Source of the DNA: Pseudanabaena sp. Chao 1811
Lineage (GTDB): Bacteria > Cyanobacteriota > Cyanobacteriia > Pseudanabaenales > Pseudanabaenaceae
DNA length: 64,000 nt
Assembly: GCF_027942295.1 (NCBI RefSeq)
Contig: NZ_CP101416.1
Span: forward strand, 2,900,501 to 2,964,500
Direction of reading: 5' to 3'
Below are positions 1 through 64,000 of the stretch, piece by piece; within the stretch, counting starts at the first letter, position 1; each line of letters opens with the position of its first letter. The position numbers and the translations under genes are program-made. Under the pieces are notes generated by a model. The model saw only the letters and a program-made list of their open reading frames with translations. It made no database searches and had not been told where the DNA came from.

Positions 1-2
1 CC

Positions 3-659
3 TTTGCGATCGCCCATAGTGGGCTTGCTGCATTACGGATTTGGGCGGAATCGAAGATTGGAGAGAGGCTATATCGAGTTTTGTTTGCTTTGGTCAGCAT
101 TCCTCTTGCGGTCGTCCTATTTATTTTTTACTTCAACCACCGCTATGACGGCGTGCAATTGTGGAATTTACAGGGCGTTACAGGAATTCATGAATTTGTT
201 TTAGGTTTATCGGCGATCGCCTTTTTATTCCTCTATCCTGCGACATTCAATCTAGGCGAAGTTGCAGCGATCCAAAAGCCACAGGTGCATTTATTTGAGA
301 CGGGGATCACGCGCATCAGCCGCCATCCCCAGCTAATTGGCATGACGCTCTGGTGTATAGCCCATACACTCTGGCTGGGTACTTCTTTTGCCCTGACCAC
401 AGCGATCGCCTTAGTTAGTTACCATTCCTTTGCAGTTTGGCATGGCGATCATCGTTTATTTAAGCGTCATGGGGACGCATTTCTAGCGCTCAAGGAACGT
501 ACTTCCGTTGTGCCATTTCTGGCGATCGCCCAAGGTCGCCAACAATTAGTTTTAAAAGAATTTATCCGTCCTGCCTATATTGGTGTCGCTATCACCGTTG
601 TCTTATTTCGGTGGCTACACCCCATAGTTATTACAGCTTCTGCAAATTTAAATTGGTAA
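3..659 (+). CDS. NnrU/Z-ISO family membrane protein (5' end outside window)
   Basis: The reading frame is open from the window edge and ends at 659, so the N-terminus is missing; a TTG at 81 is internal, because the codons before it (Phe-Ala-Ile-Ala-His-Ser-Gly) already match the conserved start region of NnrU proteins. Several hydrophobic stretches alternate with conserved His-containing segments, including ISRHPQLIG near position 315-340. In plants and cyanobacteria this family includes 15-cis-zeta-carotene isomerase, a heme-dependent membrane enzyme of carotenoid synthesis; that specific role is an inference from family and host. The other plausible label is simply NnrU-domain protein. Confidence 0.8.
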   Translation, partial: FAIAHSGLAALRIWAESKIGERLYRVLFALVSIPLAVVLFIFYFNHRYDGVQLWNLQGVTGIHEFVLGLSAIAFLFLYPATFNLGEVAAIQKPQVHLFETGITRISRHPQLIGMTLWCIAHTLWLGTSFALTTAIALVSYHSFAVWHGDHRLFKRHGDAFLALKERTSVVPFLAIAQGRQQLVLKEFIRPAYIGVAITVVLFRWLHPIVITASANLNW

Positions 660-727
660 CTTAAGACTTTTACCTCTTTTAATTGGTTAGAGTATCAGAT
701 ATAAATTAATTTTTAATTCTTAAGGCT

Positions 728-1537
728 ATGTTGATAGGAATTTCCCTAAAGCAAGCTCTAGATCTCTGTCCCAAATCAATTTCTCTTTTAATTTTTTTAA
801 GTGGAATTAGTTGGTGTTTACCTGTTGCTGTGCAGTCAAGCCCTGTTAGTTCTTATGGCTTAGGTATCAAACCGCAATTATCATCACAAGTAGTCTTAAG
901 ATGTGGTGCTTCCTACTTAATCGCAGTGGATCTTCTTGCTCCAGATGATGGAGGTAAAACGCTTGCATCTCGTCCAACTTTTTATTGGTATATTGAGCGC
1001 AAACCACTTTTTGAGAAGTATCCTAAAAAATTTATTATAAATTTTATTTTAAGAGATGGATTTGAGCGGAGTGCTAAATCAATTTTTAGCGTTACATCGA
1101 AACCTATACAAGTTAATCAAAAGGGGATACTTTATAAATTAACTCTGCCTTCTAATGCTCCTTTGATTGATATAGACAAAATTTATGCTTGGCAAATTCG
1201 CTACATGGATGTCAATGATCAAGGAGATTCCGTTAGCAGAATAAATGCAATAACATTTATAAAAAGAGAAAGTAATCAATCCGTAATGGATCTAATCAAT
1301 AAGGCTTCTACAGATTTACATAAAGCTAGAATATATGCCAGTAATGCCTATTGGTATGATGCATTAGATGCTTATTCCAAGTGGATCGATACAAATCCTC
1401 GCGATCAGCAAGCTTTAAATGAACGGATGCAAATGTTAGATCAAATTATCGATCGCCAGCAAAAACTTAAATGTGCGAGTAAATTTAATGCAATTGACTC
1501 AAGACTTAATATGATGCAGGCAACTCCGCTTAAGTAA
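728..1537 (+). CDS. DUF928 family protein
   Basis: A 269-residue protein with a hydrophobic N-terminal segment (about residues 16-36) compatible with a signal peptide. The middle holds the DUF928 pattern: a Cys-Gly-rich start, an extracytoplasmic LAPDDGGKTLASRPTFYWY segment, then a beta-rich region ending in YAWQIRYMDVNDQ. The C-terminal third is helical and resembles a degenerate TPR. DUF928 proteins are common and often multicopy in cyanobacteria, with no established function. The stop codon lies within the 8-bp target repeat of a MITE that begins at the next base (1538). Confidence 0.75.
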   Translation: MLIGISLKQALDLCPKSISLLIFLSGISWCLPVAVQSSPVSSYGLGIKPQLSSQVVLRCGASYLIAVDLLAPDDGGKTLASRPTFYWYIERKPLFEKYPKKFIINFILRDGFERSAKSIFSVTSKPIQVNQKGILYKLTLPSNAPLIDIDKIYAWQIRYMDVNDQGDSVSRINAITFIKRESNQSVMDLINKASTDLHKARIYASNAYWYDALDAYSKWIDTNPRDQQALNERMQMLDQIIDRQQKLKCASKFNAIDSRLNMMQATPLK

Positions 1538-1680
1538 TGCGAGTTCGGGATAATTTGAAATGGGCTTTGATAGAGGGTTTGCGTAGCAAACCCTCTATCA
1601 AAGCGCAAAAGTAAAAGCCTTGCTACGCAAGGCTTTTACTTTTGCGCTTTTAAAATTTGCCAGCTTAATCCGAACTGACG
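1538..1680 (-). mobile_element. MITE family A, copy 1 (143 bp)
   Basis: Flanked by a perfect 8-bp direct repeat TTAAGTAA (1530-1537 and 1681-1688). Ends are related inverted repeats: CGTCAGTTCGGATTAA (read from the right end) and GCGAGTTCGGGATAA (left end). Inside are two long hairpins with GCGTAGC apices. Copies with the same size, ends and internal order lie at 23925-24068 and 37409-37551; this copy is inverted relative to them. No transposase is encoded, so it must be mobilised in trans if still active. Confidence 0.85.
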
Positions 1681-1823
1681 TTAAGTAATAAGTTGTTGGA
1701 ATTAAATGTATGTTTTGACTCAATTACCCCGCCGAACAAAGCGATCCACCTCTGTCGCCTAGGGGCAAACCCTGCTGACAATGTCCGATTTGCCTAGTGA
1801 AGATCCAGAGGAGGCTGTAAATT

Positions 1824-2957
1824 TTAGTAGACAGGTAGGGTAAAGCGGAAACAACTGCCCTTTTTGCCGATCGCATCATCGACCCAGATATGCCCATAAT
1901 GGGCAGTAATAATCCGCCGACAGAGCGATAGACCAATGCCATAACCCTCAGCCTCCCCGTCACGCTCAAGGCGATAGCGCTCCTCAAATACGCGATCGCG
2001 CAATTCCGCAGGAATCCCTGGTCCGTTATCAGTAATACTAACTTCAATTTTTTGGGCAGTACGGTGCATCACGGTTAGCTCGATTTTGCCGCCTTCGGGG
2101 GTGTATTTGGTGGCATTGCCTAAAAGATTGATTAAAACCTGTCGAACTTTTTCTTGATCAACATAGACAGGGGGGAGATCAGTGGGGATATCTTTAATCA
2201 GCTTTTGCATTTTCCCCTCCAAGCATTTATTGAAATAGAAATCGCTAATAACACTGTGACAAAGCTGATCAAATTGAATTTTTTGACGTTGAGTCCGAAA
2301 CTGAGCGTTAGCCCCCCTTCCTGCTTCGAGAATATCGGTGATCATATTGTCCGCATCTCTTGCTTTATTACGGGCATGTTTAAGTAAGCGCGAAACCATT
2401 TGTGGCTCGATCTTGTCGCCACTTTTTTCGATCGTATCGATCGCTAATAAAATTGCCGTTAAGGGATTTCGCAAGTCGTGAGCCAACATGCCAAGGACTC
2501 GATCCTTGAAGCGCAGTTGCTCCTCGATTTCAGCTTTTTCCTGTGAAAGGCGAAATACATCATCAGCCAAATGGGCTACTTCGGTCATATATTCAATATT
2601 TTGGGCTAGTTCAGGTGGATAGTGATGTATAGCCTGATCTAACACCTGTTGTTTCCATGTGTCCCAACAGTTTTCTAATTGCTTGATGAGGTTTTTACCC
2701 GCGATCGTTTGCCGTGGCAAAGGTGATAATTTAAGCAATGCAGGAGACATGACCACTTTAAATAGCTCTGCTAGTTGTGGCTGTCCTGCAACGTTAATGA
2801 TTTGCAGTTCCGATGGACAAGCTTTTTCTTGTTGCAAAAATTCCTCTACTTCCTTGACAAGATCTTTTGCCTTAGGGCGATCGTCAATAAATAGTAGGAG
2901 TTGGAGGGTTGATTCAGGTAATGTTGGAATAGTCCTCATTAGTTTTCGGACTCGCAA
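1824..2957 (-). CDS. sasA: circadian clock histidine kinase SasA
   Basis: 377 residues. Residues about 15-100 form the KaiB-like thioredoxin-fold sensor (LLLFIDDRP..., with a conserved Pro-rich MSPALLKLSPLPRQ end) that binds KaiC in the cyanobacterial clock. A coiled linker leads to the HisKA domain with phospho-acceptor His160 in LAHDLRNPLTAI, then an ATPase domain with N-box Asn281, G1 DNGPGI (310-315) and G2 GYGIGL. Known role: KaiC-stimulated autophosphorylation and phosphotransfer to RpaA. ATG at 2957 opens the frame; a second Met at residue 7 is equally plausible. It is divergent from recJ, with only about 40 bp between them holding AT-rich promoter sequence. Confidence 0.93.
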   Translation of the reverse strand: MRVRKLMRTIPTLPESTLQLLLFIDDRPKAKDLVKEVEEFLQQEKACPSELQIINVAGQPQLAELFKVVMSPALLKLSPLPRQTIAGKNLIKQLENCWDTWKQQVLDQAIHHYPPELAQNIEYMTEVAHLADDVFRLSQEKAEIEEQLRFKDRVLGMLAHDLRNPLTAILLAIDTIEKSGDKIEPQMVSRLLKHARNKARDADNMITDILEAGRGANAQFRTQRQKIQFDQLCHSVISDFYFNKCLEGKMQKLIKDIPTDLPPVYVDQEKVRQVLINLLGNATKYTPEGGKIELTVMHRTAQKIEVSITDNGPGIPAELRDRVFEERYRLERDGEAEGYGIGLSLCRRIITAHYGHIWVDDAIGKKGSCFRFTLPVY

Positions 2958-2997
2958 CGGATTTTAAGACATTCTTAACAATTATATTATTGTTCTC

Positions 2998-5508
2998 ATG
3001 AGTTTACCTCAACAGCGATGGCAGATTTCCACACCACAGATAGATTTATCAGAAGCGATCGCTAACGCTACAGGTCTTTCTCCCATAATCGCGCAGGTTT
3101 TACTAAATCGTGGCATTAATACCCCTGAAGCCGCAAGGATATTCCTTGACCCTGATTTAGAGGAGTTACCAGATCCTAAACAGGAATTCCCTGACTTAGG
3201 GGTGAGTATTGATCAAATTGAGCAGGCTATTAAAAATGGTGATCGCATTACCATCTGCGGTGATTATGATGTCGATGGTATGACTAGTACGGCTTTACTG
3301 ATTCGCACTCTAAGATTGTTAGGCGCAAATGTAGAATACGAAATTCCTAGTCGGATGACCGAGGGTTATGGGATTAATCCACGCATTGTGCGAGATTGCC
3401 ACGAACGTTATGTGAAATTAATTATTACTGTTGATAATGGCATTACTGCTTACGATGCGATCGCTTTAGCAAAGTCCTTAAATATTTCTGTAATTGTCAC
3501 CGATCACCACGAAGTCCCCGAAGACCCTAACAAAATCCCCCCTGCCACAGCAATCCTTAATCCTAAATACCAAGTTGATCCCAATTCCCCCTACGCGGCG
3601 ATCGCTGGTGTTGGTATTGCCTATGTATTGGCATTGGAATTAAGCGATCGCTTTGGTAAACGTGCTGAATTAGAAAATCCTTTATTAGAATTATTTACCC
3701 TTGGCACGATCGCCGACCTTGCCTCGCTCACAGGTATCAATCGCCGCCTCGTCAAAAAAGGTTTGCGGTTACTTTCACAATCAAAAGTAATTGGTATTAT
3801 CGCGCTAATTAACGAAACGGGAATTGCCAAAGATAAACAAACGGGATTAAAACCTGAAGCGATCGGTTTTGGTTTGGGCCCCCGTATTAATGCGATCGGT
3901 CGGATTGGCAATCCGCAAACCGTCATCGATCTGCTGACCTGTGATGAGATGGGGCAAGCAATTACTTTGGCACAAGAATGTGAAGCGACTAATCGCAAGC
4001 GTCAAGCTCTTTGTCAAGAAATCGAAGAAGAAGCGATCGCCTATATGCGAAAACGGAAGTCAGAAGGTTTTGACATTACTCAAGAGCGAGTTTTGGTAAT
4101 TGTGGATCGCGAGGTGCAAACTGTCCTCAATCCTAGTTCCTCTACCGCAGGAGATGGCAAAAAGACTGTGGCTAAGCGTAAAAAAGTAACTTCTAAGAGT
4201 TCTGAATCTAAGGTTGAAGATGAAGTAAATCCCAATCCCTCTGACAATGGGAGAGGATCTGGCGGTAAGGGCTGGCATCATGGCGTAATTGGCATTGTTG
4301 CCTCCCGTTTAGTAGAACGTTATGGCGCACCTGTGTTTATTGGTAGCTATGAAGATCCTCATGAACAAGAGAGTGATTTAGAAGCCAAACATCAAGATGC
4401 GACTGTCAGATTTTCGGTGCGAGGTATTCCTGAGTTCCATGTCTTCCATTCCCTTGAATATATTGCCAAGATTCGGAATAAAGGTGGTGGACATAAGGCA
4501 GCGGGAGGCTTTACCCTACCTGCGGAAAATATGGAGAAGTTGCGAAGTGAGTTGAGGGAATTTGCTGATCGCGAAAATATTTTGCCTAGTCACATCATGC
4601 CGCTGATCAATGTCGATGTGCGAGCCGATCTCAGCGATATCTCGATGACATTATTACAAACCTGCGATCGCCTTCAGCCCTGTGGCATCGGTAATCCTGA
4701 TCCAGTGTTTTATAGCGAAAATGTGCGGGTGCTGTCCCAACAAACTCGCGGTAAGGATAAAGTAAAGCATCTATCTCTAGAACTGGATACAGGTAATGGC
4801 AAGATTAAAGCGATCGCATGGCGATGGGGGGAATATTGTCCGATTCCTGATCGTGTAGATATCGCTTACAAACTTCGGGCAAATCAATGGCAAGATACAA
4901 CTTCCGTAGAATTAGAAATCGTCGGTATTCGCGAGGCAAGTAATGTAATGGAAAGTTCTCCAAATTCCCCCAAACAGATTCCGTTGCAATACAAAACTGC
5001 GCCTACGATTACCAAGTTTCCCCAATGGCAAAAACTGAGTGAAGCGCCGCGCCCCTTACCCAGACCTTTATTACTCTACGGCTGCGATCGCCCTGCCGAT
5101 AAGTTTCAGGGTGATGTCGATTGCGATCGCCCCATACGCGATCGCGACTATCAAGCAGTTGTACTATGGACTTTGCCGCCATCCTTTACGCATTTGCAAT
5201 GGCTAATTGCGATCGCCAAACCTGATTATATTTATCTCGGTTCTCATATCCCCTCAGTTCCTTCTGCCGAAGAATTCCGTTCTCAAATCCAATCCCTTGA
5301 TATAGAGAATATCAATGTTCTTAATCTCTTAGATCTAGCTCAGCAATGGTGGATTTCTCCTAGTGCGATCGTTTCAGCTTTGCGAGAACTAGGTTATATC
5401 TGTGATTTCCCAGCTACTTTACCCCTCGAAGGTGAACTGCTCAGAATGCAGAAATGGTACAGCATTGCGATTAAAAAAATTACTTCGCTATTGGAGCATA
5501 ATATCTAG
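2998..5508 (+). CDS. recJ: single-stranded-DNA-specific exonuclease RecJ
   Basis: 836 residues. The DHH phosphoesterase core shows motif I DYDVDG (89-94) and the signature DHH (169-171); the DHHA1 domain carries GWHHGVIGIVASRL and the glycine-rich IRNKGGGHKAAGG motif. RecJ degrades ssDNA 5'-3' in recombination and repair. Between the DHH and DHHA1 parts (about residues 375-420) is a Lys/Ser-rich low-complexity linker that is probably disordered, and the C-terminus is extended, as in other cyanobacterial RecJ proteins. The gene ends in TAG, immediately followed by a MITE-like element. Confidence 0.93.
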   Translation: MSLPQQRWQISTPQIDLSEAIANATGLSPIIAQVLLNRGINTPEAARIFLDPDLEELPDPKQEFPDLGVSIDQIEQAIKNGDRITICGDYDVDGMTSTALLIRTLRLLGANVEYEIPSRMTEGYGINPRIVRDCHERYVKLIITVDNGITAYDAIALAKSLNISVIVTDHHEVPEDPNKIPPATAILNPKYQVDPNSPYAAIAGVGIAYVLALELSDRFGKRAELENPLLELFTLGTIADLASLTGINRRLVKKGLRLLSQSKVIGIIALINETGIAKDKQTGLKPEAIGFGLGPRINAIGRIGNPQTVIDLLTCDEMGQAITLAQECEATNRKRQALCQEIEEEAIAYMRKRKSEGFDITQERVLVIVDREVQTVLNPSSSTAGDGKKTVAKRKKVTSKSSESKVEDEVNPNPSDNGRGSGGKGWHHGVIGIVASRLVERYGAPVFIGSYEDPHEQESDLEAKHQDATVRFSVRGIPEFHVFHSLEYIAKIRNKGGGHKAAGGFTLPAENMEKLRSELREFADRENILPSHIMPLINVDVRADLSDISMTLLQTCDRLQPCGIGNPDPVFYSENVRVLSQQTRGKDKVKHLSLELDTGNGKIKAIAWRWGEYCPIPDRVDIAYKLRANQWQDTTSVELEIVGIREASNVMESSPNSPKQIPLQYKTAPTITKFPQWQKLSEAPRPLPRPLLLYGCDRPADKFQGDVDCDRPIRDRDYQAVVLWTLPPSFTHLQWLIAIAKPDYIYLGSHIPSVPSAEEFRSQIQSLDIENINVLNLLDLAQQWWISPSAIVSALRELGYICDFPATLPLEGELLRMQKWYSIAIKKITSLLEHNI

Positions 5509-5646
5509 CTGACGTTACGTGGAACCCTCATCCCCCAACCCCTTCTCCTGTAAGAGAAGGGGAGTAAAACCCATATTTTCTTATTCCCCTCTCCTGCGGG
5601 AGAGGGGCTAGGGGTGAGGGCTTTACAATCTTCCACTTAACATCAG
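5509..5646. mobile_element. MITE family C, copy 1 (138 bp)
   Basis: Begins at the first base after the recJ stop. Terminal inverted repeats are CTGACGTTACGTGGAA (left) and CTGATGTTAAGTGGAA (right, reverse complement), two mismatches in 16. A 6-bp direct repeat TATCTA flanks it (5502-5507, 5647-5652). The interior is a pair of C-rich hairpins (CCCCTTCTCC... and CCCCTCTCCTGCGGGAGAGG). The same interior, inverted, recurs at 44895-45027 with different ends. The ends recur at 16813-16949. Confidence 0.75.
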
Positions 5647-5735
5647 TATCTAAAATAACGTCAGTTCCATAAAAAAACATTTTTTGCTATTTAAGCAGTG
5701 CACAGCACTGCTCAAATGGATATATAGGACTTGCA

Positions 5736-6008
5736 TTATTTTTGAGGCGATAATAGACGTATTGCCATAATAGCGAATAGACCTGCGGCGATCGCTTTAA
5801 GCAACTTTGTTGGCAAAAATACAGAGAGACTATCACCGAGAAATACGCCTACAGCGCTTGCGAGTAGTAATGCTGCCGCAGATCCAATAAACACATATCT
5901 CGGTGCTGCGGAACTACCGCTTAAGCTCATGGTGGCGAGTTGGCTTTTGTCGCCTAACTCGGATAGAAAAATCGTACTAAAGCTCAGAAATAATAATTGC
6001 CAATCCAT
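5736..6008 (-). CDS. half-size GDT1/UPF0016 (TMEM165-type) cation exporter subunit, second gene
   Basis: About 90 residues from the ATG at 6008 (MDWQLLFL...); the frame is open to 6092, but that longer start adds a non-conserved Ser-rich leader. It carries the family motif ELGDKSQLATM in the first membrane segment plus two more hydrophobic helices: one half of a six-helix GDT1 protein. GDT1/Mnx proteins export Mn2+ or Ca2+. The partner half lies directly upstream (6074-6439), and the two presumably form a hetero-oligomer. Cyanobacterial split members have been described as manganese exporters (I recall the names Hmx1/Hmx2; not verified here). Confidence 0.8.
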   Translation of the reverse strand: MDWQLLFLSFSTIFLSELGDKSQLATMSLSGSSAAPRYVFIGSAAALLLASAVGVFLGDSLSVFLPTKLLKAIAAGLFAIMAIRLLSPQK

Positions 6009-6073
6009 ATTCTTAATAATTGCTAGAGAATCTTTGGGTTTGCGTGAAGAGAGTTTTTGTGAGCTACTGCTAA

Positions 6074-6439
6074 CTAAAGAATGGCATCCCACAATAAGCT
6101 AATGGAAAGAATCAGAAAACTTAAACCTGCTAGGGTATTTAACAAATTTGGTGAAAATGTTTTGGCAAGCCATTTACCAGCAAGTACACCTAGTAAGCTT
6201 GTGCACACTAAGGCGATCGCTGCTCCTCCAAAGACAATCCAAGGCTGATGCGATTGGGCTGCAATCATCAAGGTAGTGAGCTGCGTTTTGTCACCAATCT
6301 CTGCTAAGAACACTGTAATAAAGGTGGTAATAGCAATTTGCCAATGCTCTGATGTTACCTGAGATTGCGTTGGTGATAAGGTTGGCAATGGTTTTAGAGA
6401 TGGGATCTCAGGCTTAGGCTCAGATTTTAGTGACATCAT
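6074..6439 (-). CDS. half-size GDT1/UPF0016 (TMEM165-type) cation exporter subunit, first gene
   Basis: 121 residues: a Pro/Ser-rich cytoplasmic N-terminus of about 30 residues, then three predicted membrane helices with the motif AEIGDKTQLTTL in the first. The acidic Glu-x-Gly-Asp motif is the cation site in this family. It is the first gene of a two-gene unit with the other half. Each gene supplies one copy of the motif that single-chain exporters carry twice, so the function is expected only from the complex. Confidence 0.8.
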   Translation of the reverse strand: MMSLKSEPKPEIPSLKPLPTLSPTQSQVTSEHWQIAITTFITVFLAEIGDKTQLTTLMIAAQSHQPWIVFGGAAIALVCTSLLGVLAGKWLAKTFSPNLLNTLAGLSFLILSISLLWDAIL

Positions 6440-6547
6440 TGATTAATTGCTTTTAGTGCTTTGATAGCTTTTCATAATCGTTTCATAGTTTATATTATAA
6501 AGCCCGTTCTCGCCAAATAAAAGCCAAATAAGTAGATGAGCATATTA

Positions 6548-6610
6548 AAACCTAAAGCCAGAGGTTGTTCCGACCGCTACGCGGTCGGAACAACCTCTGG
6601 CTTTAGGTTT
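6548..6610. repeat. perfect palindrome, 30-bp arms with 3-nt loop
   Basis: Arms begin AAACCTAAAGCC and close on GACCGC-TAC-GCGGTC; all 30 bases pair. It lies just past the stop of the methyltransferase gene and upstream of the exporter pair, so it can fold in the transcript of either strand. It may act as a terminator or mRNA 3' stabiliser. It shares the triloop apex style of many other junction palindromes in this window. Confidence 0.85.
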
Positions 6611-6612
6611 AT

Positions 6613-7242
6613 TTACAACACTTTGCGCGATCGCAATACTTGCAAACTACCACCTGCATAGAGTTGACAGGACTCAACTTTAAATCCAGTTTTGCTCAAA
6701 AGCTGTTGCAGATCAGTTTTGAGTAACTGCCATGCGGTTTCCGTCTCAAATAACCATAGGAAAGTGGCGATCGGCAGCCAAAATAGCGGATTGGTGGGGC
6801 GATGAAAATCAATGATGATGAATTGACCTTCGGGAGTAAGGATACGATGTACTTCTTGGATAATTTGCTGCAATTGTTCAGGTTCCATTTCGTGCATGGC
6901 TGTACTCGTAATCACTAGATCAAAGCTGCGATCGCTAAAGGGCATTTTTTCCGCAAAAGCATCTACATATTCAGCTTGCGGGACTCTTTGCTTGGCGCGT
7001 TTAATAGCGATCGGTGAAGCATCTAGCCCAGTTACATGAGAGAAATGTTTGACTAACTCCTGCGTAGCTTGACCTGCCCCACAGCAAAGATCAAGAATCT
7101 TTGCATCTGGATTAATTTGTAAGTCTTTTAAAAATAATTTCCGAAATCGATTTTCGCCGCCAACACTGAGAGCAGCTAATGCAGAGACAGTATCATAAAA
7201 CCACTGATAACGATAACTCCAGTCCCGTAAAATAGTCGTCAT
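6613..7242 (-). CDS. class I SAM-dependent methyltransferase
   Basis: 209 residues with a Rossmann methyltransferase core: motif I ILDLCCGAGQAT, the acidic strand-2 end (GLDASP), motif YVDAFAEKMPF and ITSTAMHEM. A hydrophobic stretch (PLFWLPIATFLWLF) near residue 155 suggests membrane association. The start overlaps the stop of the upstream DHNA-CoA thioesterase by 4 bp, implying translational coupling. That neighbour acts in phylloquinone synthesis, so a quinone-methylating role (MenG-like step) is a reasonable guess, but the protein is shorter than UbiE/MenG and the substrate cannot be read from sequence. Confidence 0.8.
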   Translation of the reverse strand: MTTILRDWSYRYQWFYDTVSALAALSVGGENRFRKLFLKDLQINPDAKILDLCCGAGQATQELVKHFSHVTGLDASPIAIKRAKQRVPQAEYVDAFAEKMPFSDRSFDLVITSTAMHEMEPEQLQQIIQEVHRILTPEGQFIIIDFHRPTNPLFWLPIATFLWLFETETAWQLLKTDLQQLLSKTGFKVESCQLYAGGSLQVLRSRKVL

Positions 7243-7661
7243 TGTGTAAATTTAATCCATTGCAAAAGTTCATCAGAAAGATTGCACCGTTTTCTGGTGC
7301 TAGTGTCAATACAGGTATGTTTAGTTAAAGCCTTTGCGATCGCCTTTTTTTCTATACCTTCTCCATCAAAATACAGTTGATATTCAATCTGAAAAGATTC
7401 TGGACTAAGTATGGTCGCTATTAAAGAAATCGCTATGCGATCGCCACAAAACATCGGCTTCAAAAAGTCAATACTTGCGTGAGTGATCGGCACAGCGATC
7501 AATTCTCCACGAAAGAAATATTTGAGATTAATTCCTGATGCAGATAGGGAAGCTTCATAGGCTTCATGGCAAAGGGATAGACCATTAGCGAAATACACTA
7601 CTCCCGCCGCATCAGTGTCACGGAAGTGAATCGTTCGATGGTAAATGAAAGCTGGATTCAT
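7239..7661 (-). CDS. 1,4-dihydroxy-2-naphthoyl-CoA hydrolase-type thioesterase
   Basis: 140 residues, a single hot-dog domain of the 4-hydroxybenzoyl-CoA thioesterase type. The N-terminal signature FRDTDAAGVVYFANGLSLCHEAYE contains the catalytic Asp and is characteristic of the cyanobacterial (Slr0204-like) enzymes that hydrolyse DHNA-CoA during phylloquinone (vitamin K1) synthesis. It is first in a two-gene overlap with a methyltransferase. The start ATG at 7661 gives the family's normal length. Confidence 0.85.
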   Translation of the reverse strand: MNPAFIYHRTIHFRDTDAAGVVYFANGLSLCHEAYEASLSASGINLKYFFRGELIAVPITHASIDFLKPMFCGDRIAISLIATILSPESFQIEYQLYFDGEGIEKKAIAKALTKHTCIDTSTRKRCNLSDELLQWIKFTQ

Positions 7662-7704
7662 AGGTTACTCAAGCAAGAGAGGTGCTTTACACCTCCCTCG
7701 TTGT

Positions 7705-8739
7705 TTATGCTCTTCCCATTACTTGTGCCATGCGATTGACCTGCATCATTAACTTGTCGAAAGCATCAAAGGTGAGAGATTGAGGCCCGTCAGATAGAGC
7801 TTTTTTAGGATTAGGATGCACTTCGATCATCAAGGAATCTACCCCCGCAGCGATCGAGGCTAAACTCATCGATGGCACATAATCCGACCAGCCCGTGCCA
7901 TGACTTGGATCGATCATGATTGGCAAATGGGTTAACTTGCGTAGTACAGGTATTGCTGCCAAGTCTAGGGTGTTGCGAGTATATTCGCGATCGAAGGTAC
8001 GAATACCACGTTCACAAAGAATTACATTGGGATTTCCTTCAGCGAGAATATATTCTGCTGCCATGAGCCAATCATCGATCGTTGCCGCTAAGCCTCGCTT
8101 CAGTAAAATTGGCTTATTCTGTTTACCTACCTGTTTCAGTAGAGAGAAGTTCTGCATATTTCTTGCGCCGATTTGCAACACGTCAGCAACTTCCGCAATC
8201 TTCTCAATATCACCAGTATCCATTACTTCCGTAATGATTCCTAAACCGCTAGCTTCCCTTGCGGCGGCGAGAAGTGATAGAGCGCTCTCTCCATGTCCCT
8301 GAAAGGCATAGGGAGAAGTGCGTGGCTTGTAGGCTCCACCCCTGAGAAACTGTGCGCCCGATGCCTTGACTCGGATTGCCGTTTCCACAATCATCTCTTC
8401 GTTCTCAACGGAGCAAGGTCCCGCAACAACGACTAAAGGACAATTTTCTCCGATCGCAATATCCCCATTAGGCGTAGGTACAATTACGACGCTCGATTCA
8501 TTTTGGCGATATTCGCGACTAGCGCGTTTAAAGGGACGTTCTACTCGCAAGACTGTCTCTATCCAAGGGCTTAATTCTTCGATACGGTGGCGATCGAGAT
8601 CGGCGGTTTCGCCCACTAATCCCAACACAACTTTATGCTTGCCAACAATTTTTTCAGGTGATAATCCCCAACTAGATAGTTCGTCGCAGATCCGCTCAAC
8701 TTCCTCTGCGGGTGTACCAATCTTGGTTACTACGATCAC
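7705..8739 (-). CDS. aroF: 3-deoxy-7-phosphoheptulonate (DAHP) synthase
   Basis: 344 residues of the type I-beta (AroF/KDPS-like) class: an N-terminal ferredoxin-like regulatory domain (about residues 1-80), then the TIM barrel with GPCSVENEEM, LRGGAYKPRTSPYAFQG, LLKRGLA, CERGIRTFD and IDPSHGTGW. It condenses PEP with erythrose-4-phosphate as the first shikimate-pathway step. Translation starts at GTG (8739); AGGAG about 8 nt upstream supports this start. The symbol varies (aroF, aroG, aroH) among genomes. Confidence 0.93.
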   Translation of the reverse strand: MIVVTKIGTPAEEVERICDELSSWGLSPEKIVGKHKVVLGLVGETADLDRHRIEELSPWIETVLRVERPFKRASREYRQNESSVVIVPTPNGDIAIGENCPLVVVAGPCSVENEEMIVETAIRVKASGAQFLRGGAYKPRTSPYAFQGHGESALSLLAAAREASGLGIITEVMDTGDIEKIAEVADVLQIGARNMQNFSLLKQVGKQNKPILLKRGLAATIDDWLMAAEYILAEGNPNVILCERGIRTFDREYTRNTLDLAAIPVLRKLTHLPIMIDPSHGTGWSDYVPSMSLASIAAGVDSLMIEVHPNPKKALSDGPQSLTFDAFDKLMMQVNRMAQVMGRA

Positions 8740-8897
8740 AGCTAGTCTCCTTTATGCAATATATTACCTCCTTTTATTCTATACAGTAAGCCTTAACAGA
8801 GACAGGATTTTCAATGTTTCTATCTTAAGAAGTAAGAATTTTAAAGGCACAAAATGACTCAGCCATGTTGTGCTTTGAAAATTCTTACGCGGTGTGT

Positions 8898-9458
8898 TTA
8901 TGTATCAGCGCATGAACCACCTGTAATGCGAACTTCATCCACCTGCGCCCATGTGTCTTGGTTCAGCGCCCAAAGCCCTGTAAATACATAATAGGTTCCA
9001 GTTTCTTGGGGTAGAAATGATACTTTCAACTCTCGATATTTTGGCATAGCTCCAAATTGAGTTTGCGCTACAGACTTTTGCTGAGAATTGCGAAATCCGA
9101 AATATCCATCGGTGAGATTTCCTGATGTCCGCACTCTTGCGGTTAGAGTATAGGTGCTGCCTGCCCTCAATTTTACAGGTTGCCGAATTCCATTCCAACC
9201 TTGATTATGGCGAATCCACGCATTGTTTTTTCCACTAAAACTCAATCCTTTATTAATATCTATGCCAGATCGTCCTTCGCGTATCCAAGGTCTCACAATC
9301 GATGCTACAGTCTGCTGCTCAAATCCACCATCATCTAGGGGAGAGGCACAAGAAGCATAAACTGGAGATGGGAGCAAAGTTAGAGAAGTTGTACTGGCGA
9401 TCGCACCTAAGCCCATAAATAACGGAGTGATTACATTGCTGATGGTTATAGATTGCAT
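8898..9458 (-). CDS. secreted protein with carbohydrate-binding-module-like fold, unknown function
   Basis: 186 residues. A signal peptide (hydrophobic to about residue 33, ending near VYASCA) is followed by a compact beta-rich domain with the pattern of CBM4/9- or galactose-binding-like jelly rolls: a Asp-Gly-Gly-Phe-Glu start, a central LRAGSTYTLTARVRTSG strand pair, and the closing WAQVDEVRITGG. No catalytic domain is attached. Such stand-alone modules may bind cell-surface glycans; this is inferred from fold-like pattern only. It is monocistronic and divergent from lipA. Confidence 0.6.
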   Translation of the reverse strand: MQSITISNVITPLFMGLGAIASTTSLTLLPSPVYASCASPLDDGGFEQQTVASIVRPWIREGRSGIDINKGLSFSGKNNAWIRHNQGWNGIRQPVKLRAGSTYTLTARVRTSGNLTDGYFGFRNSQQKSVAQTQFGAMPKYRELKVSFLPQETGTYYVFTGLWALNQDTWAQVDEVRITGGSCADT

Positions 9459-9653
9459 GATTTTTAAGATTTTATAGAGACAACTAGATTTTAGCTAGTC
9501 ATGTAGGGATTGAATCTAGTTGCAATTCTTCAGATTCATATACAAGTATCCTCAGTTGCGAATTGCTCAACGCTATATCTCGATAATGTTAGAATATAAA
9601 ACGTTACAAAAATTGAAATAAATAGCATTAGCTAGATCTAGGTAGTTACAAAT

Positions 9654-10529
9654 ATGGCAGTCAAACCAGATTGGTTGCGAGTAAAAGCTCCACAGTGGGA
9701 GCGCGTTGGTAATGTCAAAGAAGTCCTGCGCGACTTGGGGCTAAATACTGTGTGCGAAGAAGCATCTTGTCCGAATATTGGTGAATGCTTCAACCAAGGA
9801 ACTGCCACCTTTTTGATTATGGGGCCTGCTTGCACCCGTGCTTGTCCGTACTGCGATATTGATTTTGAAAAGAAGCCGCAAGCCCTCGATCCGATGGAAC
9901 CGATTAACCTCGGTGAAGCAGTGCGACGGATGAATCTCAAGCATGTCGTGGTAACTTCCGTTAATCGTGATGACTTGCCCGATGGTGGTGCTTCGCAATT
10001 TGTGCGCTGCATTGAAGAGATTCGTAAATTGATGCCACAGACTACGATCGAACTTCTCATTCCCGATCTCTGTGCTAATTGGGAAGCTTTAGAAACGATT
10101 CTCTCCGCACGTCCCCATGTGCTGAATCACAATACGGAAACTGTGCCGAGACTTTATCGCCGTGTTCGTCCACAGGGAGACTATCAGCGCAGCTTGGAAC
10201 TCTTGCGCCGCGCCCGTGAAATTGCGCCTTGGGTCTATACCAAGTCGGGAATTATGGTAGGTATGAGTGAGACTGATGAGGAAGTTAGAGCTGTCATGCG
10301 TGATTTACGAGCAGTAGATTGCGACATCATTACCATTGGTCAATATCTCCAACCTTCCGCTAAGCATTTGACTTTGCATGAGTTTGTCACACCTGAGCAG
10401 TTTGAAGCATGGCGGATTGCTGGTGAAGAAATGGGGTTTTTGCAAGTGGTTTCTTCGCCGCTTACGCGCAGTTCCTATCATGCTGAGCAGGTACAAGCCT
10501 TGATGAAGCTATATCCGAAGGAAGTGTAG
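9654..10529 (+). CDS. lipA: lipoyl synthase
   Basis: 291 residues. The auxiliary 4Fe-4S cluster cysteines are C34, C39 and C45 ([12 protein letters not shown]); the radical-SAM cluster cysteines are C60, C64 and C67 (CTRACPYC). The C-terminal [11 protein letters not shown] carries the conserved Ser ligand motif. It inserts two sulfurs into octanoyl-lipoyl domains. ATG at 9654 gives the standard length. The gene stands alone, with a HIP1-type repeat directly downstream. Confidence 0.95.
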
Positions 10530-10544
10530 TGATATTTGGTTGAG

Positions 10545-10619
10545 AAATGGCGATCGCATTCATCAATAATCGTGATCGCCTTTAATCTCTATCACAAAGC
10601 GATCGCCTCTAATCTCTGA
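10545..10619 (+). repeat. HIP1-bearing island repeat, unit 1
   Basis: Contains CTATCACAAAGCGATCGCC followed by TCTAATCTCTGAC, matching units at 11393-11452, 12290-12547 and 13586-13670 in the same orientation. It marks the left edge of the toxin-antitoxin and nuclease island. Confidence 0.65.
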
Positions 10620-10877
10620 CTATTCATAATGTGACCATACAGAAACAACTCGAACAGGTTTAGTTTCTTCATTAACTGAATAAACCAAACGATGTTTGAT
10701 ATTGATGCGTCTTGAGAAATATCCTTTCAAGTTACCTGAAAGTTTCTCATAGGGAGGCTCGTAGGGATTTTGTTTGAGAATTTCTAGCAAAGATTTGAAG
10801 TTAGAGTCCAAATTGGCAGACTTCAGTTTTTGAGCATCCTTAATCACATTTCGACTAAATTCAATCTTCCAGTCCAT
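10620..10877 (-). CDS. yoeB: Txe/YoeB family ribosome-dependent mRNA interferase toxin
   Basis: 85 residues, the exact length class of YoeB. Residues matching the RelE/YoeB active site are Glu44, Arg63 and the C-terminal His83-Tyr84 (VVSVWSHYE). It cleaves mRNA on the ribosome when free of antitoxin. The start overlaps the end of the upstream antitoxin gene by 17 bp, the normal arrangement for yefM-yoeB. All expected catalytic residues are present, so the toxin is probably functional. Confidence 0.9.
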   Translation of the reverse strand: MDWKIEFSRNVIKDAQKLKSANLDSNFKSLLEILKQNPYEPPYEKLSGNLKGYFSRRINIKHRLVYSVNEETKPVRVVSVWSHYE

Positions 10878-11124
10878 CCAAGGTTCCTAGAAATTCATCC
10901 TCAGAAATCCAATCATCTGCTCGTTCGGCGACTCTAATTGACTCAACTAGATTGGGTATAGACTGTAGATAGAGAGTTTCCTGTATGCTTTCCCAGTCAG
11001 CCTTAGATAGCAATACTGCGTCACCTTGTCGACTCGTAATAAATCTTGGTAAATGATCTTTGTTAACTTGCTCGACTAAGCTGAACAGGTTGGCTCTTGC
11101 TTCACTTGCGTTGAGAATTTTCAT
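10861..11124 (-). CDS. yefM: Phd/YefM family antitoxin
   Basis: 87 residues from ATG 11124 (MKILNASEARANLFSLVEQV); a TTG four codons upstream is less likely. The N-terminus has the Phd/YefM DNA-binding pattern, and the acidic C-terminus (SEDEFLGTLDGLED) is the toxin-wrapping tail. It neutralises the YoeB toxin encoded downstream and is expected to repress its own promoter. That promoter region adjoins a MITE (11168-11385), 43 bp upstream of the start, so expression may have been altered by the insertion. Confidence 0.88.
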   Translation of the reverse strand: MKILNASEARANLFSLVEQVNKDHLPRFITSRQGDAVLLSKADWESIQETLYLQSIPNLVESIRVAERADDWISEDEFLGTLDGLED

Positions 11125-11167
11125 TAAGAAACCCAAACTCGTACAATTTATCGTACCACTTTTTTAT

Positions 11168-11385
11168 CCCACATTCCGCTCGTAATGGAAGTCCAAAAAT
11201 AATTACAACTAGAGAATAAGGGTTTCAGCGATTTTTCTAAGTATTAATGAGAATAATTCTTGTTAGCGTATTCTTATTGACAATAGGAAAATGGTGATTT
11301 TTTTATGATAATTGTCTAGAATCATTTGCCAGCAAGGGGTTTGTATTTTAATTCCTTTTTCAGGAAAATAAGAGCGGAATGTGGG
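11168..11385. mobile_element. MITE-like element, 218 bp, 14-bp perfect terminal inverted repeats
   Basis: Ends are CCCACATTCCGCTC (11168-11181) and its exact reverse complement (11372-11385). A 6-bp direct repeat TTTTAT flanks it (11162-11167, 11386-11391). The interior is AT-rich and has no coding capacity. It sits between the yefM-yoeB operon and the HNH module. No second copy occurs in the window. Confidence 0.85.
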
Positions 11386-11392
11386 TTTTATT

Positions 11393-11452
11393 AAAGCGAT
11401 CGCCTAAAACATCAACGCTTTCACCACACAAGCGATCGCCCCTCAAAAAACA
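11393..11452 (+). repeat. HIP1-bearing island repeat, unit 2
   Basis: AAAGCGATCGCCTAAAACATC followed by CACCACACAAGCGATCGCCC matches the unit of the 98-bp tandem repeat at 12290-12547. It lies immediately 3' of the HNH gene. Confidence 0.65.
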
Positions 11453-11878
11453 TCATTTTTGCATCAATATCTTTGCTTGAGCCAGCATCTGTCGATATGG
11501 CAAGCAAGCTGATCGATTTATCTTCAGTAACTGTATTGTCACTCGCCCAATTGCAGTCAATGGATAAATTACACCACTAGATTCTTCGATTTGAAAATTC
11601 TCTCGCCATTGGTCTTGTCTAGGATTATAAAGTCTAATAACATCGCCCGTTTCTAAATCGATAGAAGCAATATCACTACCCTTAGCTTGATTGCACAGTG
11701 AGCAAGATAAAGCTAGATTTTCTTCTATAGTTTTGCCTCCATGCTTTTCAGCAATTACATGATCTACTTGATGGGAAACTAAGGTTAAACTTTCAGGAAT
11801 CAGACAATATTCACAACAGTTTTGGGCGCGATCGCTGACTAGTTTTCTAAGTTTAGTGGAAATATAACTCTTACTCAT
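11453..11878 (-). CDS. HNH endonuclease
   Basis: 141 residues with an HNH (treble-clef) nuclease: zinc cysteines C22-x2-C25 and C59-x2-C62 surround VDHVIAEKHGG (catalytic His40) and the ENLALSC segment supplying Asn. The C-terminal 60 residues, including GDVIRLYNPRQDQW, are typical of small cyanobacterial HNH proteins. It overlaps the upstream 115-aa gene by 4 bp and so is co-translated with it. Whether it is a defence nuclease, a homing-type enzyme or a toxin is not readable from sequence. Confidence 0.85.
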   Translation of the reverse strand: MSKSYISTKLRKLVSDRAQNCCEYCLIPESLTLVSHQVDHVIAEKHGGKTIEENLALSCSLCNQAKGSDIASIDLETGDVIRLYNPRQDQWRENFQIEESSGVIYPLTAIGRVTIQLLKINRSACLPYRQMLAQAKILMQK

Positions 11879-12222
11879 TGACTCGGCTGGAGCTTAATCA
11901 GGGCTTGAGTTTTGGCAAGGCGCACTAGATGTTCGATAAATTCATAATGTTGCCATAGTAGGCGATCGCTTTCGTTGAAACCTTGAGTACGATTTTTTTC
12001 TAATAGATTATCAATTTCTTGCTGTGCGTCTGGTGCAAGACGTAAATCTAAGACTTCTTGAGGGGATGGAAGTTTGGCTAAGAAATGCAATATTTCCGTT
12101 AATCCAGAAAAGCCGTTATTGGGATTAGCGTTTATTTCTCGCAATCCTAGAGCTAATATTTGCGGCAGGTTATCTTGTACAGTAGCGGCAATATCGTCTG
12201 GTATGTCTAGGGTGATTTGCAT
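11875..12222 (-). CDS. hypothetical protein paired with HNH endonuclease
   Basis: 115 residues, no recognised catalytic motif. The N-terminus (MQITLDIPDDIAATVQDN) resembles the DNA-binding or dimerising start seen in small antitoxin-like proteins; the rest is helical and acidic. It sits directly upstream of, and overlaps by 4 bp, the HNH gene, so it may be a partner or inhibitor; that is inference from arrangement. Start ATG at 12222. Confidence 0.7.
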   Translation of the reverse strand: MQITLDIPDDIAATVQDNLPQILALGLREINANPNNGFSGLTEILHFLAKLPSPQEVLDLRLAPDAQQEIDNLLEKNRTQGFNESDRLLWQHYEFIEHLVRLAKTQALIKLQPSQ

Positions 12223-12289
12223 AGTTGAGTAAGTGATTGCTAATGTTAGCCTTTATCGTTCATTTTATCAGATCGTCCCTAAGCTCAAC

Positions 12290-12547
12290 CACAAAGCGAT
12301 CGCCTTAATCATCAATGCTTCTACCACACAAGCGATAGTCCATCAACAAACCAACAACATCAAACAGCGATCGCCCCTAATCTCAACTAAAAAGCGATCG
12401 CCTAAAATATCCATACTTCCATCACACAAGCGATTGTCCCTTAACAAACTAACAACATCAAACAGCGATCGCCTCTAATCTCAATCACAAAGAGATCGCC
12501 TAAAATATCCATACTTTCAACCTACAAGCGATCGCCCTCTGTTTGTC
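12290..12547 (+). repeat. 98-bp HIP1-containing tandem repeat (about 2.6 units)
   Basis: Equivalent GCGATCGCC/GAGATCGCC boxes occur at about 12296, 12394 and 12492, a period of 98 bp. Each unit reads: CAAAGCGATCGCCT, ATCCATACTTCCA, CACACAAGCGAT, TAACAAACTAACAACATC, AAACAGCGATCGCC, TCTAATCTCAATCA. Single units lie beside the neighbouring modules. A small open frame over this region (12233-12478) is an artefact of the repeat. Confidence 0.85.
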
Positions 12548-12621
12548 ACTTAAAGGTCTCTATCGCTAATATGCCAAATAAGGTATATTAGGTGTGACGC
12601 AACAAATCAAAAAACAAATAA

Positions 12622-12915
12622 ATGATCCAGAATCAAGTTTCTGAAGTTATTCAAGGCGGAGCGAATGTATTTGAGGATTTGGGTTTTGCGCCTGAAGAGG
12701 CTCTTAATCTCAGAATTCGGGCTGATTTGATGTTGAATATTAAGCGCTTCATCCAGTCTCAAGGATGGACGCAAAAGCAAGCTGCTTTATTTTTTGGTGA
12801 AACTCAACCTCGGATTAGCGATTTGATGAATGGTGATATTGAGAGGTTTAGTATTGATAAGTTGGTAATGATGTTGGCTCATGCGGGTATGAATGTGAGA
12901 GTTAAGGTGTTATGA
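12622..12915 (+). CDS. XRE-family helix-turn-helix antitoxin-like regulator
   Basis: 97 residues. The HTH spans about residues 47-75 (SQGWTQKQAALFFGETQPRI, then SDLMNG), the type seen in HigA2-like antitoxins that begin with a short helical arm. The stop overlaps the start of the PIN gene (ATGA at 12912-12915), so the pair is translationally coupled. It likely represses its own operon and may neutralise the PIN protein. XRE regulators usually pair with RelE/HigB-type toxins rather than PIN. Confidence 0.85.
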   Translation: MIQNQVSEVIQGGANVFEDLGFAPEEALNLRIRADLMLNIKRFIQSQGWTQKQAALFFGETQPRISDLMNGDIERFSIDKLVMMLAHAGMNVRVKVL

Positions 12916-13367
12916 ATAAATCTCCATCTGTTTATCTGGATGCTTGCTGTTTCTGTCGGCTTCTGGATGATCCTTCGCAGTATCGAGTTCGATTAGAGAC
13001 TGAAGCAGTTGTAACGATTCTAGAATGTTGCGATCGCGGGGAGATGTCTTTAATTAGTAGTGATGCACTAGAATTTGAGTTACAGAGGGTTCCTAATGTT
13101 GAGGGACGTGAACAAGTTTTTGCTTTTTTGAGTGCGGCAAAAATTTTTGTTGAGACAACCGACAATATTGAAGATAGAGCAGAGAGTTTTTGTAAACTGG
13201 GTTTTACACTTTATGATGCTTTACATTTAGCGTTTGCCGAGGATTCAAATGCAACTGTTTTTCTGACGACAGACGATCGCCTACTCAGTAAAGCAATAAG
13301 CTATGCTGGTAACATTAAGGTTAGGGTTTCTAATCCAGTAACTTGGTTAATGGAAAATCAAGAGTAA
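12912..13367 (+). CDS. PIN-domain protein, probable RNase toxin
   Basis: 151 residues. PIN acidic positions are visible: Asp10 (VYLDACCFCRLLDD), Glu54 or Glu56 in SDALEFEL, Asp102 in LYDALHLAFAE and Asp121/122 in FLTTDDRLL. These coordinate metal for RNA cleavage in VapC-type toxins. Upstream is an XRE regulator overlapping by 4 bp; downstream is a 66-aa gene. The toxin role is inferred from family and operon form. Confidence 0.85.
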   Translation: MNKSPSVYLDACCFCRLLDDPSQYRVRLETEAVVTILECCDRGEMSLISSDALEFELQRVPNVEGREQVFAFLSAAKIFVETTDNIEDRAESFCKLGFTLYDALHLAFAEDSNATVFLTTDDRLLSKAISYAGNIKVRVSNPVTWLMENQE

Positions 13368-13384
13368 ATTTAGGATGGTTAGTG

Positions 13385-13585
13385 ATGAAAGTTAGTGAAA
13401 TTTCTAGACGTGGCTACAAAGCTTTGATTCAAGAGTTGGGCTATGCTGGCGCTGCAAGATTTTTGTTAAGGTTTGAGTCTGGTTCTGGTGACTATACGAA
13501 AGAGCGTCATCAGGAATTAGAACAGTTGACAATGGATGATTTTCGAGCTTTTGTGCAGAAGAAAAGAGAGAAGAAAAATGATTGA
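13385..13585 (+). CDS. small protein of the XRE-PIN operon, unknown function
   Basis: 66 residues from ATG 13385 (MKVSEISRRGYKALIQELG); an upstream in-frame start at 13343 would overlap the PIN gene and adds an unlikely leader. It is helical with a basic C-terminus (RAFVQKKREKKND). It begins 17 bp after the PIN stop. A third gene in such an operon could be an accessory antitoxin or chaperone; this is inference. The gene abuts repeat unit 13586-13670. Confidence 0.65.
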   Translation: MKVSEISRRGYKALIQELGYAGAARFLLRFESGSGDYTKERHQELEQLTMDDFRAFVQKKREKKND

Positions 13586-13670
13586 AAATTGTCCCTAATC
13601 TCAGTCACAAAGCGATCGCCTCAATTATCCATACTTCCACTACACAAGCGATCTCCTTCTGTTTTGTTAT
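13586..13670 (+). repeat. HIP1-bearing island repeat, unit 4
   Basis: CCCTAATCTCAGTCACAAAG followed by CGATCGCCTCAATTATCCATACTTCCACTACACAAGCGAT (shown as sub-motifs of the 98-bp repeat) matches the same unit and orientation as 12290-12547. The 3' end of the 142-aa gene (13621-14049) reads into it, so that protein's last residues are repeat-encoded. Confidence 0.65.
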
Positions 13671-14049
13671 TCCATGAGTTTCGTCGTTGCCAGCTTCCTA
13701 AAGTATTAGATTCTTCGACATGATACCTCATCTGATTGAGCTGATGTTCTTTTAGTGCAAGATCGTTAGCTAGTTCATCAGTGAGTGATTCTAGTTTATC
13801 AATGCGGGCGTTTGCAACTAATAAATCTCTATGAAATTGCGATAATAATTTGGAAAGGGTAAAGATTAATAGTATGTCTGTAGAAGGTTTAATCTTACCT
13901 TCATCTAAAATCTCAAGATCTTCAAACAGTAATACTTTGATCTTCTCTGAGTATTCCGCCAAATCCTTCAAGCAAATTTGCCCTTGCTGAAGAAAAGATT
14001 TTTCTTCTTGAATTTGTCTCATATAAGTAATAGATCCTAAATTTGTCAT
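13621..14049 (-). CDS. hypothetical coiled-coil protein
   Basis: 142 residues, not recognised. Residues 10-110 are predicted helical, with a heptad-like stretch (HRDLLVANARIDKLESLTDE). The C-terminal tail (GSWQRRNSWNNKTEGDRLCS) looks non-conserved and is partly encoded by the island repeat, suggesting the original C-terminus was replaced. It starts 15 bp after the stop of the 266-aa gene and is probably co-transcribed with it. Confidence 0.5.
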   Translation of the reverse strand: MTNLGSITYMRQIQEEKSFLQQGQICLKDLAEYSEKIKVLLFEDLEILDEGKIKPSTDILLIFTLSKLLSQFHRDLLVANARIDKLESLTDELANDLALKEHQLNQMRYHVEESNTLGSWQRRNSWNNKTEGDRLCSGSMDN

Positions 14050-14064
14050 AGTGAGATTAATGAT

Positions 14065-14865
14065 CTAGAAGTCTTCAACATAATTAGCTAAAAGCTCAGG
14101 CTTTTCTCCATTGGAAAGTAGAAAGACTTCAACATTATCTTTCAGATCTAATAAAAGTCTTTTCAGTTCTGAATGCTGAGACAATGAAATTCGAGAAGTT
14201 GACGGAAATCTCTGATCCGAACTAATTTCGTAGCAAATATTTTGCTCAGTCATATCCAAAATTAATGGACTAAATTTAGATATAGGTAACCGATATGAGT
14301 GTGGCGGATAGTATACTTCATCTTCAAAATCAGATAAATTTATGTCTTCCCCCTCAGACAGATCAAGAAACCTCCCAAAAAAATCAGCTCTCTCTGGGAA
14401 CGGGATATATAAATTTTTTTGTACTGAAGTTTGTTCCTCCAATTCATGGTCATTATCGTCATAATGATCATCATATAAGTGGAATTTTGCTCGATAGCTA
14501 GTCCAAATTTTGTCGTGAATAGATAGAGCAAGCTCTGATTGTTGCTGTACAACGTAGAATGCAACTTTAGGGCGCTTTGATTCAGTTTTAGGAATGATTG
14601 TTGCATACTGCTTGAGATATCGAACTTGATATAAATCCTTTAATCCAAGTTCATCCAATACTGCAATCACAGTTTCAATAGTAGGAATGCCAGCAGGGTT
14701 AATTCCTGTAGTAGTTGATTCTAAAGAAGTCAACTCATCTTGATGTATTAAATCACTAATACCTAGTAAAGACTTGATCTGTTTAAGATCCCAAGAAATT
14801 TTCTGAGAGCCATCATCAAGCGTCAGTAACTCAACATTTAGGGGTTGCCTATTTACGATCCTCAT
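14065..14865 (-). CDS. hypothetical protein, accessory island
   Basis: 266 residues, no family recognised. The N-terminal 60 residues (WDLKQIKSLLGISDLIHQ) could be a helical DNA-binding-like segment, the centre is acidic (HLYDDHYDDNDHELEE), and the C-terminus is a mix of strands ending LLANYVEDF. There is no signal peptide or membrane helix. First gene of a likely two-gene operon with the coiled-coil protein. AT-richer than the flanking housekeeping genes, consistent with an accessory origin. Confidence 0.55.
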   Translation of the reverse strand: MRIVNRQPLNVELLTLDDGSQKISWDLKQIKSLLGISDLIHQDELTSLESTTTGINPAGIPTIETVIAVLDELGLKDLYQVRYLKQYATIIPKTESKRPKVAFYVVQQQSELALSIHDKIWTSYRAKFHLYDDHYDDNDHELEEQTSVQKNLYIPFPERADFFGRFLDLSEGEDINLSDFEDEVYYPPHSYRLPISKFSPLILDMTEQNICYEISSDQRFPSTSRISLSQHSELKRLLLDLKDNVEVFLLSNGEKPELLANYVEDF

Positions 14866-15171
14866 TTACATAAACTCACTAATTTGAGCGATGGAATTTA
14901 TCGTAGCACACAAATCTATTTTAACGCATAAATTCATACTAATACCCTAATTTGGCTTTTTGTGTGACTTTGGCAAAACTTAAATAGTCAAAAGCTCCCC
15001 TAGACATTTTGTTACCCAAGCTACATAATCTTTTCTTGAAATAGATGGTTAAATGAATATTTTATAAACAATGTGCTACGGTCTGAAGATCGTTATTATT
15101 ACAACTTGTTTAAGCACGTTAAGCTAGAGATTAGAAGTGCTATCGCTCTAGTAAAGCGAGGATTAATACTG

Positions 15172-15795
15172 ATGTCATATAGCGAATTTAAGACGATCGC
15201 TCAAGTACAGGAAAAATTTGGCTTGACGATAAAAGAATCGGAAAATCTATTTGTAGATATTCAGCCTTTGACGATTAGTGACTATCTACAACAAACCCTC
15301 AAACGTAATCTTTCCATTGCCAATGCAATTAATACGGAAAAAGCGCGATCAGAACTATTAATTGCACCCATACTTTTAGAAATTCGCCATATCTTTCATG
15401 AAAAAGTTGGCTTTTTCTCTGGGACAGAATTTAATGTTGATATAGAATCTGGTTTAAATGGATTTTGTGACTTTCTTTTGACCGCATCTAGTGAAATCTA
15501 TGAAATTTCCTGCCCAGTAATTACCCTTGTCGAAGCAAAAAACGAAAATATTAAAGGAGGCTTAGGTCAATGTATTGCAGAAATGGTGGCTGCTCAAAGA
15601 TTTAATACTCAGCACGATCAAAAGTTTCCTATTTATGGTGTAGTGACAACAGGAATGATTTGGAAGTTCTTACGGCTTGAAGAGAAGACACTTTGGATTG
15701 ATCAAGAAGACTATTTCATCAAGGAAATAGGCAAATTACTGGGTATTTTATCTAGTCCATTTCAATACTTGACTGCAAAGACTTCACTTGCATAG
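15172..15795 (+). CDS. PD-(D/E)XK-like nuclease-fold protein
   Basis: 207 residues from ATG 15172 (MSYSEFKTIAQVQ); the frame is open to 15073, but that leader is basic and not conserved-looking. A restriction-endonuclease-like core is visible: ETEKARSEL-type helix, GFCDFLL, then PVITLVEAKNENIKGGLGQC with the Glu-x-Lys of the PD-(D/E)XK motif. Proteins of this type are frequent as orphan genes in filamentous cyanobacteria. Substrate unknown. Right edge of the island, before fmt. Confidence 0.7.
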   Translation: MSYSEFKTIAQVQEKFGLTIKESENLFVDIQPLTISDYLQQTLKRNLSIANAINTEKARSELLIAPILLEIRHIFHEKVGFFSGTEFNVDIESGLNGFCDFLLTASSEIYEISCPVITLVEAKNENIKGGLGQCIAEMVAAQRFNTQHDQKFPIYGVVTTGMIWKFLRLEEKTLWIDQEDYFIKEIGKLLGILSSPFQYLTAKTSLA

Positions 15796-15876
15796 ATCGC
15801 AGATTTAATGGAAGAATTGGAGAATGTCGTCTAGAAATAGGTTACACGATCGCTCATTTACTATGGCTCAATAACT

Positions 15877-16812
15877 ATGCGTGTTGTATTTTTTGGAACT
15901 CCAGACTTTGCCGTTCCCACCTTAGAGAAACTATTATCCGAACCAGATTTTGAGGTGGTGGGCGTAGTCTCCCAACCAGATACTAGGCGTGGTCGTGGGA
16001 GTCAAGTTACGCCGCCACCAGTCAAAGCTGCGGCGATCGCTAAAAATCCCAACCTCCAAATCTGGCAACCCGATCGCCTCAAAAAAGATAAGCAGGTACT
16101 TGAGGAACTTCTGACAACTAATGCCGATGTATTTGTGGTGGTTGCCTATGGGCAGATTCTCTCGCAAAAGATTTTGAATATGCCTAAATATGGCTGTATC
16201 AATGTGCATGGCTCATTACTGCCAAAATATCGTGGTGCTGCACCAATCCAATGGGCGATCGCGAATGGGGAGAGCATTACTGGGATTACGACCATGCAAA
16301 TGGATGCAGGCATTGATACAGGGGCGATGTTACTCAAGGTGGAATTAGAAATTTTGCCTGAAGACAATACGGATACCTTAAGCACGAAATTGGCGAATTT
16401 AGGTGCAGATTTATTAATTGATACTTTGCGAAGATTAGATACGATCAAACCTGAACCTCAAGATGATGCTTTGTCCTGCTATTCACCAATGATTGGGCGT
16501 GAGGATTGGGAACTAAATTGGAGCAAAGAGGCGATCGCATTGCATAATCGCATTCGTGCCTTCTATCCCAATTGCTATAAAGATTTTCGTGGACAGAGAT
16601 TAAAGATTACGAAATCGGAAGTTGTGGAAGCTGAGGACAATTTAGAGAATATTGGGAAAGTTGTCGAAATTCGTAAAGGTAAAGGCTTTGTCTTGCAAAC
16701 TGGTAAAGGTCTATTACTCATTAAAGAAGTACAACCTGCGGGTAAAAAACTGCAATCGGGTTGGGATTTTGTCAATGGCGCAAGAATTGCGATCGGAGAA
16801 TCATTAACCTAA
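15877..16812 (+). CDS. fmt: methionyl-tRNA formyltransferase
   Basis: 311 residues. The N-terminal formyltransferase domain shows VFFGTPDFAVPTLE, the signature NVHGSLLPKYRGAAPIQWAI with catalytic Asn and His, and MDAGIDTGAML with the catalytic Asp. The C-terminal OB-like domain carries HNRIRAFYPNCY. It formylates initiator Met-tRNA. The stop TAA is followed at once by a family C MITE. Confidence 0.95.
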   Translation: MRVVFFGTPDFAVPTLEKLLSEPDFEVVGVVSQPDTRRGRGSQVTPPPVKAAAIAKNPNLQIWQPDRLKKDKQVLEELLTTNADVFVVVAYGQILSQKILNMPKYGCINVHGSLLPKYRGAAPIQWAIANGESITGITTMQMDAGIDTGAMLLKVELEILPEDNTDTLSTKLANLGADLLIDTLRRLDTIKPEPQDDALSCYSPMIGREDWELNWSKEAIALHNRIRAFYPNCYKDFRGQRLKITKSEVVEAEDNLENIGKVVEIRKGKGFVLQTGKGLLLIKEVQPAGKKLQSGWDFVNGARIAIGESLT

Positions 16813-16949
16813 CTGATGTTACGTGGATGGAACCATCATCCCCTATCCCTCAATAGCGAGTAGGGGCGGGTTTTGCATATAGATCTTGCTTCCGTATAGA
16901 GTTATCAACTAAACCCGCCCCTACTTGAGAATTTTCTATGTAACATCAG
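16813..16949. mobile_element. MITE family C, copy 2 (137 bp)
   Basis: Starts at the first base after the fmt stop. Left end CTGATGTTACGTGGATGG; right end reads CTGATGTTACATAGAA on the other strand. A 6-bp direct repeat AACCTA flanks it (16806-16811, 16950-16955). The interior is a GGGGCGGGTTT/AAACCCGCCCC inverted repeat, unlike copy 1. A short hairpin AAGGGGCTTAAGCCCCTT (about 16960-16977) follows. Confidence 0.7.
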
Positions 16950-17107
16950 AACCTATAACAAGGGGCTTAAGCCCCTTGCCTATTTAACAAGCTTTTTAAG
17001 CGTTGCTTGTCTTTTAATTTGTTTGTGCCTAGCTAACCAATGCCTCTTAAAATTAAAGCAAGCCTAAAAGTATGGGCATTTTTGCGTTTGTTTTAGAGCA
17101 TAGTTAA

Positions 17108-18754
<1,647 letters not shown>

Positions 18755-18756
18755 AT

Positions 18757-18787
18757 AAAAAAAGCGGCGCATCGCGCCGCTTTTTTT
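18757..18787. terminator. bidirectional Rho-independent terminator
   Basis: A-tract, GCGGCGC-ATC-GCGCCGC stem and T-tract between convergent pgm and the TPR gene. Poly-T is present in both reading directions, so it can serve both genes. Confidence 0.9.
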
Positions 18788-19646
18788 AAGGTTTTTTAGT
18801 TTCGGGGGCAGTGCTAGGTGATTGAGCAGGCGATGTAAAGGGTTGTTTTTGAGGAGATAGAGAAGCCAGACGCTTTACTTCATCCTTGAACTCGGCAGGA
18901 GCTAACTCTAAACCTTTATCAAAGAGTTTCTTAGCCTCATCTTCTTTGCCTTGAACTTGTTTTAACTGCGCCTTACCAACGTAGGGACGGAAATCCTTGG
19001 CATTTTCTTTAATCATTTGATCGTAGGTAGCGATCGAATCGTCAAGGCGATTTTGTTGGCGATAGACTTCACCGAGAATCCAACGTACTGAACCTGTATC
19101 TACAGTATTTGCTTGGATTTTATTGGCAGTTTCCGCAGTCTTGAGAGTATCTTGAAGTAGCCCGATCGCGGCTTCAGGACGCTTATCATTTAGCTCAAGC
19201 CCAACTACACTTTGCAATGCAGGAATATACCCTGGTTTTGTTGTTAAAATTTTGCGATATTCCGCTGCCGCATTTTTCGGATCTTTGAGTTCGAGGTAAG
19301 TTTTTGCTAGGGTCATCCGATATTCAGGCGTATCTGGAAAAGAATCGGCAAGAGTTTGTAAGGGTTCGATAGTTTCCTTAGTTTTACCTAATTGGTTGCG
19401 AAGATTGACTAAGCCAATTAGTGCAGTTTGATTTTTAGGATCGCTTTTGAGTACAGCCTCAAAACCCTCAATTTGGATTTTAATCCTTTCCTGTTCTGAG
19501 GTGTTTTGATTGGAATTAGCAGCTTGCTGCGTAGGTGGAGCAAAAAGACCACCAATCAGTGGTGCGATCGATACGCCCAAAAATGAGAGCGTAATTACGA
19601 TTAAGACACCATTAATAATCCATTGCCTTGCTGTACGTTGAGTCAC
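18786..19646 (-). CDS. membrane-anchored tetratricopeptide-repeat protein
   Basis: 286 residues. One N-terminal membrane helix (about 11-34, NGVLIVITLSFLGVSIAPLIG), a Gln/Asn-rich linker, then consecutive TPRs from about residue 60 to 250 (for example PEYRMTLAKTYLELKDPKNA and AEYRKILTTKPGYIPAL), and a Pro/Ser-rich tail. TPR scaffolds of this form in cyanobacteria usually assist assembly of membrane complexes; the client is unknown. The stop overlaps the bidirectional terminator. Confidence 0.8.
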   Translation of the reverse strand: MTQRTARQWIINGVLIVITLSFLGVSIAPLIGGLFAPPTQQAANSNQNTSEQERIKIQIEGFEAVLKSDPKNQTALIGLVNLRNQLGKTKETIEPLQTLADSFPDTPEYRMTLAKTYLELKDPKNAAAEYRKILTTKPGYIPALQSVVGLELNDKRPEAAIGLLQDTLKTAETANKIQANTVDTGSVRWILGEVYRQQNRLDDSIATYDQMIKENAKDFRPYVGKAQLKQVQGKEDEAKKLFDKGLELAPAEFKDEVKRLASLSPQKQPFTSPAQSPSTAPETKKP

Positions 19647-19731
19647 GATATTTACCCTAAATCCAGATACATCATAATAGCAGTTGGCAATAAATAGTTA
19701 GAGTCATAACCAAAGGGTATGCCTCTAGATA

Positions 19732-21717
19732 CTAACCACCGACATGAATACCAGGGCGGCGTTTCGGATCTTTTTCGGCAGTGCGTAACACCTCGCGGGT
19801 CACGATCGCAATATCACCCTCACCAAACAGAATAAATCGCATCAAGTATTGAAGTGGATTACCTTCAGCCCAACCAAAATAGGCATGGGGAAGTTTTTGG
19901 GTACGTTCGCGAATCTCAAATAAAATTGCCGCGATCGTATTGGGTACAGCCGCACCACGCGATCGCAAAATTCGATGTTCGCCTACCTGATGCCCTTGGA
20001 TGTAAATCGTTCCCGCAAATTCAGAGGGATCGGAAACTTTGATCTCTAAGAAAATCAAAGGATCGTCAATGGGCAAATGATGTTCTTGGCGCGTATCCTG
20101 TTCTTTTTGGCGATATTCCTGTTCATCACCACGATTAGGACGGTGGGCAATAATCCGCACTGTATGGTCGGTAGTAGTCTCAATAAAACTCTGAGCGAGT
20201 TCATCCATTTCTATATGATCTGCCCGTAACTCTGTTGAGCGCCACACCCGGGATACTAATGAGGTCACAACAATAACTCCAATGAAAATTGCCGCAATTT
20301 TGATCCCATCTGGTCTTTCAACAATATTTGCGATCGTTGTATAGATAAATACAAAGGTAATGATCCCAAACAGTATGACTTCAGTACGTTTACGCTGTTT
20401 ATGGGATGCCAAGGTTACGGCAAATGCAGCAGAACTCATTAGCACCAACACACCTGTTGCATAGGCTCCCCCTTGAGCTTCCACATTTGCCTGAAAAATC
20501 AAGGTGACTATAAAGGCGATCGCGGTATAAACCAAAACCAAGGGACGTACTACTAATGTCCAGTTGGGAGCCATCCCATAGCGAGGTAAGTAACGCGGCA
20601 CGATATTCAGTAGCCCTGCCATTGCCGAGGCTCCCGCAAACCACAGAATGGAGATGGTACTAAGATCGTAAATAGTCCCCAAGATATCGCCGAAAAACTG
20701 GTGAGTTAAAAAAGCAAGGGCGCGACCATTAGCTTTACCACCCGCCTCAAATTCTGCCGCAGGGATCAAAAGGGTCGTAACGACGCTACTAGTGAACAGA
20801 AAAAAGCTCATAATCCAAGCAGCACTGGTTAGCAACTTATGGGTATTTTTAATTCGTCCTTTAGGCTTTTCTTCTGTATCTTCACTATATCCATTTACTA
20901 GTGGCATTACAGCTACGCCTGTCTCAAATCCTGATAGTCCTAAGGCAAGCTTGGGAAATACCAACACCGAAATACCTAATAGCATTAATGGATTTTGATT
21001 ATTCGCAAAGATAGCCTTCTGCCAATTGGCGATCGCTTCGGGATGGATGAATATTTCATGCAAGCCTACGAACACAGTAATCAAGTTCAGCAACAAATAT
21101 ACAGCTACCAAAATGACAGCAATGCCGATCGCTTCACGAAACCCCTTCAGAAAAATTGCACCTAGTAAAGCAATTAGTACTAACGTAATTGGCACTACTT
21201 GCCCATGAAAAAATGCGGGGACTAGGGGATTTTCCACAATATGGGCGGTTGCATCGGCGGCTGACAAAGTAATGGTAATAATAAAGTCCGTCGCCACAAA
21301 TCCTAACAAGCAAAGAACCAACAGCTTGCCCTGCCACCATGTCAGCAAATGCTCCAACATTGCGAGGGAGCCTTCCCCATGAGGACTAATTGCCGCCACT
21401 TTACGGTAAATCGGTAATGCGCCAAACAGAGTTAGTAACAGCAGGATCAATGTCGCGATCGGCGACAAAGCACCTGCGGCAAGGGCGGCAATCCCCGGTT
21501 GATAGCCAAGGGTTGAGAAATAGTCCACACCTGTTAAGCACATCACCTGCCACCAGCTATGCTTATCGCTGTGTTTATGGGAATTCTCATTATTTTTGTC
21601 AGGATGATCTTTGGCAGAATGACTGCCTGCTAAGAGCCAATTTTTTAAGTTTTGAAGTAACTCAGATTTATTAGAAGATGGGACAGGCGAAGCCATAGAG
21701 CAACTTTTCGATAACAC
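19732..21717 (-). CDS. APC-superfamily permease with cytoplasmic C-terminal domain
   Basis: 661 residues. A His/Asn/Lys-rich hydrophilic N-terminus (to about residue 55) precedes about 12 membrane helices starting at [20 protein letters not shown], the pattern of amino-acid/polyamine/cation permeases. Residues from about 490 on form a soluble domain. The motif order suggests an amino-acid or potassium (KUP/KimA-like) transporter; the substrate cannot be decided from sequence. An internal ATG at residue 8 is an alternative start. Confidence 0.75.
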
Positions 21718-22204
21718 TTCTTCAGTCTACGGCATCCTTATGATCAAGTTCGATGTTGCAGAAGTTCTGAAGCAGCAAAAACTCTCATTAAAATCCACCA
21801 AGCTACTCCCCCAAAATTATCAATAATTGCTGATGACAACAATCACGTTTTTATGGATACTTTTGAAAAGTTAATGCTGTTATTTCGTAATAGTTGATTT
21901 CACTCTTTGCAAGCGCCTATCCTAAACGCTCTAACCTTGATCTTAGTGATTGATGACCAAATGTTTAGCTAGACTCTCCGTTAATTTTCCCTCATTATAG
22001 AGTTTTGTAAATGAGTATGCACTAATTTACAAAACAAAAAACAATCACAGTAAATGTTTTGAGTGTTAATTTTGCTGTAGACAAAATGAAAATCGCTATA
22101 TACTCTACGTTTGTTGATTGCTGTCAGTGATTTCCACCAAAGTATGATTTCATCACAAGTTCCTGTGAATTGCCAATAAACATCTCATTGTCTAAGAAAC
22201 CTTC
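21718..22204. other. 487-bp divergent intergenic region with one inverted repeat
   Basis: Separates the permease (minus strand) from the FHA-reductase gene (plus strand) and must hold both promoters. The only structure noticed is the inverted repeat TTTTGTAAAT / ATTTACAAAA at 22003-22034 with a 12-nt spacer, a possible operator or weak hairpin. No ORF, RNA or repeat family member seen. Confidence 0.5.
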
Positions 22205-23542
22205 ATGCTAAAACTTAGGATTTTCAATACCAAGATTCCTCAAGAGCTAGAATCTGTTCACATATCACCTGAAACTAGTAAGAAGAATGATTTTCTAATT
22301 GGTCGTGCACCATATTGTGATGTACCTCTCAGTAATCCCACTGTTAGCCGAGAACATTGCAAAATCTCGTTTTTAGATGATCAATATTACTTCACTGATT
22401 TAGGCAGTACTAATGGCTCCCAAATCAACAATATTTCCCGTGAAGCTTTGAAAGCTGTTCGTCTTGCAGTGAACGATACAATTCAATTAGGTGACTTTAC
22501 ACTCTTAGTTGAAGAAATTACGGTTTATTCTCAGTTAGACAATTTATTTGAAGAAGAAGAAGAACCTACCGAGCCATCAATTGCTCATTTATATCCTTCT
22601 GTTACTACAGAGATGTCATCTGGCGATCGCTCTTCTGATCGCGCCGTAGATATTGTGGCTTCTATTGTTGAAGCTTCTGTAAATTCTAGTCAATATATGC
22701 CACTTGCTGTCCTCTCTCCCCATGAAATTCCTCGTTGGACAAAGGGAAATCTTACTTTGAAATGTGTCAATATCATTGCTGAAACCGCCGATGTCAAGAC
22801 CTTTAGCTTTGTGACGACACCTCCCCATTTATTTACCTACAAAGCAGGACAGTTCATTACTCTAGAGACAGCAATTGATGGCGTAGAAGTATCGCGTTCC
22901 TATTCTATTTCCTCAACTCCATCACGCCCCCATTCTCTCGAAATTACCGTTAAACAAGTTCCTTCGCTAAATCCTGAAGATTTTACAATCTTTGAGGATT
23001 TGATGTCTAATTGGCTGCATAACAATTTTAATGTGGGTTCGCAAATTCGTGCTAGTGGAGCATTTGGGGATTTCACTTGTTTTGATTATCCTTCTCAAAA
23101 GTTACTATTTCTATCGGCTGGTAGTGGCATTACGCCAATGATGTCCATGTCCCGATGGATTTACGATACTCATTCCGATTGTGATGTAGTATTTTTCCAT
23201 TGTGCACGCAGTCCACAGGATATTATCTATAAACAAGAATTAGAACTAATGGCAGCGCGATCGCCTAAGTTTCATTTAGCCATCACGGTCACTCGTCCCA
23301 CAGTTCAACAACCGTGGATAGGGCTACGTGGTCGATTGACCACTGCGATGTTGGAAATGATTGCTCCTGATTGGCGCGATCGCACTGTATTTGTACATGG
23401 TCCTGAAGGCTTTATGCAAAGCACAAAATCCTTGCTAGAAGGGATGGGCTTCCCAATGCAGCAATATCATGAAGAAGACTTTGATGAGACGGAAAATCCA
23501 TCAAATTCATCTCAATCTAAAGATGAACTATTAGCAACCTAA
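22205..23542 (+). CDS. FHA domain fused to ferredoxin-reductase-type flavoprotein
   Basis: 445 residues. The N-terminal FHA domain (about 28-102) has Gly33-Arg34, SREH (48-51) and TNG (69-71), the phosphothreonine-binding set. An acidic linker (FEEEEEPTEP) leads to an FNR-like module from about residue 180: FAD motif RSYSISS (231-237), NAD(P) motif AGSGITP (305-311) and HGPEGFM (399-405). The protein ends shortly after (YHEEDF plus a Ser-rich tail), with no 2Fe-2S ferredoxin domain, which related Hcr-type reductases carry. It could be a phospho-dependent electron-transfer protein; partner unknown. Confidence 0.85.
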   Translation: MLKLRIFNTKIPQELESVHISPETSKKNDFLIGRAPYCDVPLSNPTVSREHCKISFLDDQYYFTDLGSTNGSQINNISREALKAVRLAVNDTIQLGDFTLLVEEITVYSQLDNLFEEEEEPTEPSIAHLYPSVTTEMSSGDRSSDRAVDIVASIVEASVNSSQYMPLAVLSPHEIPRWTKGNLTLKCVNIIAETADVKTFSFVTTPPHLFTYKAGQFITLETAIDGVEVSRSYSISSTPSRPHSLEITVKQVPSLNPEDFTIFEDLMSNWLHNNFNVGSQIRASGAFGDFTCFDYPSQKLLFLSAGSGITPMMSMSRWIYDTHSDCDVVFFHCARSPQDIIYKQELELMAARSPKFHLAITVTRPTVQQPWIGLRGRLTTAMLEMIAPDWRDRTVFVHGPEGFMQSTKSLLEGMGFPMQQYHEEDFDETENPSNSSQSKDELLAT

Positions 23543-23548
23543 TCATCT

Positions 23549-23782
23549 TTAGTCTTTGGTATTGCCCTCGATATTAACCACTTTATTCCGCCCAGATAAA
23601 CCAACTTGAATGGTAATATTCGATTTCGGTACACCAAACTTTTTAGCCAAAAGATCCACTAGTTCTTTGTTTGCCTTACCATCAACGGGTGGTGATTTTA
23701 AATGTACTGTCAAACTTCCATCTTCCTCTTCGATAATAGCCTGCTTTTTGGAATTAGGCTTAACTTTGATTGACTTTTTCAT
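23549..23782 (-). CDS. DUF167 (YggU) family protein
   Basis: 77 residues, a compact YggU fold: [36 protein letters not shown] and the closing [10 protein letters not shown]. The family is widespread in bacteria with no established function. It converges on the FHA-reductase gene with only 6 bp between stops. Confidence 0.85.
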
Positions 23783-23827
23783 GTTCTTAACCAGTTATAG
23801 ATATAGCCAGTAATTTTATGACAAAAA

Positions 23828-23878
23828 CAAAACCCAAGAGAATTGCGGCGCAAAGCGCCGCAATTCTCTTGGGTTTTG
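23828..23878. repeat. perfect palindrome, 24-bp arms with 3-nt loop
   Basis: Arms CAAAACCCAAGAG...GGCGC pair across loop AAA. It lies 46 bp upstream of the DUF167 start, not at a gene end, so a terminator role is less obvious than for its relatives elsewhere in the window. Confidence 0.8.
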
Positions 23879-23924
23879 CTCTGAATTGAACCAATAAATT
23901 ACAAGTACTTACTCCATTAAACTA

Positions 23925-24068
23925 ACATCAGTTCGAGTTAAGCTGGCAAATTTTAAAAGTCGAAAAGTAAAAGCATTGCGTAGCAATGCTTTTACTTTTC
24001 GACTTTGAGAGAAGGCTTGCGTAGCAAGCTCTCTCTCAAAGTCTGTTTCAAATTATCTCGAACTCGCG
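23925..24068 (+). mobile_element. MITE family A, copy 2 (144 bp)
   Basis: 8-bp direct repeat TTAAACTA on both sides (23917-23924, 24069-24076). Left end ACATCAGTTCGAG, right end CGCGAGTTCGAGATAA on the other strand. Shares GCTGGCAAATTTTAAAA and the two hairpins with the other copies. Lies downstream of rnj, 37 bp from its stop to the second target repeat. Confidence 0.85.
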
Positions 24069-24112
24069 TTAAACTAGAAAACTGTATAGCGAGCGACATC
24101 TAGCAAGATAAT

Positions 24113-26023
24113 CTAAACGGTTGCAGCAGTGCGCCTACGTCTACCAGTACTTGCCGTTGCTGCACCTGTAGCTGTTGTGGTTGTAGCCGCCGCCGCAGTA
24201 GCCGCCGCACCATTGCCATTACTACTTGCCGCATTGTCTTTGGCAATTACTTTCACTGCACCTGATTTCAGGGTGACACCTAACGCATTAGGCTTAGCAG
24301 CAGGTGCTGGGGCTGACTGTGTAGAATTTGGTGGTGTTTGTAATAGGAACACGATCATGGGTTTGCTTTGGATTTGTTGACGCAAAACACGGGTAAGATC
24401 ACGCTCAAGTTGACCACGCAGACCAACCCAATCAACTTCTAACTCACCCACATTGCGAGCAAAGTTACCCCAAGAATTCGCTAAGGAATTATCGATCGCC
24501 TTAGAAACTGCGGCAATAATCTGTGAATGTTCCATCGGTAGGACAACACCACTGAGTTGAATATCAGGTGTGGTGGAGAGCTTACCATCTAGACCAACGG
24601 ATACCGCGATTGTGAAAATACCATCACCCGCAATCTGTTGGCGATCGCGCAAGACATCACCTTTAACCATGCCATCACGAGAAGAGTCAACTAGTTCCAC
24701 ACCAGAAGGAACCTTGTCTACAATCTTCATATAGTCTTGGCAAACTTCGACTACATCACCATTTTCCGCAATGACGATATTTTCAGCAGGAATACCCATA
24801 TTTTCTGCCATCTTGGCGTGCTGCTTCAGCATTCTCAATTCACCGTGAGCAGGGAAGAAGAACTTAGGACGGACAAGGGCAAGCATCATCTTATGTTCTT
24901 CTTGAGAACCATGCCCTGAAACGTGAATACCTTTATCCTTACCGTAGATTACATCTGCACCCAAAGCAATCAAACGGTCAATAGTACGAACTACAGGAAT
25001 TGTATTTCCGGGAATAGGATTAGCGGAGAAGATGATCGTGTCGCCTTTACGGACTTCTAGTTGCTTGTGGCTGGAATTGGACATGCGAGTTAGTGCCGAC
25101 ATTGGCTCACCTTGAGAACCCGTAGTCAAAATCAGAATTTGATCATCACGATAATGACGCAAGTTTTGCAGAGGTTGGAAGAGGTCATCGCGACACTTGA
25201 TGTAACCGAGGTTACGTGCATGGGCAATCACATTCAGCATGGAACGTCCAACCACACCAACGACACGACCCTGCTTATCAGCAATATCCAAAATCATGTT
25301 TACCCGATGGACGGAAGACGCGAAGGTGGTGATAATCACGCGCCCCTTTGCCATCATGATATATTTCTCAAGATTGGGATATACGGCTCTCTCCGAAGGA
25401 GTAATTCCAGGAAGTTCGGCATTGGTCGAATCGCTAATTAAGGCAAGTACACCCTTTTCTCCATGTTCAGCTAATCGATGGAGGTCAAAAAATTCGCCAT
25501 CAACGGGGGTATGGTCAATTTTGAAGTCACCCGAATGGATGACTACACCCGCAGGAGTATTAATAGCGATCGAGAAACTGTCAGCGATCGAGTGGGTATT
25601 GCGAATGAATTCCACAAAGAAGCTACTACCGACGCGAACTACGTCACGGGGCATGACTCGACGCAGTTCAGTACGATTTAATACGCCTGCTTCGCGAAGT
25701 TTGTCTTCGAGCAATGCCATTGCTAAACGAGGACCATAAATTACAGGAATTTCAAACTGTTTTAAATGGAAGGAAATTGCACCAATATGATCTTCATGAC
25801 CGTGGGTGACAATCATACCTTTGATTTTATGTTTGTTATCACGTAAATAAGTCATATCGGGCAATACAACGTTTACCCCAGGCATCATATTGTCGGGGAA
25901 GGACAAGCCACCATCAAGCAGCATGATTTCATCGTTATATTCAAATACCCAAGTATTTTTGCCGATTTCATGGAGTCCACCAAGGGCAATAATTTTGAGA
26001 GCGGGAGCGTTAGATGTAGGCAT
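24113..26023 (-). CDS. rnj: ribonuclease J
   Basis: 636 residues. Metallo-beta-lactamase motif HGHEDHIG (74-81), then HSGDFKIDHTPVDG, the beta-CASP region (ITTFASSVHRVNMI, STGSQGEP-like TTGSQGEPMSAL, VSGHGSQEEH) and an RNase J C-terminal domain. It has endo- and 5'-exoribonuclease activity in this family, central to mRNA turnover. The last about 60 residues are Ala/Thr-rich low complexity ending in a basic GRRRRTAATV, a species-variable tail. It is third in an asd-dapA-rnj run, an order seen in other cyanobacteria. Confidence 0.93.
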   Translation of the reverse strand: MPTSNAPALKIIALGGLHEIGKNTWVFEYNDEIMLLDGGLSFPDNMMPGVNVVLPDMTYLRDNKHKIKGMIVTHGHEDHIGAISFHLKQFEIPVIYGPRLAMALLEDKLREAGVLNRTELRRVMPRDVVRVGSSFFVEFIRNTHSIADSFSIAINTPAGVVIHSGDFKIDHTPVDGEFFDLHRLAEHGEKGVLALISDSTNAELPGITPSERAVYPNLEKYIMMAKGRVIITTFASSVHRVNMILDIADKQGRVVGVVGRSMLNVIAHARNLGYIKCRDDLFQPLQNLRHYRDDQILILTTGSQGEPMSALTRMSNSSHKQLEVRKGDTIIFSANPIPGNTIPVVRTIDRLIALGADVIYGKDKGIHVSGHGSQEEHKMMLALVRPKFFFPAHGELRMLKQHAKMAENMGIPAENIVIAENGDVVEVCQDYMKIVDKVPSGVELVDSSRDGMVKGDVLRDRQQIAGDGIFTIAVSVGLDGKLSTTPDIQLSGVVLPMEHSQIIAAVSKAIDNSLANSWGNFARNVGELEVDWVGLRGQLERDLTRVLRQQIQSKPMIVFLLQTPPNSTQSAPAPAAKPNALGVTLKSGAVKVIAKDNAASSNGNGAAATAAAATTTTATGAATASTGRRRRTAATV

Positions 26024-26229
26024 AGGTTATCTCTTTGAGGTAAAAAGTAAAAGGAATAAAAGAAAAAATTGAATGTTTGAATTAGTTCAATTTATTTGGA
26101 GTTGTGGAAAAATCTGTGGTTATCAATACTTTAGATAGAATGACTAAAAAGGTGTAATCCCCCCACAAGCTCATTCCGATCAGAAGTAGTAAAATTTTAT
26201 GTCTCTAGATTTGAAACTCTCAGTCAATA

Positions 26230-27123
26230 CTAGTTAAGAAGTCCTAGTTTCTTTAGTACAACTTCAAGCTTTGCTTCGAGTTCAGCGCTACCAGACACTA
26301 GAGGCGATCGCACTACACCTGTATCTAATCCCACTAAGCGTAAGGCTGACTTTAGAGGAATAGGATTACTGGTTAAGAATAAAGCCTTAAATAGAGGGAA
26401 GAGATGAAGGTGAATTTGCAAAGCTTCTTGGGTGTTGCCTGCGGCAAAGGATTGCATCATTTTTTGGAGCTGATTACCCACTAGATGCGAAGCAACACTA
26501 ACAACTCCCTTTGCACCCACTGCCATTAAGGGCAATGTCAGAGAGTCATCCCCTGAATAGATCTCAAACTCGGCGGGTGTGAGGGCGCGAATTTGACTAG
26601 CTTGATCTAAATCACCTGTCGCTTCTTTGATGCCGATAATACTTGGTATTTCCGCTAATCTAGCAACGGTTTCAGGCTCTAGTTTACAACCTGTTCGTCC
26701 AGGCACATTATAGAGAAGGATCGGTAGCTCTGGAGCAGCTTCAGCGATCGCTCGAAAATGTTGGTACAGTCCCTCCTGTGGAGGCTTGTTGTAATACGGT
26801 GTTACTTGCAGTGTACCATCTAATCCGAGATGTGCAGCTTTTTGGGTCGCAGATATAGCCTCGGAAGTAGAATTTGATCCTGTACCAGCCATAATTTTGG
26901 CTTTGCCAGCGATCGCTTGTTGGATTACCGTAAATAATTGATATTCTTCATCCCAACTTAGGGTAGGTGATTCGCCTGTCGTACCACATACGACAATCGT
27001 ATCAGTGCCTGTCTCCACAAGATGATGGGCGAGTTTTTCGGCTTGGGCATAATCGACATTCCCTTCTTTATCAAAGGGAGTAATCATTGCTGTTAGTAAA
27101 CGTCCGAAATCGATTTCACTCAT
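26230..27123 (-). CDS. dapA: 4-hydroxy-tetrahydrodipicolinate synthase
   Basis: 297 residues, a full TIM-barrel Dap[14 protein letters not shown], the Tyr motif [10 protein letters not shown], and the Schiff-base Lys in [10 protein letters not shown], followed by [10 protein letters not shown]. It condenses pyruvate with aspartate semialdehyde in lysine and diaminopimelate synthesis. It starts 47 bp after asd, whose product is its substrate, so the two are likely co-transcribed. Confidence 0.95.
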
Positions 27124-27170
27124 AGATACTCATAAATAGAAGCTTTCTGAAAGCAAACATGGCTTTCAAA

Positions 27171-28187
27171 TTAGAGAAGAGACTTAGCAATCAGTAATTC
27201 AGCGATCTGGACTGCATTCAACGCTGCACCTTTACGGATTTGATCGCCGCATAACCACAATTCCAGTGCGTTAGGATGAGATATGTCTTGGCGAATTCTA
27301 CCCACAAGTACATCATCTTTACCACTTGCCTCAATGGGCATGGGGAAATAATTTTTGTTGAAATCTTCAACTAATTGGACTCCAGGGGCTGAGGCAAGAA
27401 TTTCTCTAGCTTTATTAGTACTGAAGGGTTGCTTAAACTCTAGGTTAATCGCTTCAGAATGTGCTCGCAATACGGGAACCCGTACACAGGTTGCCGTGAT
27501 CCGAATATCATGGTCACCAAAAATCTTGCGAGTTTCATTGACCATTTTCATCTCTTCCTCGCAATAGGAATTATCCGTCATTGGCGAATTATGGGGAAAC
27601 AAATTAAAGGCGAGAGGATAGGGCAAAACTTCGGCTACAGCAGGTTCACCATTGAGGATTGCTTGTGACTGCAATTTCACCTCTTCCATTGCTCTTGCCC
27701 CTGCGCCACTCGCTGACTGGTAAGTAGCCGCCACAATGCGTTGGATGGGTTGTACTTGATGCAGAGGATAAATAGCAACACTTAACAAAATCGTGGTGCA
27801 GTTAGGATTAGCAATTATCCCTTTATGCTCAGCAGCAGCTTCAGGATTAACTTCTGGCACAATCAGAGGAACATTGGGATCCATCCGAAATGCGCTGGAG
27901 TTATCAATGGATACTGCCCCTGCTTTAGTGGCGATCGGTAGCCACTTTTTGGAGATGCTACCCCCTGCTGAAGCCAGCACGATATCCACACCATTAAAGG
28001 ATGATTCGGTGACAGCTTCAAGGTTTAATTCTTCACCAGCAAACTTAATCGACTTACCCGCCGATCGCTCTGAGGCAAGGAGTTTTAACTTGCCCAAAGG
28101 AAAATTTCTTTCTTCTAGCAAAGCCAGAAGTTCTGTACCGACTGCGCCTGTTGCTCCAAGAATGGCAACGTTATATTTCCTACTCAA
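27171..28187 (-). CDS. asd: aspartate-semialdehyde dehydrogenase
   Basis: 338 residues. NADP-binding ILGATGAVGTELL at the N-terminus, the active-site Cys in IIANPNCTTILL, the SGAGARAMEE segment and the substrate-binding RVPVLRAHSEA. It reduces aspartyl phosphate to the semialdehyde feeding lysine, threonine and methionine synthesis. First gene of asd-dapA-rnj. Confidence 0.95.
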   Translation of the reverse strand: MSRKYNVAILGATGAVGTELLALLEERNFPLGKLKLLASERSAGKSIKFAGEELNLEAVTESSFNGVDIVLASAGGSISKKWLPIATKAGAVSIDNSSAFRMDPNVPLIVPEVNPEAAAEHKGIIANPNCTTILLSVAIYPLHQVQPIQRIVAATYQSASGAGARAMEEVKLQSQAILNGEPAVAEVLPYPLAFNLFPHNSPMTDNSYCEEEMKMVNETRKIFGDHDIRITATCVRVPVLRAHSEAINLEFKQPFSTNKAREILASAPGVQLVEDFNKNYFPMPIEASGKDDVLVGRIRQDISHPNALELWLCGDQIRKGAALNAVQIAELLIAKSLL

Positions 28188-28451
28188 TGAACCTCCAAAA
28201 TAAAAACATCAAATATAGGGTGGGAAACTTGTACTGAGCCAATAAGTGCCGTTAAACAATGACTTATGTGTAGCTTTGTCATTAATCGACGACAAATGGC
28301 AATTAGTAATTGTGTTCAGCTATTTAAATTAGCTGTAGTTTAGTTAATCTCTTAGTTTGGTAACTATCTGAATAACTATAGCTCTGTCTGGCTTAACCAC
28401 ATATTAACAAACTTTATTCACAAACTTTGTCAATCTTGCTAATTTTTTGAT

Positions 28452-28724
28452 TTATGGACCAGTAAAAATCGCATCTTCAACATCTTGGCGACTAAGGGAA
28501 TAAGGGAAAGCGCGTTGAATTTCTTTGCCCCCATAGCCATCTTGAATATAGCGTACCCTAATATCTTCAACGTCCATGATGATTTCAGCTTGCCACGACG
28601 ATCGCGTTACGCGCCAGACATTGGGATTGGACTGATCCTGATAACAACCTTGCTCATCTAACCATGCTTCGAGTGCTGGCAAAGGGTGATTGTAAAGCGG
28701 GGTAGTTGGTGATGGGAGCGCCAT
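28452..28724 (-). CDS. DUF3143 family protein
   Basis: 90 residues from ATG 28724 (MALPSPTTPLYNHPLPALEAW). The longer frame to 28826 overlaps the upstream gene and its extra residues are not conserved-looking. The pattern NVWRVTRSSWQAEI and FPYSLSRQDVEDAIFTGP is typical of the cyanobacterial and plastid-lineage DUF3143 family, function unknown. It follows a J-domain gene by 38 bp, suggesting an operon. Confidence 0.85.
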   Translation of the reverse strand: MALPSPTTPLYNHPLPALEAWLDEQGCYQDQSNPNVWRVTRSSWQAEIIMDVEDIRVRYIQDGYGGKEIQRAFPYSLSRQDVEDAIFTGP

Positions 28725-28762
28725 AGGTGACGATTTACGATTATGGGAATTATTTATGGTGG

Positions 28763-29308
28763 TTAACGAAAAACAATTGATAAAGGCGTGATCGCTTCTG
28801 GTAAAAGGCGATCGCCACGCAGCCAAGCAACTAAGATCGCTAAAACTAAACAGGCAACTAGCGTAGCACCAATTAACAAGAGTGAAAATAGTTCTCCCCC
28901 AGATAAGGGGCGTTCTGTAGGCAGTCCATCATCATCAATTGTCTGAAGATTGCTTGGTGCTTGATTTTGCGATTTTATACCATTGTTTGAATTTGTATAT
29001 TGAAACCGCGAAAATTGGATTAGGCGATCATAGGCACTACGGCGATCGGCATTACTAAGAGTTGCGTAGGCTTCATTAATTTTTCGGAAATTCTCGATCG
29101 CCACCTCTTTAGATAACTGGGTCGTGTCAGGATGATAGAGCTTACTGAGATCTCGATAGGCTCGGCGAATTTCAATTTCACTCGCCCAAGGACTGACACC
29201 TAATAAGGCATAGTAGGTTTTGTCTACCTTGGCAGCAAATTGAGGATTATTTGGCAATTCGTTACTGCCATTTGCGGTTTTGTTAGATGGTGGCTTAGAG
29301 TTAGACAT
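28763..29308 (-). CDS. J-domain protein with C-terminal membrane anchor
   Basis: 181 residues. The J domain spans about 31-95 with [20 protein letters not shown] and the essential His-Pro-Asp at 59-61, so it should stimulate a DnaK partner. A Ser/Asn-rich linker leads to one membrane helix (about 141-165, [19 protein letters not shown]). There is no zinc or C-terminal substrate domain. Membrane-tethered J proteins of this type in cyanobacteria act locally at thylakoid or plasma membrane; the client is unknown. Confidence 0.85.
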
Positions 29309-29475
29309 GGACTTCCCAAATTTGCATAACGATTTTGTTGCTGGCTCATTTGATGGGAGTATGCTGAAAGTGCAAATTATGAATGAATATGAAATCTTAT
29401 CTCCTAATCTTAAGTATCATATTGCCTAACTTTGTGTAAATTGCCCCTGTCCACTTTTTTATTTGTGCCATTTCC

Positions 29476-30381
29476 ATGCCTTCTTGGACTCGCATTATTA
29501 GTGCTTTATTAGTCGTTCCACTTGCGTTAGGCGCGATCGCGCTAGGTGGTTGGGCGTTCACAGCCGCTTTTGCGCTGTTAGTGGTTTTGGGTCAGATGGA
29601 ATATTTCGCACTAGTAAGAGCTAAAGAGATTGTTCCTGCTAGCAAAATTACGATTTTTGTCAGCTTAGTTTTGCTGATCGCATCGCAATTACAGGCTGGG
29701 CTAGCGGATGCAATGATCCCGATCGCAGGCACATTTATTTGCTTTTATCTCCTCTTTCAGTCCCGCATTGCCACTATCGCTGACATTGCCGCCTCGATTT
29801 TAGGTTTATTTTATGTTGGTTACTTACCTAGCTTCTGGATTCGGATCAGAGGAATTGGTGATGGTGCAATATTTCAAGTGAGCGATCGCCTACAGCAGTT
29901 TGATATTTTTAATTATTTACGAAATATCGAGTTTTTAAGCTGGTTGCGAATTACGTTTCCTGTCACTAATGGCAGTGTTTATGTCCTGATGGGCTTTTGT
30001 TGTATTTGGGCTTCAGATGTTGGTGCTTATATCTTTGGCAAGATCTGGGGACGGACTCGCCTCTCTGATATCAGTCCGAAGAAAACCGTCGAAGGGGCGA
30101 TCGCAGGTTTATTGTGCTGCTGTGCCACTGCGATTATTTGGGCGTTTAGTGTAGGCTGGCACAACTGGTTACTATCTGGCTTGATTTTGGGACTACTAAT
30201 TGGAACCGCAGGCTTGTTGGGTGATTTAACTGAATCAATGATGAAACGTGATGCTGGTGTCAAGGATTCTGGACAAATTATGCCTGGACATGGTGGCATT
30301 TTGGATCGTGCTGATAGCTATATGTTCACTGCGCCTTTGGTGTATTACTTCTTTACTTTAATTTTGCCAATCGTTAGCTAG
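29476..30381 (+). CDS. cdsA: phosphatidate cytidylyltransferase
   Basis: 301 residues with about eight membrane segments. The C-terminal CDP-diglyceride synthase signature is complete: SPKKTVEGAIAG, then GDLTESMMKRDAGVKDSG and MPGHGGILDRADSYMF with its metal-binding Asp residues. It makes CDP-diacylglycerol for membrane phospholipids. ATG at 29476 gives a proper N-terminal helix. Confidence 0.93.
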   Translation: MPSWTRIISALLVVPLALGAIALGGWAFTAAFALLVVLGQMEYFALVRAKEIVPASKITIFVSLVLLIASQLQAGLADAMIPIAGTFICFYLLFQSRIATIADIAASILGLFYVGYLPSFWIRIRGIGDGAIFQVSDRLQQFDIFNYLRNIEFLSWLRITFPVTNGSVYVLMGFCCIWASDVGAYIFGKIWGRTRLSDISPKKTVEGAIAGLLCCCATAIIWAFSVGWHNWLLSGLILGLLIGTAGLLGDLTESMMKRDAGVKDSGQIMPGHGGILDRADSYMFTAPLVYYFFTLILPIVS

Positions 30382-30386
30382 AGATG

Positions 30387-30452
30387 AAAGAGGCTTGCAA
30401 CGCAAGCCTCTTTAACCAAAACTCAGAATGGCGGCGCTTCGCGCCGCCATTC
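30387..30452. terminator. two stacked hairpins between convergent genes
   Basis: AAAGAGGCTTGC-AAC-GCAAGCCTCTTT (30387-30413) follows cdsA; GAATGGCGGCGC-TTC-GCGCCGCCATTC (30426-30452) with a following T-run precedes the stop of the VIT-VWA gene. Each likely ends one of the two converging transcripts. Confidence 0.75.
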
Positions 30453-30454
30453 TT

Positions 30455-32962
30455 TTAGCTATTTACTTTGAGGGTGAGACGCATTGTGCCTTGAGCCGAT
30501 GATGGTAGGACGACATTCTGTAGCGATCGCTTGAGCAATTCCACAAGATTTTTATCCTTTAAGGTGGAAGCGACATCATCAAGAATGAATCTGGTCAGTC
30601 TACCATTTTGGATTGGCATCTCTAGGACAACAACTCCATTAAAACCAGCAGGAACTCGGAGCGATCGCAATTGTTGCTCGATTACCTGTTGTGCAGATGC
30701 CGCATCTAGACCAGTTAAGCCTGTAATGCTCACTACTTGAATCTGAGAACTAGCCTTTGCTGCTACTTTTGCATCAACATTGGCATTTGTATTAGGTCTC
30801 AGTCTAGTTTGCAATATATCCTTACCTGTAAAAGGTTCTAATTCTGCTGAGGTTGCATTTCCCTGTAATCGTCCAGAACTTCTCAATGATGGTGTTAAAG
30901 ATAAAGGTGCGGGAGCATTTGCGGGTGTGGAAGGTTTTGGTGCGCCACCAAAAATGCCATCATAATTGACACCTTCAGGAATTAAGACAGGTACTTGAAC
31001 TGTCACTTTTCCCCCTTCAGGATTTACGCGCACTTCCTCGCTGACGGCAACAAAGGCAGTGTATTGAGATAATAAGCGATAGTTAAGGGCAGTTTGCGTA
31101 ACTGCATCTACAAGAGATTTCACTTCACCGCCAAACATCTGATTCATTAGATCCTTAATGCGGGCGCGTCCCCAAAGTTGGGCAATGCCGAGATTGCTAT
31201 TCTCTCCGCCAAAATTGACATCAAGGGTTTGCTCGTAGCGTTCACCACCTGCGGCGATACCTGTGATTTTTAATTTTCCATTGGCGCGATCGCCTTTTTT
31301 GCCAAAGAGAACTAGGGGTTGCTCAGCGAATAAATCGGGAGCATTGCTAGGATAGATTTCTGGGGCTGAGCCTTCACCTTCCCATTTGACTTGGATATTC
31401 GTGAGAACGGGATTGTTAATTTGACGGAAGAACTTTTCAGCGACTTCTTGCGTGGGTTCATCTTGACGCACGACTCTCGATGTACCGCGTCCCATTTCGG
31501 CAATTCGTTCTAGCAAATAGCGATTAACGGAACTACCTACCCCAAAGCTATAGAGGCGATTTCCAGGTTTGAGATTTTTCTGCACTGCTGCAATTACTTC
31601 ATTATCATTGCCAATATAGCCATCGGTAATCAGAACAACGCTACGAATCCGTCCATCATTAGCAGATGGAAAATTAGTAACCGCATTAATCCCATTCATT
31701 AACTCTGTGCCACCATTGGCATCAATTTGATTGATATAGTTCAGAGCCTTTTGACGATTGGCGGACGTATTGGGCAAGGGATAGCTAGAAAGCTGGCGGG
31801 TGGTACTAGAGAAATCAATAATCGTAAATGTATCGTTAGGATTCAAGCCATTGATAAAGCGAGTCATTAATTCCCGTGATTTGATAATTGGATCGCCCGA
31901 TTGCGAACCTGATGTATCCATCAAGAAAACGACATCCTTTGGCACAATTTGATCAGTACGATAGGCGATCGCAGGAATCAGGTAAGTAGCAAAGTGTGCG
32001 CCTTGGTCAGTAGTCGTGGTGAGAACCGTGGGAGCTGTGCGATCGCCACTAACTTTGTAGCGTACGATCAAATCCTTATTGGGAATATTGTCGCCATTAG
32101 CAAGTTTCAATTCCACCGTTTCGCCATTATTTTTCACATCAAGACGATGGGAAGTGGAATAGAGATTGCGAATAGGAACTCCTGCATCAATTTGTAAACT
32201 AACGCTAATATCATTGCCCGATCTCATTTCAGGACGGAGTACAGGCGGCGTAATTCTTGAGGCATCGGGAACTTGATTAGTATTGCCCTTAGGATCGATC
32301 GCTTGTCCGGGAATATAGCGAGGACCCACGACCATCGGGAACACAAATTCATAATCTCCCTTCTCAAATTTCAGGCTTTCTGTATAGCGAATTGTTACCT
32401 TGATTTGTTCCCCTGGTTTAATATTCGCTAGGGATTGCGTGAAAATATTATCGCGTTCCTGTTCTAGCAAGCCTGCAGTACGTCCCTCTTGACGGGCGCG
32501 TTCATAGATTTCTTTGGCTTCCTCACGCTTTTTGATATCTCCCTTAATTACGCGATCACCGATCTTGATTTCCATGTCATCGACGGCAGCTTGATCGGGC
32601 AAGGGAAATACATAGATGGCTTCTAGGGGTTTATCATAGGGGTTTTGGAAGGTTTGGGTAACTTCCACTCGCGAAATGTTTCCTGAGATTTTGCCTTTGA
32701 CATCGGTATTAGTAAGGGTAAAGGGTTGCTGTTGGCGATCGCGTGTTTGTACATATAGCCCCCCCACAGGACGCTCTTTAAGGTTTTGCGTAGGTACTGA
32801 GCGATCGCTGACTGGTTCCATAATTCCTGAAGTAATCATAGAGGTAGGAGTACTTAGAGGTTTGTTGAGAGAATTTGACTGTGCTAGGGTGCGATGAGCA
32901 ATCACTCCCGCAAGGGCGATCGCAACGGGAATAGCAATATAAATAGGCTTAATCGATTTCAT
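30455..32962 (-). CDS. VIT and von Willebrand factor A domain protein
   Basis: 835 residues with a signal peptide (about 1-27). The VIT domain (about 65-190) includes VEVTQTFQNPYDKPLEAIYV and RARQEGRTAGLLEQERDNIF; the VWA domain follows with an intact MIDAS motif DTSGSQSGDP (DxSxS) and VVLITDGYIGN. A long C-terminal region contains a Pro/Ala linker and a beta-rich end. The architecture matches inter-alpha-trypsin-inhibitor heavy-chain-like proteins; role probably protein-protein adhesion in the periplasm or cell surface. Monocistronic. Confidence 0.88.
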   Translation of the reverse strand: MKSIKPIYIAIPVAIALAGVIAHRTLAQSNSLNKPLSTPTSMITSGIMEPVSDRSVPTQNLKERPVGGLYVQTRDRQQQPFTLTNTDVKGKISGNISRVEVTQTFQNPYDKPLEAIYVFPLPDQAAVDDMEIKIGDRVIKGDIKKREEAKEIYERARQEGRTAGLLEQERDNIFTQSLANIKPGEQIKVTIRYTESLKFEKGDYEFVFPMVVGPRYIPGQAIDPKGNTNQVPDASRITPPVLRPEMRSGNDISVSLQIDAGVPIRNLYSTSHRLDVKNNGETVELKLANGDNIPNKDLIVRYKVSGDRTAPTVLTTTTDQGAHFATYLIPAIAYRTDQIVPKDVVFLMDTSGSQSGDPIIKSRELMTRFINGLNPNDTFTIIDFSSTTRQLSSYPLPNTSANRQKALNYINQIDANGGTELMNGINAVTNFPSANDGRIRSVVLITDGYIGNDNEVIAAVQKNLKPGNRLYSFGVGSSVNRYLLERIAEMGRGTSRVVRQDEPTQEVAEKFFRQINNPVLTNIQVKWEGEGSAPEIYPSNAPDLFAEQPLVLFGKKGDRANGKLKITGIAAGGERYEQTLDVNFGGENSNLGIAQLWGRARIKDLMNQMFGGEVKSLVDAVTQTALNYRLLSQYTAFVAVSEEVRVNPEGGKVTVQVPVLIPEGVNYDGIFGGAPKPSTPANAPAPLSLTPSLRSSGRLQGNATSAELEPFTGKDILQTRLRPNTNANVDAKVAAKASSQIQVVSITGLTGLDAASAQQVIEQQLRSLRVPAGFNGVVVLEMPIQNGRLTRFILDDVASTLKDKNLVELLKRSLQNVVLPSSAQGTMRLTLKVNS

Positions 32963-33103
32963 GACAATGCGCTCCTCAGTACCTACTGCATCCTTAAACT
33001 AGGCAGTTGGCAAGCTGTTAATATTTCCTGATACTGAGTTTCCCAGCATTTACAAGGCTTGATTAATCAGTTGCATTTTTTGTAACAACAAAATTTCAAC
33101 TGA

Positions 33104-33174
33104 CTTATCAAGAAATGGCTACGCTATTTCTTGATAAGAAGAGGATGGCGGCGCGAAGCGCCGCCATCCTCTTC
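33104..33174. repeat. paired palindromes downstream of TetR gene
   Basis: CTTATCAAGAAAT...ATTTCTTGATAAG (33104-33138) abuts GAAGAGGATGGCGGCGC-GAA-GCGCCGCCATCCTCTTC (33138-33174, given by its two arms). The second is perfect over 17 bp, lies 19 bp beyond the TetR stop, and can terminate that gene. Confidence 0.75.
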
Positions 33175-33192
33175 TTGGGTTTTGATTTTGTC

Positions 33193-33747
33193 CTACTCTA
33201 AACCTTGGCAAAGTTGATGGGGCAAGCGTTCCATTACTCTTTTAAATGGTGCAGTGTCCTTAAGTCCGTGAGACAAAATTAAGGCTCCTTGCAGGGAAAT
33301 CATCGCATCTTCAGCCCTTTCCCTAGCCATTTTTTGATCTACCCCCCCATCAATTAATACTTCGGAGATCGCATCAATCCACAGACAAAAAGCCCACTTA
33401 ATTTGTTCGTGAAAAAGATCATCACTGGACTGCTGCATTACCAAAACAGACCAAAGGCAAGAGCTTTGTCCCTCATTAAAAAAGTTGCTAATTGCGGCAA
33501 ACATATCTTGAAATTTAGCGATCGGGGGATCTTCGCGCTTCAAAATTTCCAAAATTCTTGTCTCTAGCAGATTATTCACATAATTAAGGGCTGTCTCCGC
33601 CATTTCCGCTTTACCTCTAGGGAAATGGTGATAGAGGCTAGCTTTCCCTAAGCCCGTTTCTTGGGAAATTTTGGAAAGAGTTACTCCCTCATAACCAAAC
33701 TGCCGAAACAGTTTTAGAAGAATTGGGACATAGGTTTGTTTGGACAT
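33193..33747 (-). CDS. TetR/AcrR family transcriptional regulator
   Basis: 184 residues. The N-terminal HTH (about 18-47: GVTLSKISQETGLGKASLYHHF) is the TetR DNA-binding domain; the C-terminal domain (FNEGQSSCLWSVLVMQQ) resembles the LmrA/YxaF-type ligand-binding class. It is divergent from a glutathione S-transferase gene, and two near-identical partial palindromes in the intervening DNA are probable operators. It likely controls both directions and responds to an electrophile or aromatic compound (inference). Confidence 0.9.
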   Translation of the reverse strand: MSKQTYVPILLKLFRQFGYEGVTLSKISQETGLGKASLYHHFPRGKAEMAETALNYVNNLLETRILEILKREDPPIAKFQDMFAAISNFFNEGQSSCLWSVLVMQQSSDDLFHEQIKWAFCLWIDAISEVLIDGGVDQKMARERAEDAMISLQGALILSHGLKDTAPFKRVMERLPHQLCQGLE

Positions 33748-33826
33748 AGGTTTATCTGAGTGGTAGTGCTTTGCGTTACCACTCTTAACTTTGAATTTGT
33801 GGCAATTGCGGCAATTTATTTACCTA

Positions 33827-33879
33827 TTGACAATTATACCGAACGAACAGTACAGTATTGGTATACCGAACGAACGGTA
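33827..33879 (+). promoter_or_regulatory. promoter with two TetR-type operators
   Basis: TTGACA (33827-33832) and TACAGT (33851-33856, 18-bp spacing) form a plausible promoter. Two 16-bp boxes with the TACCG-N6-CGGTA dyad, TACCGAACGAACAGTA (33837-33852) and TACCGAACGAACGGTA (33864-33879), sit 27 bp apart in the same orientation, in the spacer and just downstream of the -10. That placement would block transcription of the GST-oxidase operon when bound. Confidence 0.75.
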
Positions 33880-33901
33880 CAAAATACTCAAGGCAAAATC
33901 A

Positions 33902-34504
33902 ATGATTAAACTCTATGGTCACGAAGTGTCTGGTAATAGCTACAAAGTACGTTTATTGTTGTCATTACTCAAGCTGGATTACGAATGGATCAGAGTTGAT
34001 CTAATGAAAGGCGAACATAAAACGCCAGAATATTTGGCAAAAAACCCTTTTGGTCAAGTGCCTTTATTGATTGATGACGAAACTACAATTGCTGATGCAC
34101 AGGCGATCTTGGTTTATTTAGCGAGAAAGTATGGCGGCGAACAATGGCTACCCACTGAGGCTTTGCCGATGGCGCAGGTGATTCGCTGGTTGTCTACGGC
34201 TGCGGGAGAAGTACGTCAGGGATTAGAGAATGCGCGTCTCTTCTATCTATTTGGCGCAGGAACGAAGATCAATATCGATCGCGCTACAGAGAAATCACAT
34301 TTCATTCTCAAGCAACTGGATCAGCATTTGAGTACTAGAAATTGGCTAGAGGGCGATCGCCCTACAATTGCCGATATCGCCATCTATCCCTATATTTCCC
34401 TTGCCCATGATGGCAAAATTGAAATGGATGCTTATACCCATGTTTTGAATTGGATTGAGCGAGTTAAACAGCTTTCTGGTTATGTCCCAATGGCAGGAGT
34501 GTAA
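33902..34504 (+). CDS. glutathione S-transferase family protein
   Basis: 200 residues from ATG 33902 (MIKLYGHEVSGNSYKVRLLL); an open frame extends to 33791, but that leader would be translated across the operators. Thioredoxin-like N-domain with the cis-Pro motif GQVPLLIDDE and DAQAILVYLA, then an all-helical C-domain with GDRPTIADIAIYPY. It likely conjugates or binds glutathione adducts. The next gene starts 4 bp after its stop, and a divergent TetR gene suggests inducible detoxification. Confidence 0.88.
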   Translation: MIKLYGHEVSGNSYKVRLLLSLLKLDYEWIRVDLMKGEHKTPEYLAKNPFGQVPLLIDDETTIADAQAILVYLARKYGGEQWLPTEALPMAQVIRWLSTAAGEVRQGLENARLFYLFGAGTKINIDRATEKSHFILKQLDQHLSTRNWLEGDRPTIADIAIYPYISLAHDGKIEMDAYTHVLNWIERVKQLSGYVPMAGV

Positions 34505-34508
34505 ACCA

Positions 34509-35099
34509 ATGCCTCGACAATTTGGCATGATCGCCTTCACCCCTGCCGTGAAAGCCATGCAAGAAAAAATGGGTTCCCGTGAGAACTATGATCGCTTTGT
34601 GGCAAATGGAGCCGACAATAACACCGTTACTCCCGACGTTGCTCAATTTATTGCTAGTATGGAAGGCTTTTATATCGGCACTGTTACTTCCAATGGCTAT
34701 CCATATATTCAGTTTCGTGGCGGCAAAGCAGGATTTCTAAAGGTTCTGGATGAGAAGACTTTGGGATTTGCTGATTATCGCGGCAATGTGCAATATATAT
34801 CTGTTGGTAATCTTTCGGAAAACGATAAAGCATTTCTGTTTTTGATGGATTATCGGAATCGCCGCCGCCTGAAAATCCTCGGTCGAGCAAGGATTATTGA
34901 AGATGATCCTGCAATCCTTGCTCAAGTGCAAGATCTCGACTATGCCGCCAAGGTAGAACGAGCGATCGTCTTTACCATCGAAGGCTATGATTGGAACTGT
35001 CCGCAACATATTCCCGTGCGCTATTCACAAGCGGAAGTGGAAGCTATGCAGGCTAGAATTAATGAGCTAGAGAACCTTTTGGCGGAGGCTAGACAATAG
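34509..35099 (+). CDS. pyridoxamine 5'-phosphate oxidase-fold flavoprotein
   Basis: 196 residues from ATG 34509 (MPRQFGMIAFTPAVKAMQEK). The split-barrel FMN-binding fold is suggested by ASMEGFYIGTVTSNGYPYIQ, LGFADYRGNVQYIS and FLMDYRNRRRLKILGRARI. A C-terminal helical segment (AMQARINELENLLAEA) looks like a short coiled coil. Reading directly after the GST under the same operators, it is probably an FMN-dependent reductase in the same stress response rather than a vitamin B6 enzyme. Confidence 0.82.
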   Translation: MPRQFGMIAFTPAVKAMQEKMGSRENYDRFVANGADNNTVTPDVAQFIASMEGFYIGTVTSNGYPYIQFRGGKAGFLKVLDEKTLGFADYRGNVQYISVGNLSENDKAFLFLMDYRNRRRLKILGRARIIEDDPAILAQVQDLDYAAKVERAIVFTIEGYDWNCPQHIPVRYSQAEVEAMQARINELENLLAEARQ

Positions 35100-35173
35100 A
35101 CTAGGAGCCTATCGTGTTGATAAAATCATAGCGATGTGAGTGTCGTCAGGTTTTTCAGAGTCTCTAAATAGTT

Positions 35174-35971
35174 TTACCCTTGGGAGACGGCACGTTGTCG
35201 TTTTGCTTCATAGAGGAGTAATGCCGCGCAAATAGCCACATTCAAGGACTCAACCCGATCGCTTTGAGGAATTGATACAGACTCATCGGCGATTTCAATT
35301 AATTCCTGTGATAAACCATTGCCCTCATTTCCCAGCAAAATTAGAGTTGGTTGGTTGAAATCGTAATCCCAATAGGTTTTCTTGGCATTGGCTAATGTGG
35401 CGATCGCTTTAACCCCTTGGGCTTGTAGTTTCCGAATATCATCGGCAATATTTGTTGATGTCTGCATGGGACAGCGAAACCATTGTCCTGCGGTGGCGCG
35501 AATAATTTTGGGATTAGTTAAATCAACACTATCACTGCTCACTAACATGCCATCAATTCCCACTGCGACGGCTGAGCGAATTATTGCTCCGATATTCCCC
35601 GGATCTTGGATAGTTTCTAGGGCTAAACCTAAGGTACTAATTTGGGCAACTTCACGAGATGGCAATAAAGCGGCAGCGATCGCCCCATCAGGATTTTTCG
35701 TAGTAGCGATCGCTTGAAGCACATCTTCAGAAACGATCTCTAATCTTTCAATTTCATCTACAGATACTTTAATGTGATTATATAAATCAGGATTAGCTGT
35801 AATCCATTTTTCAGTACAACAGACAATCGATAGTGGATAAGCTGTAGCGATCGCTTCTGTTAGTGCATGAGTTCCTTCTACTAAAAATAATCCTTGTTCT
35901 TTGCGATCTTTAGCGCTCTCACCTAGCGCTCGCAGTTGTTTGACTAATGGATTTCTAGTGCTTGTGAGCAA
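35174..35971 (-). CDS. TrmH/SpoU family RNA 2'-O-methyltransferase
   Basis: 265 residues. N-terminal substrate-binding extension (about 1-100; MLTSTRNPLVKQLRALGES) followed by the SPOUT trefoil-knot domain with the three motifs: GNIGAIIRSAVAVG (motif 1), LLGNEGNGLSQEL (motif 2) and IPQSDRVESLNVAICAALLLYE (motif 3, abbreviated). It methylates rRNA or tRNA ribose; the precise site is not readable. Single gene. Confidence 0.9.
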   Translation of the reverse strand: MLTSTRNPLVKQLRALGESAKDRKEQGLFLVEGTHALTEAIATAYPLSIVCCTEKWITANPDLYNHIKVSVDEIERLEIVSEDVLQAIATTKNPDGAIAAALLPSREVAQISTLGLALETIQDPGNIGAIIRSAVAVGIDGMLVSSDSVDLTNPKIIRATAGQWFRCPMQTSTNIADDIRKLQAQGVKAIATLANAKKTYWDYDFNQPTLILLGNEGNGLSQELIEIADESVSIPQSDRVESLNVAICAALLLYEAKRQRAVSQG

Positions 35972-36101
35972 TTTTTAACTCCTATTGATCAATTCGATCA
36001 AAATGACTTGATTAAGACTTTGCAAACTAAATTACTCTAGCTTTAATTTGCATATTAAAATGGGTATTATAAGGTTTCATTGATGTCAACGGAAGGACAT
36101 T

Positions 36102-36497
36102 ATGTCTAAAAACTTTTGGAATTCTTTAGCGATCGCGGCTGCCATTGTGATTCCTACAATGGCTGTAGGGGGATTAGAAGCCACAGCTCAAAGCTATGGC
36201 GCAATCGCCCGTTCTCCCTCAACTCAAGACAAAGGATATTCTTGGAATTATCGTTCTCGTAGCGCTGCGGAAAACCGAGCGATAAGTGAATGTGAAAGCA
36301 TATCTGGAGCAGGTGACTGTGAAGTTTTAATCTGGGCTAGAAATGCTTGTATGTCACTATCTGAAAGTAGTAATGGGGCAGCAGGAAGTGGTTGGTCAAC
36401 CGATGAAAGGCAAGCCGAAAGAACTGCTCGCAGAGTTTGTCGTGACTACGGTGGTACAAATTGTTATATAACGCGCACAATTTGTTTGCCATACTAG
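36102..36497 (+). CDS. secreted DUF4189 protein
   Basis: 131 residues. Signal peptide (about 1-30, cleavage near ATAQS) followed by a DUF4189 domain: YGAIARSPSTQDKGYSW, RSAAENRAISECES and paired cysteines (Cys in CESISGAGDC, NACMSL, RRVC, TNCYITRTIC) that probably form disulfides. The family is associated with stress and cell-surface roles but without a defined activity. Confidence 0.8.
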   Translation: MSKNFWNSLAIAAAIVIPTMAVGGLEATAQSYGAIARSPSTQDKGYSWNYRSRSAAENRAISECESISGAGDCEVLIWARNACMSLSESSNGAAGSGWSTDERQAERTARRVCRDYGGTNCYITRTICLPY

Positions 36498-36583
36498 AAA
36501 ACAAATTCCAAAAGTATAATTGCTACATTTAAGGTTTAGTAATTGTACTTTTGGAAAGGATTTACTAGCCTTCTCCTAACTCT

Positions 36584-37408
36584 TTGCTATTCATCGAATC
36601 TCTTTTTTTACAACTTTTGGCGATCGCGATCGGAGCTTGCATTGGCAGTTTCTTGAACGTGGTGATTTATCGCGTGCCTGCGGGGTTATCAATTCTGCAT
36701 CCACCCTCACGTTGTCCCCATTGTCTGCGCCAACTTGCACCACGCGATAATATTCCGATTATTGGTTGGTTTTTAATCAGAGGTAAATGTCGTTATTGCC
36801 ATACACCAGTATCTTGGCGCTATCCTGCGATCGAGGCTTTCACAGCGTTCTTGTTCTGGTGTGTGGCATCATATTTTGGAACTTCACAACCACCTTTGAT
36901 TTTAGGGTTCTATGCTTTGTTTCTCAGTTGGTTATTGGCGTTGTCAATGATCGACTTTGATACGATGACTTTACCAAATTCCTTAACTCAATCAGGGCTG
37001 TTACTAGGTTTGGTCTATCAAGGCAGTTTAGCGTTTGCCAATAGCGATCACACTAGTTTTGCAGCACATTTACTATTAGGAATTGGTGGTGCTGTGCTTG
37101 GCATTTGGCTACTCGACATAATGCGAATCGCTGGCAGGATTTTCTTGCAAAAGGAAGCAATGGGTGGCGGCGACCCAAAACTTGCAGCCATGATTGGTAT
37201 GTGGTTGGGATGGCAACAGGTTTTGCTCACAATTTTACTTGCCTCAGCGATCGGTACTTGTGTGGGAGCGATCGCTTTACTATTTAGCAAAGTTGGCAAA
37301 CAACAGCCTATTCCCTTTGGTCCTTTTTTAGCGATCGGCGGCGCAATTTCCCTGTTTTTTGGCAAATCGATTCTGACTACCTATCTAGGCTGGTTTGGAC
37401 TTGCTTAA
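36584..37408 (+). CDS. pilD: type IV prepilin peptidase / N-methylase
   Basis: 274 residues, multi-pass membrane. The cytoplasmic zinc-binding cysteines CPHC and CRYC flank LAPRDNIPIIGWFLIRGK; the catalytic Asp pair lies in SMIDFDTMTLPNSLTQ and GGGDPKLAAMIGMWLG. It cleaves and N-methylates type IV prepilins, needed for motility and DNA uptake. Translation starts at TTG 36584 in this frame. The stop codon is the last three bases of the target repeat of a family A MITE. Confidence 0.9.
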   Translation: MLFIESLFLQLLAIAIGACIGSFLNVVIYRVPAGLSILHPPSRCPHCLRQLAPRDNIPIIGWFLIRGKCRYCHTPVSWRYPAIEAFTAFLFWCVASYFGTSQPPLILGFYALFLSWLLALSMIDFDTMTLPNSLTQSGLLLGLVYQGSLAFANSDHTSFAAHLLLGIGGAVLGIWLLDIMRIAGRIFLQKEAMGGGDPKLAAMIGMWLGWQQVLLTILLASAIGTCVGAIALLFSKVGKQQPIPFGPFLAIGGAISLFFGKSILTTYLGWFGLA

Positions 37409-37551
37409 CGTCAGTGCCGATTAATCTGGCAAATTTTAAAATCCCAAAAGTAAAAGCCTTGCGTAGTAAGGCTTTTACTTTTGGGATTTGAGAGATGGTT
37501 TGCGTAGCAAACCATCTCTCAAATCCCGTTTTAAGTGATCCCGAGCTCAAT
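37409..37551 (+). mobile_element. MITE family A, copy 3 (143 bp)
   Basis: 8-bp direct repeat TTGCTTAA flanks it (37401-37408, 37552-37559). Left end CGTCAGTGCCGATTAAT; right end on the other strand ATTGAGCTCGGGAT. Shares CTGGCAAATTTTAAAA and both hairpins with the other two copies. It begins at the base after the pilD stop and lies 32 bp from the stop of the convergent M23 peptidase gene. Confidence 0.85.
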
Positions 37552-37582
37552 TTGCTTAAACAAACGCACGAAGTGAGTTTGT

Positions 37583-38464
37583 TTATTCGACACCTTCGTA
37601 TCGCCAAGCTACAGGATTGATCGACTCACCATTCACATAAAGTCCCCAGTGCAAATGGGGGCCAGTTGCCGCACCTGTTGCTCCAACTGCACCAATGGGC
37701 TGTCCTGCCTTCACAAAATCTCCTTCTTTGACATAAATTTCGCTGAGATGGATAAATATACTCTCTACGCCTTGCCCGTGATCGACACCAACAGTATTGC
37801 CATGCAAACGAAAACCCTGTGACACTGTTCCTACTAAGCGCACATATCCAGCCGCAGGAGCAATCACAGGTGAGCCATAGCCCCCCGCATAGTCAATGCC
37901 ACGATGGTAATAGTCATTAGCAAATTCGCCATTGTAATAGCGACGTACCCCAAAGCCTGTAGTAATCTCGCCTTCATTGGGTTTCAAAAATGCCCCATTC
38001 CAGAACTTTTGAGGTGTCACTAGTTTCTTAAATGCCGATACCTTGTCCCATTCGTAATCCGTTGGCTCTAAATCACTACCAGAACCACTCAGCCAAATAC
38101 TCTGCGTCGGAAAGTCACGATCGCCTAATTGCATCGCTAAAGTTTGCTGCAAGCCATCGCCTGTGACCACCACCTGCTTTAGTCCCGCTTGATCAAGGGG
38201 AGTTGTGGGAATAAACGCCCGCCAGCGATTGGCTGACATTTGAAAAGCAGGAAACTGCTTGCGATCGACCAATACCGTTGGTGGCACGCCTGTTTTTTGA
38301 TCGGTGGCAATCCATACCGATACCGTATCCCCAAGTACAGGTGGATTTGGCTTCAGCATTACTTGCAAAGCATCTGCCTTGGATACACCAAATATCACCG
38401 CCGCGATCGCTGAAAGTAAGCTCAAACCAATGAGTAAAGTCAATTTAAAAGGACGAATAATCAT
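37583..38464 (-). CDS. M23-family (LytM) metallopeptidase
   Basis: 293 residues. Signal peptide to about residue 32, a beta-rich middle domain, then the M23 peptidase: DYYHRGIDYAGGYGSPV supplies the first His and Asp ligands, VGVDHGQGVESIFIHLSE the region before the final GPHLHWGLYVNG with the catalytic HxH. Such enzymes cleave peptidoglycan cross-links in cell-wall remodelling; all motif residues are present. Confidence 0.9.
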   Translation of the reverse strand: MIIRPFKLTLLIGLSLLSAIAAVIFGVSKADALQVMLKPNPPVLGDTVSVWIATDQKTGVPPTVLVDRKQFPAFQMSANRWRAFIPTTPLDQAGLKQVVVTGDGLQQTLAMQLGDRDFPTQSIWLSGSGSDLEPTDYEWDKVSAFKKLVTPQKFWNGAFLKPNEGEITTGFGVRRYYNGEFANDYYHRGIDYAGGYGSPVIAPAAGYVRLVGTVSQGFRLHGNTVGVDHGQGVESIFIHLSEIYVKEGDFVKAGQPIGAVGATGAATGPHLHWGLYVNGESINPVAWRYEGVE

Positions 38465-38521
38465 AACAACAGGGAATAAAGGAATGTAAGTAAGGAGCGT
38501 GACACCTGATTTGCTTCAGAT

Positions 38522-39676
38522 TTAGGGAATCAAGGGAATATTTTGGCTCCGCGTAAATTGTTCATAGGCTGAGACTAAGGTTAGGCTATATAAGCTTTGA
38601 AATTTGTAGTCTTTGTAAGCATCGGGCACTTTGGCAAATTTCTCTAGGACTTGCTCCTTAGTCAAATTTTGTGCTTTCCATTGAAATGCTAAATTTTCTA
38701 ACCAACTAAAGTAAGTTTGCTGATCTTTCACCGCAGTCACATCGGTAACTTCTCCTTCTCCGGGCACCACTTTCGCATTGGGAAAATTCGTAATTAAGCG
38801 AGCTAAGCTACCTTGCCACTTACGAATATCACTATCACCAGTGTAGGGAATTCGCTTATGAAAAACCATATCCCCAGTAAATAAAACCTTTGCATCAGGT
38901 ACATAAACGACCAAATCAGTGCCAGCCGCATGACCATCTACAGGCTCAATTTTGACTTGGCGATCGCCTAACCAAAGATCGAGGGTGACTTGACTATTAA
39001 GGACTAAATTAGGAGGTGTAAAGCCCTTTGTTCCATCTTTACCCATGTAAATATATTCACGAATCGCCCCACGTCCAATCACAGGAATACCCAAATTGAT
39101 AAAAGTGGCATTGCCTCCAGTTCGCGCAAAATGATAATGCGTATTTAAGACATACTTAATGGGTTTATCTGTGAGTGATTTCACCGTTGTGATCATCAAT
39201 TCCGCCAATTGAGGTGAATGAAAGGGATCGATGACCAAAACACTATCACTACCAATGACAATCCCCCCATTACAAATTGCCACTGTTGGTATTACGGGTG
39301 GGATATCAGCACTAGCAACTAGGGCATAAACTCCTTGCCCCACCTTTTGTAATTTTAAGCCAGCATCTTGTAAGCCAATTTTTTTAACCACTGGCAATGG
39401 TTTATTTTTCGGTGTTGGCTTTGGTGTTTGCGTAGGTGCTGCTTTAGGTACTTGTTTTTGCGTTTGAGGTTGAGATGTGGCAGGAAGCACACCATCGCCC
39501 ATCGACACCATGATGGCAGCGATCGCTGTTAAGTAGCTGGGCATAGTTAAAACCCAGAACCAAAAACTGTGGCGCACGCGCAGCGTGCGCCACAGTTTTT
39601 GGGGTTTTATATTTAATTGCGTCCAGTTACTTAGTACTAAAGCTATATAGCTTGGTTTTTTGAAATTTTTTAGCAT
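38522..39676 (-). CDS. degenerate metallo-beta-lactamase-fold protein with in-frame MITE in its signal peptide
   Basis: 384 residues, a close paralogue of the adjacent 340-aa protein. The metal motif HxHxDH has become HYHFAR (Asp to Ala, His to Arg), and PGHGD has become PGEGE, so three ligand positions are lost, while FTGDMVF and DGHAAGTDL remain. A 102-bp insertion (a 100-bp MITE plus TA) adds 34 residues inside the signal sequence: without it the N-terminus reads MLKNFKKPSYIALVL then TAIAAIM, the same length as the paralogue's. A pseudoenzyme or decaying duplicate is likely; export is uncertain. Confidence 0.9.
   Translation of the reverse strand: MLKNFKKPSYIALVLSNWTQLNIKPQKLWRTLRVRHSFWFWVLTMPSYLTAIAAIMVSMGDGVLPATSQPQTQKQVPKAAPTQTPKPTPKNKPLPVVKKIGLQDAGLKLQKVGQGVYALVASADIPPVIPTVAICNGGIVIGSDSVLVIDPFHSPQLAELMITTVKSLTDKPIKYVLNTHYHFARTGGNATFINLGIPVIGRGAIREYIYMGKDGTKGFTPPNLVLNSQVTLDLWLGDRQVKIEPVDGHAAGTDLVVYVPDAKVLFTGDMVFHKRIPYTGDSDIRKWQGSLARLITNFPNAKVVPGEGEVTDVTAVKDQQTYFSWLENLAFQWKAQNLTKEQVLEKFAKVPDAYKDYKFQSLYSLTLVSAYEQFTRSQNIPLIP
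39532..39631. mobile_element. MITE family B, copy 1 (100 bp), inside a coding sequence
   Basis: Ends AGTAGCTGGGC and AGTAACTGGAC (other strand), flanked by TA on each side (39530-39531, 39632-39633). The centre is the palindrome GTGGCGCACGC...GCGTGCGCCAC. Its sequence closely matches the copy at 53402-53501, also 100 bp. TA duplication is typical of Tc1/mariner/IS630-class transposition. It adds exactly 34 codons to the gene that hosts it. Confidence 0.85.
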
Positions 39677-39751
39677 AATGCTTTCTTAGAACTAGATCAT
39701 GAAGCTCTACAAAACAATAAAGAGCGTCTTTTAGGAACGCTCTTTATTAGT

Positions 39752-40774
39752 TTAAGGAATTAAGGGAATAGTTCTGCTACGAGTAAATTGCTCATAGGCG
39801 GACTCTAAATTTAGAGGATAGATACCTTTAAATTTGTAGTCTTTGTAAGCATCAGGTACTTTCGCGAATTTCTCCAATACTTGCTCCTTTGTTAAAATCT
39901 GAGCTTTCCATTCCAAAGCTGTGCGCTCTAACCAACTGAAATAAGCCTGCTGAGCTTGTAAACCAGTTACATCAGTGACATCACCATGTCCGGGGACAAC
40001 CTTCGCTTCAGGGAAAGTGGCAATCAAGCGATACAAGCTGCCTTGCCATTGACGAATATCGCTATCGCCAGTGTAGGGAATTCGCTTATTGAAAACCATA
40101 TCGCCTGTAAATAGGACTTTGGCATCGGGAACATAGGCAACCAGATCCGTACCCGCCGAATGTCCATCGACACGTTCAATGCGGACTTGGCGATCGCCTA
40201 ACCAAATATCAGTCTGGCTATTAACAATCACCGTTGGTGGGGTAATGCCATTAGTATTATTTTTTCCGCTCTGGATATATTCACGAATTACACCACGTCC
40301 AATCACAGGAATATTTTGCTTTACAAAGGCAACGTTACCGCCTGTATGGTCAAAGTGATAATGGGTATTCAAAACATACTTGATTGGCTTATCTGTCAAG
40401 GATTTTACTGTCGCAATCAATAGTTCAGCTAAATCTGAGGTTTGAAATGGGTCAATCACCAATACACTCTCGCTACCGATAACAATCCCACCATTGGCGA
40501 TCGCGACCGCAGGACTCGCAGGTGGGAAATCAGTACTAGCAATCAGTGCATATACACCTTGAGCAACCTCTTGTAACTGTAAACCAGCATTTTGCAAACT
40601 AATAGTTTGAAGTGGTGCTTCCGCAGGTTTTTGGGCTTGCTTTTGAACTTGATTTTGTGACTGATTTTGAGCTACCACAGGCTCCCAACTTTGCCCAATT
40701 GTCATTGACATGATGGCAGCGATCGCCGCAAGGGCAAAGGCAAGAAGGTGTTTAAGCTTTAGCTTTTTCAGCAT
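39752..40774 (-). CDS. metallo-beta-lactamase-fold hydrolase, secreted
   Basis: 340 residues with a clean signal peptide (about 1-37; KHLLAFALAAIAAIMSM). Metal ligands intact: THYHFDHTGG, DGHSAGTDL, FTGDMVF and PGHGDVTD. It belongs to the quinoprotein-relay/SoxH-like periplasmic metallo-beta-lactamase group; substrate unknown. It is the functional-looking copy of a tandem duplication with the gene at 38522-39676. Confidence 0.88.
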   Translation of the reverse strand: MLKKLKLKHLLAFALAAIAAIMSMTIGQSWEPVVAQNQSQNQVQKQAQKPAEAPLQTISLQNAGLQLQEVAQGVYALIASTDFPPASPAVAIANGGIVIGSESVLVIDPFQTSDLAELLIATVKSLTDKPIKYVLNTHYHFDHTGGNVAFVKQNIPVIGRGVIREYIQSGKNNTNGITPPTVIVNSQTDIWLGDRQVRIERVDGHSAGTDLVAYVPDAKVLFTGDMVFNKRIPYTGDSDIRQWQGSLYRLIATFPEAKVVPGHGDVTDVTGLQAQQAYFSWLERTALEWKAQILTKEQVLEKFAKVPDAYKDYKFKGIYPLNLESAYEQFTRSRTIPLIP

Positions 40775-40944
40775 TTTTATTCCGTATATATTTCACTAAT
40801 ATTTACTAATAACCAGAAAACCAGAAACTTCCTGCTTAAGTATAGGAAAACGGCTCTTTTCCCATTACAAATAAAACCATATTTGTGACGAAATATAAGT
40901 TCTGCAAATGACAGGGATTTACTTTAATCCCAAATCTTAAAGTA

Positions 40945-41043
40945 GTAATACCAAAACTAAAAATGGCGTAGCCATTTTTAGTTTTGGTATTACTTGGTAA
41001 GCAATAAAATAAGGGAGGTGCTACACCTCCCTTATTTTATTGC
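40945..41043. repeat. two near-perfect palindromes in intergenic DNA
   Basis: Hairpin 1, arms GTAATACCAAAACTAAAAA.. with loop GTA (40945-40993, 23-bp arms); hairpin 2, arms GCAATAAAATAAGGGAGGTG with loop CTA (41001-41043, 20-bp arms). They lie between the metallo-beta-lactamase gene's promoter and the rpsJ terminator. Confidence 0.8.
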
Positions 41044-41056
41044 TTTGATGAGAAAA

Positions 41057-41103
41057 ACCCAGAGTTATGAAAGCAATACTTGAATACTTCCATAATTCTG
41101 GGC
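41057..41103 (-). terminator. rpsJ terminator
   Basis: CCCAGAGTTATG...CATAATTCTGGG stem with one G-U, followed in the minus direction by TTTTTC. It lies 20 bp beyond the rpsJ stop. Confidence 0.7.
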
Positions 41104-41122
41104 TTTTCTTGAAGGTTGAACT

Positions 41123-41437
41123 TTAGAGTTTTACTTCGATATCGACACCAGCAGCAAGATCGAGCTTCATGAGAGCATCGATGGTTTTTGCGGAAGGTTG
41201 ATAAATGTCGATAATCCGACTATGGGTACGAGTTTCAAAATGTTCGCGAGAGTCCTTATCTACGTGGGGCGATCTGAGAACGCAGTAGATGCGACGGCGT
41301 GTTGGCAGAGGAATAGGGCCAACGGCAGCCGCGTTTGTACGATTAGCAGTTTCGACGATTTTTTCGCAGGAAGAATCTAGCAGGCGATGATCGAAAGCTT
41401 TGAGACGAATCCGAATCTTTTGTTGTTGAGGTGCCAC
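41123..41437 (-). CDS. rpsJ: 30S ribosomal protein S10
   Basis: 104 residues, complete S10: [56 protein letters not shown]. It also takes part in transcription antitermination with NusB. Unlike the common cyanobacterial arrangement, no tuf or other str-operon gene lies upstream here; upstream is a hairpin and then divergent ndhL. Confidence 0.96.
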
Positions 41438-41552
41438 AGTCTTAGGGATGTATTCGGGTAAAATTTTCAGCGTTTCTTATGTTAGCACCCTAACAAACTA
41501 AAATCAAACACAAATTTTGCTAGATTCTATGCAACCTAAAAATCTGGTAGTC

Positions 41553-41604
41553 CGATTTTCTGTGTTAGGGATGGGCGGCTGCCCATCCCTAACACAGAAA
41601 ATCG
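41553..41604. repeat. perfect palindrome, 24-bp arms
   Basis: Arms CGATTTTCTGTGTTAGGG.. with GGCT loop, between divergent rpsJ and ndhL, i.e. in a promoter region where a terminator is not expected. Confidence 0.8.
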
Positions 41605-41700
41605 AGATGGAACTTTGGTCATGTTGATTTTTTGAGTTGCGCGATTACTATACTGTTACAATCTATTAACAGATACACCTACACAATCCTGTATAGAAAT

Positions 41701-41931
41701 ATGTCGTTTCTTCTCTCTGCCCCAATGCTTGCCGCAATTGTGTATGCCGCGATCGCAGGTACATATTTACTTGTTTTACCTCTGATCATTTTGTTTTATT
41801 TCAAGGCACGTTGGTACAAAACAGGCTCTCTTGAAAGAGTATTCATTTGTTTTTTAGCCTTTTTCTTCTTCCCCGGTTTATTAGTACTCTCACCCTTCTT
41901 TAACTTCCGCCCCGAAGCACGCACTATTTAA
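41701..41931 (+). CDS. ndhL: NAD(P)H dehydrogenase-like subunit L
   Basis: 76 residues from ATG 41701 (MSFLLSAPMLAAIVYAAIAG); an open frame reaches 41632 but is not homologous. Two membrane helices and the conserved LPLIILFYFKARWYKTGSLE segment identify NdhL of the NDH-1 complex, which serves cyclic electron flow, respiration and CO2 uptake. Followed by a DUF3007 gene, an adjacency seen in other cyanobacteria. Confidence 0.93.
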   Translation: MSFLLSAPMLAAIVYAAIAGTYLLVLPLIILFYFKARWYKTGSLERVFICFLAFFFFPGLLVLSPFFNFRPEARTI

Positions 41932-41950
41932 AGCACTAGTTAAAAATGCC

Positions 41951-41979
41951 TTTAAATCAGCGCTTAGCGCTGATTTAAA
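41951..41979. repeat. small palindrome between ndhL and DUF3007
   Basis: TTTAAATCAGCGC-TTA-GCGCTGATTTAAA, 13-bp arms. It may stabilise the ndhL 3' end or reduce read-through; no poly-T follows. Confidence 0.7.
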
Positions 41980-42003
41980 TAAATATTTGAGAGATTGAAG
42001 ATT

Positions 42004-42333
42004 ATGCGCCGCATTGATGCCATAGCAATTATGGTTGCTTTTTTTGGATTTGGTGGAGTTGCCTTTTGGGCTTTTCGCGCCTACGGCTTCGATGCAACCA
42101 ATGCAGGCGTTTGGAGTCAGGTTGTCCTTGTCGGTGTGTTGCTAGCTTGGATTTCTACCTATGTCTTTCGAGCCGTCACTCAAACCATGACCTACAATCA
42201 GCAACTTGATGATTACAAAAAGGCAGTTTTGGCAAAGCAACTTGAGGAAATGTCTCCCGAAGATCGCGAAAAGTTGCTTGCTGAGGTAGAGGCAGAAAAG
42301 AAACTAACTCAAAATGTCGTCAAAGATGAATGA
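42004..42333 (+). CDS. DUF3007 family membrane protein
   Basis: 109 residues from ATG 42004 (MRRIDAIAIMVAFFGFGGVA). Two membrane helices and a charged C-terminal helix (LEEMSPEDREKLLAEVEAEK). DUF3007 is limited to cyanobacteria and plastid lineages and is often next to ndhL, which suggests, without proof, a role near NDH-1. The stop overlaps the start of the next gene by 4 bp. Confidence 0.82.
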   Translation: MRRIDAIAIMVAFFGFGGVAFWAFRAYGFDATNAGVWSQVVLVGVLLAWISTYVFRAVTQTMTYNQQLDDYKKAVLAKQLEEMSPEDREKLLAEVEAEKKLTQNVVKDE

Positions 42334-44006
42334 ATCAGCGATCGCCCTATTATTCTCTGTTTCATCCTAAGCCGCTCGCGAGGCGGGTTAGTTCCTTTGG
42401 CTTTCCGAGAGACTTGGGCGATCGCTTTCAAATTATTCAACGGTGGTTATGCTTTGCCAATGATGGCGAACCGTCGAATCTAATTGCGGAAGCGCAGTTT
42501 TTACACGATATTTTTGTTGATATTTTGGGGTACAAATCCCCCTTCGAGACGGCAGGGGGGGCTTGGGAACTAGAGCTACATCCCAAACCTGCCGTAGGTT
42601 TTTTTACAGAAACTTCGGTTAATGTCATTGCCGAAATTATTGTTAATGCTGCCGAAGAAGGGGCGATCGTCAAGCCTGAGCCGCAGCATGAGACGACTGA
42701 ATGGATGATCGTGCTGGACTATCGTGAGATCTGTCTTTACCATCGCGATGTTTCAGGACTGTTTTGCCAAAGATTTGCGTGGGAATCGCTGGCGGATTTA
42801 GAACAACTTAAGGCTTTTTATTTTTTACTATCGCGGCGGACACTTTTGCGGGGCATTGCTAATAGTGAGGAGCGATCGCGTACCACCCAGCTATTAGAAG
42901 AATCACACCAACTGGAAGCTGAAGTTCTTAAAAATTTTCACAGTCACTATTACAAAATTCGTAGTCAGTTAATTAAAGATTTTCGCTATCGTTTGCTCTT
43001 GCTTGCCCAAGCCCCCAATACAGGCAATTTGGACTCACATCTGCAAATTAGTACCGAAGATGTCATTGCGATCGCGATTTATCAAGCCCAGAAATTATTG
43101 AATCGCATCTTATTTGTCGCTTGTTGTGAAGATCGCGGATTACTGCCTGAACATCTGATTAAAGATGCTTACGAGTTTATCAATCCCTATGTAGAGCAAC
43201 ATATTTGGGAAAATTACAAGGCGGTTTTTCGTTGGGTACAAAAGGGGAATCCCAATTATCACAATCCGATTAATGCTTATCCATCGAGTTTATTTGAAAG
43301 CGATCGCATTTTAGATGGTGCGCTGTTTGTGGGGGATGAGCTATGTCGTCAGATTAAAGAGATTGCGCGGTTTGACTTTGGGGAAGATATTACTCGCCAT
43401 ATTCTGACCGCACTTTTTGATGATTCCATTAAAGAATTGTCGCAATATCGCAAAGATCTGGGCAATCTCAGCAAAAGACGTACTCCTAAGTTACCTTGCA
43501 AAGCAATTCTCCACAGTGAGTCCGTTATTCGCACTTTACAGCAGCATTTGTCTCTAGGAAATAAAGATGACGATCGCGATCGCCAGTTTGCTCAAGACAC
43601 CTTGGCATATTGCAAAGCATATCAAGAGCGTTTACTCAATATCAAAATTGTGCATCCAAAATGTGGTGCAGGCGTATTTCTGACTACGGCACTGGAGTTT
43701 TTAATTTCTGAACATGAGCGTATCCATCATCTCTTAACCAAATTCTCTCCCCATCCTGAAGTCCTTGTGCATAGGAATCCCACGGAAGTAATCGCACATA
43801 TTTTGCAGCATAATCTCTTTGGCTGTGATGTGGTCGAGGAATCTATCGAAATCACCCGTCTATCTCTATGTTTGCGATCGCTCGAAATCAATCCCGCCAT
43901 TCCCAATTTTGAGCAGAATATTCAATTAGGTGAGTTGGTAAATTGTGATTTTGGTGAAGAGTTTCAGCAAGCAAGCGATCGCGATGAGATCGTAATTCTA
44001 AAATAA
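42330..44006 (+). CDS. truncated Eco57I/PglX-type DNA-methylase-like protein
   Basis: 558 residues. The N-terminal 430 residues follow the specificity and helical regions of type IIG/Eco57I-like or PglX-like enzymes (for example VACCEDRGLLPE). The SAM motif is present but altered, HPKCGAGVFL (442-451, usual form DPACGSGxFL), then NLFGCDVVEESIEITRLSLCL. The protein ends about 50 residues later, before the catalytic NPPY motif and target-recognition region. It overlaps the DUF3007 stop by 4 bp. Without NPPY it is unlikely to methylate DNA; retained as a co-translated partner of ndhL-DUF3007 or a decaying fragment. Confidence 0.75.
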   Translation: MNQRSPYYSLFHPKPLARRVSSFGFPRDLGDRFQIIQRWLCFANDGEPSNLIAEAQFLHDIFVDILGYKSPFETAGGAWELELHPKPAVGFFTETSVNVIAEIIVNAAEEGAIVKPEPQHETTEWMIVLDYREICLYHRDVSGLFCQRFAWESLADLEQLKAFYFLLSRRTLLRGIANSEERSRTTQLLEESHQLEAEVLKNFHSHYYKIRSQLIKDFRYRLLLLAQAPNTGNLDSHLQISTEDVIAIAIYQAQKLLNRILFVACCEDRGLLPEHLIKDAYEFINPYVEQHIWENYKAVFRWVQKGNPNYHNPINAYPSSLFESDRILDGALFVGDELCRQIKEIARFDFGEDITRHILTALFDDSIKELSQYRKDLGNLSKRRTPKLPCKAILHSESVIRTLQQHLSLGNKDDDRDRQFAQDTLAYCKAYQERLLNIKIVHPKCGAGVFLTTALEFLISEHERIHHLLTKFSPHPEVLVHRNPTEVIAHILQHNLFGCDVVEESIEITRLSLCLRSLEINPAIPNFEQNIQLGELVNCDFGEEFQQASDRDEIVILK

Positions 44007-44039
44007 GGCAATGGCGGCGCGAAGCGCCGCCATTGCCTT
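44005..44039 (+). terminator. hairpin terminator after methylase-like gene
   Basis: AAGGCAATGGCGGCGC-GAA-GCGCCGCCATTGCCTT, 16-bp arms followed by TTT, starting inside the stop codon region. Confidence 0.75.
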
Positions 44040-44090
44040 TTAAGGTAGAATATTCACTCTTACTGTGATTGTGGAATAGTTAAAAGGCTT

Positions 44091-44861
44091 ATGCTGGCGA
44101 AACGGATTTTGCCTTGTCTTGATGTAAAAGCAGGTCGAGTCGTCAAAGGGGTGAACTTTGTCGATCTCAAGGATGCTGGCGATCCCGTAGAACTAGCACA
44201 GGCTTATAACCAAGCAGGAGCCGATGAACTAGTATTTCTTGACATCACTGCTACCCATGAAGATCGCGGCACGATTTTAGATGTGGTCTATCGTACTGCT
44301 GAGCAAGTTTTTATTCCCCTCACCGTTGGTGGTGGTGTCCGCAATCTCGACAATATTCGCGAACTGTTACGGGCAGGAGCCGATAAGGTCAGCATGAATT
44401 CCGCCGCCGTTCATGATCCTGACCTCATTAATCGCAGTAGCGATCGCTTTGGTAATCAGTGCATTGTTGTAGCGATCGATGCCCGTCGCAGAAACGATCC
44501 CCAGAATTTAGGCTGGGATGTATATGTACGTGGTGGGCGTGAAAATACGGGTATTGATGCGCTCTGGTGGGCGCAGGAAGTTGTTAAGCGTGGTGCAGGG
44601 GAAATCTTGCTGACCAGTATGGATGCGGATGGAACCAAAGCTGGTTACGATCTCGAACTTACGCGCCAAGTTGCGGATTTAGTAGAAGTGCCTGTAATTG
44701 CTTCAGGTGGGGCAGGTAATTGCGAGCATATTCTCCAAGCCGTGACAGAAGGTAAAGCCGAAGCAGCATTGCTAGCCTCACTACTACACTATGGCGAATT
44801 AACGATTACTGAAATTAAAGAATATCTCAGCGCTCATCAAGTGCCAGTGCGATCGCTTTAG
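44091..44861 (+). CDS. hisF: imidazole glycerol phosphate synthase subunit HisF
   Basis: 256 residues, complete TIM barrel: [20 protein letters not shown] (catalytic Asp11), [22 protein letters not shown] (Asp130-type) and [11 protein letters not shown]. It closes the imidazole ring in histidine synthesis with ammonia from HisH. Single gene, typical of cyanobacteria with scattered his genes. Confidence 0.96.
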
Positions 44862-44862
44862 A

Positions 44863-44887
44863 AAAAATTCTGCGCCGCAGAATTTTT
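44863..44887 (+). terminator. hisF terminator
   Basis: AAAAATTCTGC-GCC-GCAGAATTTTT directly after the hisF stop. Confidence 0.8.
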
Positions 44888-44894
44888 GGCATTC

Positions 44895-45027
44895 ATATAC
44901 TTAACACACCAAAGTCATCTTTGCCCTCACCCCTAGCCCCTCTCCCGCAGGAGATGGGAACAAGAAATCTTACTCCCCTTCTCCTGCGGGAGAAGGGGGT
45001 GGGGGATGAGGGATGCGTCAAGTATAT
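44895..45027. mobile_element. C-core element with alternative inverted repeats
   Basis: Ends ATATACTTAACACACC and ATATACTTGACGCATC (other strand). The interior of about 95 bp (two C-rich hairpins with CCCGCAGGAGA loops) is nearly identical, in inverse orientation, to the core of the element at 5509-5646, whose ends are different. It lies between convergent hisF and nadE. Confidence 0.65.
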
Positions 45028-45041
45028 TAACGCAGAATTTT

Positions 45042-46745
45042 TTAGGGGGTAACTTTACTAGCGATCGGCATTCTCCAACCAGAGCCAAAGGCGCGATCAG
45101 TAATTTTTAAACCAGGGGCAGCTTGGCGGCGTTTGAATTCGGCAATTTTGACCAGACGCACTACGCGATCAACCGTTGCTTGCTCATGTCCAGAGGCAAT
45201 GATTTCGGCTGCCGATAAATGCTGGTTAATTAATTTATGCAAAATATCATCGAGAATATCGTAGGGCGGTAGGGAATCTTGATCGACTTGATCGGGCTTT
45301 AGCTCTGCACTAGGGGGCTTTGTGATGATATTTACAGGAATAACTTCCGCAACACCCTGCTTAATTGCTAGCGGTGAATTAGTGCGATTGAGCCATTCGC
45401 AAATCGAAAATACTCGCGTTTTTGGGACATCAGCGATCGCCGCCAGACCACCATTCATATCCCCATAGAGAGTGCAATAGCCCACGGACACTTCAGATTT
45501 ATTACCCGTAGAAATTAGCAAATGTCCGAATTTATTGGAGATCGCCATGAGCAAGCTCCCCCGAATCCGCGATTGTAAATTCTCTTCAGTGACATCACTG
45601 GCGCGTCCCGCAAATAGATGCGCCAAACTATGATCAAAAGCCGACATCATTGGCTGAATGGGAATTGTTTCTGTGGTAATTCCTAAATTCTGGGCAAGGG
45701 CGATCGCATCGGTAATCGAATGATCGGAACTATAGGGAGAAGGCATCATCACACCCAAAACATTCTCTTTGCCGATCGCCTCTGTGGCGATCGCCGCAAC
45801 TAGCGCTGAGTCAATACCGCCACTTAAACCAATGACGACCTTCCGAAAGCGACATTTCTGCACATAGTCCCTTACACCAAGAACTAGAGCCGCAAAAATT
45901 TCCGCATCGTCACTTTCATAGCTTGATAAATTTGGACTCTGACCAACTTGCTCAAAATCAATTACAAGTAAATCTTCATCAAAACCTTTGCCCCGCGCCA
46001 CAATTTCGCCATCGCGATTAAACGCCATACTGCGCCCATCAAAAATCAGATCGTCATTTGCGCCGACCTGATTGGCATAGAGCAAGGGCAAGTTATGCAC
46101 GATCGCACTATGGCTGAGCATGGCTTCACGTAATTTCTGCTTACCGACAGCATAGGGAGAAGCGGATAAATTAACCAGCAAATCCACTTCTTTTTGCGCT
46201 AGTTCCGCCACAGGATCATCCGCATAGTTCCGTTTTCCCCAAAACTTCTCATCATTCCAAATATCCTCGCAAATGGTCACGCCCACTCGCAATGACGCTT
46301 GGTCTGACAGCTTTAATGTAAAAACTTGACTCCCCTCACCCACCTCAAAATAACGATCTTCATCAAATACGTCATAGGTCGGCAACAATCGCTTATGGAA
46401 AATTTGCTGCACTTTGCCATCCTGTAACAAAGCGGCACTATTAAACAGAGGCTTGCCCCCCACCTGACTTGCCTGCGGATTTATGGAAACTGTCCCCACT
46501 AGTACTGCCACATCATGGGGAAGTTTCTTGGCTAAATCGGCGATCGCTGAGTCCATATCGCGCACAAATTGGCGACTCATCAATAAATCGCGAGGCGGAT
46601 AGCCACAGATAGATAGTTCAGGGGTGAGGACTAACTGCACACCCTGCGCCGCCAAATTTTGGATCGCAGACAACAGGCGATCGCAGTTACCCACCAAATC
46701 ACCAATGATCGGATTAAGCTGGGCGATCCCAAATTTTAAGGTCAT
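45042..46745 (-). CDS. nadE: glutamine-dependent NAD+ synthetase
   Basis: 567 residues in two domains. The nitrilase-type glutaminase (about 1-260) shows the catalytic triad in LTPELSICGYPPRDLL (Glu), FHKRLLPTYDVFDE (Lys) and GVTICEDIWND (Cys). The synthetase follows with the PP-loop GLSGGIDSALVAAIA and STGNKSEVSVGYCTLYGD. It amidates nicotinic acid adenine dinucleotide. Confidence 0.95.
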   Translation of the reverse strand: MTLKFGIAQLNPIIGDLVGNCDRLLSAIQNLAAQGVQLVLTPELSICGYPPRDLLMSRQFVRDMDSAIADLAKKLPHDVAVLVGTVSINPQASQVGGKPLFNSAALLQDGKVQQIFHKRLLPTYDVFDEDRYFEVGEGSQVFTLKLSDQASLRVGVTICEDIWNDEKFWGKRNYADDPVAELAQKEVDLLVNLSASPYAVGKQKLREAMLSHSAIVHNLPLLYANQVGANDDLIFDGRSMAFNRDGEIVARGKGFDEDLLVIDFEQVGQSPNLSSYESDDAEIFAALVLGVRDYVQKCRFRKVVIGLSGGIDSALVAAIATEAIGKENVLGVMMPSPYSSDHSITDAIALAQNLGITTETIPIQPMMSAFDHSLAHLFAGRASDVTEENLQSRIRGSLLMAISNKFGHLLISTGNKSEVSVGYCTLYGDMNGGLAAIADVPKTRVFSICEWLNRTNSPLAIKQGVAEVIPVNIITKPPSAELKPDQVDQDSLPPYDILDDILHKLINQHLSAAEIIASGHEQATVDRVVRLVKIAEFKRRQAAPGLKITDRAFGSGWRMPIASKVTP

Positions 46746-46760
46746 ATCGGTATATCTCGT

Positions 46761-46927
46761 TGGAAAGTAGCTTTTGGCTGTTAGCTTTTGGCTTTTAGCT
46801 TTTAGTGATTAGCTTTTAGCTTTTGGATTGCTATATCTTAAAAAAGGTATTGTGAGATGCTTGTCTTGCAATATCCTCACAATACCTTTTTACCTTTTTA
46901 GTCATTCATAGCTGCAGCTACTTTCCA
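46761..46927. repeat. 12-bp inverted repeats bracketing a hairpin, nadE upstream region
   Basis: TGGAAAGTAGCT (46761-46772) and AGCTACTTTCCA (46916-46927) are exact inverts. Between them are repeated TTTTAGCTTTTGGC blocks and a strong hairpin AAAAAGGTATTGTGAG / CTCACAATACCTTTTT (46841-46891) that could terminate the CPP1-like transcript before nadE. Confidence 0.6.
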
Positions 46928-46963
46928 TAGCCAAAAACTAACAGCTAATCGATAACAGCTAAA

Positions 46964-47584
46964 TTAACGCAAGAAACAAGCATGGAGCCACATGACTAAC
47001 AAAATAATTGCCATTTGGATAGGGCTAGGGAAAAATCCATCGCTTACCAAACGGGACAATACTAAAACTTGGTTAGTCAAAGCCGCAAGCACTACCCCCA
47101 CAGTGATCCCCGACAAGGAAATCAACAGAGCGCGTCCAAAACGATTTTCTTTGCGAGTGAGTAAATAGACACTAACAATCAAGCCAAATGAGAGCCAAGT
47201 GGTGGTGGCGGTTGGTACAAAAAAGCTGATTGCCCCAAGTCCAGTAAAAATCCCCAGAGAAATGTAAATGTCTTTTTGACTAGGACTGTCTAGTAATCTT
47301 GATAACCAAGAGGGAGCGCGACGTTGGGGATTATTTTGTAAAGCCGCAGGAATCGCTGTCGATAGGCGTTCAGGATAGCGAATCCGATCGGGAACAGCTA
47401 TTTTGCCTTCTTTACGGGCGCGTAAACGATCCATAAGGATGGCATCGTAGGCAACCTCGATCACTTCTTGTTGAGACTCATCCCCCTCATATTCGCGCAA
47501 TAGGCGATCGCGTGCATCACGCACTTCTTCAAAGGAGGCTTCGTCATGGACTCCTAGTTTTTCGTAGGGAGTTGGTTCGCTCAT
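46964..47584 (-). CDS. CPP1-like (chaperone-like) membrane protein
   Basis: 206 residues from ATG 47584 (MSEPTPYEKLGVHDEASFEE). The N-terminal J-like domain lacks the His-Pro-Asp motif; three or four C-terminal membrane helices follow (TATTTWLSFGLIVSVYLLT, then two more). This is the CPP1/DUF3353 family; the plant member stabilises protochlorophyllide oxidoreductase, and cyanobacterial members are expected to act on thylakoid pigment enzymes. Confidence 0.85.
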   Translation of the reverse strand: MSEPTPYEKLGVHDEASFEEVRDARDRLLREYEGDESQQEVIEVAYDAILMDRLRARKEGKIAVPDRIRYPERLSTAIPAALQNNPQRRAPSWLSRLLDSPSQKDIYISLGIFTGLGAISFFVPTATTTWLSFGLIVSVYLLTRKENRFGRALLISLSGITVGVVLAALTNQVLVLSRLVSDGFFPSPIQMAIILLVMWLHACFLR

Positions 47585-47737
47585 TTTTCCAACTGTAATT
47601 TCTAACTTTAAGTGTTTGTAGAATTCACTATGGAATTCACGCAAAAGACAGCCTAGCAACTAATCAGAAAATAGTATGCAGCCTATATCTAACCATAGTA
47701 TAACGCTTGATTTAAAATCCTTATGTGAATTTTTAGA

Positions 47738-48001
47738 TATATAGCGATCGCTAGTCTAATGAGGCAAATTTCCCCTCTTCGGCGAGAAATTTGTCCTATC
47801 TGCTTGAAAATCGCTAACTAGCGATCGCTATATTTCTATAAAAGTCATGTTTAAAATATTATAGTTACTGCTCTTCGCGCTGTAACTATAGAAATAGCAA
47901 TCGCTATTTCTATAAAAGTCTTGCCCCAATCATATATCTACTGCGCGAAGCGTAGTAGATATATAAACTAGCGATCGCTATATTTTTGTAAAAGCCATGC
48001 C
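47738..48001. repeat. array of HIP1-bounded hairpin repeats
   Basis: The unit AGCGATCGCTATATTTCTATAAAAGTCATG occurs (with variation) near 47818, 47898 and 47968, spaced 79 and 71 bp; a reversed half-unit TATAGCGATCGCTAGT lies at about 47740. Between units sit different hairpins with TTC or GAA-type loops (for example ATATCTACTGCGC-GAA-GCGTAGTAGATAT). The last unit encodes the final about 11 residues of the Uma2 gene. Confidence 0.75.
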
Positions 48002-48657
48002 CCAACCTCAGATTGAGATTTTTCGCGGCTGAGTCTTAGGGCAAATTCGAGATCGGCGATCGCTAAACCACCTAGCAACTTCGACTCCGTAATCTGACGA
48101 CTGCCACCATTGAGCATTTCAAAGGCAATGATTCTTACTTCTTGGACATCAACAACCCAATATTCATTAGTTCCCAATTGCTCATAAAGTAATCGTTTCT
48201 TGCCTAAGTCGTCGCCTAGCGTAGAACTAGATATTTCGATCACCAAATTAGGAACGGCAAATTCATCGAGATTTACTACGAAGTTGCTGCGTGGCACTAA
48301 ACTTGCAGATTCACCGATGTAGTAAGAGATATCGGGTTGACACCCTTGAACTCCTGTTTTTGTATAGCTGCAATTGATCAAACCTCTTGCAGGAATAGCA
48401 GCTGCCAATGTGCAGTACAAGCTAATTGCAAAAAGAGTCATGCCATGATCGAGTGCGTGTGCAGAGTTAACTAACTCTGTTTCAATCCTCATTTGCCTAA
48501 ATTGATTTTTGTCGTAATAACATCGCGAGTCTGCATATAGAGGATTTTCGAGAATCTGCACAAACTCTTCCCATGTTGCGCTAATCCATTGATCGGTAAG
48601 GAGTGGCTGGGATATTGGCTCTTGATTTTTGAGACGAGGAGTAGCGATCGCTGTCAT
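47968..48657 (-). CDS. Uma2-family (DUF820) putative endonuclease
   Basis: 229 residues. PD-(D/E)XK-type core with CQPDISYYIGE, FAVPNLVIEISSSTLGDD (Asp and Glu ligands) and KKRLLYEQLGTNEYWVVD. The family is greatly expanded in filamentous cyanobacteria, function unknown. The last residues GAWLLQKYSDR are encoded by the intergenic repeat at 47968-48001, indicating that the original C-terminus was replaced by repeat sequence. Confidence 0.85.
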   Translation of the reverse strand: MTAIATPRLKNQEPISQPLLTDQWISATWEEFVQILENPLYADSRCYYDKNQFRQMRIETELVNSAHALDHGMTLFAISLYCTLAAAIPARGLINCSYTKTGVQGCQPDISYYIGESASLVPRSNFVVNLDEFAVPNLVIEISSSTLGDDLGKKRLLYEQLGTNEYWVVDVQEVRIIAFEMLNGGSRQITESKLLGGLAIADLEFALRLSREKSQSEVGAWLLQKYSDR

Positions 48658-48684
48658 CTTGATAATCTCCCAAAGACAAAACTT

Positions 48685-48765
48685 TGATAAAACCCAAAAA
48701 GTTGTGGCGCACGCTGCGCGTGCGCCACAGCTTTTTGGGTTTTATATTTGCGCCTAGCTAGTCAT
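48685..48765. mobile_element. MITE family B, copy 3 (degenerate)
   Basis: Shares GTGGCGCACGC-TGC-GCGTGCGCCAC palindrome and GGGTTTTATATTTGCGCC with copies at 39532 and 53402, but the outer ends are eroded (GCGCCTAGCTAGTCATA). Confidence 0.65.
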
Positions 48766-48981
48766 ATGCTATCAAACCAAAGCAGTGAAAAGAGCCACCT
48801 TGCAAGAGTTTTCATTTCTTTGAGTTGATGAAATCTGTAAGCATGTGACCCTAATAACGCATTTGCGATTGAGATCGCCATACAATTCTGTAGACTGACA
48901 TCAGGTATTAATTATTTAAAAAATTACTTCTGCACAATTTGTTTCTAAAAAAATCTTTTATTTTTATATGGATCTGTCCAC

Positions 48982-49968
48982 ATGGATTTAGACCTAATTG
49001 TTTCTAATGTTCTCAATCCGCCGATCTTGTTCTTTTTCTTAGGCATGATGGCAGTATTGATTAAGTCGGATTTAGAAATTCCGCCGCCAATTCCGAAATT
49101 ATTCTCACTATATTTACTTCTAGCGATCGGCTTTAAGGGTGGTGTCGAGCTTGTCAAAAGCGGGATTAGCCAAGAAGTAGTACTGACAATGGTTGCAGCA
49201 ATCCTCATGGCTTGCCTTGTCCCCGTCTATTCATTTTTCATTCTCAGAATTAAGCTTGATGCCTATAATGCTGCTGCGATCGCCGCAACCTATGGCTCGA
49301 TTAGTGCTGTTACCTTCATTACCGCTAGCTCATTTTTGGGACAGTTAAATATTCCCTTTGATGGCTATATGGTCGCTGCTTTGGCGCTGATGGAGTCCCC
49401 CGCAATTATTGTCGGATTGATCCTCGTCAGTCTATTCACCGCCGCAGAAAAAGCCGAAAAAGGCGAAGAACGAGAATTTGCATGGGGGGAAGTCCTCCGT
49501 GAAGCTTTTCTGAATAGCTCCGTATTTTTGCTAGTTGGTAGCTTAATTATTGGCTGCCTCACAGGGGAAAGAGGTTGGCATGTCCTGTCACCCTTTACCC
49601 AAGATATGTTTTATGGCGTGTTGACTTTCTTCTTGATGGATATGGGATTAGTCGCCGCAAAACGTATTAAAGATTTACAAAAAACAGGCGTATTTTTAAT
49701 TGCCTTTGCGATTTTGATGCCAATCTTAAATTCGGGTGTGGGGATTGCGATCGCCAGATTAATTTCGATGTCTCAGGGAGATGCCCTTCTATTTGCAGTG
49801 CTATGTGCTAGTGCATCTTATATCGCCGTACCTGCCGCGATGCGTCTGACCGTGCCAGAAGCAAATCCCAGCCTCTATGTCTCGACTGCCCTAGCTGTCA
49901 CATTCCCCTTCAACATTATTGTCGGAATTCCTTTATATTTATATGTAATCAATTTATTTTGGGTCTAG
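48982..49968 (+). CDS. sbtA: sodium-dependent bicarbonate transporter SbtA
   Basis: 328 residues, about ten membrane helices in two inverted halves. GMMAVLIKSDLEIPPPIPKL, AATYGSISAVTFITASSFL and ALMESPAIIVGL are SbtA hallmarks; the cytoplasmic loop (AAEKAEKGEEREFAWGEVL) sits between the halves. High-affinity Na+/HCO3- symporter of the carbon-concentrating mechanism, inhibited by SbtB. Here the sbtB gene follows 402 bp later rather than directly. Confidence 0.95.
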   Translation: MDLDLIVSNVLNPPILFFFLGMMAVLIKSDLEIPPPIPKLFSLYLLLAIGFKGGVELVKSGISQEVVLTMVAAILMACLVPVYSFFILRIKLDAYNAAAIAATYGSISAVTFITASSFLGQLNIPFDGYMVAALALMESPAIIVGLILVSLFTAAEKAEKGEEREFAWGEVLREAFLNSSVFLLVGSLIIGCLTGERGWHVLSPFTQDMFYGVLTFFLMDMGLVAAKRIKDLQKTGVFLIAFAILMPILNSGVGIAIARLISMSQGDALLFAVLCASASYIAVPAAMRLTVPEANPSLYVSTALAVTFPFNIIVGIPLYLYVINLFWV

Positions 49969-49989
49969 ACTCAAAATAATCTTCTAAAT

Positions 49990-50212
49990 GCCTATTGATA
50001 TAGTGCTTTTCAAGCTAGCGAGGTACAGAGAGTTGTGTCCTCTCTAAAGGCGAGGAAACAAACCCTTACTTCCCTAAAACTAAGAAACGCTATATTTGCC
50101 AGTAAGGTGATTTCCTAAAAAGCTTGCAAAACAAGTCTTTGAAGAAATCACTAGGGTTTCTAGTAGTACAAAGCAATATAAACAGTCTTGTCATGCAAGG
50201 CTGTTTTTTTTA
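49990..50212 (+). ncRNA. candidate structured RNA between sbtA and sbtB
   Basis: A non-coding stretch with several nested stems: AGAGAG/CTCTCT (50027-50045), AAACCCT/AGGGTTT closing 50060-50159, CCTTACT/AGTAAGG (50064-50107) and GTGATTTC/GAAATCAC (50107-50151), then a Rho-independent terminator AACAGTCTTG/CAAGGCTGTT with 8 T (50181-50212). The first closing stem and the CCTTACT stem overlap, so they are mutually exclusive. It may be the sbtA 3' UTR, a small RNA, or a regulatory element. No known riboswitch consensus was recognised. Confidence 0.45.
50181..50212 (+). terminator. Rho-independent terminator between sbtA and sbtB
   Basis: Stem AACAGTCTTG / CAAGGCTGTT with loop TCATG and eight T residues. 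It separates sbtA from sbtB, so sbtB must have its own promoter (or be controlled by read-through). Confidence 0.8.
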
Positions 50213-50370
50213 ACCAAATGTTAACTAGTCCGAACTTACGTTAAATAAAATGCAAGATCATCCACCTTACGAATAAAAGCACCCATAATTTAGGTGGATC
50301 TCCATATTTAGAATAGATAGCGCCAAGCGTTAGTCATTCTAGAATTTATTATTTTAGTCGAGATAAAACT

Positions 50371-50682
50371 ATGCACGCGGTGAAAAGGATCGAAATTGTA
50401 TCTGATTCTGTCGAATCCCATAAAATCATCAAGGTTTTAGAAACCGTTGGGGTTTTAAACTATACGGTCATCCGTAATGTGGTGGGCAAAGGAGTCAGTG
50501 GTACAAACTCAGGTGATCTGGATATGAGTATGCTGGAAAATGATTATGTGATTGCATTCTTCTTGGCAGATAAAACCAAATTATTAGTCGAAAATCTCAG
50601 ACCAGTGATTAATAAATTTGGTGGTGCTTGTTATGTTTCCGATGCAATGGAAATTAATTCTATTCAATGTGTCGCTTCGTAG
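50371..50682 (+). CDS. sbtB: PII-like regulator SbtB
   Basis: 103 residues, PII-like fold: VKRIEIVSDSVESHKIIKVL, T-loop region NVVGKGVSGTNSGDLDMSML and ENLRPVINKFGGACYVSDAME. SbtB binds adenyl nucleotides (cAMP, c-di-AMP) and controls SbtA. The protein ends CVAS; I recall a C-terminal Cys-Gly-Pro-x-Gly-Cys redox loop in Synechocystis SbtB, absent here, as in some other SbtB proteins. Confidence 0.93.
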   Translation: MHAVKRIEIVSDSVESHKIIKVLETVGVLNYTVIRNVVGKGVSGTNSGDLDMSMLENDYVIAFFLADKTKLLVENLRPVINKFGGACYVSDAMEINSIQCVAS

Positions 50683-50786
50683 TGCCGCTTCGTAGAAGTC
50701 CTAAGAGAGATGTGGCGCAAAACTTCTCATCTCTCTTGTAAATGTGCAAAGCGCTATAGTAGTAAGCAAATGTAATTTGAGCAGCT

Positions 50787-51215
50787 ATGACTCCATTACC
50801 GAAATATCGACCGAAACAGTTATCGCTTGGTCCCTTAGAGTCGGAACTCCTCAATATTATTTGGGATAGCACAAGAATTAGTGCGACGGATATCCACGAT
50901 CGCATTCTTGCCGATCCCGATCGCGAGTTAGCCTATGGCTCAGTGATGACAGTATTGCGCCGCCTCGAGCAAAAGGGTTGGATCGCCTGCGATAAAGAGG
51001 GACGTACCTTCTATTGGCAGACCCTAATTTCCCGAGAGGAAGCACAAGCCTTAACTGCTTATCACCAACTCAATCGTTTCTTAGAAGTGGGTGATGCGGA
51101 CATTGTGGCAGCCTTTGCCAATGATCTTGATCGCGCCAGTATGGACAAGCTTGAAGCGATCGCGACACGTCTCAAAACTATTCGCCAATCTAGAGAACAG
51201 TCACAGGAAGGTTAG
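50787..51215 (+). CDS. BlaI/MecI/CopY-family repressor
   Basis: 142 residues with the BlaI winged helix: LGPLESELLNIIWDSTRISA, then LAYGSVMTVLRRLEQKGWIA. In the classical system a M56 protease inactivates the repressor. The M56-type gene starts 2 bp after its stop. Expected to repress its own operon. Confidence 0.9.
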   Translation: MTPLPKYRPKQLSLGPLESELLNIIWDSTRISATDIHDRILADPDRELAYGSVMTVLRRLEQKGWIACDKEGRTFYWQTLISREEAQALTAYHQLNRFLEVGDADIVAAFANDLDRASMDKLEAIATRLKTIRQSREQSQEG

Positions 51216-51217
51216 CC

Positions 51218-52093
51218 ATGCTATTTTTCTCGATGCATTCTGTGATGCTTGTGGGTTCTCTCGGCTTAGCGTGGGGTTTGCGTTACGGTTGGCAGAGTAG
51301 CCATAATTCATCATTAACTTGGCAAATGCGTTGGCATAGAGCCTTATTTTGCTTTGTACTGCCGCCGATGCTAGTCGTCACGACCGCGATCGCCGTGCTA
51401 TGTATGGGAGCCGAAGGTCAAATGATCGGTTTGCAAGCTGGCTATGTCAGCTATGCGATCGCCTTTATATTTTTGATGTATAGCATTTTTCGCAGTGGAC
51501 AACTTGCCTTGATTGGCTGGCAATCCTTACAAAAATTGCAAAAGTTAGTTATCAATAGCGAAGTAGCAAATAGCTCAGATCCCATGCAGTTGCTAAATAT
51601 TCCAATGTTGTTTGCCGCGCAAATTGGGTTTTGGAAATCAAAGCTTTTTGTGAGCCAAGGTTTGCTCGATACCCTTGATGCCGAACATCTCGAAGCAGTT
51701 TTACTCCATGAACGCGCCCATGCCCATTACCACGATACATTCTGGTTTTTCTGGCTAGGTTGTCTCCGTCAAATTATGCCTTGGTTGCCCAATACCCAAG
51801 AACTTTGGGAAGAGTTGCTACTATTACGTGAACTACGTGCTGATCGCTGGGCAGCTCAATATTTAGATGGCTTATTACTCGCCGAATCACTATTAGAAAT
51901 GGTCAGCTATAATATGCTGCCATCCGAAACCTTTGCCGCCGCTTTTGGTTCAACAAATACAAGCGATCGCCTAGAAGAACGGATTAACTTTTTATTAGCT
52001 GAACCTGAGCCACTGCCCAAGTTTTCTTGGCGATCGCTATTTTGGCTAGGATTTTCCTTATTGCCACTTACTGTATTGCCATTGCATTCCTAA
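51218..52093 (+). CDS. M56-family (BlaR1-like) membrane metallopeptidase
   Basis: 291 residues with four or five membrane helices. Zinc-protease motif HExxH appears as HERAHAHYHDTFW (HLEAVLLHERAHAHYH), with a downstream Asp/Glu-containing LRELRADRWAA. There is no extracellular penicillin-binding sensor domain, so the signal differs from that of BlaR1. It is probably the protease that cleaves the preceding repressor. Confidence 0.88.
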   Translation: MLFFSMHSVMLVGSLGLAWGLRYGWQSSHNSSLTWQMRWHRALFCFVLPPMLVVTTAIAVLCMGAEGQMIGLQAGYVSYAIAFIFLMYSIFRSGQLALIGWQSLQKLQKLVINSEVANSSDPMQLLNIPMLFAAQIGFWKSKLFVSQGLLDTLDAEHLEAVLLHERAHAHYHDTFWFFWLGCLRQIMPWLPNTQELWEELLLLRELRADRWAAQYLDGLLLAESLLEMVSYNMLPSETFAAAFGSTNTSDRLEERINFLLAEPEPLPKFSWRSLFWLGFSLLPLTVLPLHS

Positions 52094-52152
52094 ATATTAG
52101 AGAGGAAAAAAGCGGCATTTTTATTTTGGGGTTTAGCATTACTACATTTCTT

Positions 52153-52190
52153 AAGATAGAGGTGACGCAAAGCAACACTTCTATCTTTTT
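52153..52190 (+). terminator. M56 operon terminator
   Basis: AAGATAGAGGTG / CACTTCTATCTT stem followed by TTT. Confidence 0.75.
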
Positions 52191-52262
52191 AGTTTAGCGC
52201 TAAAGTATGTATTAGATTATCTGAGCAAAACTACAATTCAGCTATGCTCAAGGCGAGCAACT

Positions 52263-53366
52263 ATGAATCAACTGCCCAAGGAGCAAAAGCTCCAGTTTAT
52301 CCGCATTGATCGAGGTATTAGTCAGTTTAATCATGACTATTACGCTGCATTGGGTTTGCCAATTATCACTAGCCCCATTTACATCCGCCATGTCTATCTG
52401 AGCATTGCTCGTATTTTGCACCCCGATGTTTACGGGTTTTCGCCAGAGGAAAAGGCAGTTGCAACGCAGTACCTCGCAAAGCTAGTCAATCCTGCCTATG
52501 ACATCTTGATGAAAGAGCAGGAACGCCAAGCCTATCAAGGGATATTTAAATTACTTGCTAAGCGCCTCATGCAGAAGTCCCGCAATGTGCCGATTCATTC
52601 AGCGATCGCCTGTGAGTTACTATTTGCGCCTAATGATGGTTTGTATGAGCGTTCAGTTTCTGCGATCGCTAAGGTGCAATATCAATCTCTAGACAATATT
52701 TTGCAATATACGGGACAAATTAGTGAATTGAATCTGGTCTACATTCTCTACAAAGAAGGGTACATATACGGTGTGCCGAATATGCCACCTGTCCTATTGC
52801 CAATGATTCAGCCTAAAAATGCGTACTTCCCACCAGCCTATCCCCCATCAGCAGTACAAAATCCTTATACAAATTCTACTTACGCCAATGTGAGGTCTAC
52901 ATATCAAACCTATCAACCAACAGCAAATAGCCAGAATGACGACGATGCAACAGTAATTCAGACTAATGAAGAAGTATTAAATAACAAGGAGATCGCAGAT
53001 CGCTTGAAAATCTGTGAGGTGTATATCAGTCAAAACGACTGGAAAAATGCTCTCAAGGAATTACGCGAAGTTTTGCAAATGAATAAAGATAATAGTAAAT
53101 GTCTTGCAATGTTGGGTGTGGTTTATAAAAATACTAATCAGCCCCAAATGGCAAAAATTAGCTTTCAGCGATCGCTTCAACTAAACCCTAAAGAGCCACT
53201 AGCCCTAAAACATATTAAAGATCTAGGTAATTCTAATCCTGAGCAAAAAAGTGAGCCAAAGCCAAAGCCTGCTATTTCTAATGAGAAAAAATCTCTCCCA
53301 CCACCCCAACAACGAGGTTGGTTATCCAATTTGCTCGGATGGGCTTCTCCTAATGATCCTAAATAA
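52263..53366 (+). CDS. J-domain-like and TPR protein
   Basis: 367 residues. The N-terminus (about 24-95) follows a J domain: YYAALGLPIITSPIYIRHVY and His-Pro-Asp at 53-55 (ILHPDVYG). A Pro/Tyr/Asn-rich linker (about 185-225) precedes two or three TPRs (about 245-325; KNALKELREVLQMNKDNSK, AKISFQRSLQLNPKEP). A scaffold for protein complexes is likely; client unknown. Confidence 0.8.
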   Translation: MNQLPKEQKLQFIRIDRGISQFNHDYYAALGLPIITSPIYIRHVYLSIARILHPDVYGFSPEEKAVATQYLAKLVNPAYDILMKEQERQAYQGIFKLLAKRLMQKSRNVPIHSAIACELLFAPNDGLYERSVSAIAKVQYQSLDNILQYTGQISELNLVYILYKEGYIYGVPNMPPVLLPMIQPKNAYFPPAYPPSAVQNPYTNSTYANVRSTYQTYQPTANSQNDDDATVIQTNEEVLNNKEIADRLKICEVYISQNDWKNALKELREVLQMNKDNSKCLAMLGVVYKNTNQPQMAKISFQRSLQLNPKEPLALKHIKDLGNSNPEQKSEPKPKPAISNEKKSLPPPQQRGWLSNLLGWASPNDPK

Positions 53367-53401
53367 ATGATGGATAGAACGAATCGCCACTCATCATTAT
53401 A

Positions 53402-53501
53402 AGTAGGTGGGCGCAATTAAATATAAAACCCCAAAACCTGTGGCGCACGCGCAGCGTGCGCCACAGGTTTTGGCTCTGATTTTTAATTATGCCCAGCTAC
53501 T
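53402..53501. mobile_element. MITE family B, copy 2 (100 bp)
   Basis: Ends AGTAGGTGGGCGC and AGTAGCTGGGC (other strand), flanked by TA (53400-53401, 53502-53503). Same length and near-identical sequence to copy 1, with the central GTGGCGCACGC palindrome. Confidence 0.85.
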
Positions 53502-53553
53502 TATTTATGACAAAATATTCAGTAAGCTGCAAAATATCAAAACCCTTTAGATT

Positions 53554-54108
53554 ATGTCCAAAACCAATTTAGCAACGATTACTTTAATAGTTAGTTCTTT
53601 GATTGGTATGAGTGAGTTATTTGTCAATAAATTTAACTTTGTCAATCAAGCAAATGCCCAAGATTTAGATTGTTTCATGGTTAATTCTAAAGGGCGGCGC
53701 ATCGATCTCAGTGGTCTATGTAGCGGTAGCCAAAATGAAACAGTCAGAATTCCCATTAAGAGACGTATGCGTGGTATTCCTGTTGTTGAAGTAACTTTTA
53801 ATGGTAATCGTGTCTATGAAATGATGTTAGATACTGGAGCAAGTAGAACTTTAATTACTGCCGAAATGGCTCAAACACTGAATGTTGTACCCGATACTTC
53901 AGAGGAGTTTGATATTGCCGATGGAAGTAAGGTTAACTTTCCTATCGGCAAAGTAAAATCAATTTCATTGGGCTCTCTCAAAGTTCAAATGATGCCTGTC
54001 CCGATCGCCACGAAAGCAAATATAGGATTGTTAGGTCATGATTTCTTCGGCAATCTCGATATCAAAATCGGACGGAATGTGATTGAGCTATCTCCTCGTA
54101 GATTTTAA
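53554..54108 (+). CDS. retropepsin-like aspartic protease family protein
   Basis: 184 residues. Signal peptide (to about residue 36), then a clan AA fold with MMLDTGASRTLITAEMAQ (catalytic Asp93-Thr-Gly) and the flap/hydrophobic GLLGHDFFGNLDIKI. This is a single-lobe (retropepsin-type, TIGR02281-like) protease that should act as a homodimer, probably in the periplasm. Confidence 0.85.
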   Translation: MSKTNLATITLIVSSLIGMSELFVNKFNFVNQANAQDLDCFMVNSKGRRIDLSGLCSGSQNETVRIPIKRRMRGIPVVEVTFNGNRVYEMMLDTGASRTLITAEMAQTLNVVPDTSEEFDIADGSKVNFPIGKVKSISLGSLKVQMMPVPIATKANIGLLGHDFFGNLDIKIGRNVIELSPRRF

Positions 54109-54190
54109 AGTTTTTATAGTTGAGCAAAACTCATGCTTAAAGAGGATCTCCTCAAAAATCTCTACAAATGATGATTGCGAAATTAGTACT

Positions 54191-54817
54191 TTATTGGATA
54201 GACAAAGAGACTGTTCCCCATGAGGTGCAGTATAGTCCATCAGATCGAAGTTCGGCAACTGCATAGGAAGTATGGGGAAAGCCATGTTGACGCGCAAAGG
54301 TAAAACTAACATTTTTTAAAATACTCGGCAACATAGCCAAATATAAGCCTCCATGAGCAACTAGAACAACATTTTGATCAGAGTATCTTCCATTTTCTAC
54401 TAATCTTTCAATAAAGGGATTGAACCTTGCTTGAATTTCGCGAAAGCTCTCTCCGTTTGGCATCTTACTATCAAGGTTTTGATGAATAAACCAGTCATCT
54501 TGAACTTGATGGTGCAGATCCCATCCAATTTGAGCAGTTGTACCTTCGTAAATACCTACGCTCCATTCTTGTAATGCTGGTGTGATTTCTAGAGGTGCTT
54601 GTAAGTGGTCGGATAAAATTTGGGCAGTCTGTAAGGCTCTCAAGATAGGGCTAGAATAAATCTGGGTAATCTGCAAACTAGACAATTGATTTGCTAATGA
54701 CTTCGCTTGATTGATTCCATTCTCAGTTAGAGGATGTTTGCAGCCAGTGTTAGAAAATTCTTGGAGCAGGTTAGCGAGACTTTCACCATGACGAACAAAA
54801 TAGAGTTTTAGCATCAC
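54191..54817 (-). CDS. histidine phosphatase superfamily protein
   Basis: 208 residues. RHG motif RHGESLAN (catalytic His10), then PLTENGINQAKSLANQL, SSPILRALQTAQI and the second catalytic His in VVLVAHGGLY. All residues of the phosphoglycerate-mutase/phosphatase site are present; substrate unknown. The first Met may be residue 2. Confidence 0.88.
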   Translation of the reverse strand: MMLKLYFVRHGESLANLLQEFSNTGCKHPLTENGINQAKSLANQLSSLQITQIYSSPILRALQTAQILSDHLQAPLEITPALQEWSVGIYEGTTAQIGWDLHHQVQDDWFIHQNLDSKMPNGESFREIQARFNPFIERLVENGRYSDQNVVLVAHGGLYLAMLPSILKNVSFTFARQHGFPHTSYAVAELRSDGLYCTSWGTVSLSIQ

Positions 54818-54947
54818 AATTTTTAATTGTTTATCTTAAGGGACTCTCTCAAAAAGGCTAAAGAAGTTGTGCATTGTCAACATGATCAGAAACTCGGTCG
54901 CTTTTGAACCTTGCAACGCTTTGCATCCACAAAACGTTGCTGAATAA

Positions 54948-55436
54948 CTATTCTGCTAATTGGGCTAATGCTGCACCCGTAACCCGACAAATGCGCCAAT
55001 CGGGAAGAATTTCTGCGCCAATGCGAGTATAAAAGGCGATCGCAGGTTCATTCCAATCCAAAACTGACCACTCAAAGCGACCATAGCCTCTGGATACTGC
55101 AATCTGAGCAAGGTTAGTAATTAGAGCTTTACCAATGCCGATACCTCGATATTCCGATAGTACAAATAGATCTTCGAGATAGATGCCGCGACGGGTGAGG
55201 AAGGTGGAATAGCTGGTAAAAAACAGGGCAAATCCTACAATTTGATTCGGTTCTATCTCCGCCACGATCGCTTCAATACAAGGATTTTCGCCAAATAGAT
55301 CTGCTTGGAGAGTTTGACTATCGCCTGTGACCTGATCCGAGAGTTTCTCATAGTCAGCAAGGGCAAGAACTAGCGAAAAAATGGCTGGAACATCCTGAAT
55401 TGTAGCGGGACGAATCTTAAATTGCGGTTGAGTCAT
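54948..55436 (-). CDS. GNAT-family N-acetyltransferase
   Basis: 162 residues from ATG 55436 (MTQPQFKIRPATIQDVPAIF). The acetyl-CoA loop is EDLFVLSEYRGIGIGKALI, followed by RFEWSVLDWNEPAIAFY, most like diamine/spermidine acetyltransferases. Substrate not proven. Confidence 0.85.
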   Translation of the reverse strand: MTQPQFKIRPATIQDVPAIFSLVLALADYEKLSDQVTGDSQTLQADLFGENPCIEAIVAEIEPNQIVGFALFFTSYSTFLTRRGIYLEDLFVLSEYRGIGIGKALITNLAQIAVSRGYGRFEWSVLDWNEPAIAFYTRIGAEILPDWRICRVTGAALAQLAE

Positions 55437-55470
55437 TTTATTAGAGGTAAGAGACATGCAGGAAAATAAA

Positions 55471-55519
55471 GAACCGATTTTTAGTGGCGCGGCTTCGCCG
55501 CGCCACTAAAAATTTGGTT
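55471..55519. repeat. palindrome, 23-bp arms with TTC loop
   Basis: Between the divergent GNAT and MAPEG genes; GAACCGATTTTTAGTGGCGC... arms with one mismatch, apex CGCGGC-TTC-GCCGCG. Confidence 0.75.
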
Positions 55520-55612
55520 CCTTATTAAATCGCAGAACCCTAAGTCGATTTTTCCTGTAGGATAAGCTTAACAAAAGTTAACTTTATTGATCGCATATTT
55601 CGACAAACTGCT

Positions 55613-56017
55613 ATGAGCCTGACTTTAACTCCATCACAAATACTACTCTATGGAATTGCGATCGCTGGGGGATTGATCTACTTGCCTTACATCGTTGTCG
55701 CCTATGGACGAGTGAGTGTTGGCTATGACGTAAATGCACCGAGAGCAATGTTCGATCGCTTGCCTGACTATGCCAAACGCGCTACATGGGCGCACCAAAA
55801 TTCCTTTGAAGTATTTGCCTTATTTGCGGCTGCTGCCCTCACGGCCTATGTTAGTAACTCTGCCTCTGATAAGACTTCCCTCGATATATTGATATTTTTA
55901 GCAGCAAGGGTTTTGTTTACCTTGTTCTATATTCTTGATTTACCTTGGTTGCGATCGCCAATGTGGGCAATCAGTATGGTCTGTATTGGTGGTCTATTTT
56001 CTGCAAGTCTTTTCTAA
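55613..56017 (+). CDS. MAPEG-family membrane protein
   Basis: 134 residues, four membrane helices with the MAPEG pattern PRAMFDRLPDYAKRATWAHQ and NSFEVFALFAAAALTAY. The family includes membrane-bound glutathione transferases and related enzymes; activity not assigned. Confidence 0.85.
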   Translation: MSLTLTPSQILLYGIAIAGGLIYLPYIVVAYGRVSVGYDVNAPRAMFDRLPDYAKRATWAHQNSFEVFALFAAAALTAYVSNSASDKTSLDILIFLAARVLFTLFYILDLPWLRSPMWAISMVCIGGLFSASLF

Positions 56018-56070
56018 AAAACTATTTCATGAAGGCGGCGCGAAGTGCTGCCTTCATGAAATAGTTTTTT
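56016..56070. terminator. bidirectional hairpin terminator
   Basis: AAAAAACTATTTCATGAAGG... / ...CCTTCATGAAATAGTTTTTT around GGCGC-GAA-GTGCT, between convergent MAPEG and the small membrane protein; poly-T in both directions. Confidence 0.85.
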
Positions 56071-56368
56071 ACTTTCTTCCCAAATAAAATCCCAATGATG
56101 TGCCAGTCATGGCAATCAGCGCCACCAAGATCAGGCTAAAAAAATCTTTAGCTTCCGCAAAAGTAACTTTATTTAAAGATACTGCTAATGTCAGCAAAAT
56201 CAATGACAGTCCGCACACTGAGGCAAAGGTAATCACCAGAATTAGCGTGATCGCATTACTAATCTTGTCTGGCAAAGTTCCTAGATGGTCTTTTTTAGCT
56301 AATTTACTTTCTTCTATCTCGATCAGTTTAGACTCTTGCGAATTTTCATAATTCATGGGTATTGGCAT
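56069..56368 (-). CDS. small two-helix membrane protein, unknown
   Basis: 99 residues; acidic N-terminus, two membrane helices (about 41-65 and 76-95, ITLILVITFASVCGLSLILL and SLILVALIAMTGTSLGFYL). Not recognised. An ATG at residue 5 is another possible start. Confidence 0.55.
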   Translation of the reverse strand: MPIPMNYENSQESKLIEIEESKLAKKDHLGTLPDKISNAITLILVITFASVCGLSLILLTLAVSLNKVTFAEAKDFFSLILVALIAMTGTSLGFYLGRK

Positions 56369-56454
56369 TTACTTTGGGAATATTTTTAGGGAAGAATAAG
56401 CGCCGCTTATCCTTCCTGATCGTCACCGAAAAGGCTGTCCACTGGGTAGCTTTT

Positions 56455-57981
56455 TTATTTTTGGAAGGCAGAAAGATCCAATCCGTCAATGGGTTGTAAG
56501 AAAGCGAATAATTGATTTGTAATCTTGGCAACGCCACCTTGAATATTCGATTCAATATTTAAAGGCATTACAGGATCATGTAATGAGAGCCGTAGTAGAA
56601 ACCAGCCATTCTCATCATCAGCAGTACAGGAAACGCGGATACCTTCATAATTATTCGGTACGATCTGCCAATCGGTTTGGTTCGAGGAAAAGTCTTGTAA
56701 ATCTTTAATGACCTTCTCTCCTAAAGATTTAAAATCCTCTACCAGCATTTTGATACGAAACTCTTCGCTTTCGACTGGCTCTTGTAAGTTGGCAATTAAA
56801 TCGGTGAGCGATTTTCCCGCTAATTTAGACTTGGCTAATTCAATCAGGAGCTTACTTACCAAATAAGCGCCATCATCAAGGAAATAGTTCTCCTTCATTG
56901 CACCGTGTCCTGAAGTCTCGATCGCTAGCCAAGACTCTTGCCCTGATTGATTAAGACGGATTGACTCGTTGATTACATTTTTGTAACCACGTTTGAAGCG
57001 ATGGTGCACACCTTGCAAATCCTCGGCAATGAATTTAGCCAGTCCATCGGAGGTAATCGAATCAGTGACAATGGCTGAGTTGGGATGCTCCTTGAGGACG
57101 ATCGCCGAAATAAGCGCAATTAAGCGATTACGATTAAGCTCTTTGCCAAATTGATCGACCGCTGCACTGCGATCGACATCAGTATCAAAAATAATCCCAA
57201 AATCTGCTTGATGTTTAACAACTGCTTCACAAATAGAAGCCATTGCTACTTTATCTTCAGGATTGGGAACGTGATTGGGAAATGTGCCATCGGGATCGAG
57301 AAACTGGCTACCCGTAATATCTGCACCGAGAGGTTCTAAGACTTTACTAGCATAGAATCCACCAGCCCCATTCCCTGCATCAACGATGATTTTTAATCCC
57401 TGAAGTGGTTGTTCGTAATGGTCGGGATGATTGACTGCTTCACGAATTTTGGTGACAAATTGATTCGCATAGACTGAGATAAAATCATGCTTGGTGATAT
57501 TTCCTTGAGAAGCGGAAATTACAAATTCGTTCTTCTCGGCAAGATTGAGAATATCAGTAATATCTTTTTTCTCTAAGCCACCTTGAGCCGTAAAAAACTT
57601 TAAGCCATTGCGATTGAAGGGTAGATGACTCGCCGTGAGCATAATTGCCCCATCACAGTTAAAGCCATCGGTAACAGTACTCATAAACATCGCTGGTGTC
57701 GATGCGATCGCAAAGTCATATACCTGACTACCAAGGGACGTTATTCCTTCCATTACTGCTTGCATTAACTCCGCACCCGATAGTCGACTATCGCGCCCTA
57801 CGGAAATTAGTAAGTTTGAGGTAGGTTTGTCTAGTTTCTGAGATAGCCAAATTGCAAAAGATTGTCCGAGGATTTTGGCAATGGCAGGAGTTAGGTTTAC
57901 GTCTTCATTGGGTACGCCTGCGATCGCTACGCCACGAATATCTGAGCCATTTTGCAGCTTTTTCCAATTGAAATCTTGCAT
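56455..57981 (-). CDS. phosphoglucomutase/phosphomannomutase-family enzyme
   Basis: 508 residues from ATG 57981 (MQDFNWKKLQNGSDIRGVAI); the open frame extends to 58248, but the added 89 residues run through a MITE and are not protein-like. Active-site Ser loop LTASHLPFNRNGLKFF, metal loop DTDVDRSAAVD and sugar loop AIETSGHGAMKEN (GH in place of the usual EESGH). It interconverts hexose-1- and 6-phosphates, distinct from the Pgm at 17120-18754. Confidence 0.85.
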   Translation of the reverse strand: MQDFNWKKLQNGSDIRGVAIAGVPNEDVNLTPAIAKILGQSFAIWLSQKLDKPTSNLLISVGRDSRLSGAELMQAVMEGITSLGSQVYDFAIASTPAMFMSTVTDGFNCDGAIMLTASHLPFNRNGLKFFTAQGGLEKKDITDILNLAEKNEFVISASQGNITKHDFISVYANQFVTKIREAVNHPDHYEQPLQGLKIIVDAGNGAGGFYASKVLEPLGADITGSQFLDPDGTFPNHVPNPEDKVAMASICEAVVKHQADFGIIFDTDVDRSAAVDQFGKELNRNRLIALISAIVLKEHPNSAIVTDSITSDGLAKFIAEDLQGVHHRFKRGYKNVINESIRLNQSGQESWLAIETSGHGAMKENYFLDDGAYLVSKLLIELAKSKLAGKSLTDLIANLQEPVESEEFRIKMLVEDFKSLGEKVIKDLQDFSSNQTDWQIVPNNYEGIRVSCTADDENGWFLLRLSLHDPVMPLNIESNIQGGVAKITNQLFAFLQPIDGLDLSAFQK

Positions 57982-58010
57982 CGTTATCTTGCTTTCATAC
58001 GCTACTACTA

Positions 58011-58107
58011 AGTAGTTCAGCATAAGTAAACTAAAAACCTGCTTGTGTCGCCCGCTACGCGGGCGACACAAGCTCTGTTTTTGGGGTTTTAACGATGCTG
58101 AACTACT
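58011..58107. mobile_element. MITE family B, related variant (97 bp)
   Basis: Perfect 13-bp inverted ends AGTAGTTCAGCAT, flanked by TA (58009-58010, 58108-58109), with central palindrome TTGTGTCGCCCGC-TAC-GCGGGCGACACAA. Sits 30 bp upstream of the phosphomutase start, so it lies in that gene's leader or promoter. Confidence 0.85.
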
Positions 58108-58248
58108 TAAGTAGTCTAAGGTTCTAATCCAAGACTTATGTAGATCGATATTATTTATCCATATTTCGAGCTTAAGGAATTGCAGCGCATCACGCAGCAA
58201 TTCCTTAACTATAATATTACTAATCAAAATAGTTCTAATAATAATCAA

Positions 58249-58701
58249 ATGACCTCAACGCAGAATAAATCTGTCCAAGCTGCCCGTGAAGCCTTTATCC
58301 CAACAATGCGCGAATTAGTCAGAACCTATCAAGCATTGTCGGCTTATTCCGAAACCCATATCCGCCAATTTGATCTTACGCCTGCTCAGTTTGATGTTAT
58401 TGCTTCCCTTGGTAATACCAATGGCATGAATATGGGGGAGTTAGGCGAAAAAACTTTAATTACTAAAGGGACTTTGACTGGGGTGATCGATCGCCTAATC
58501 CAAAAAGAATTAGTAACCAGAGAAACTCCCTTAGATAATCGTCGCTGTGTGAACGTGCAATTAACGACAAAGGGGCAAGAGGTTTTCGAGCAGGTCTTTC
58601 CAGCCCACATTGCTCATATTAAAGAACGGTTTGAGAAACTTGAACCTTCGGAGCTAGAGTTACTCAAAGTTTTACTCAGTCGTCTTAGACAAGCTTTTTA
58701 A
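58249..58701 (+). CDS. MarR-family transcriptional regulator
   Basis: 150 residues from ATG 58249 (MTSTQNKSVQAAREAF). Winged-helix: LTPAQFDVIASLGNTNGMNM, GELGEKTLITKGTLTGVIDR, RETPLDNRRCVNVQLT. Followed by a dioxygenase gene with a 20-bp palindrome in its promoter, the probable binding site. Effector probably a phenolic compound (inference). Confidence 0.9.
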   Translation: MTSTQNKSVQAAREAFIPTMRELVRTYQALSAYSETHIRQFDLTPAQFDVIASLGNTNGMNMGELGEKTLITKGTLTGVIDRLIQKELVTRETPLDNRRCVNVQLTTKGQEVFEQVFPAHIAHIKERFEKLEPSELELLKVLLSRLRQAF

Positions 58702-58738
58702 AGATGAGTTGCTGCGCTTCGCGCAGCAACTCATCTTT
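58700..58738 (+). terminator. hairpin after MarR gene
   Basis: AAAGATGAGTTGCTGCGC-TTC-GCGCAGCAACTCATCTTT, perfect 18-bp arms beginning at the stop codon; separates the regulator from the dioxygenase promoter. Confidence 0.8.
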
Positions 58739-58746
58739 CTGAGCTA

Positions 58747-58801
58747 TTGACAACCTAAATTACAGGCACTAATCTATGAACATAGTTCTAGCTAGAACTA
58801 T
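58747..58801 (+). promoter_or_regulatory. promoter and palindromic operator of dioxygenase gene
   Basis: TTGACA (58747-58752), 17-bp spacing, TAATCT (58770-58775); then the perfect 20-bp palindrome ATAGTTCTAGCTAGAACTAT (58782-58801) at the expected transcription start, 18 bp before the ATG. Typical position for MarR repression. Confidence 0.75.
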
Positions 58802-58819
58802 TCTATATAAAACATATAT

Positions 58820-59596
58820 ATGGACAGCTTACCCGCAATTTTCTTATCCCACGGTGCGCCAGATTTACCGATTCGAGATGGTACTGTTAGTGATTTTTTG
58901 AGATCGCTACATCAGCAATTTCCTAAGCCCAAAGCAATTTTGGTGATCTCGGCACATTGGCATTCTGATCCCCCAATGGTGAGCGCTGCGACTCATCCCA
59001 GAACTATCTATGACTTTTCAGGATTTCCCAGCCAACTCTATGAACTGAACTATCCTGCATTGGGATCACCAGAACTTAGCGATCGCGTAGTTACATTACT
59101 GACGCAAGCAGGTATTCCCTGTGAAACGCATCCCACAAGAGGCTTGGATCATGGAGCTTGGACTCCGTTGTTTCTTGCCTATCCAGCCGCCGATATTCCT
59201 GTGACGCAGCTATCGATGCAGTCCTACCGCGATCCTCTCCATCATTGGCAAATAGGCAAAGCCCTAGACCCCTTACGTCATGAAGGTGTATTGATTATCG
59301 GCAGTGGTAGTGCTACTCACAATATGTATGCTTTTGGCAAATCTTATAATGCCGAACCTCCCGATTGGGTGCGCGTTTTTGATCAATGGCTTGCCCAAAA
59401 TATTTCTGAAGGCAATCAGGAAGCACTATTGCAGTACCGACAACGCGCTCCCTATGCCAAAGAGAACCATCCGACAGATGAACATCTAATGCCTTTGTTT
59501 GTAGCTATGGGCGCAGGAGGTGCGAAAGGGAAGCAACTGCATAGTAGCTATATCTATGCCGCTTTTAGTGTGGCAGCTTACGCATTTACGAGTTGA
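58820..59596 (+). CDS. extradiol ring-cleavage dioxygenase, DODA type
   Basis: 258 residues. LigB-family: LPAIFLSHGAPDLP, the metal His residues in SAHWHSDPP and RGLDHGAWTPL, GSGSATHNMYAFG, KENHPTDEHLMPL. The family includes 4,5-DOPA dioxygenase and the YgiD-type enzymes acting on catechols. Controlled, by arrangement, by the upstream MarR regulator. Confidence 0.9.
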   Translation: MDSLPAIFLSHGAPDLPIRDGTVSDFLRSLHQQFPKPKAILVISAHWHSDPPMVSAATHPRTIYDFSGFPSQLYELNYPALGSPELSDRVVTLLTQAGIPCETHPTRGLDHGAWTPLFLAYPAADIPVTQLSMQSYRDPLHHWQIGKALDPLRHEGVLIIGSGSATHNMYAFGKSYNAEPPDWVRVFDQWLAQNISEGNQEALLQYRQRAPYAKENHPTDEHLMPLFVAMGAGGAKGKQLHSSYIYAAFSVAAYAFTS

Positions 59597-60141
59597 AGTG
59601 GTTACTTTGCGATTACTTCAATAAAATTCAAATGAGAGAGGATCATGTCAGTGTGTATCTACGCAGTTCCATTTGCTTGTAATCCATTGATGGAACCGTA
59701 TAGTTCTAAGGCAAAATCTGGATACTATAAAAAAGGGCAGTAGTCCTAAAACGCAATGCCCAAACTGCAACAAATAGCAATGATTAGTCAAATCAGGAAC
59801 GAGAGTTCGGATTATTGTCAAAAGCCTATTGACCAAAGTAAAAACAACACCAAAATCATTTTATAAATTTTCTGAAAATCAAAATAGTGATTATTAGCTA
59901 AAGTTTTGTGCCGATAAGCAATAAAAAATTATAAATTTTTTGGAAAAATGCGATCGCTAAGTGGTATAGGGGTCTAGCTTTAGGCAGAATTTGGTAACTG
60001 TATTAGCGATCACTTCGGTTATCCGAAGCTTGTATCCTCAACAGTCGGGTAATATATACTTGTAGTCCAAAATCGTATTAAATATCACGTTTGGCGCAAT
60101 TCTCCGTTTTTAAATCCCCGTTTTAACTGCATTCGGTAGCT
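59597..60141. other. 545-bp intergenic region upstream of secA
   Basis: No convincing ORF, RNA gene or repeat-family member seen; AT-rich with a few HIP1 sites (for example near 59950). A 62-codon frame at 59648-59836 on the minus strand has no protein-like character. Presumably holds the secA promoter and a long leader. Confidence 0.5.
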
Positions 60142-62952
60142 ATGTTTAACCTAAAAAACCTGATTGGCGATCCTAATAAGCGCAAGCTCGATAAACTCCG
60201 TCCCGATGTGGCACTCATCAACTCCCTCGCCCCAGAGTTAGCGGCGCTGAGCGATCGCGAATTGCAAGGAAAAACAGGAGAGTTTAAACAGCGACTCGAA
60301 AAAGGCGAACCCCTCGATGACTTACTGCCCGAAGCCTTTGCTGTAGTCCGTGAAGCAGCTACCCGTGTTTTAGGATTACGGCACTATGACGTGCAAATGC
60401 TTGGGGGCATGGTCTTGCATCGGGGGGAAATTGCCGAAATGAAAACAGGGGAAGGCAAAACCCTCGTCGCCACATTGCCTAGCTACCTCAATGCCCTCTC
60501 AGGTAAAGGCGTGCATGTAGTTACCGTTAACGACTACCTAGCGCGACGTGACGCAGAATGGATGGGGCAGGTACATCGCTTTTTGGGTATGTCGGTGGGC
60601 TTGATTCAAAACTCGATGGAACCAATTGAGCGACGCAAAAACTATAACTGTGATATCACTTACGCTACTAACAGTGAACTAGGGTTTGACTATTTACGCG
60701 ATAACATGGCGACCAGCATCGAAGAAGTGGTGCAGCGTCCCTTTAATTTCTGTGTCATTGACGAAGTTGACTCGATCCTGATTGATGAAGCCCGTACTCC
60801 GCTAATTATTTCGGGTATGGTCGAGCGTCCAACGGAAAAATATTTGGGTGCAGTAAAGATTGCCGAGCAGTTGCAACAAGAAACTCACTACGAAGTTGAT
60901 GAAAAGCAACGTAATGTAGTGATGACCGATGAAGGCTTTGAACTTGCCGAAAATTTACTAGGGGTTAAGGATTTATTCGATCAACAAGATCCTTGGGCGC
61001 ACTATGTATTTAATGCTCTCAAAGCTAAAGAGTTATTCCTCCGTGACGTAAATTACATTGTCCGTGATGGCGAAGTAATTATTGTGGATGAATTTACAGG
61101 GCGCGTCATGCCTGGTCGCCGTTGGAGTGATGGCTTGCATCAAGCGATCGAAGCAAAGGAAGGTGTACCCATTGAAAATGAAACCCAAACTCTAGCAACA
61201 ATCACCTATCAAAACTTCTTCCTGCTTTATCCCAAATTAGGCGGCATGACTGGTACTGCAAAAACAGAAGAGGCAGAACTAGGCAAAATCTACAACCTTG
61301 AAGTAACCACTATGCCCACTAATCGGAAGAGTGGACGGGGTGACTGGTCGGATGTGGTTTACAAAACGGAAGCAGCAAAATGGCGCGCTGTAGCTGAAGA
61401 ATGTCGCGAAATGCATGAAACAGGTCGCCCTGTTCTAGTGGGAACTACAAGTGTTGAGAAATCAGAAGTTCTCTCACGGTTATTAACTGAGAAAGGAATT
61501 CCCCACAACTTGCTGAATGCGAAACCTGAGAATGTAGAACGAGAAGCTGAAATCGTGGCTCAGGCAGGTCGTAAAGGATCGGTGACGATCGCTACCAACA
61601 TGGCTGGTCGTGGTACAGATATTATCCTTGGTGGTAATGCTGACTATATGGCGCGTCTGAAGGTGCGGGAAAACTTTATGCCGCAGATTGTGCGCCCTGA
61701 AGATGATGATGACTTTACCAATGAGGGGCAGCGCATGTTTAGCGATCGCCCCCAAAAAGGACAGGGCTTTGGTGACACCTCAGAAACTAAAAAGAAAAAG
61801 ACTTGGAAAGTTTCTGATAGTCTTTATCCCTGCGAACTGTCTAAGGATGCTCAAATTCTGTTGAAGGAAGCAGTTGACTTCGCAGTTGCTAAACTGGGCA
61901 GAATGAGCCAAACGGAACTTGAAGCTGAGGAAATGTTGGCTGTTGCCTCAGAAAAAGCACCGACCGATGACGAAGTCATTCAAAAATTGCGCGATGCCTT
62001 TACATTGATTAAGCGTGAATATGAAACTGTCACTGGTGCAGAACATGAGGAAGTAACTAAGCTCGGGGGGCTCCATGTGATTGGTACTGAGCGTCATGAA
62101 TCGCGTCGTGTGGATAACCAATTGCGTGGTCGTTGCGGTCGCCAAGGTGACCCCGGTTCGACCAGATTTTTCCTCAGCCTCGAAGACAACTTGATGCGGA
62201 TTTTTGCAGGCGATCGCGTGGCAGGTTTGATGAATGCCTTCCGAGTCGAAGAAGATATGCCGATTAGTTCAGGAATGCTCACCAGCGCTCTCGAAAATGC
62301 TCAGAAGAAGGTGGAAACCTACTATTACGACATTCGGAAGCAAGTGTTTGAGTACGACGAAGTGATGAACAATCAGCGTCGTGCGATTTACGCCGAGCGT
62401 CGTCGGGTGCTAGAAGGTGAAAACCTCCGCGATCGCGTCATCGAATATGCCGAGCGCACGATGGATGATATCGTCAATGCCTACGTCAACCCAGAGCTAC
62501 CTCCCGAAGAATGGAACCTCACCGCTATGGTGAAAAAGGTCAGAGAATTTGTAAATCTCTTGCAAGACCTTGAGCCAGAGCAACTTGATGATATGTTCTT
62601 GCCTGAAATGCAAGCCTTCCTCCGTGAAGAAGTCCGTCGTGCCTACGAAATTAAAGAAGCACAGGTAGAAGCATTACAAGCTGGTTTAATGCGCCAAGCC
62701 GAAAGATTCTTTATCTTGCAACGGATTGACTCACTCTGGCGCGATCACCTCCAAGCGATGGAGGCATTGCGTGAGTCCGTTGGTCTCCGTGGCTATGGTC
62801 AGAAAGATCCTTTGATCGAATATAAGAGTGAGGGCTACGAAATCTTCCTCGATATGATGACCCAAATCCGCCGCGATGTGGTCTACTCACTCTTTGAGTT
62901 TGATCCTCGTCCTAAACAACAACCTGAAGCGATCGAAGCTGAGTTTGTCTAA
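60142..62952 (+). CDS. secA: preprotein translocase ATPase SecA
   Basis: 936 residues. Walker A in [19 protein letters not shown]-type Walker [20 protein letters not shown], preprotein cross-linking domain, [14 protein letters not shown], and the helicase motif [20 protein letters not shown]. The C-terminus ends EAIEAEFV without the Cys zinc motif, as usual in cyanobacteria. It drives export through SecYEG to periplasm and thylakoid lumen. Confidence 0.97.
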
Positions 62953-62985
62953 AAAAAGGGGGAGCGCATAGCGCTCCCTTTTTTT
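62951..62985. terminator. bidirectional terminator between secA and tatC
   Basis: AAAAAAAGGGGGAGCGC-ATA-GCGCTCCCTTTTTTT with A- and T-tracts on both sides. Confidence 0.85.
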
Positions 62986-63020
62986 AGATGGCGAGAAAAA
63001 TCTTCTTGCTACCTAAGATG

Positions 63021-63848
63021 TTATTTTCCCATTGCTTTGACTAAGAAAATACCACCAAAGTACAGGATGCCAACTGCACCTGCAAGTAAACTCTGTGTCA
63101 TTGGATCTGTGGAAGGCGTGAGGACTGCCCCAAGAATGACAGCGCCAAGCACAACATAGCGCCAGCCTGCCAACATCCTTTCTGAGTTAACGATGCCTGT
63201 AAGTGCCAATAACGCCTGAATAACGGGGATTTGAAAGGCGAGCCCTGTGCTAAACAGTAACAGCAACACAAACTCAAAATAGCGATCAATTGACCAAAAC
63301 TGCTCAACTACATCACCGCCATAGCTGATAAAAAAGTTTAGGGCAGCAGGAATTAACAATTGATAAGCAAAAACAATGCCTAGTACAAACAAAATACTAG
63401 AGCCAAATACTATCGGCGCGATCGCTCGTTTTTCCTTGCGGGTCAAGCCAGGTAAGATAAAGCGCACAATTTGATACAAAATGGCAGGGCTAGAAACTAA
63501 TAGCCCGCTATAGCCTGCAACTTTAATCGATACGAAAAAATATTCCCCTGGAGCCAGTTGTAAAAACTTTACCCCCTGCGCAGGGATTTCCAGTAGCGCC
63601 ACGATTTTATTAACAAAGGTAAAACAGACTATCACACCAATAAAAACTGCGATTAAGGCGTAAAAAACCCGCGATCGCAACTCTTCAAGATGATCGAATA
63701 GAGACATCTCTACGTCATCAAGGGCATCAAGATCATCTTCAACGGATGCTGGCTCGGCAATAGCGATCGCTGACTCATTTACATCCTCAATCGCTGCCGC
63801 ATCCGAAAGATCCTTTGGTTGCTCTGCTTCACTTACCGTCTCTAGCAT
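63021..63848 (-). CDS. tatC: Sec-independent (twin-arginine) translocase subunit TatC
   Basis: 275 residues. Acidic N-terminus (about 1-48), then six membrane helices starting with the signature SLFDHLEELRSRVFYALIAV; FILPGLTRKEKRAI and the final AGAVGILYFGG are typical. It recognises twin-arginine signals for export of folded proteins. Convergent with secA. Confidence 0.95.
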   Translation of the reverse strand: MLETVSEAEQPKDLSDAAAIEDVNESAIAIAEPASVEDDLDALDDVEMSLFDHLEELRSRVFYALIAVFIGVIVCFTFVNKIVALLEIPAQGVKFLQLAPGEYFFVSIKVAGYSGLLVSSPAILYQIVRFILPGLTRKEKRAIAPIVFGSSILFVLGIVFAYQLLIPAALNFFISYGGDVVEQFWSIDRYFEFVLLLLFSTGLAFQIPVIQALLALTGIVNSERMLAGWRYVVLGAVILGAVLTPSTDPMTQSLLAGAVGILYFGGIFLVKAMGK

Positions 63849-64000
63849 GGTGTCATTACTAAAATCTACTTATCGATTACTGCTTAACAAACTATCAAAT
63901 AATCGAAGTCTTATCGATACTATAGCAATCAAAAGCGTTTTACAGCGCTTTGCGCTCAAACCCGAACCAAGAAAATTTTTTGAAAGTGTTGCAAAGCAAC

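Follow-up and report, generated by a model that had tools for sequence, protein, structure and literature searches.

Results

A MITE lies in frame within one of two tandem MBL-fold genes

The window, that is, the whole stretch of 64,000 nucleotides that was analysed (G000:C1:2900501-2964500), comes from a 4.73-Mb one-contig Pseudanabaena genome, here called G000. Two tandem genes on the minus strand both match Lactamase_B in a profile search: an MBL-fold pseudoenzyme gene of 384 codons (38522-39676; PF00753, E = 1.5e-18) and a canonical paralogue of 340 codons (39752-40774) that has the motifs HYHFDH and PGHGD and an unbroken signal-peptide region. Between them, on the same strand, is a terminator-like hairpin (39715-39749), recognised by a consensus match only. 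The pseudoenzyme gene carries a palindromic MITE of 100 bp (39532-39631, minus strand) that codes for residues 16-49 (SNWTQLNIKPQKLWRTLRVRHSFWFWVLTMPSYL). The two halves of a duplicated TA target flank the element (39530-39531 and 39632-39633); with both TAs it occupies 39530-39633, and genomic matches elsewhere mostly span query positions 11-114. The 100 bp and one TA make 102 bp, so the gene has gained exactly 34 codons, in frame. When we excised the MITE in silico, the two flanks joined as MLKNFKKPSYIALVL followed by TAIAAIM, in agreement with the preliminary description of this DNA. An inner palindrome of 43 nt (39560-39602) forms the hairpin of the MITE, whose predicted RNA fold in the mRNA sense is -53.2 kcal/mol.

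Further repeats occur in the window. A second copy of the same MITE lies at 53400-53503, where an ORF scan found no frame across the joined site. Two more inverted repeats (AAAACTAAAAATGGC.. and CAATAAAATAAGGGAGG..) were seen by eye upstream of the canonical paralogue, at ~40948-41046; these are perhaps other repeat families or terminators.

The pseudoenzyme keeps metal site 1 and has lost site 2

In the general MBL scheme, site 1 consists of H180, H182 and H249 with the bridging D269, and site 2 of the positions D184, H185 and H307. At residues 180-185 the pseudoenzyme reads HYHFAR (39122-39139, minus strand for this and the following residues), in which H180 and H182 are kept and A184 and R185 replace the site-2 Asp and His. 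H249 (38930-38932) and D269 (38870-38872) are retained, and in PGEGE (residues 305-309; 38750-38764) E307 replaces the site-2 His; the D-to-E change at position 309 presumably falls at no MBL ligand position. Dinuclear MBL hydrolases require D, H and H at site 2, where this protein has A184, R185 and E307. The three changed ligand positions listed in the preliminary description (HYHFAR/PGEGE for HYHFDH/PGHGD) were correct. Its term "metal-site-deficient" is too broad, since it holds for site 2 alone; the four ligands of site 1 do not vary in any of the 30 proteins aligned.

The same state is common among relatives. In the best 80 of 593 confirmed relatives, which were drawn with patterns from this protein and do not amount to a census, a motif script found that 68 lack the same site-2 ligands (66 VR/PGRG and 2 VR/PGAG) and that the other 12 have DH/PGHG. 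The MBL domain of the pseudoenzyme is predicted confidently and matches MBL structures, the best solved-structure match by sequence and by fold being 8d2z, an HYHAVR/PGRG form. The site-2-less subfamily that includes this structure (from Burkholderia cenocepacia) lacks the same three ligands, has an Arg at the same position and keeps site 1 intact, but it has V and R where the pseudoenzyme has A and E. Judged from these motifs, site-2 loss with an Arg in place of the His of the D-H pair is recurrent. The MBL-fold subfamily to which the 68 relatives belong (among them L068 and L070-L072) is large and mostly proteobacterial; it keeps site 1 and carries V-R and PG(R/A)G at the site-2 positions. 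Membership of the quinoprotein relay zinc metallohydrolases (TIGR04558/TIGR04559), which gave the best NCBIfam scores, was rejected, as 105.9 and 117.3 bits are below the cut-offs of 300 and 280.

A second carrier and an insertion-free relative

We found a homologue in 25 of 26 Pseudanabaena genomes searched, the remaining genome being 76% complete. There was one homologue in 22 of them and two in the other three (G000, G020, and G021), where the additional gene always has the HYHFAR motif. The pattern NTHYHxAR, whose fixed residues would let variants escape, retrieved these three genomes and no others out of 388 cyanobacterial ones. All three share a block that runs from the pseudoenzyme gene into the genes after it, which by eye encode an M23 peptidase and a prepilin peptidase; the 15.7 kb of G023 that we examined lack this block.

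In G020 the gene recurs with an identical insertion site and identical junctions (locus L032), at 94% identity and in a 387-codon open frame, and in both genomes a TA stands on either side of the MITE. The in-frame gain of 34 codons from a 100-bp element and one TA, as first described, is thereby borne out, and an assembly error at 39530-39633, which had been raised at the same time, is very unlikely. The pseudoenzyme of G021, by comparison, has 343 residues and no element, with a single TA at the orthologous site, in GGTTTAACTGCG. Most simply, the insertion took place in the common ancestor of G000 and G020; a precise later loss of the element from G021 is a possible alternative to an empty site there. 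If the insertion was inherited from that ancestor, then every difference between G000 and G020 postdates it, and gene transfer between the two, if it occurred, would blur the dating of changes relative to the insertion.

Site-2 ligands are missing from the pseudoenzymes of all three genomes, that of G021 reading PGEGA. Because the same changes are present in insertion-free G021, the ligand losses would by parsimony be older than the MITE insertion. The comparison of orthologues suggested earlier has thus put the two events in order, and the losses and the insertion are not one decay process.

In a phylogenetic tree whose bootstrap had not yet settled, all pseudoenzymes group together (support 93/100), and the stem of this clade has a length of 0.39 changes per column. 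The canonical proteins of the same genomes make up a separate clade (99/96) that does not include it, and the wider cyanobacterial node has only 90/89; therefore, either the duplication is older than the canonical clade or the gene was transferred in. Since the pseudoenzyme branches among cyanobacterial HYHFDH proteins, with moderate support, its site-2 loss apparently arose independently of the VR/PGRG subfamily.

The MITE family and its IS630 relatives

The ends of the MITE read TAAGTAGCT or close to it. G000 has at least 71 matches on both strands (40 scored of 150 candidates), and the MITE peptide found a match at E ≤ 0.001 in all 26 Pseudanabaena genomes, weakly in G001 and G005. We examined 132 copies (52 from G000, 40 from G020 and 40 from G021), which were the best-scoring or first-listed ones and include some low-scoring copies with approximate ends. 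Eighty are exactly 104 nt long with both TAs, equivalent to an insert of 102, and insert length is a multiple of three in 91 of the 132. In 30 of the 80 full-length copies, including this site in its two species, the frame that this gene uses is open; another frame on the same strand is open in 4 copies, and a frame on the opposite strand in 1.

The search for a parent covered 50 loci, corresponding to 51 of 79 DDE_3 matches. G020 has a full-length IS630-family element of 1109 bp with a DDE_3 transposase and MITE-like ends, TAAGTAGGTAGGCAGAATTAAATATAAG and TAAGTAGTTAGGCAGAAATAAATATAAA (L355), as well as DDE_3-bearing IS630-family elements of 1123-1124 bp with MITE-like ends TAAGTAGGTA.ACCAAAG and TAAGTAGCTAGGCATAAG (L352-L354). 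None of the loci examined in G000 held a full-length element with MITE-like ends; a loose pair in L341 has unlike ends. The TA target and the full-length elements with matching ends in G020 support the assignment of the MITE to the IS630 (Tc1/mariner) group, in line with its first labelling as Tc1/mariner-like. The commonest DDE_3 family (22 matches in G000 and 12 in G021) was rejected as the parent, since its ends, TACAGCC..TTGAG, are unlike those of the MITE (10 G000 and 8 G021 copies compared). Another MITE subfamily has the same TAAGTA ends and a different hairpin core (CCCGCTACGCGGG), for example at 946188-946290 in G000 and 1800088-1800191 in G021.

In an ORF scan of the 132 copies, this site, in its two species, was the only one at which the element is readable inside a gene with a homology-anchored upstream start. 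Removal of the copy leaves an ORF across the join at 16 further sites, some of which may be gene interruptions. We took the ORFs that cross L229 and L283, of 55 and 80 aa, to be spurious. At L273 (G021), L237 (G020), and L258 (G020), a stop-free frame that begins 2-8 codons before the element runs from it into 207, 110, and 106 downstream codons, respectively; we take these elements to be extragenic, just upstream of genes with their own starts. L273 (824164-824267) lies directly upstream of a gene that appears by eye to be peroxiredoxin-like, and its 250-codon frame through the element could be misread as an N-terminal extension. Among the peptide matches listed, two stop-free frames exceed 150 codons, namely this gene and L273.

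The downstream domain is under purifying selection

We calculated dN/dS by the NG86 method, taking the MBL domain from residue 101 on. Between G000 and G020 the domain shows 32 synonymous changes over 191 sites and 6 nonsynonymous changes over 661, a dN/dS of 0.048 (95% CI 0.014-0.100; Fisher p = 1.5e-16); between G000 and G021 the ratio is 0.087. The canonical paralogue is held more tightly than the pseudoenzyme (0.010 and 0.020). The codons of the element (0.60; CI 0.13-1.87) and the linker that follows it (0.68) are both indistinguishable from neutral. Over the whole gene, 384 codons are open in both G000 and G020, with 63 substitutions (40 synonymous and 23 nonsynonymous) and no stop or frameshift. 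Given this constraint on the domain, it must still be made, downstream of an inserted sequence that shows no visible constraint. With the insertion present in two genomes, these values uphold the "retained pseudoenzyme with an altered N-terminus" of the preliminary description.

Conservation of the insert itself proves nothing, because other orthologous copies are about equally conserved: this copy has 0.067 mismatches per base between G000 and G020, and two others have 0.038 and 0.082. Of the seven differences within the MITE, two match each other across the hairpin arms and the other five lie at the hairpin centre. We dropped the idea that protein-level selection had spared the outer arms, where none of the differences fall; the pairs L019/L261 and L205/L237 have almost the same pattern. 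L019 and L261 differ by a flip of the hairpin centre, by one further mismatch and by an overhang at an end that is uncertain. The differences of L205/L237 lie mainly inside the hairpin, apart from a 7-base gap near one end; by the ORF scan L019 is intergenic and L205/L237 adjoins an ORF. Across the 80 full-length copies the hairpin arms co-vary, one pair being C-G in 51, G-C in 19, and A-T in 7. Because the differences sit in the hairpin, as they mainly do in the other shared copies, and the arms co-vary across the family, the amino acids encoded there seem to be partly steered by hairpin correction at the DNA level. More generally, in the inner hairpin of this family the arms change together and the centre is flipped or replaced between orthologous copies (L001/L227 and L019/L261), as if the hairpin templated its own repair.

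The element encodes a basic and then hydrophobic peptide

The MITE insertion splits the old hydrophobic core, IALVLTAIAAIMVSM. Every one of the 30 open copies, the pair at this site among them, encodes a peptide whose residues 1-23 have a net charge of +4 to +6 and whose residues 24-34 have a mean hydropathy of +0.94 to +1.86. Because the usual open frame of the element thus gives a basic and then a hydrophobic peptide, the signal was probably rebuilt by the MITE. The longest stretch free of K, R, D and E in the first 75 residues is that of residues 36-60 (25 residues) in both G000 and G020, preceded by a net charge of +8 and +7, respectively. The 19-residue maximum hydropathy of the inserted forms is 1.58-1.59, versus 1.86-2.56 in the 14 canonical proteins compared; it is 2.00 in G021 and 2.05 for the joined empty site of G000. 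From this lower peak and the uncharged stretch behind a strong positive charge, a longer and weaker export signal is to be expected. In Sec signal peptides, an n-region of 35 residues is unusual. The part of the old core upstream of the element has gained a charge in G020 (IALVL to IDLVL), and the downstream hydrophobic stretch has been kept. G000 and G020 have the same putative cleavage region, LPATSQ, for which G021 has LPAASQ. In the structure model, residues 1-60 have a pLDDT under 50 and are unreliable.

Discussion

We consider it probable, though well short of certain, that a MITE insertion was kept, that the signal was rebuilt from it and that a site-2-less domain has been retained by selection. 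An IS630-group MITE would have landed in the signal-peptide region of an MBL-fold paralogue that was presumably site-2-less already, its TA target being positions 2-3 of an nTA codon. Since the MITE contributes 102 bp, and since the gene reads it in the frame that is open most often across the family, the reading frame survived. Read in this frame, the element would give a basic and then hydrophobic stretch that joins the surviving half of the old hydrophobic core, so that, at the start of the protein, a basic n-region and then a hydrophobic segment would still precede the old cleavage region. The protein most likely continues to reach the periplasm or lumen, exported by a longer and weaker signal. 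With its predicted fold, its intact site 1 and the selection on its domain, the pseudoenzyme is most likely a one-metal protein with a binding role or an altered hydrolytic activity, and it may be kept in this form as a partner of its canonical neighbour.

The N-terminus could be read in two other ways, both of which we think unlikely. Translation might start inside the element, at GTG 34 or ATG 45, both of which G000 and G020 have in frame; with such a start, the element would supply a new 5' end and a shorter signal peptide, and residues 1-33 or 1-44 could go untranslated, their codons serving as leader RNA. From GTG 34 the G000 product would begin VRHSFWFWVLTMPSYLTAIAAIM, a compact signal-peptide-like start, and most repeats in N-terminal coding regions may, according to PMC3733652, in fact be extragenic and misannotated. 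However, inspection by eye showed nothing like AGGAGG immediately before either codon (a GGG ~8 nt ahead of ATG 45 comes closest), GTG 34 sits within the hairpin, and the upstream start MLKN(F) is homologous to that of G021 and of the canonical gene (MLKK). Codons 1-10 are identical in G000 and G020, a weak point given the low baseline divergence. The other reading, to which we likewise give a low probability, is that the extended segment stays uncleaved and serves as a signal anchor, which would hold the protein at the membrane and so change its location. The 25 uncharged residues after a net charge of +7 or +8, and the long n-region, would suit an anchor, but the putative cleavage region is unchanged between G000 and G020 and close to that of G021, and the hydropathy is modest for a membrane anchor.

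A decaying pseudogene held open by chance, the other outcome offered in the preliminary description, is refuted by the domain dN/dS of 0.048 in G000/G020 (CI 0.014-0.100), and the 0.087 of G000/G021 points the same way. The long stem of the pseudoenzyme clade and the near-neutral codons of element and linker would fit decay; against this, 384 codons have stayed open in two genomes through 63 substitutions, and we give the idea hardly any probability.

Beyond the retained and rebuilt signal that we prefer, a wider reading is possible but doubtful. The usual frame of the MITE may be a portable signal-peptide-like module (basic and then hydrophobic, in an insert of 102), able to replace half of an export signal and be kept. 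Here it would have rebuilt the signal of a one-metal MBL protein whose independently evolved site-2 loss, with an Arg as in the large proteobacterial subfamily, might hint at a non-classical activity shared by site-2-less MBL folds.

Several known repeats resemble this element in part. The cyanobacterial MITEs Nezha, which is IS630-derived, and those of Anabaena are likewise small and of high copy number, with terminal repeats and a TA target, a likeness of general features; what sets this copy apart is that it forms readable sequence within a conserved gene of two species. GTAG-tagged REPs mobilised by RAYT are hairpins of 20-40 nt, whereas this element measures 104 nt with inverted ends and a TA on both sides, although GTAG does occur in its ends. 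The nearest precedent is given by the Rickettsia palindromic elements (RPEs), which according to PMC10969869 measure ~150 bp and, like the MITE here, are palindromic, mobile and found in frame inside protein-coding genes. However, RPEs occur in many unrelated genes, and here it is one site among 132 copies from three genomes. RPEs also carry CGTC at one end (PMC3733652), a tag absent from this MITE, which has TA flanks and IS630-type ends. Intragenic RPEs, MITEs and REPs are already known (PMC10969869, PMC3733652), and an in-frame MITE insertion kept in a gene is rare, though with precedent. Searching the literature by title and abstract, we found no account of this insertion or of 8d2z; within that literature, and as far as we know, what is new is the setting in a signal peptide, the IS630 family from cyanobacteria and the partner protein that lacks site 2.

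This locus gives a datable case, outside Rickettsia, of a bacterial MITE that has turned into readable sequence of a gene under purifying selection, with both an empty-site relative and a second carrier. It makes testable the idea that a transposon-encoded stretch may act as an export signal, and it brings into view a large, conserved set of MBL-fold proteins in which site 1 is kept and site 2 is missing.
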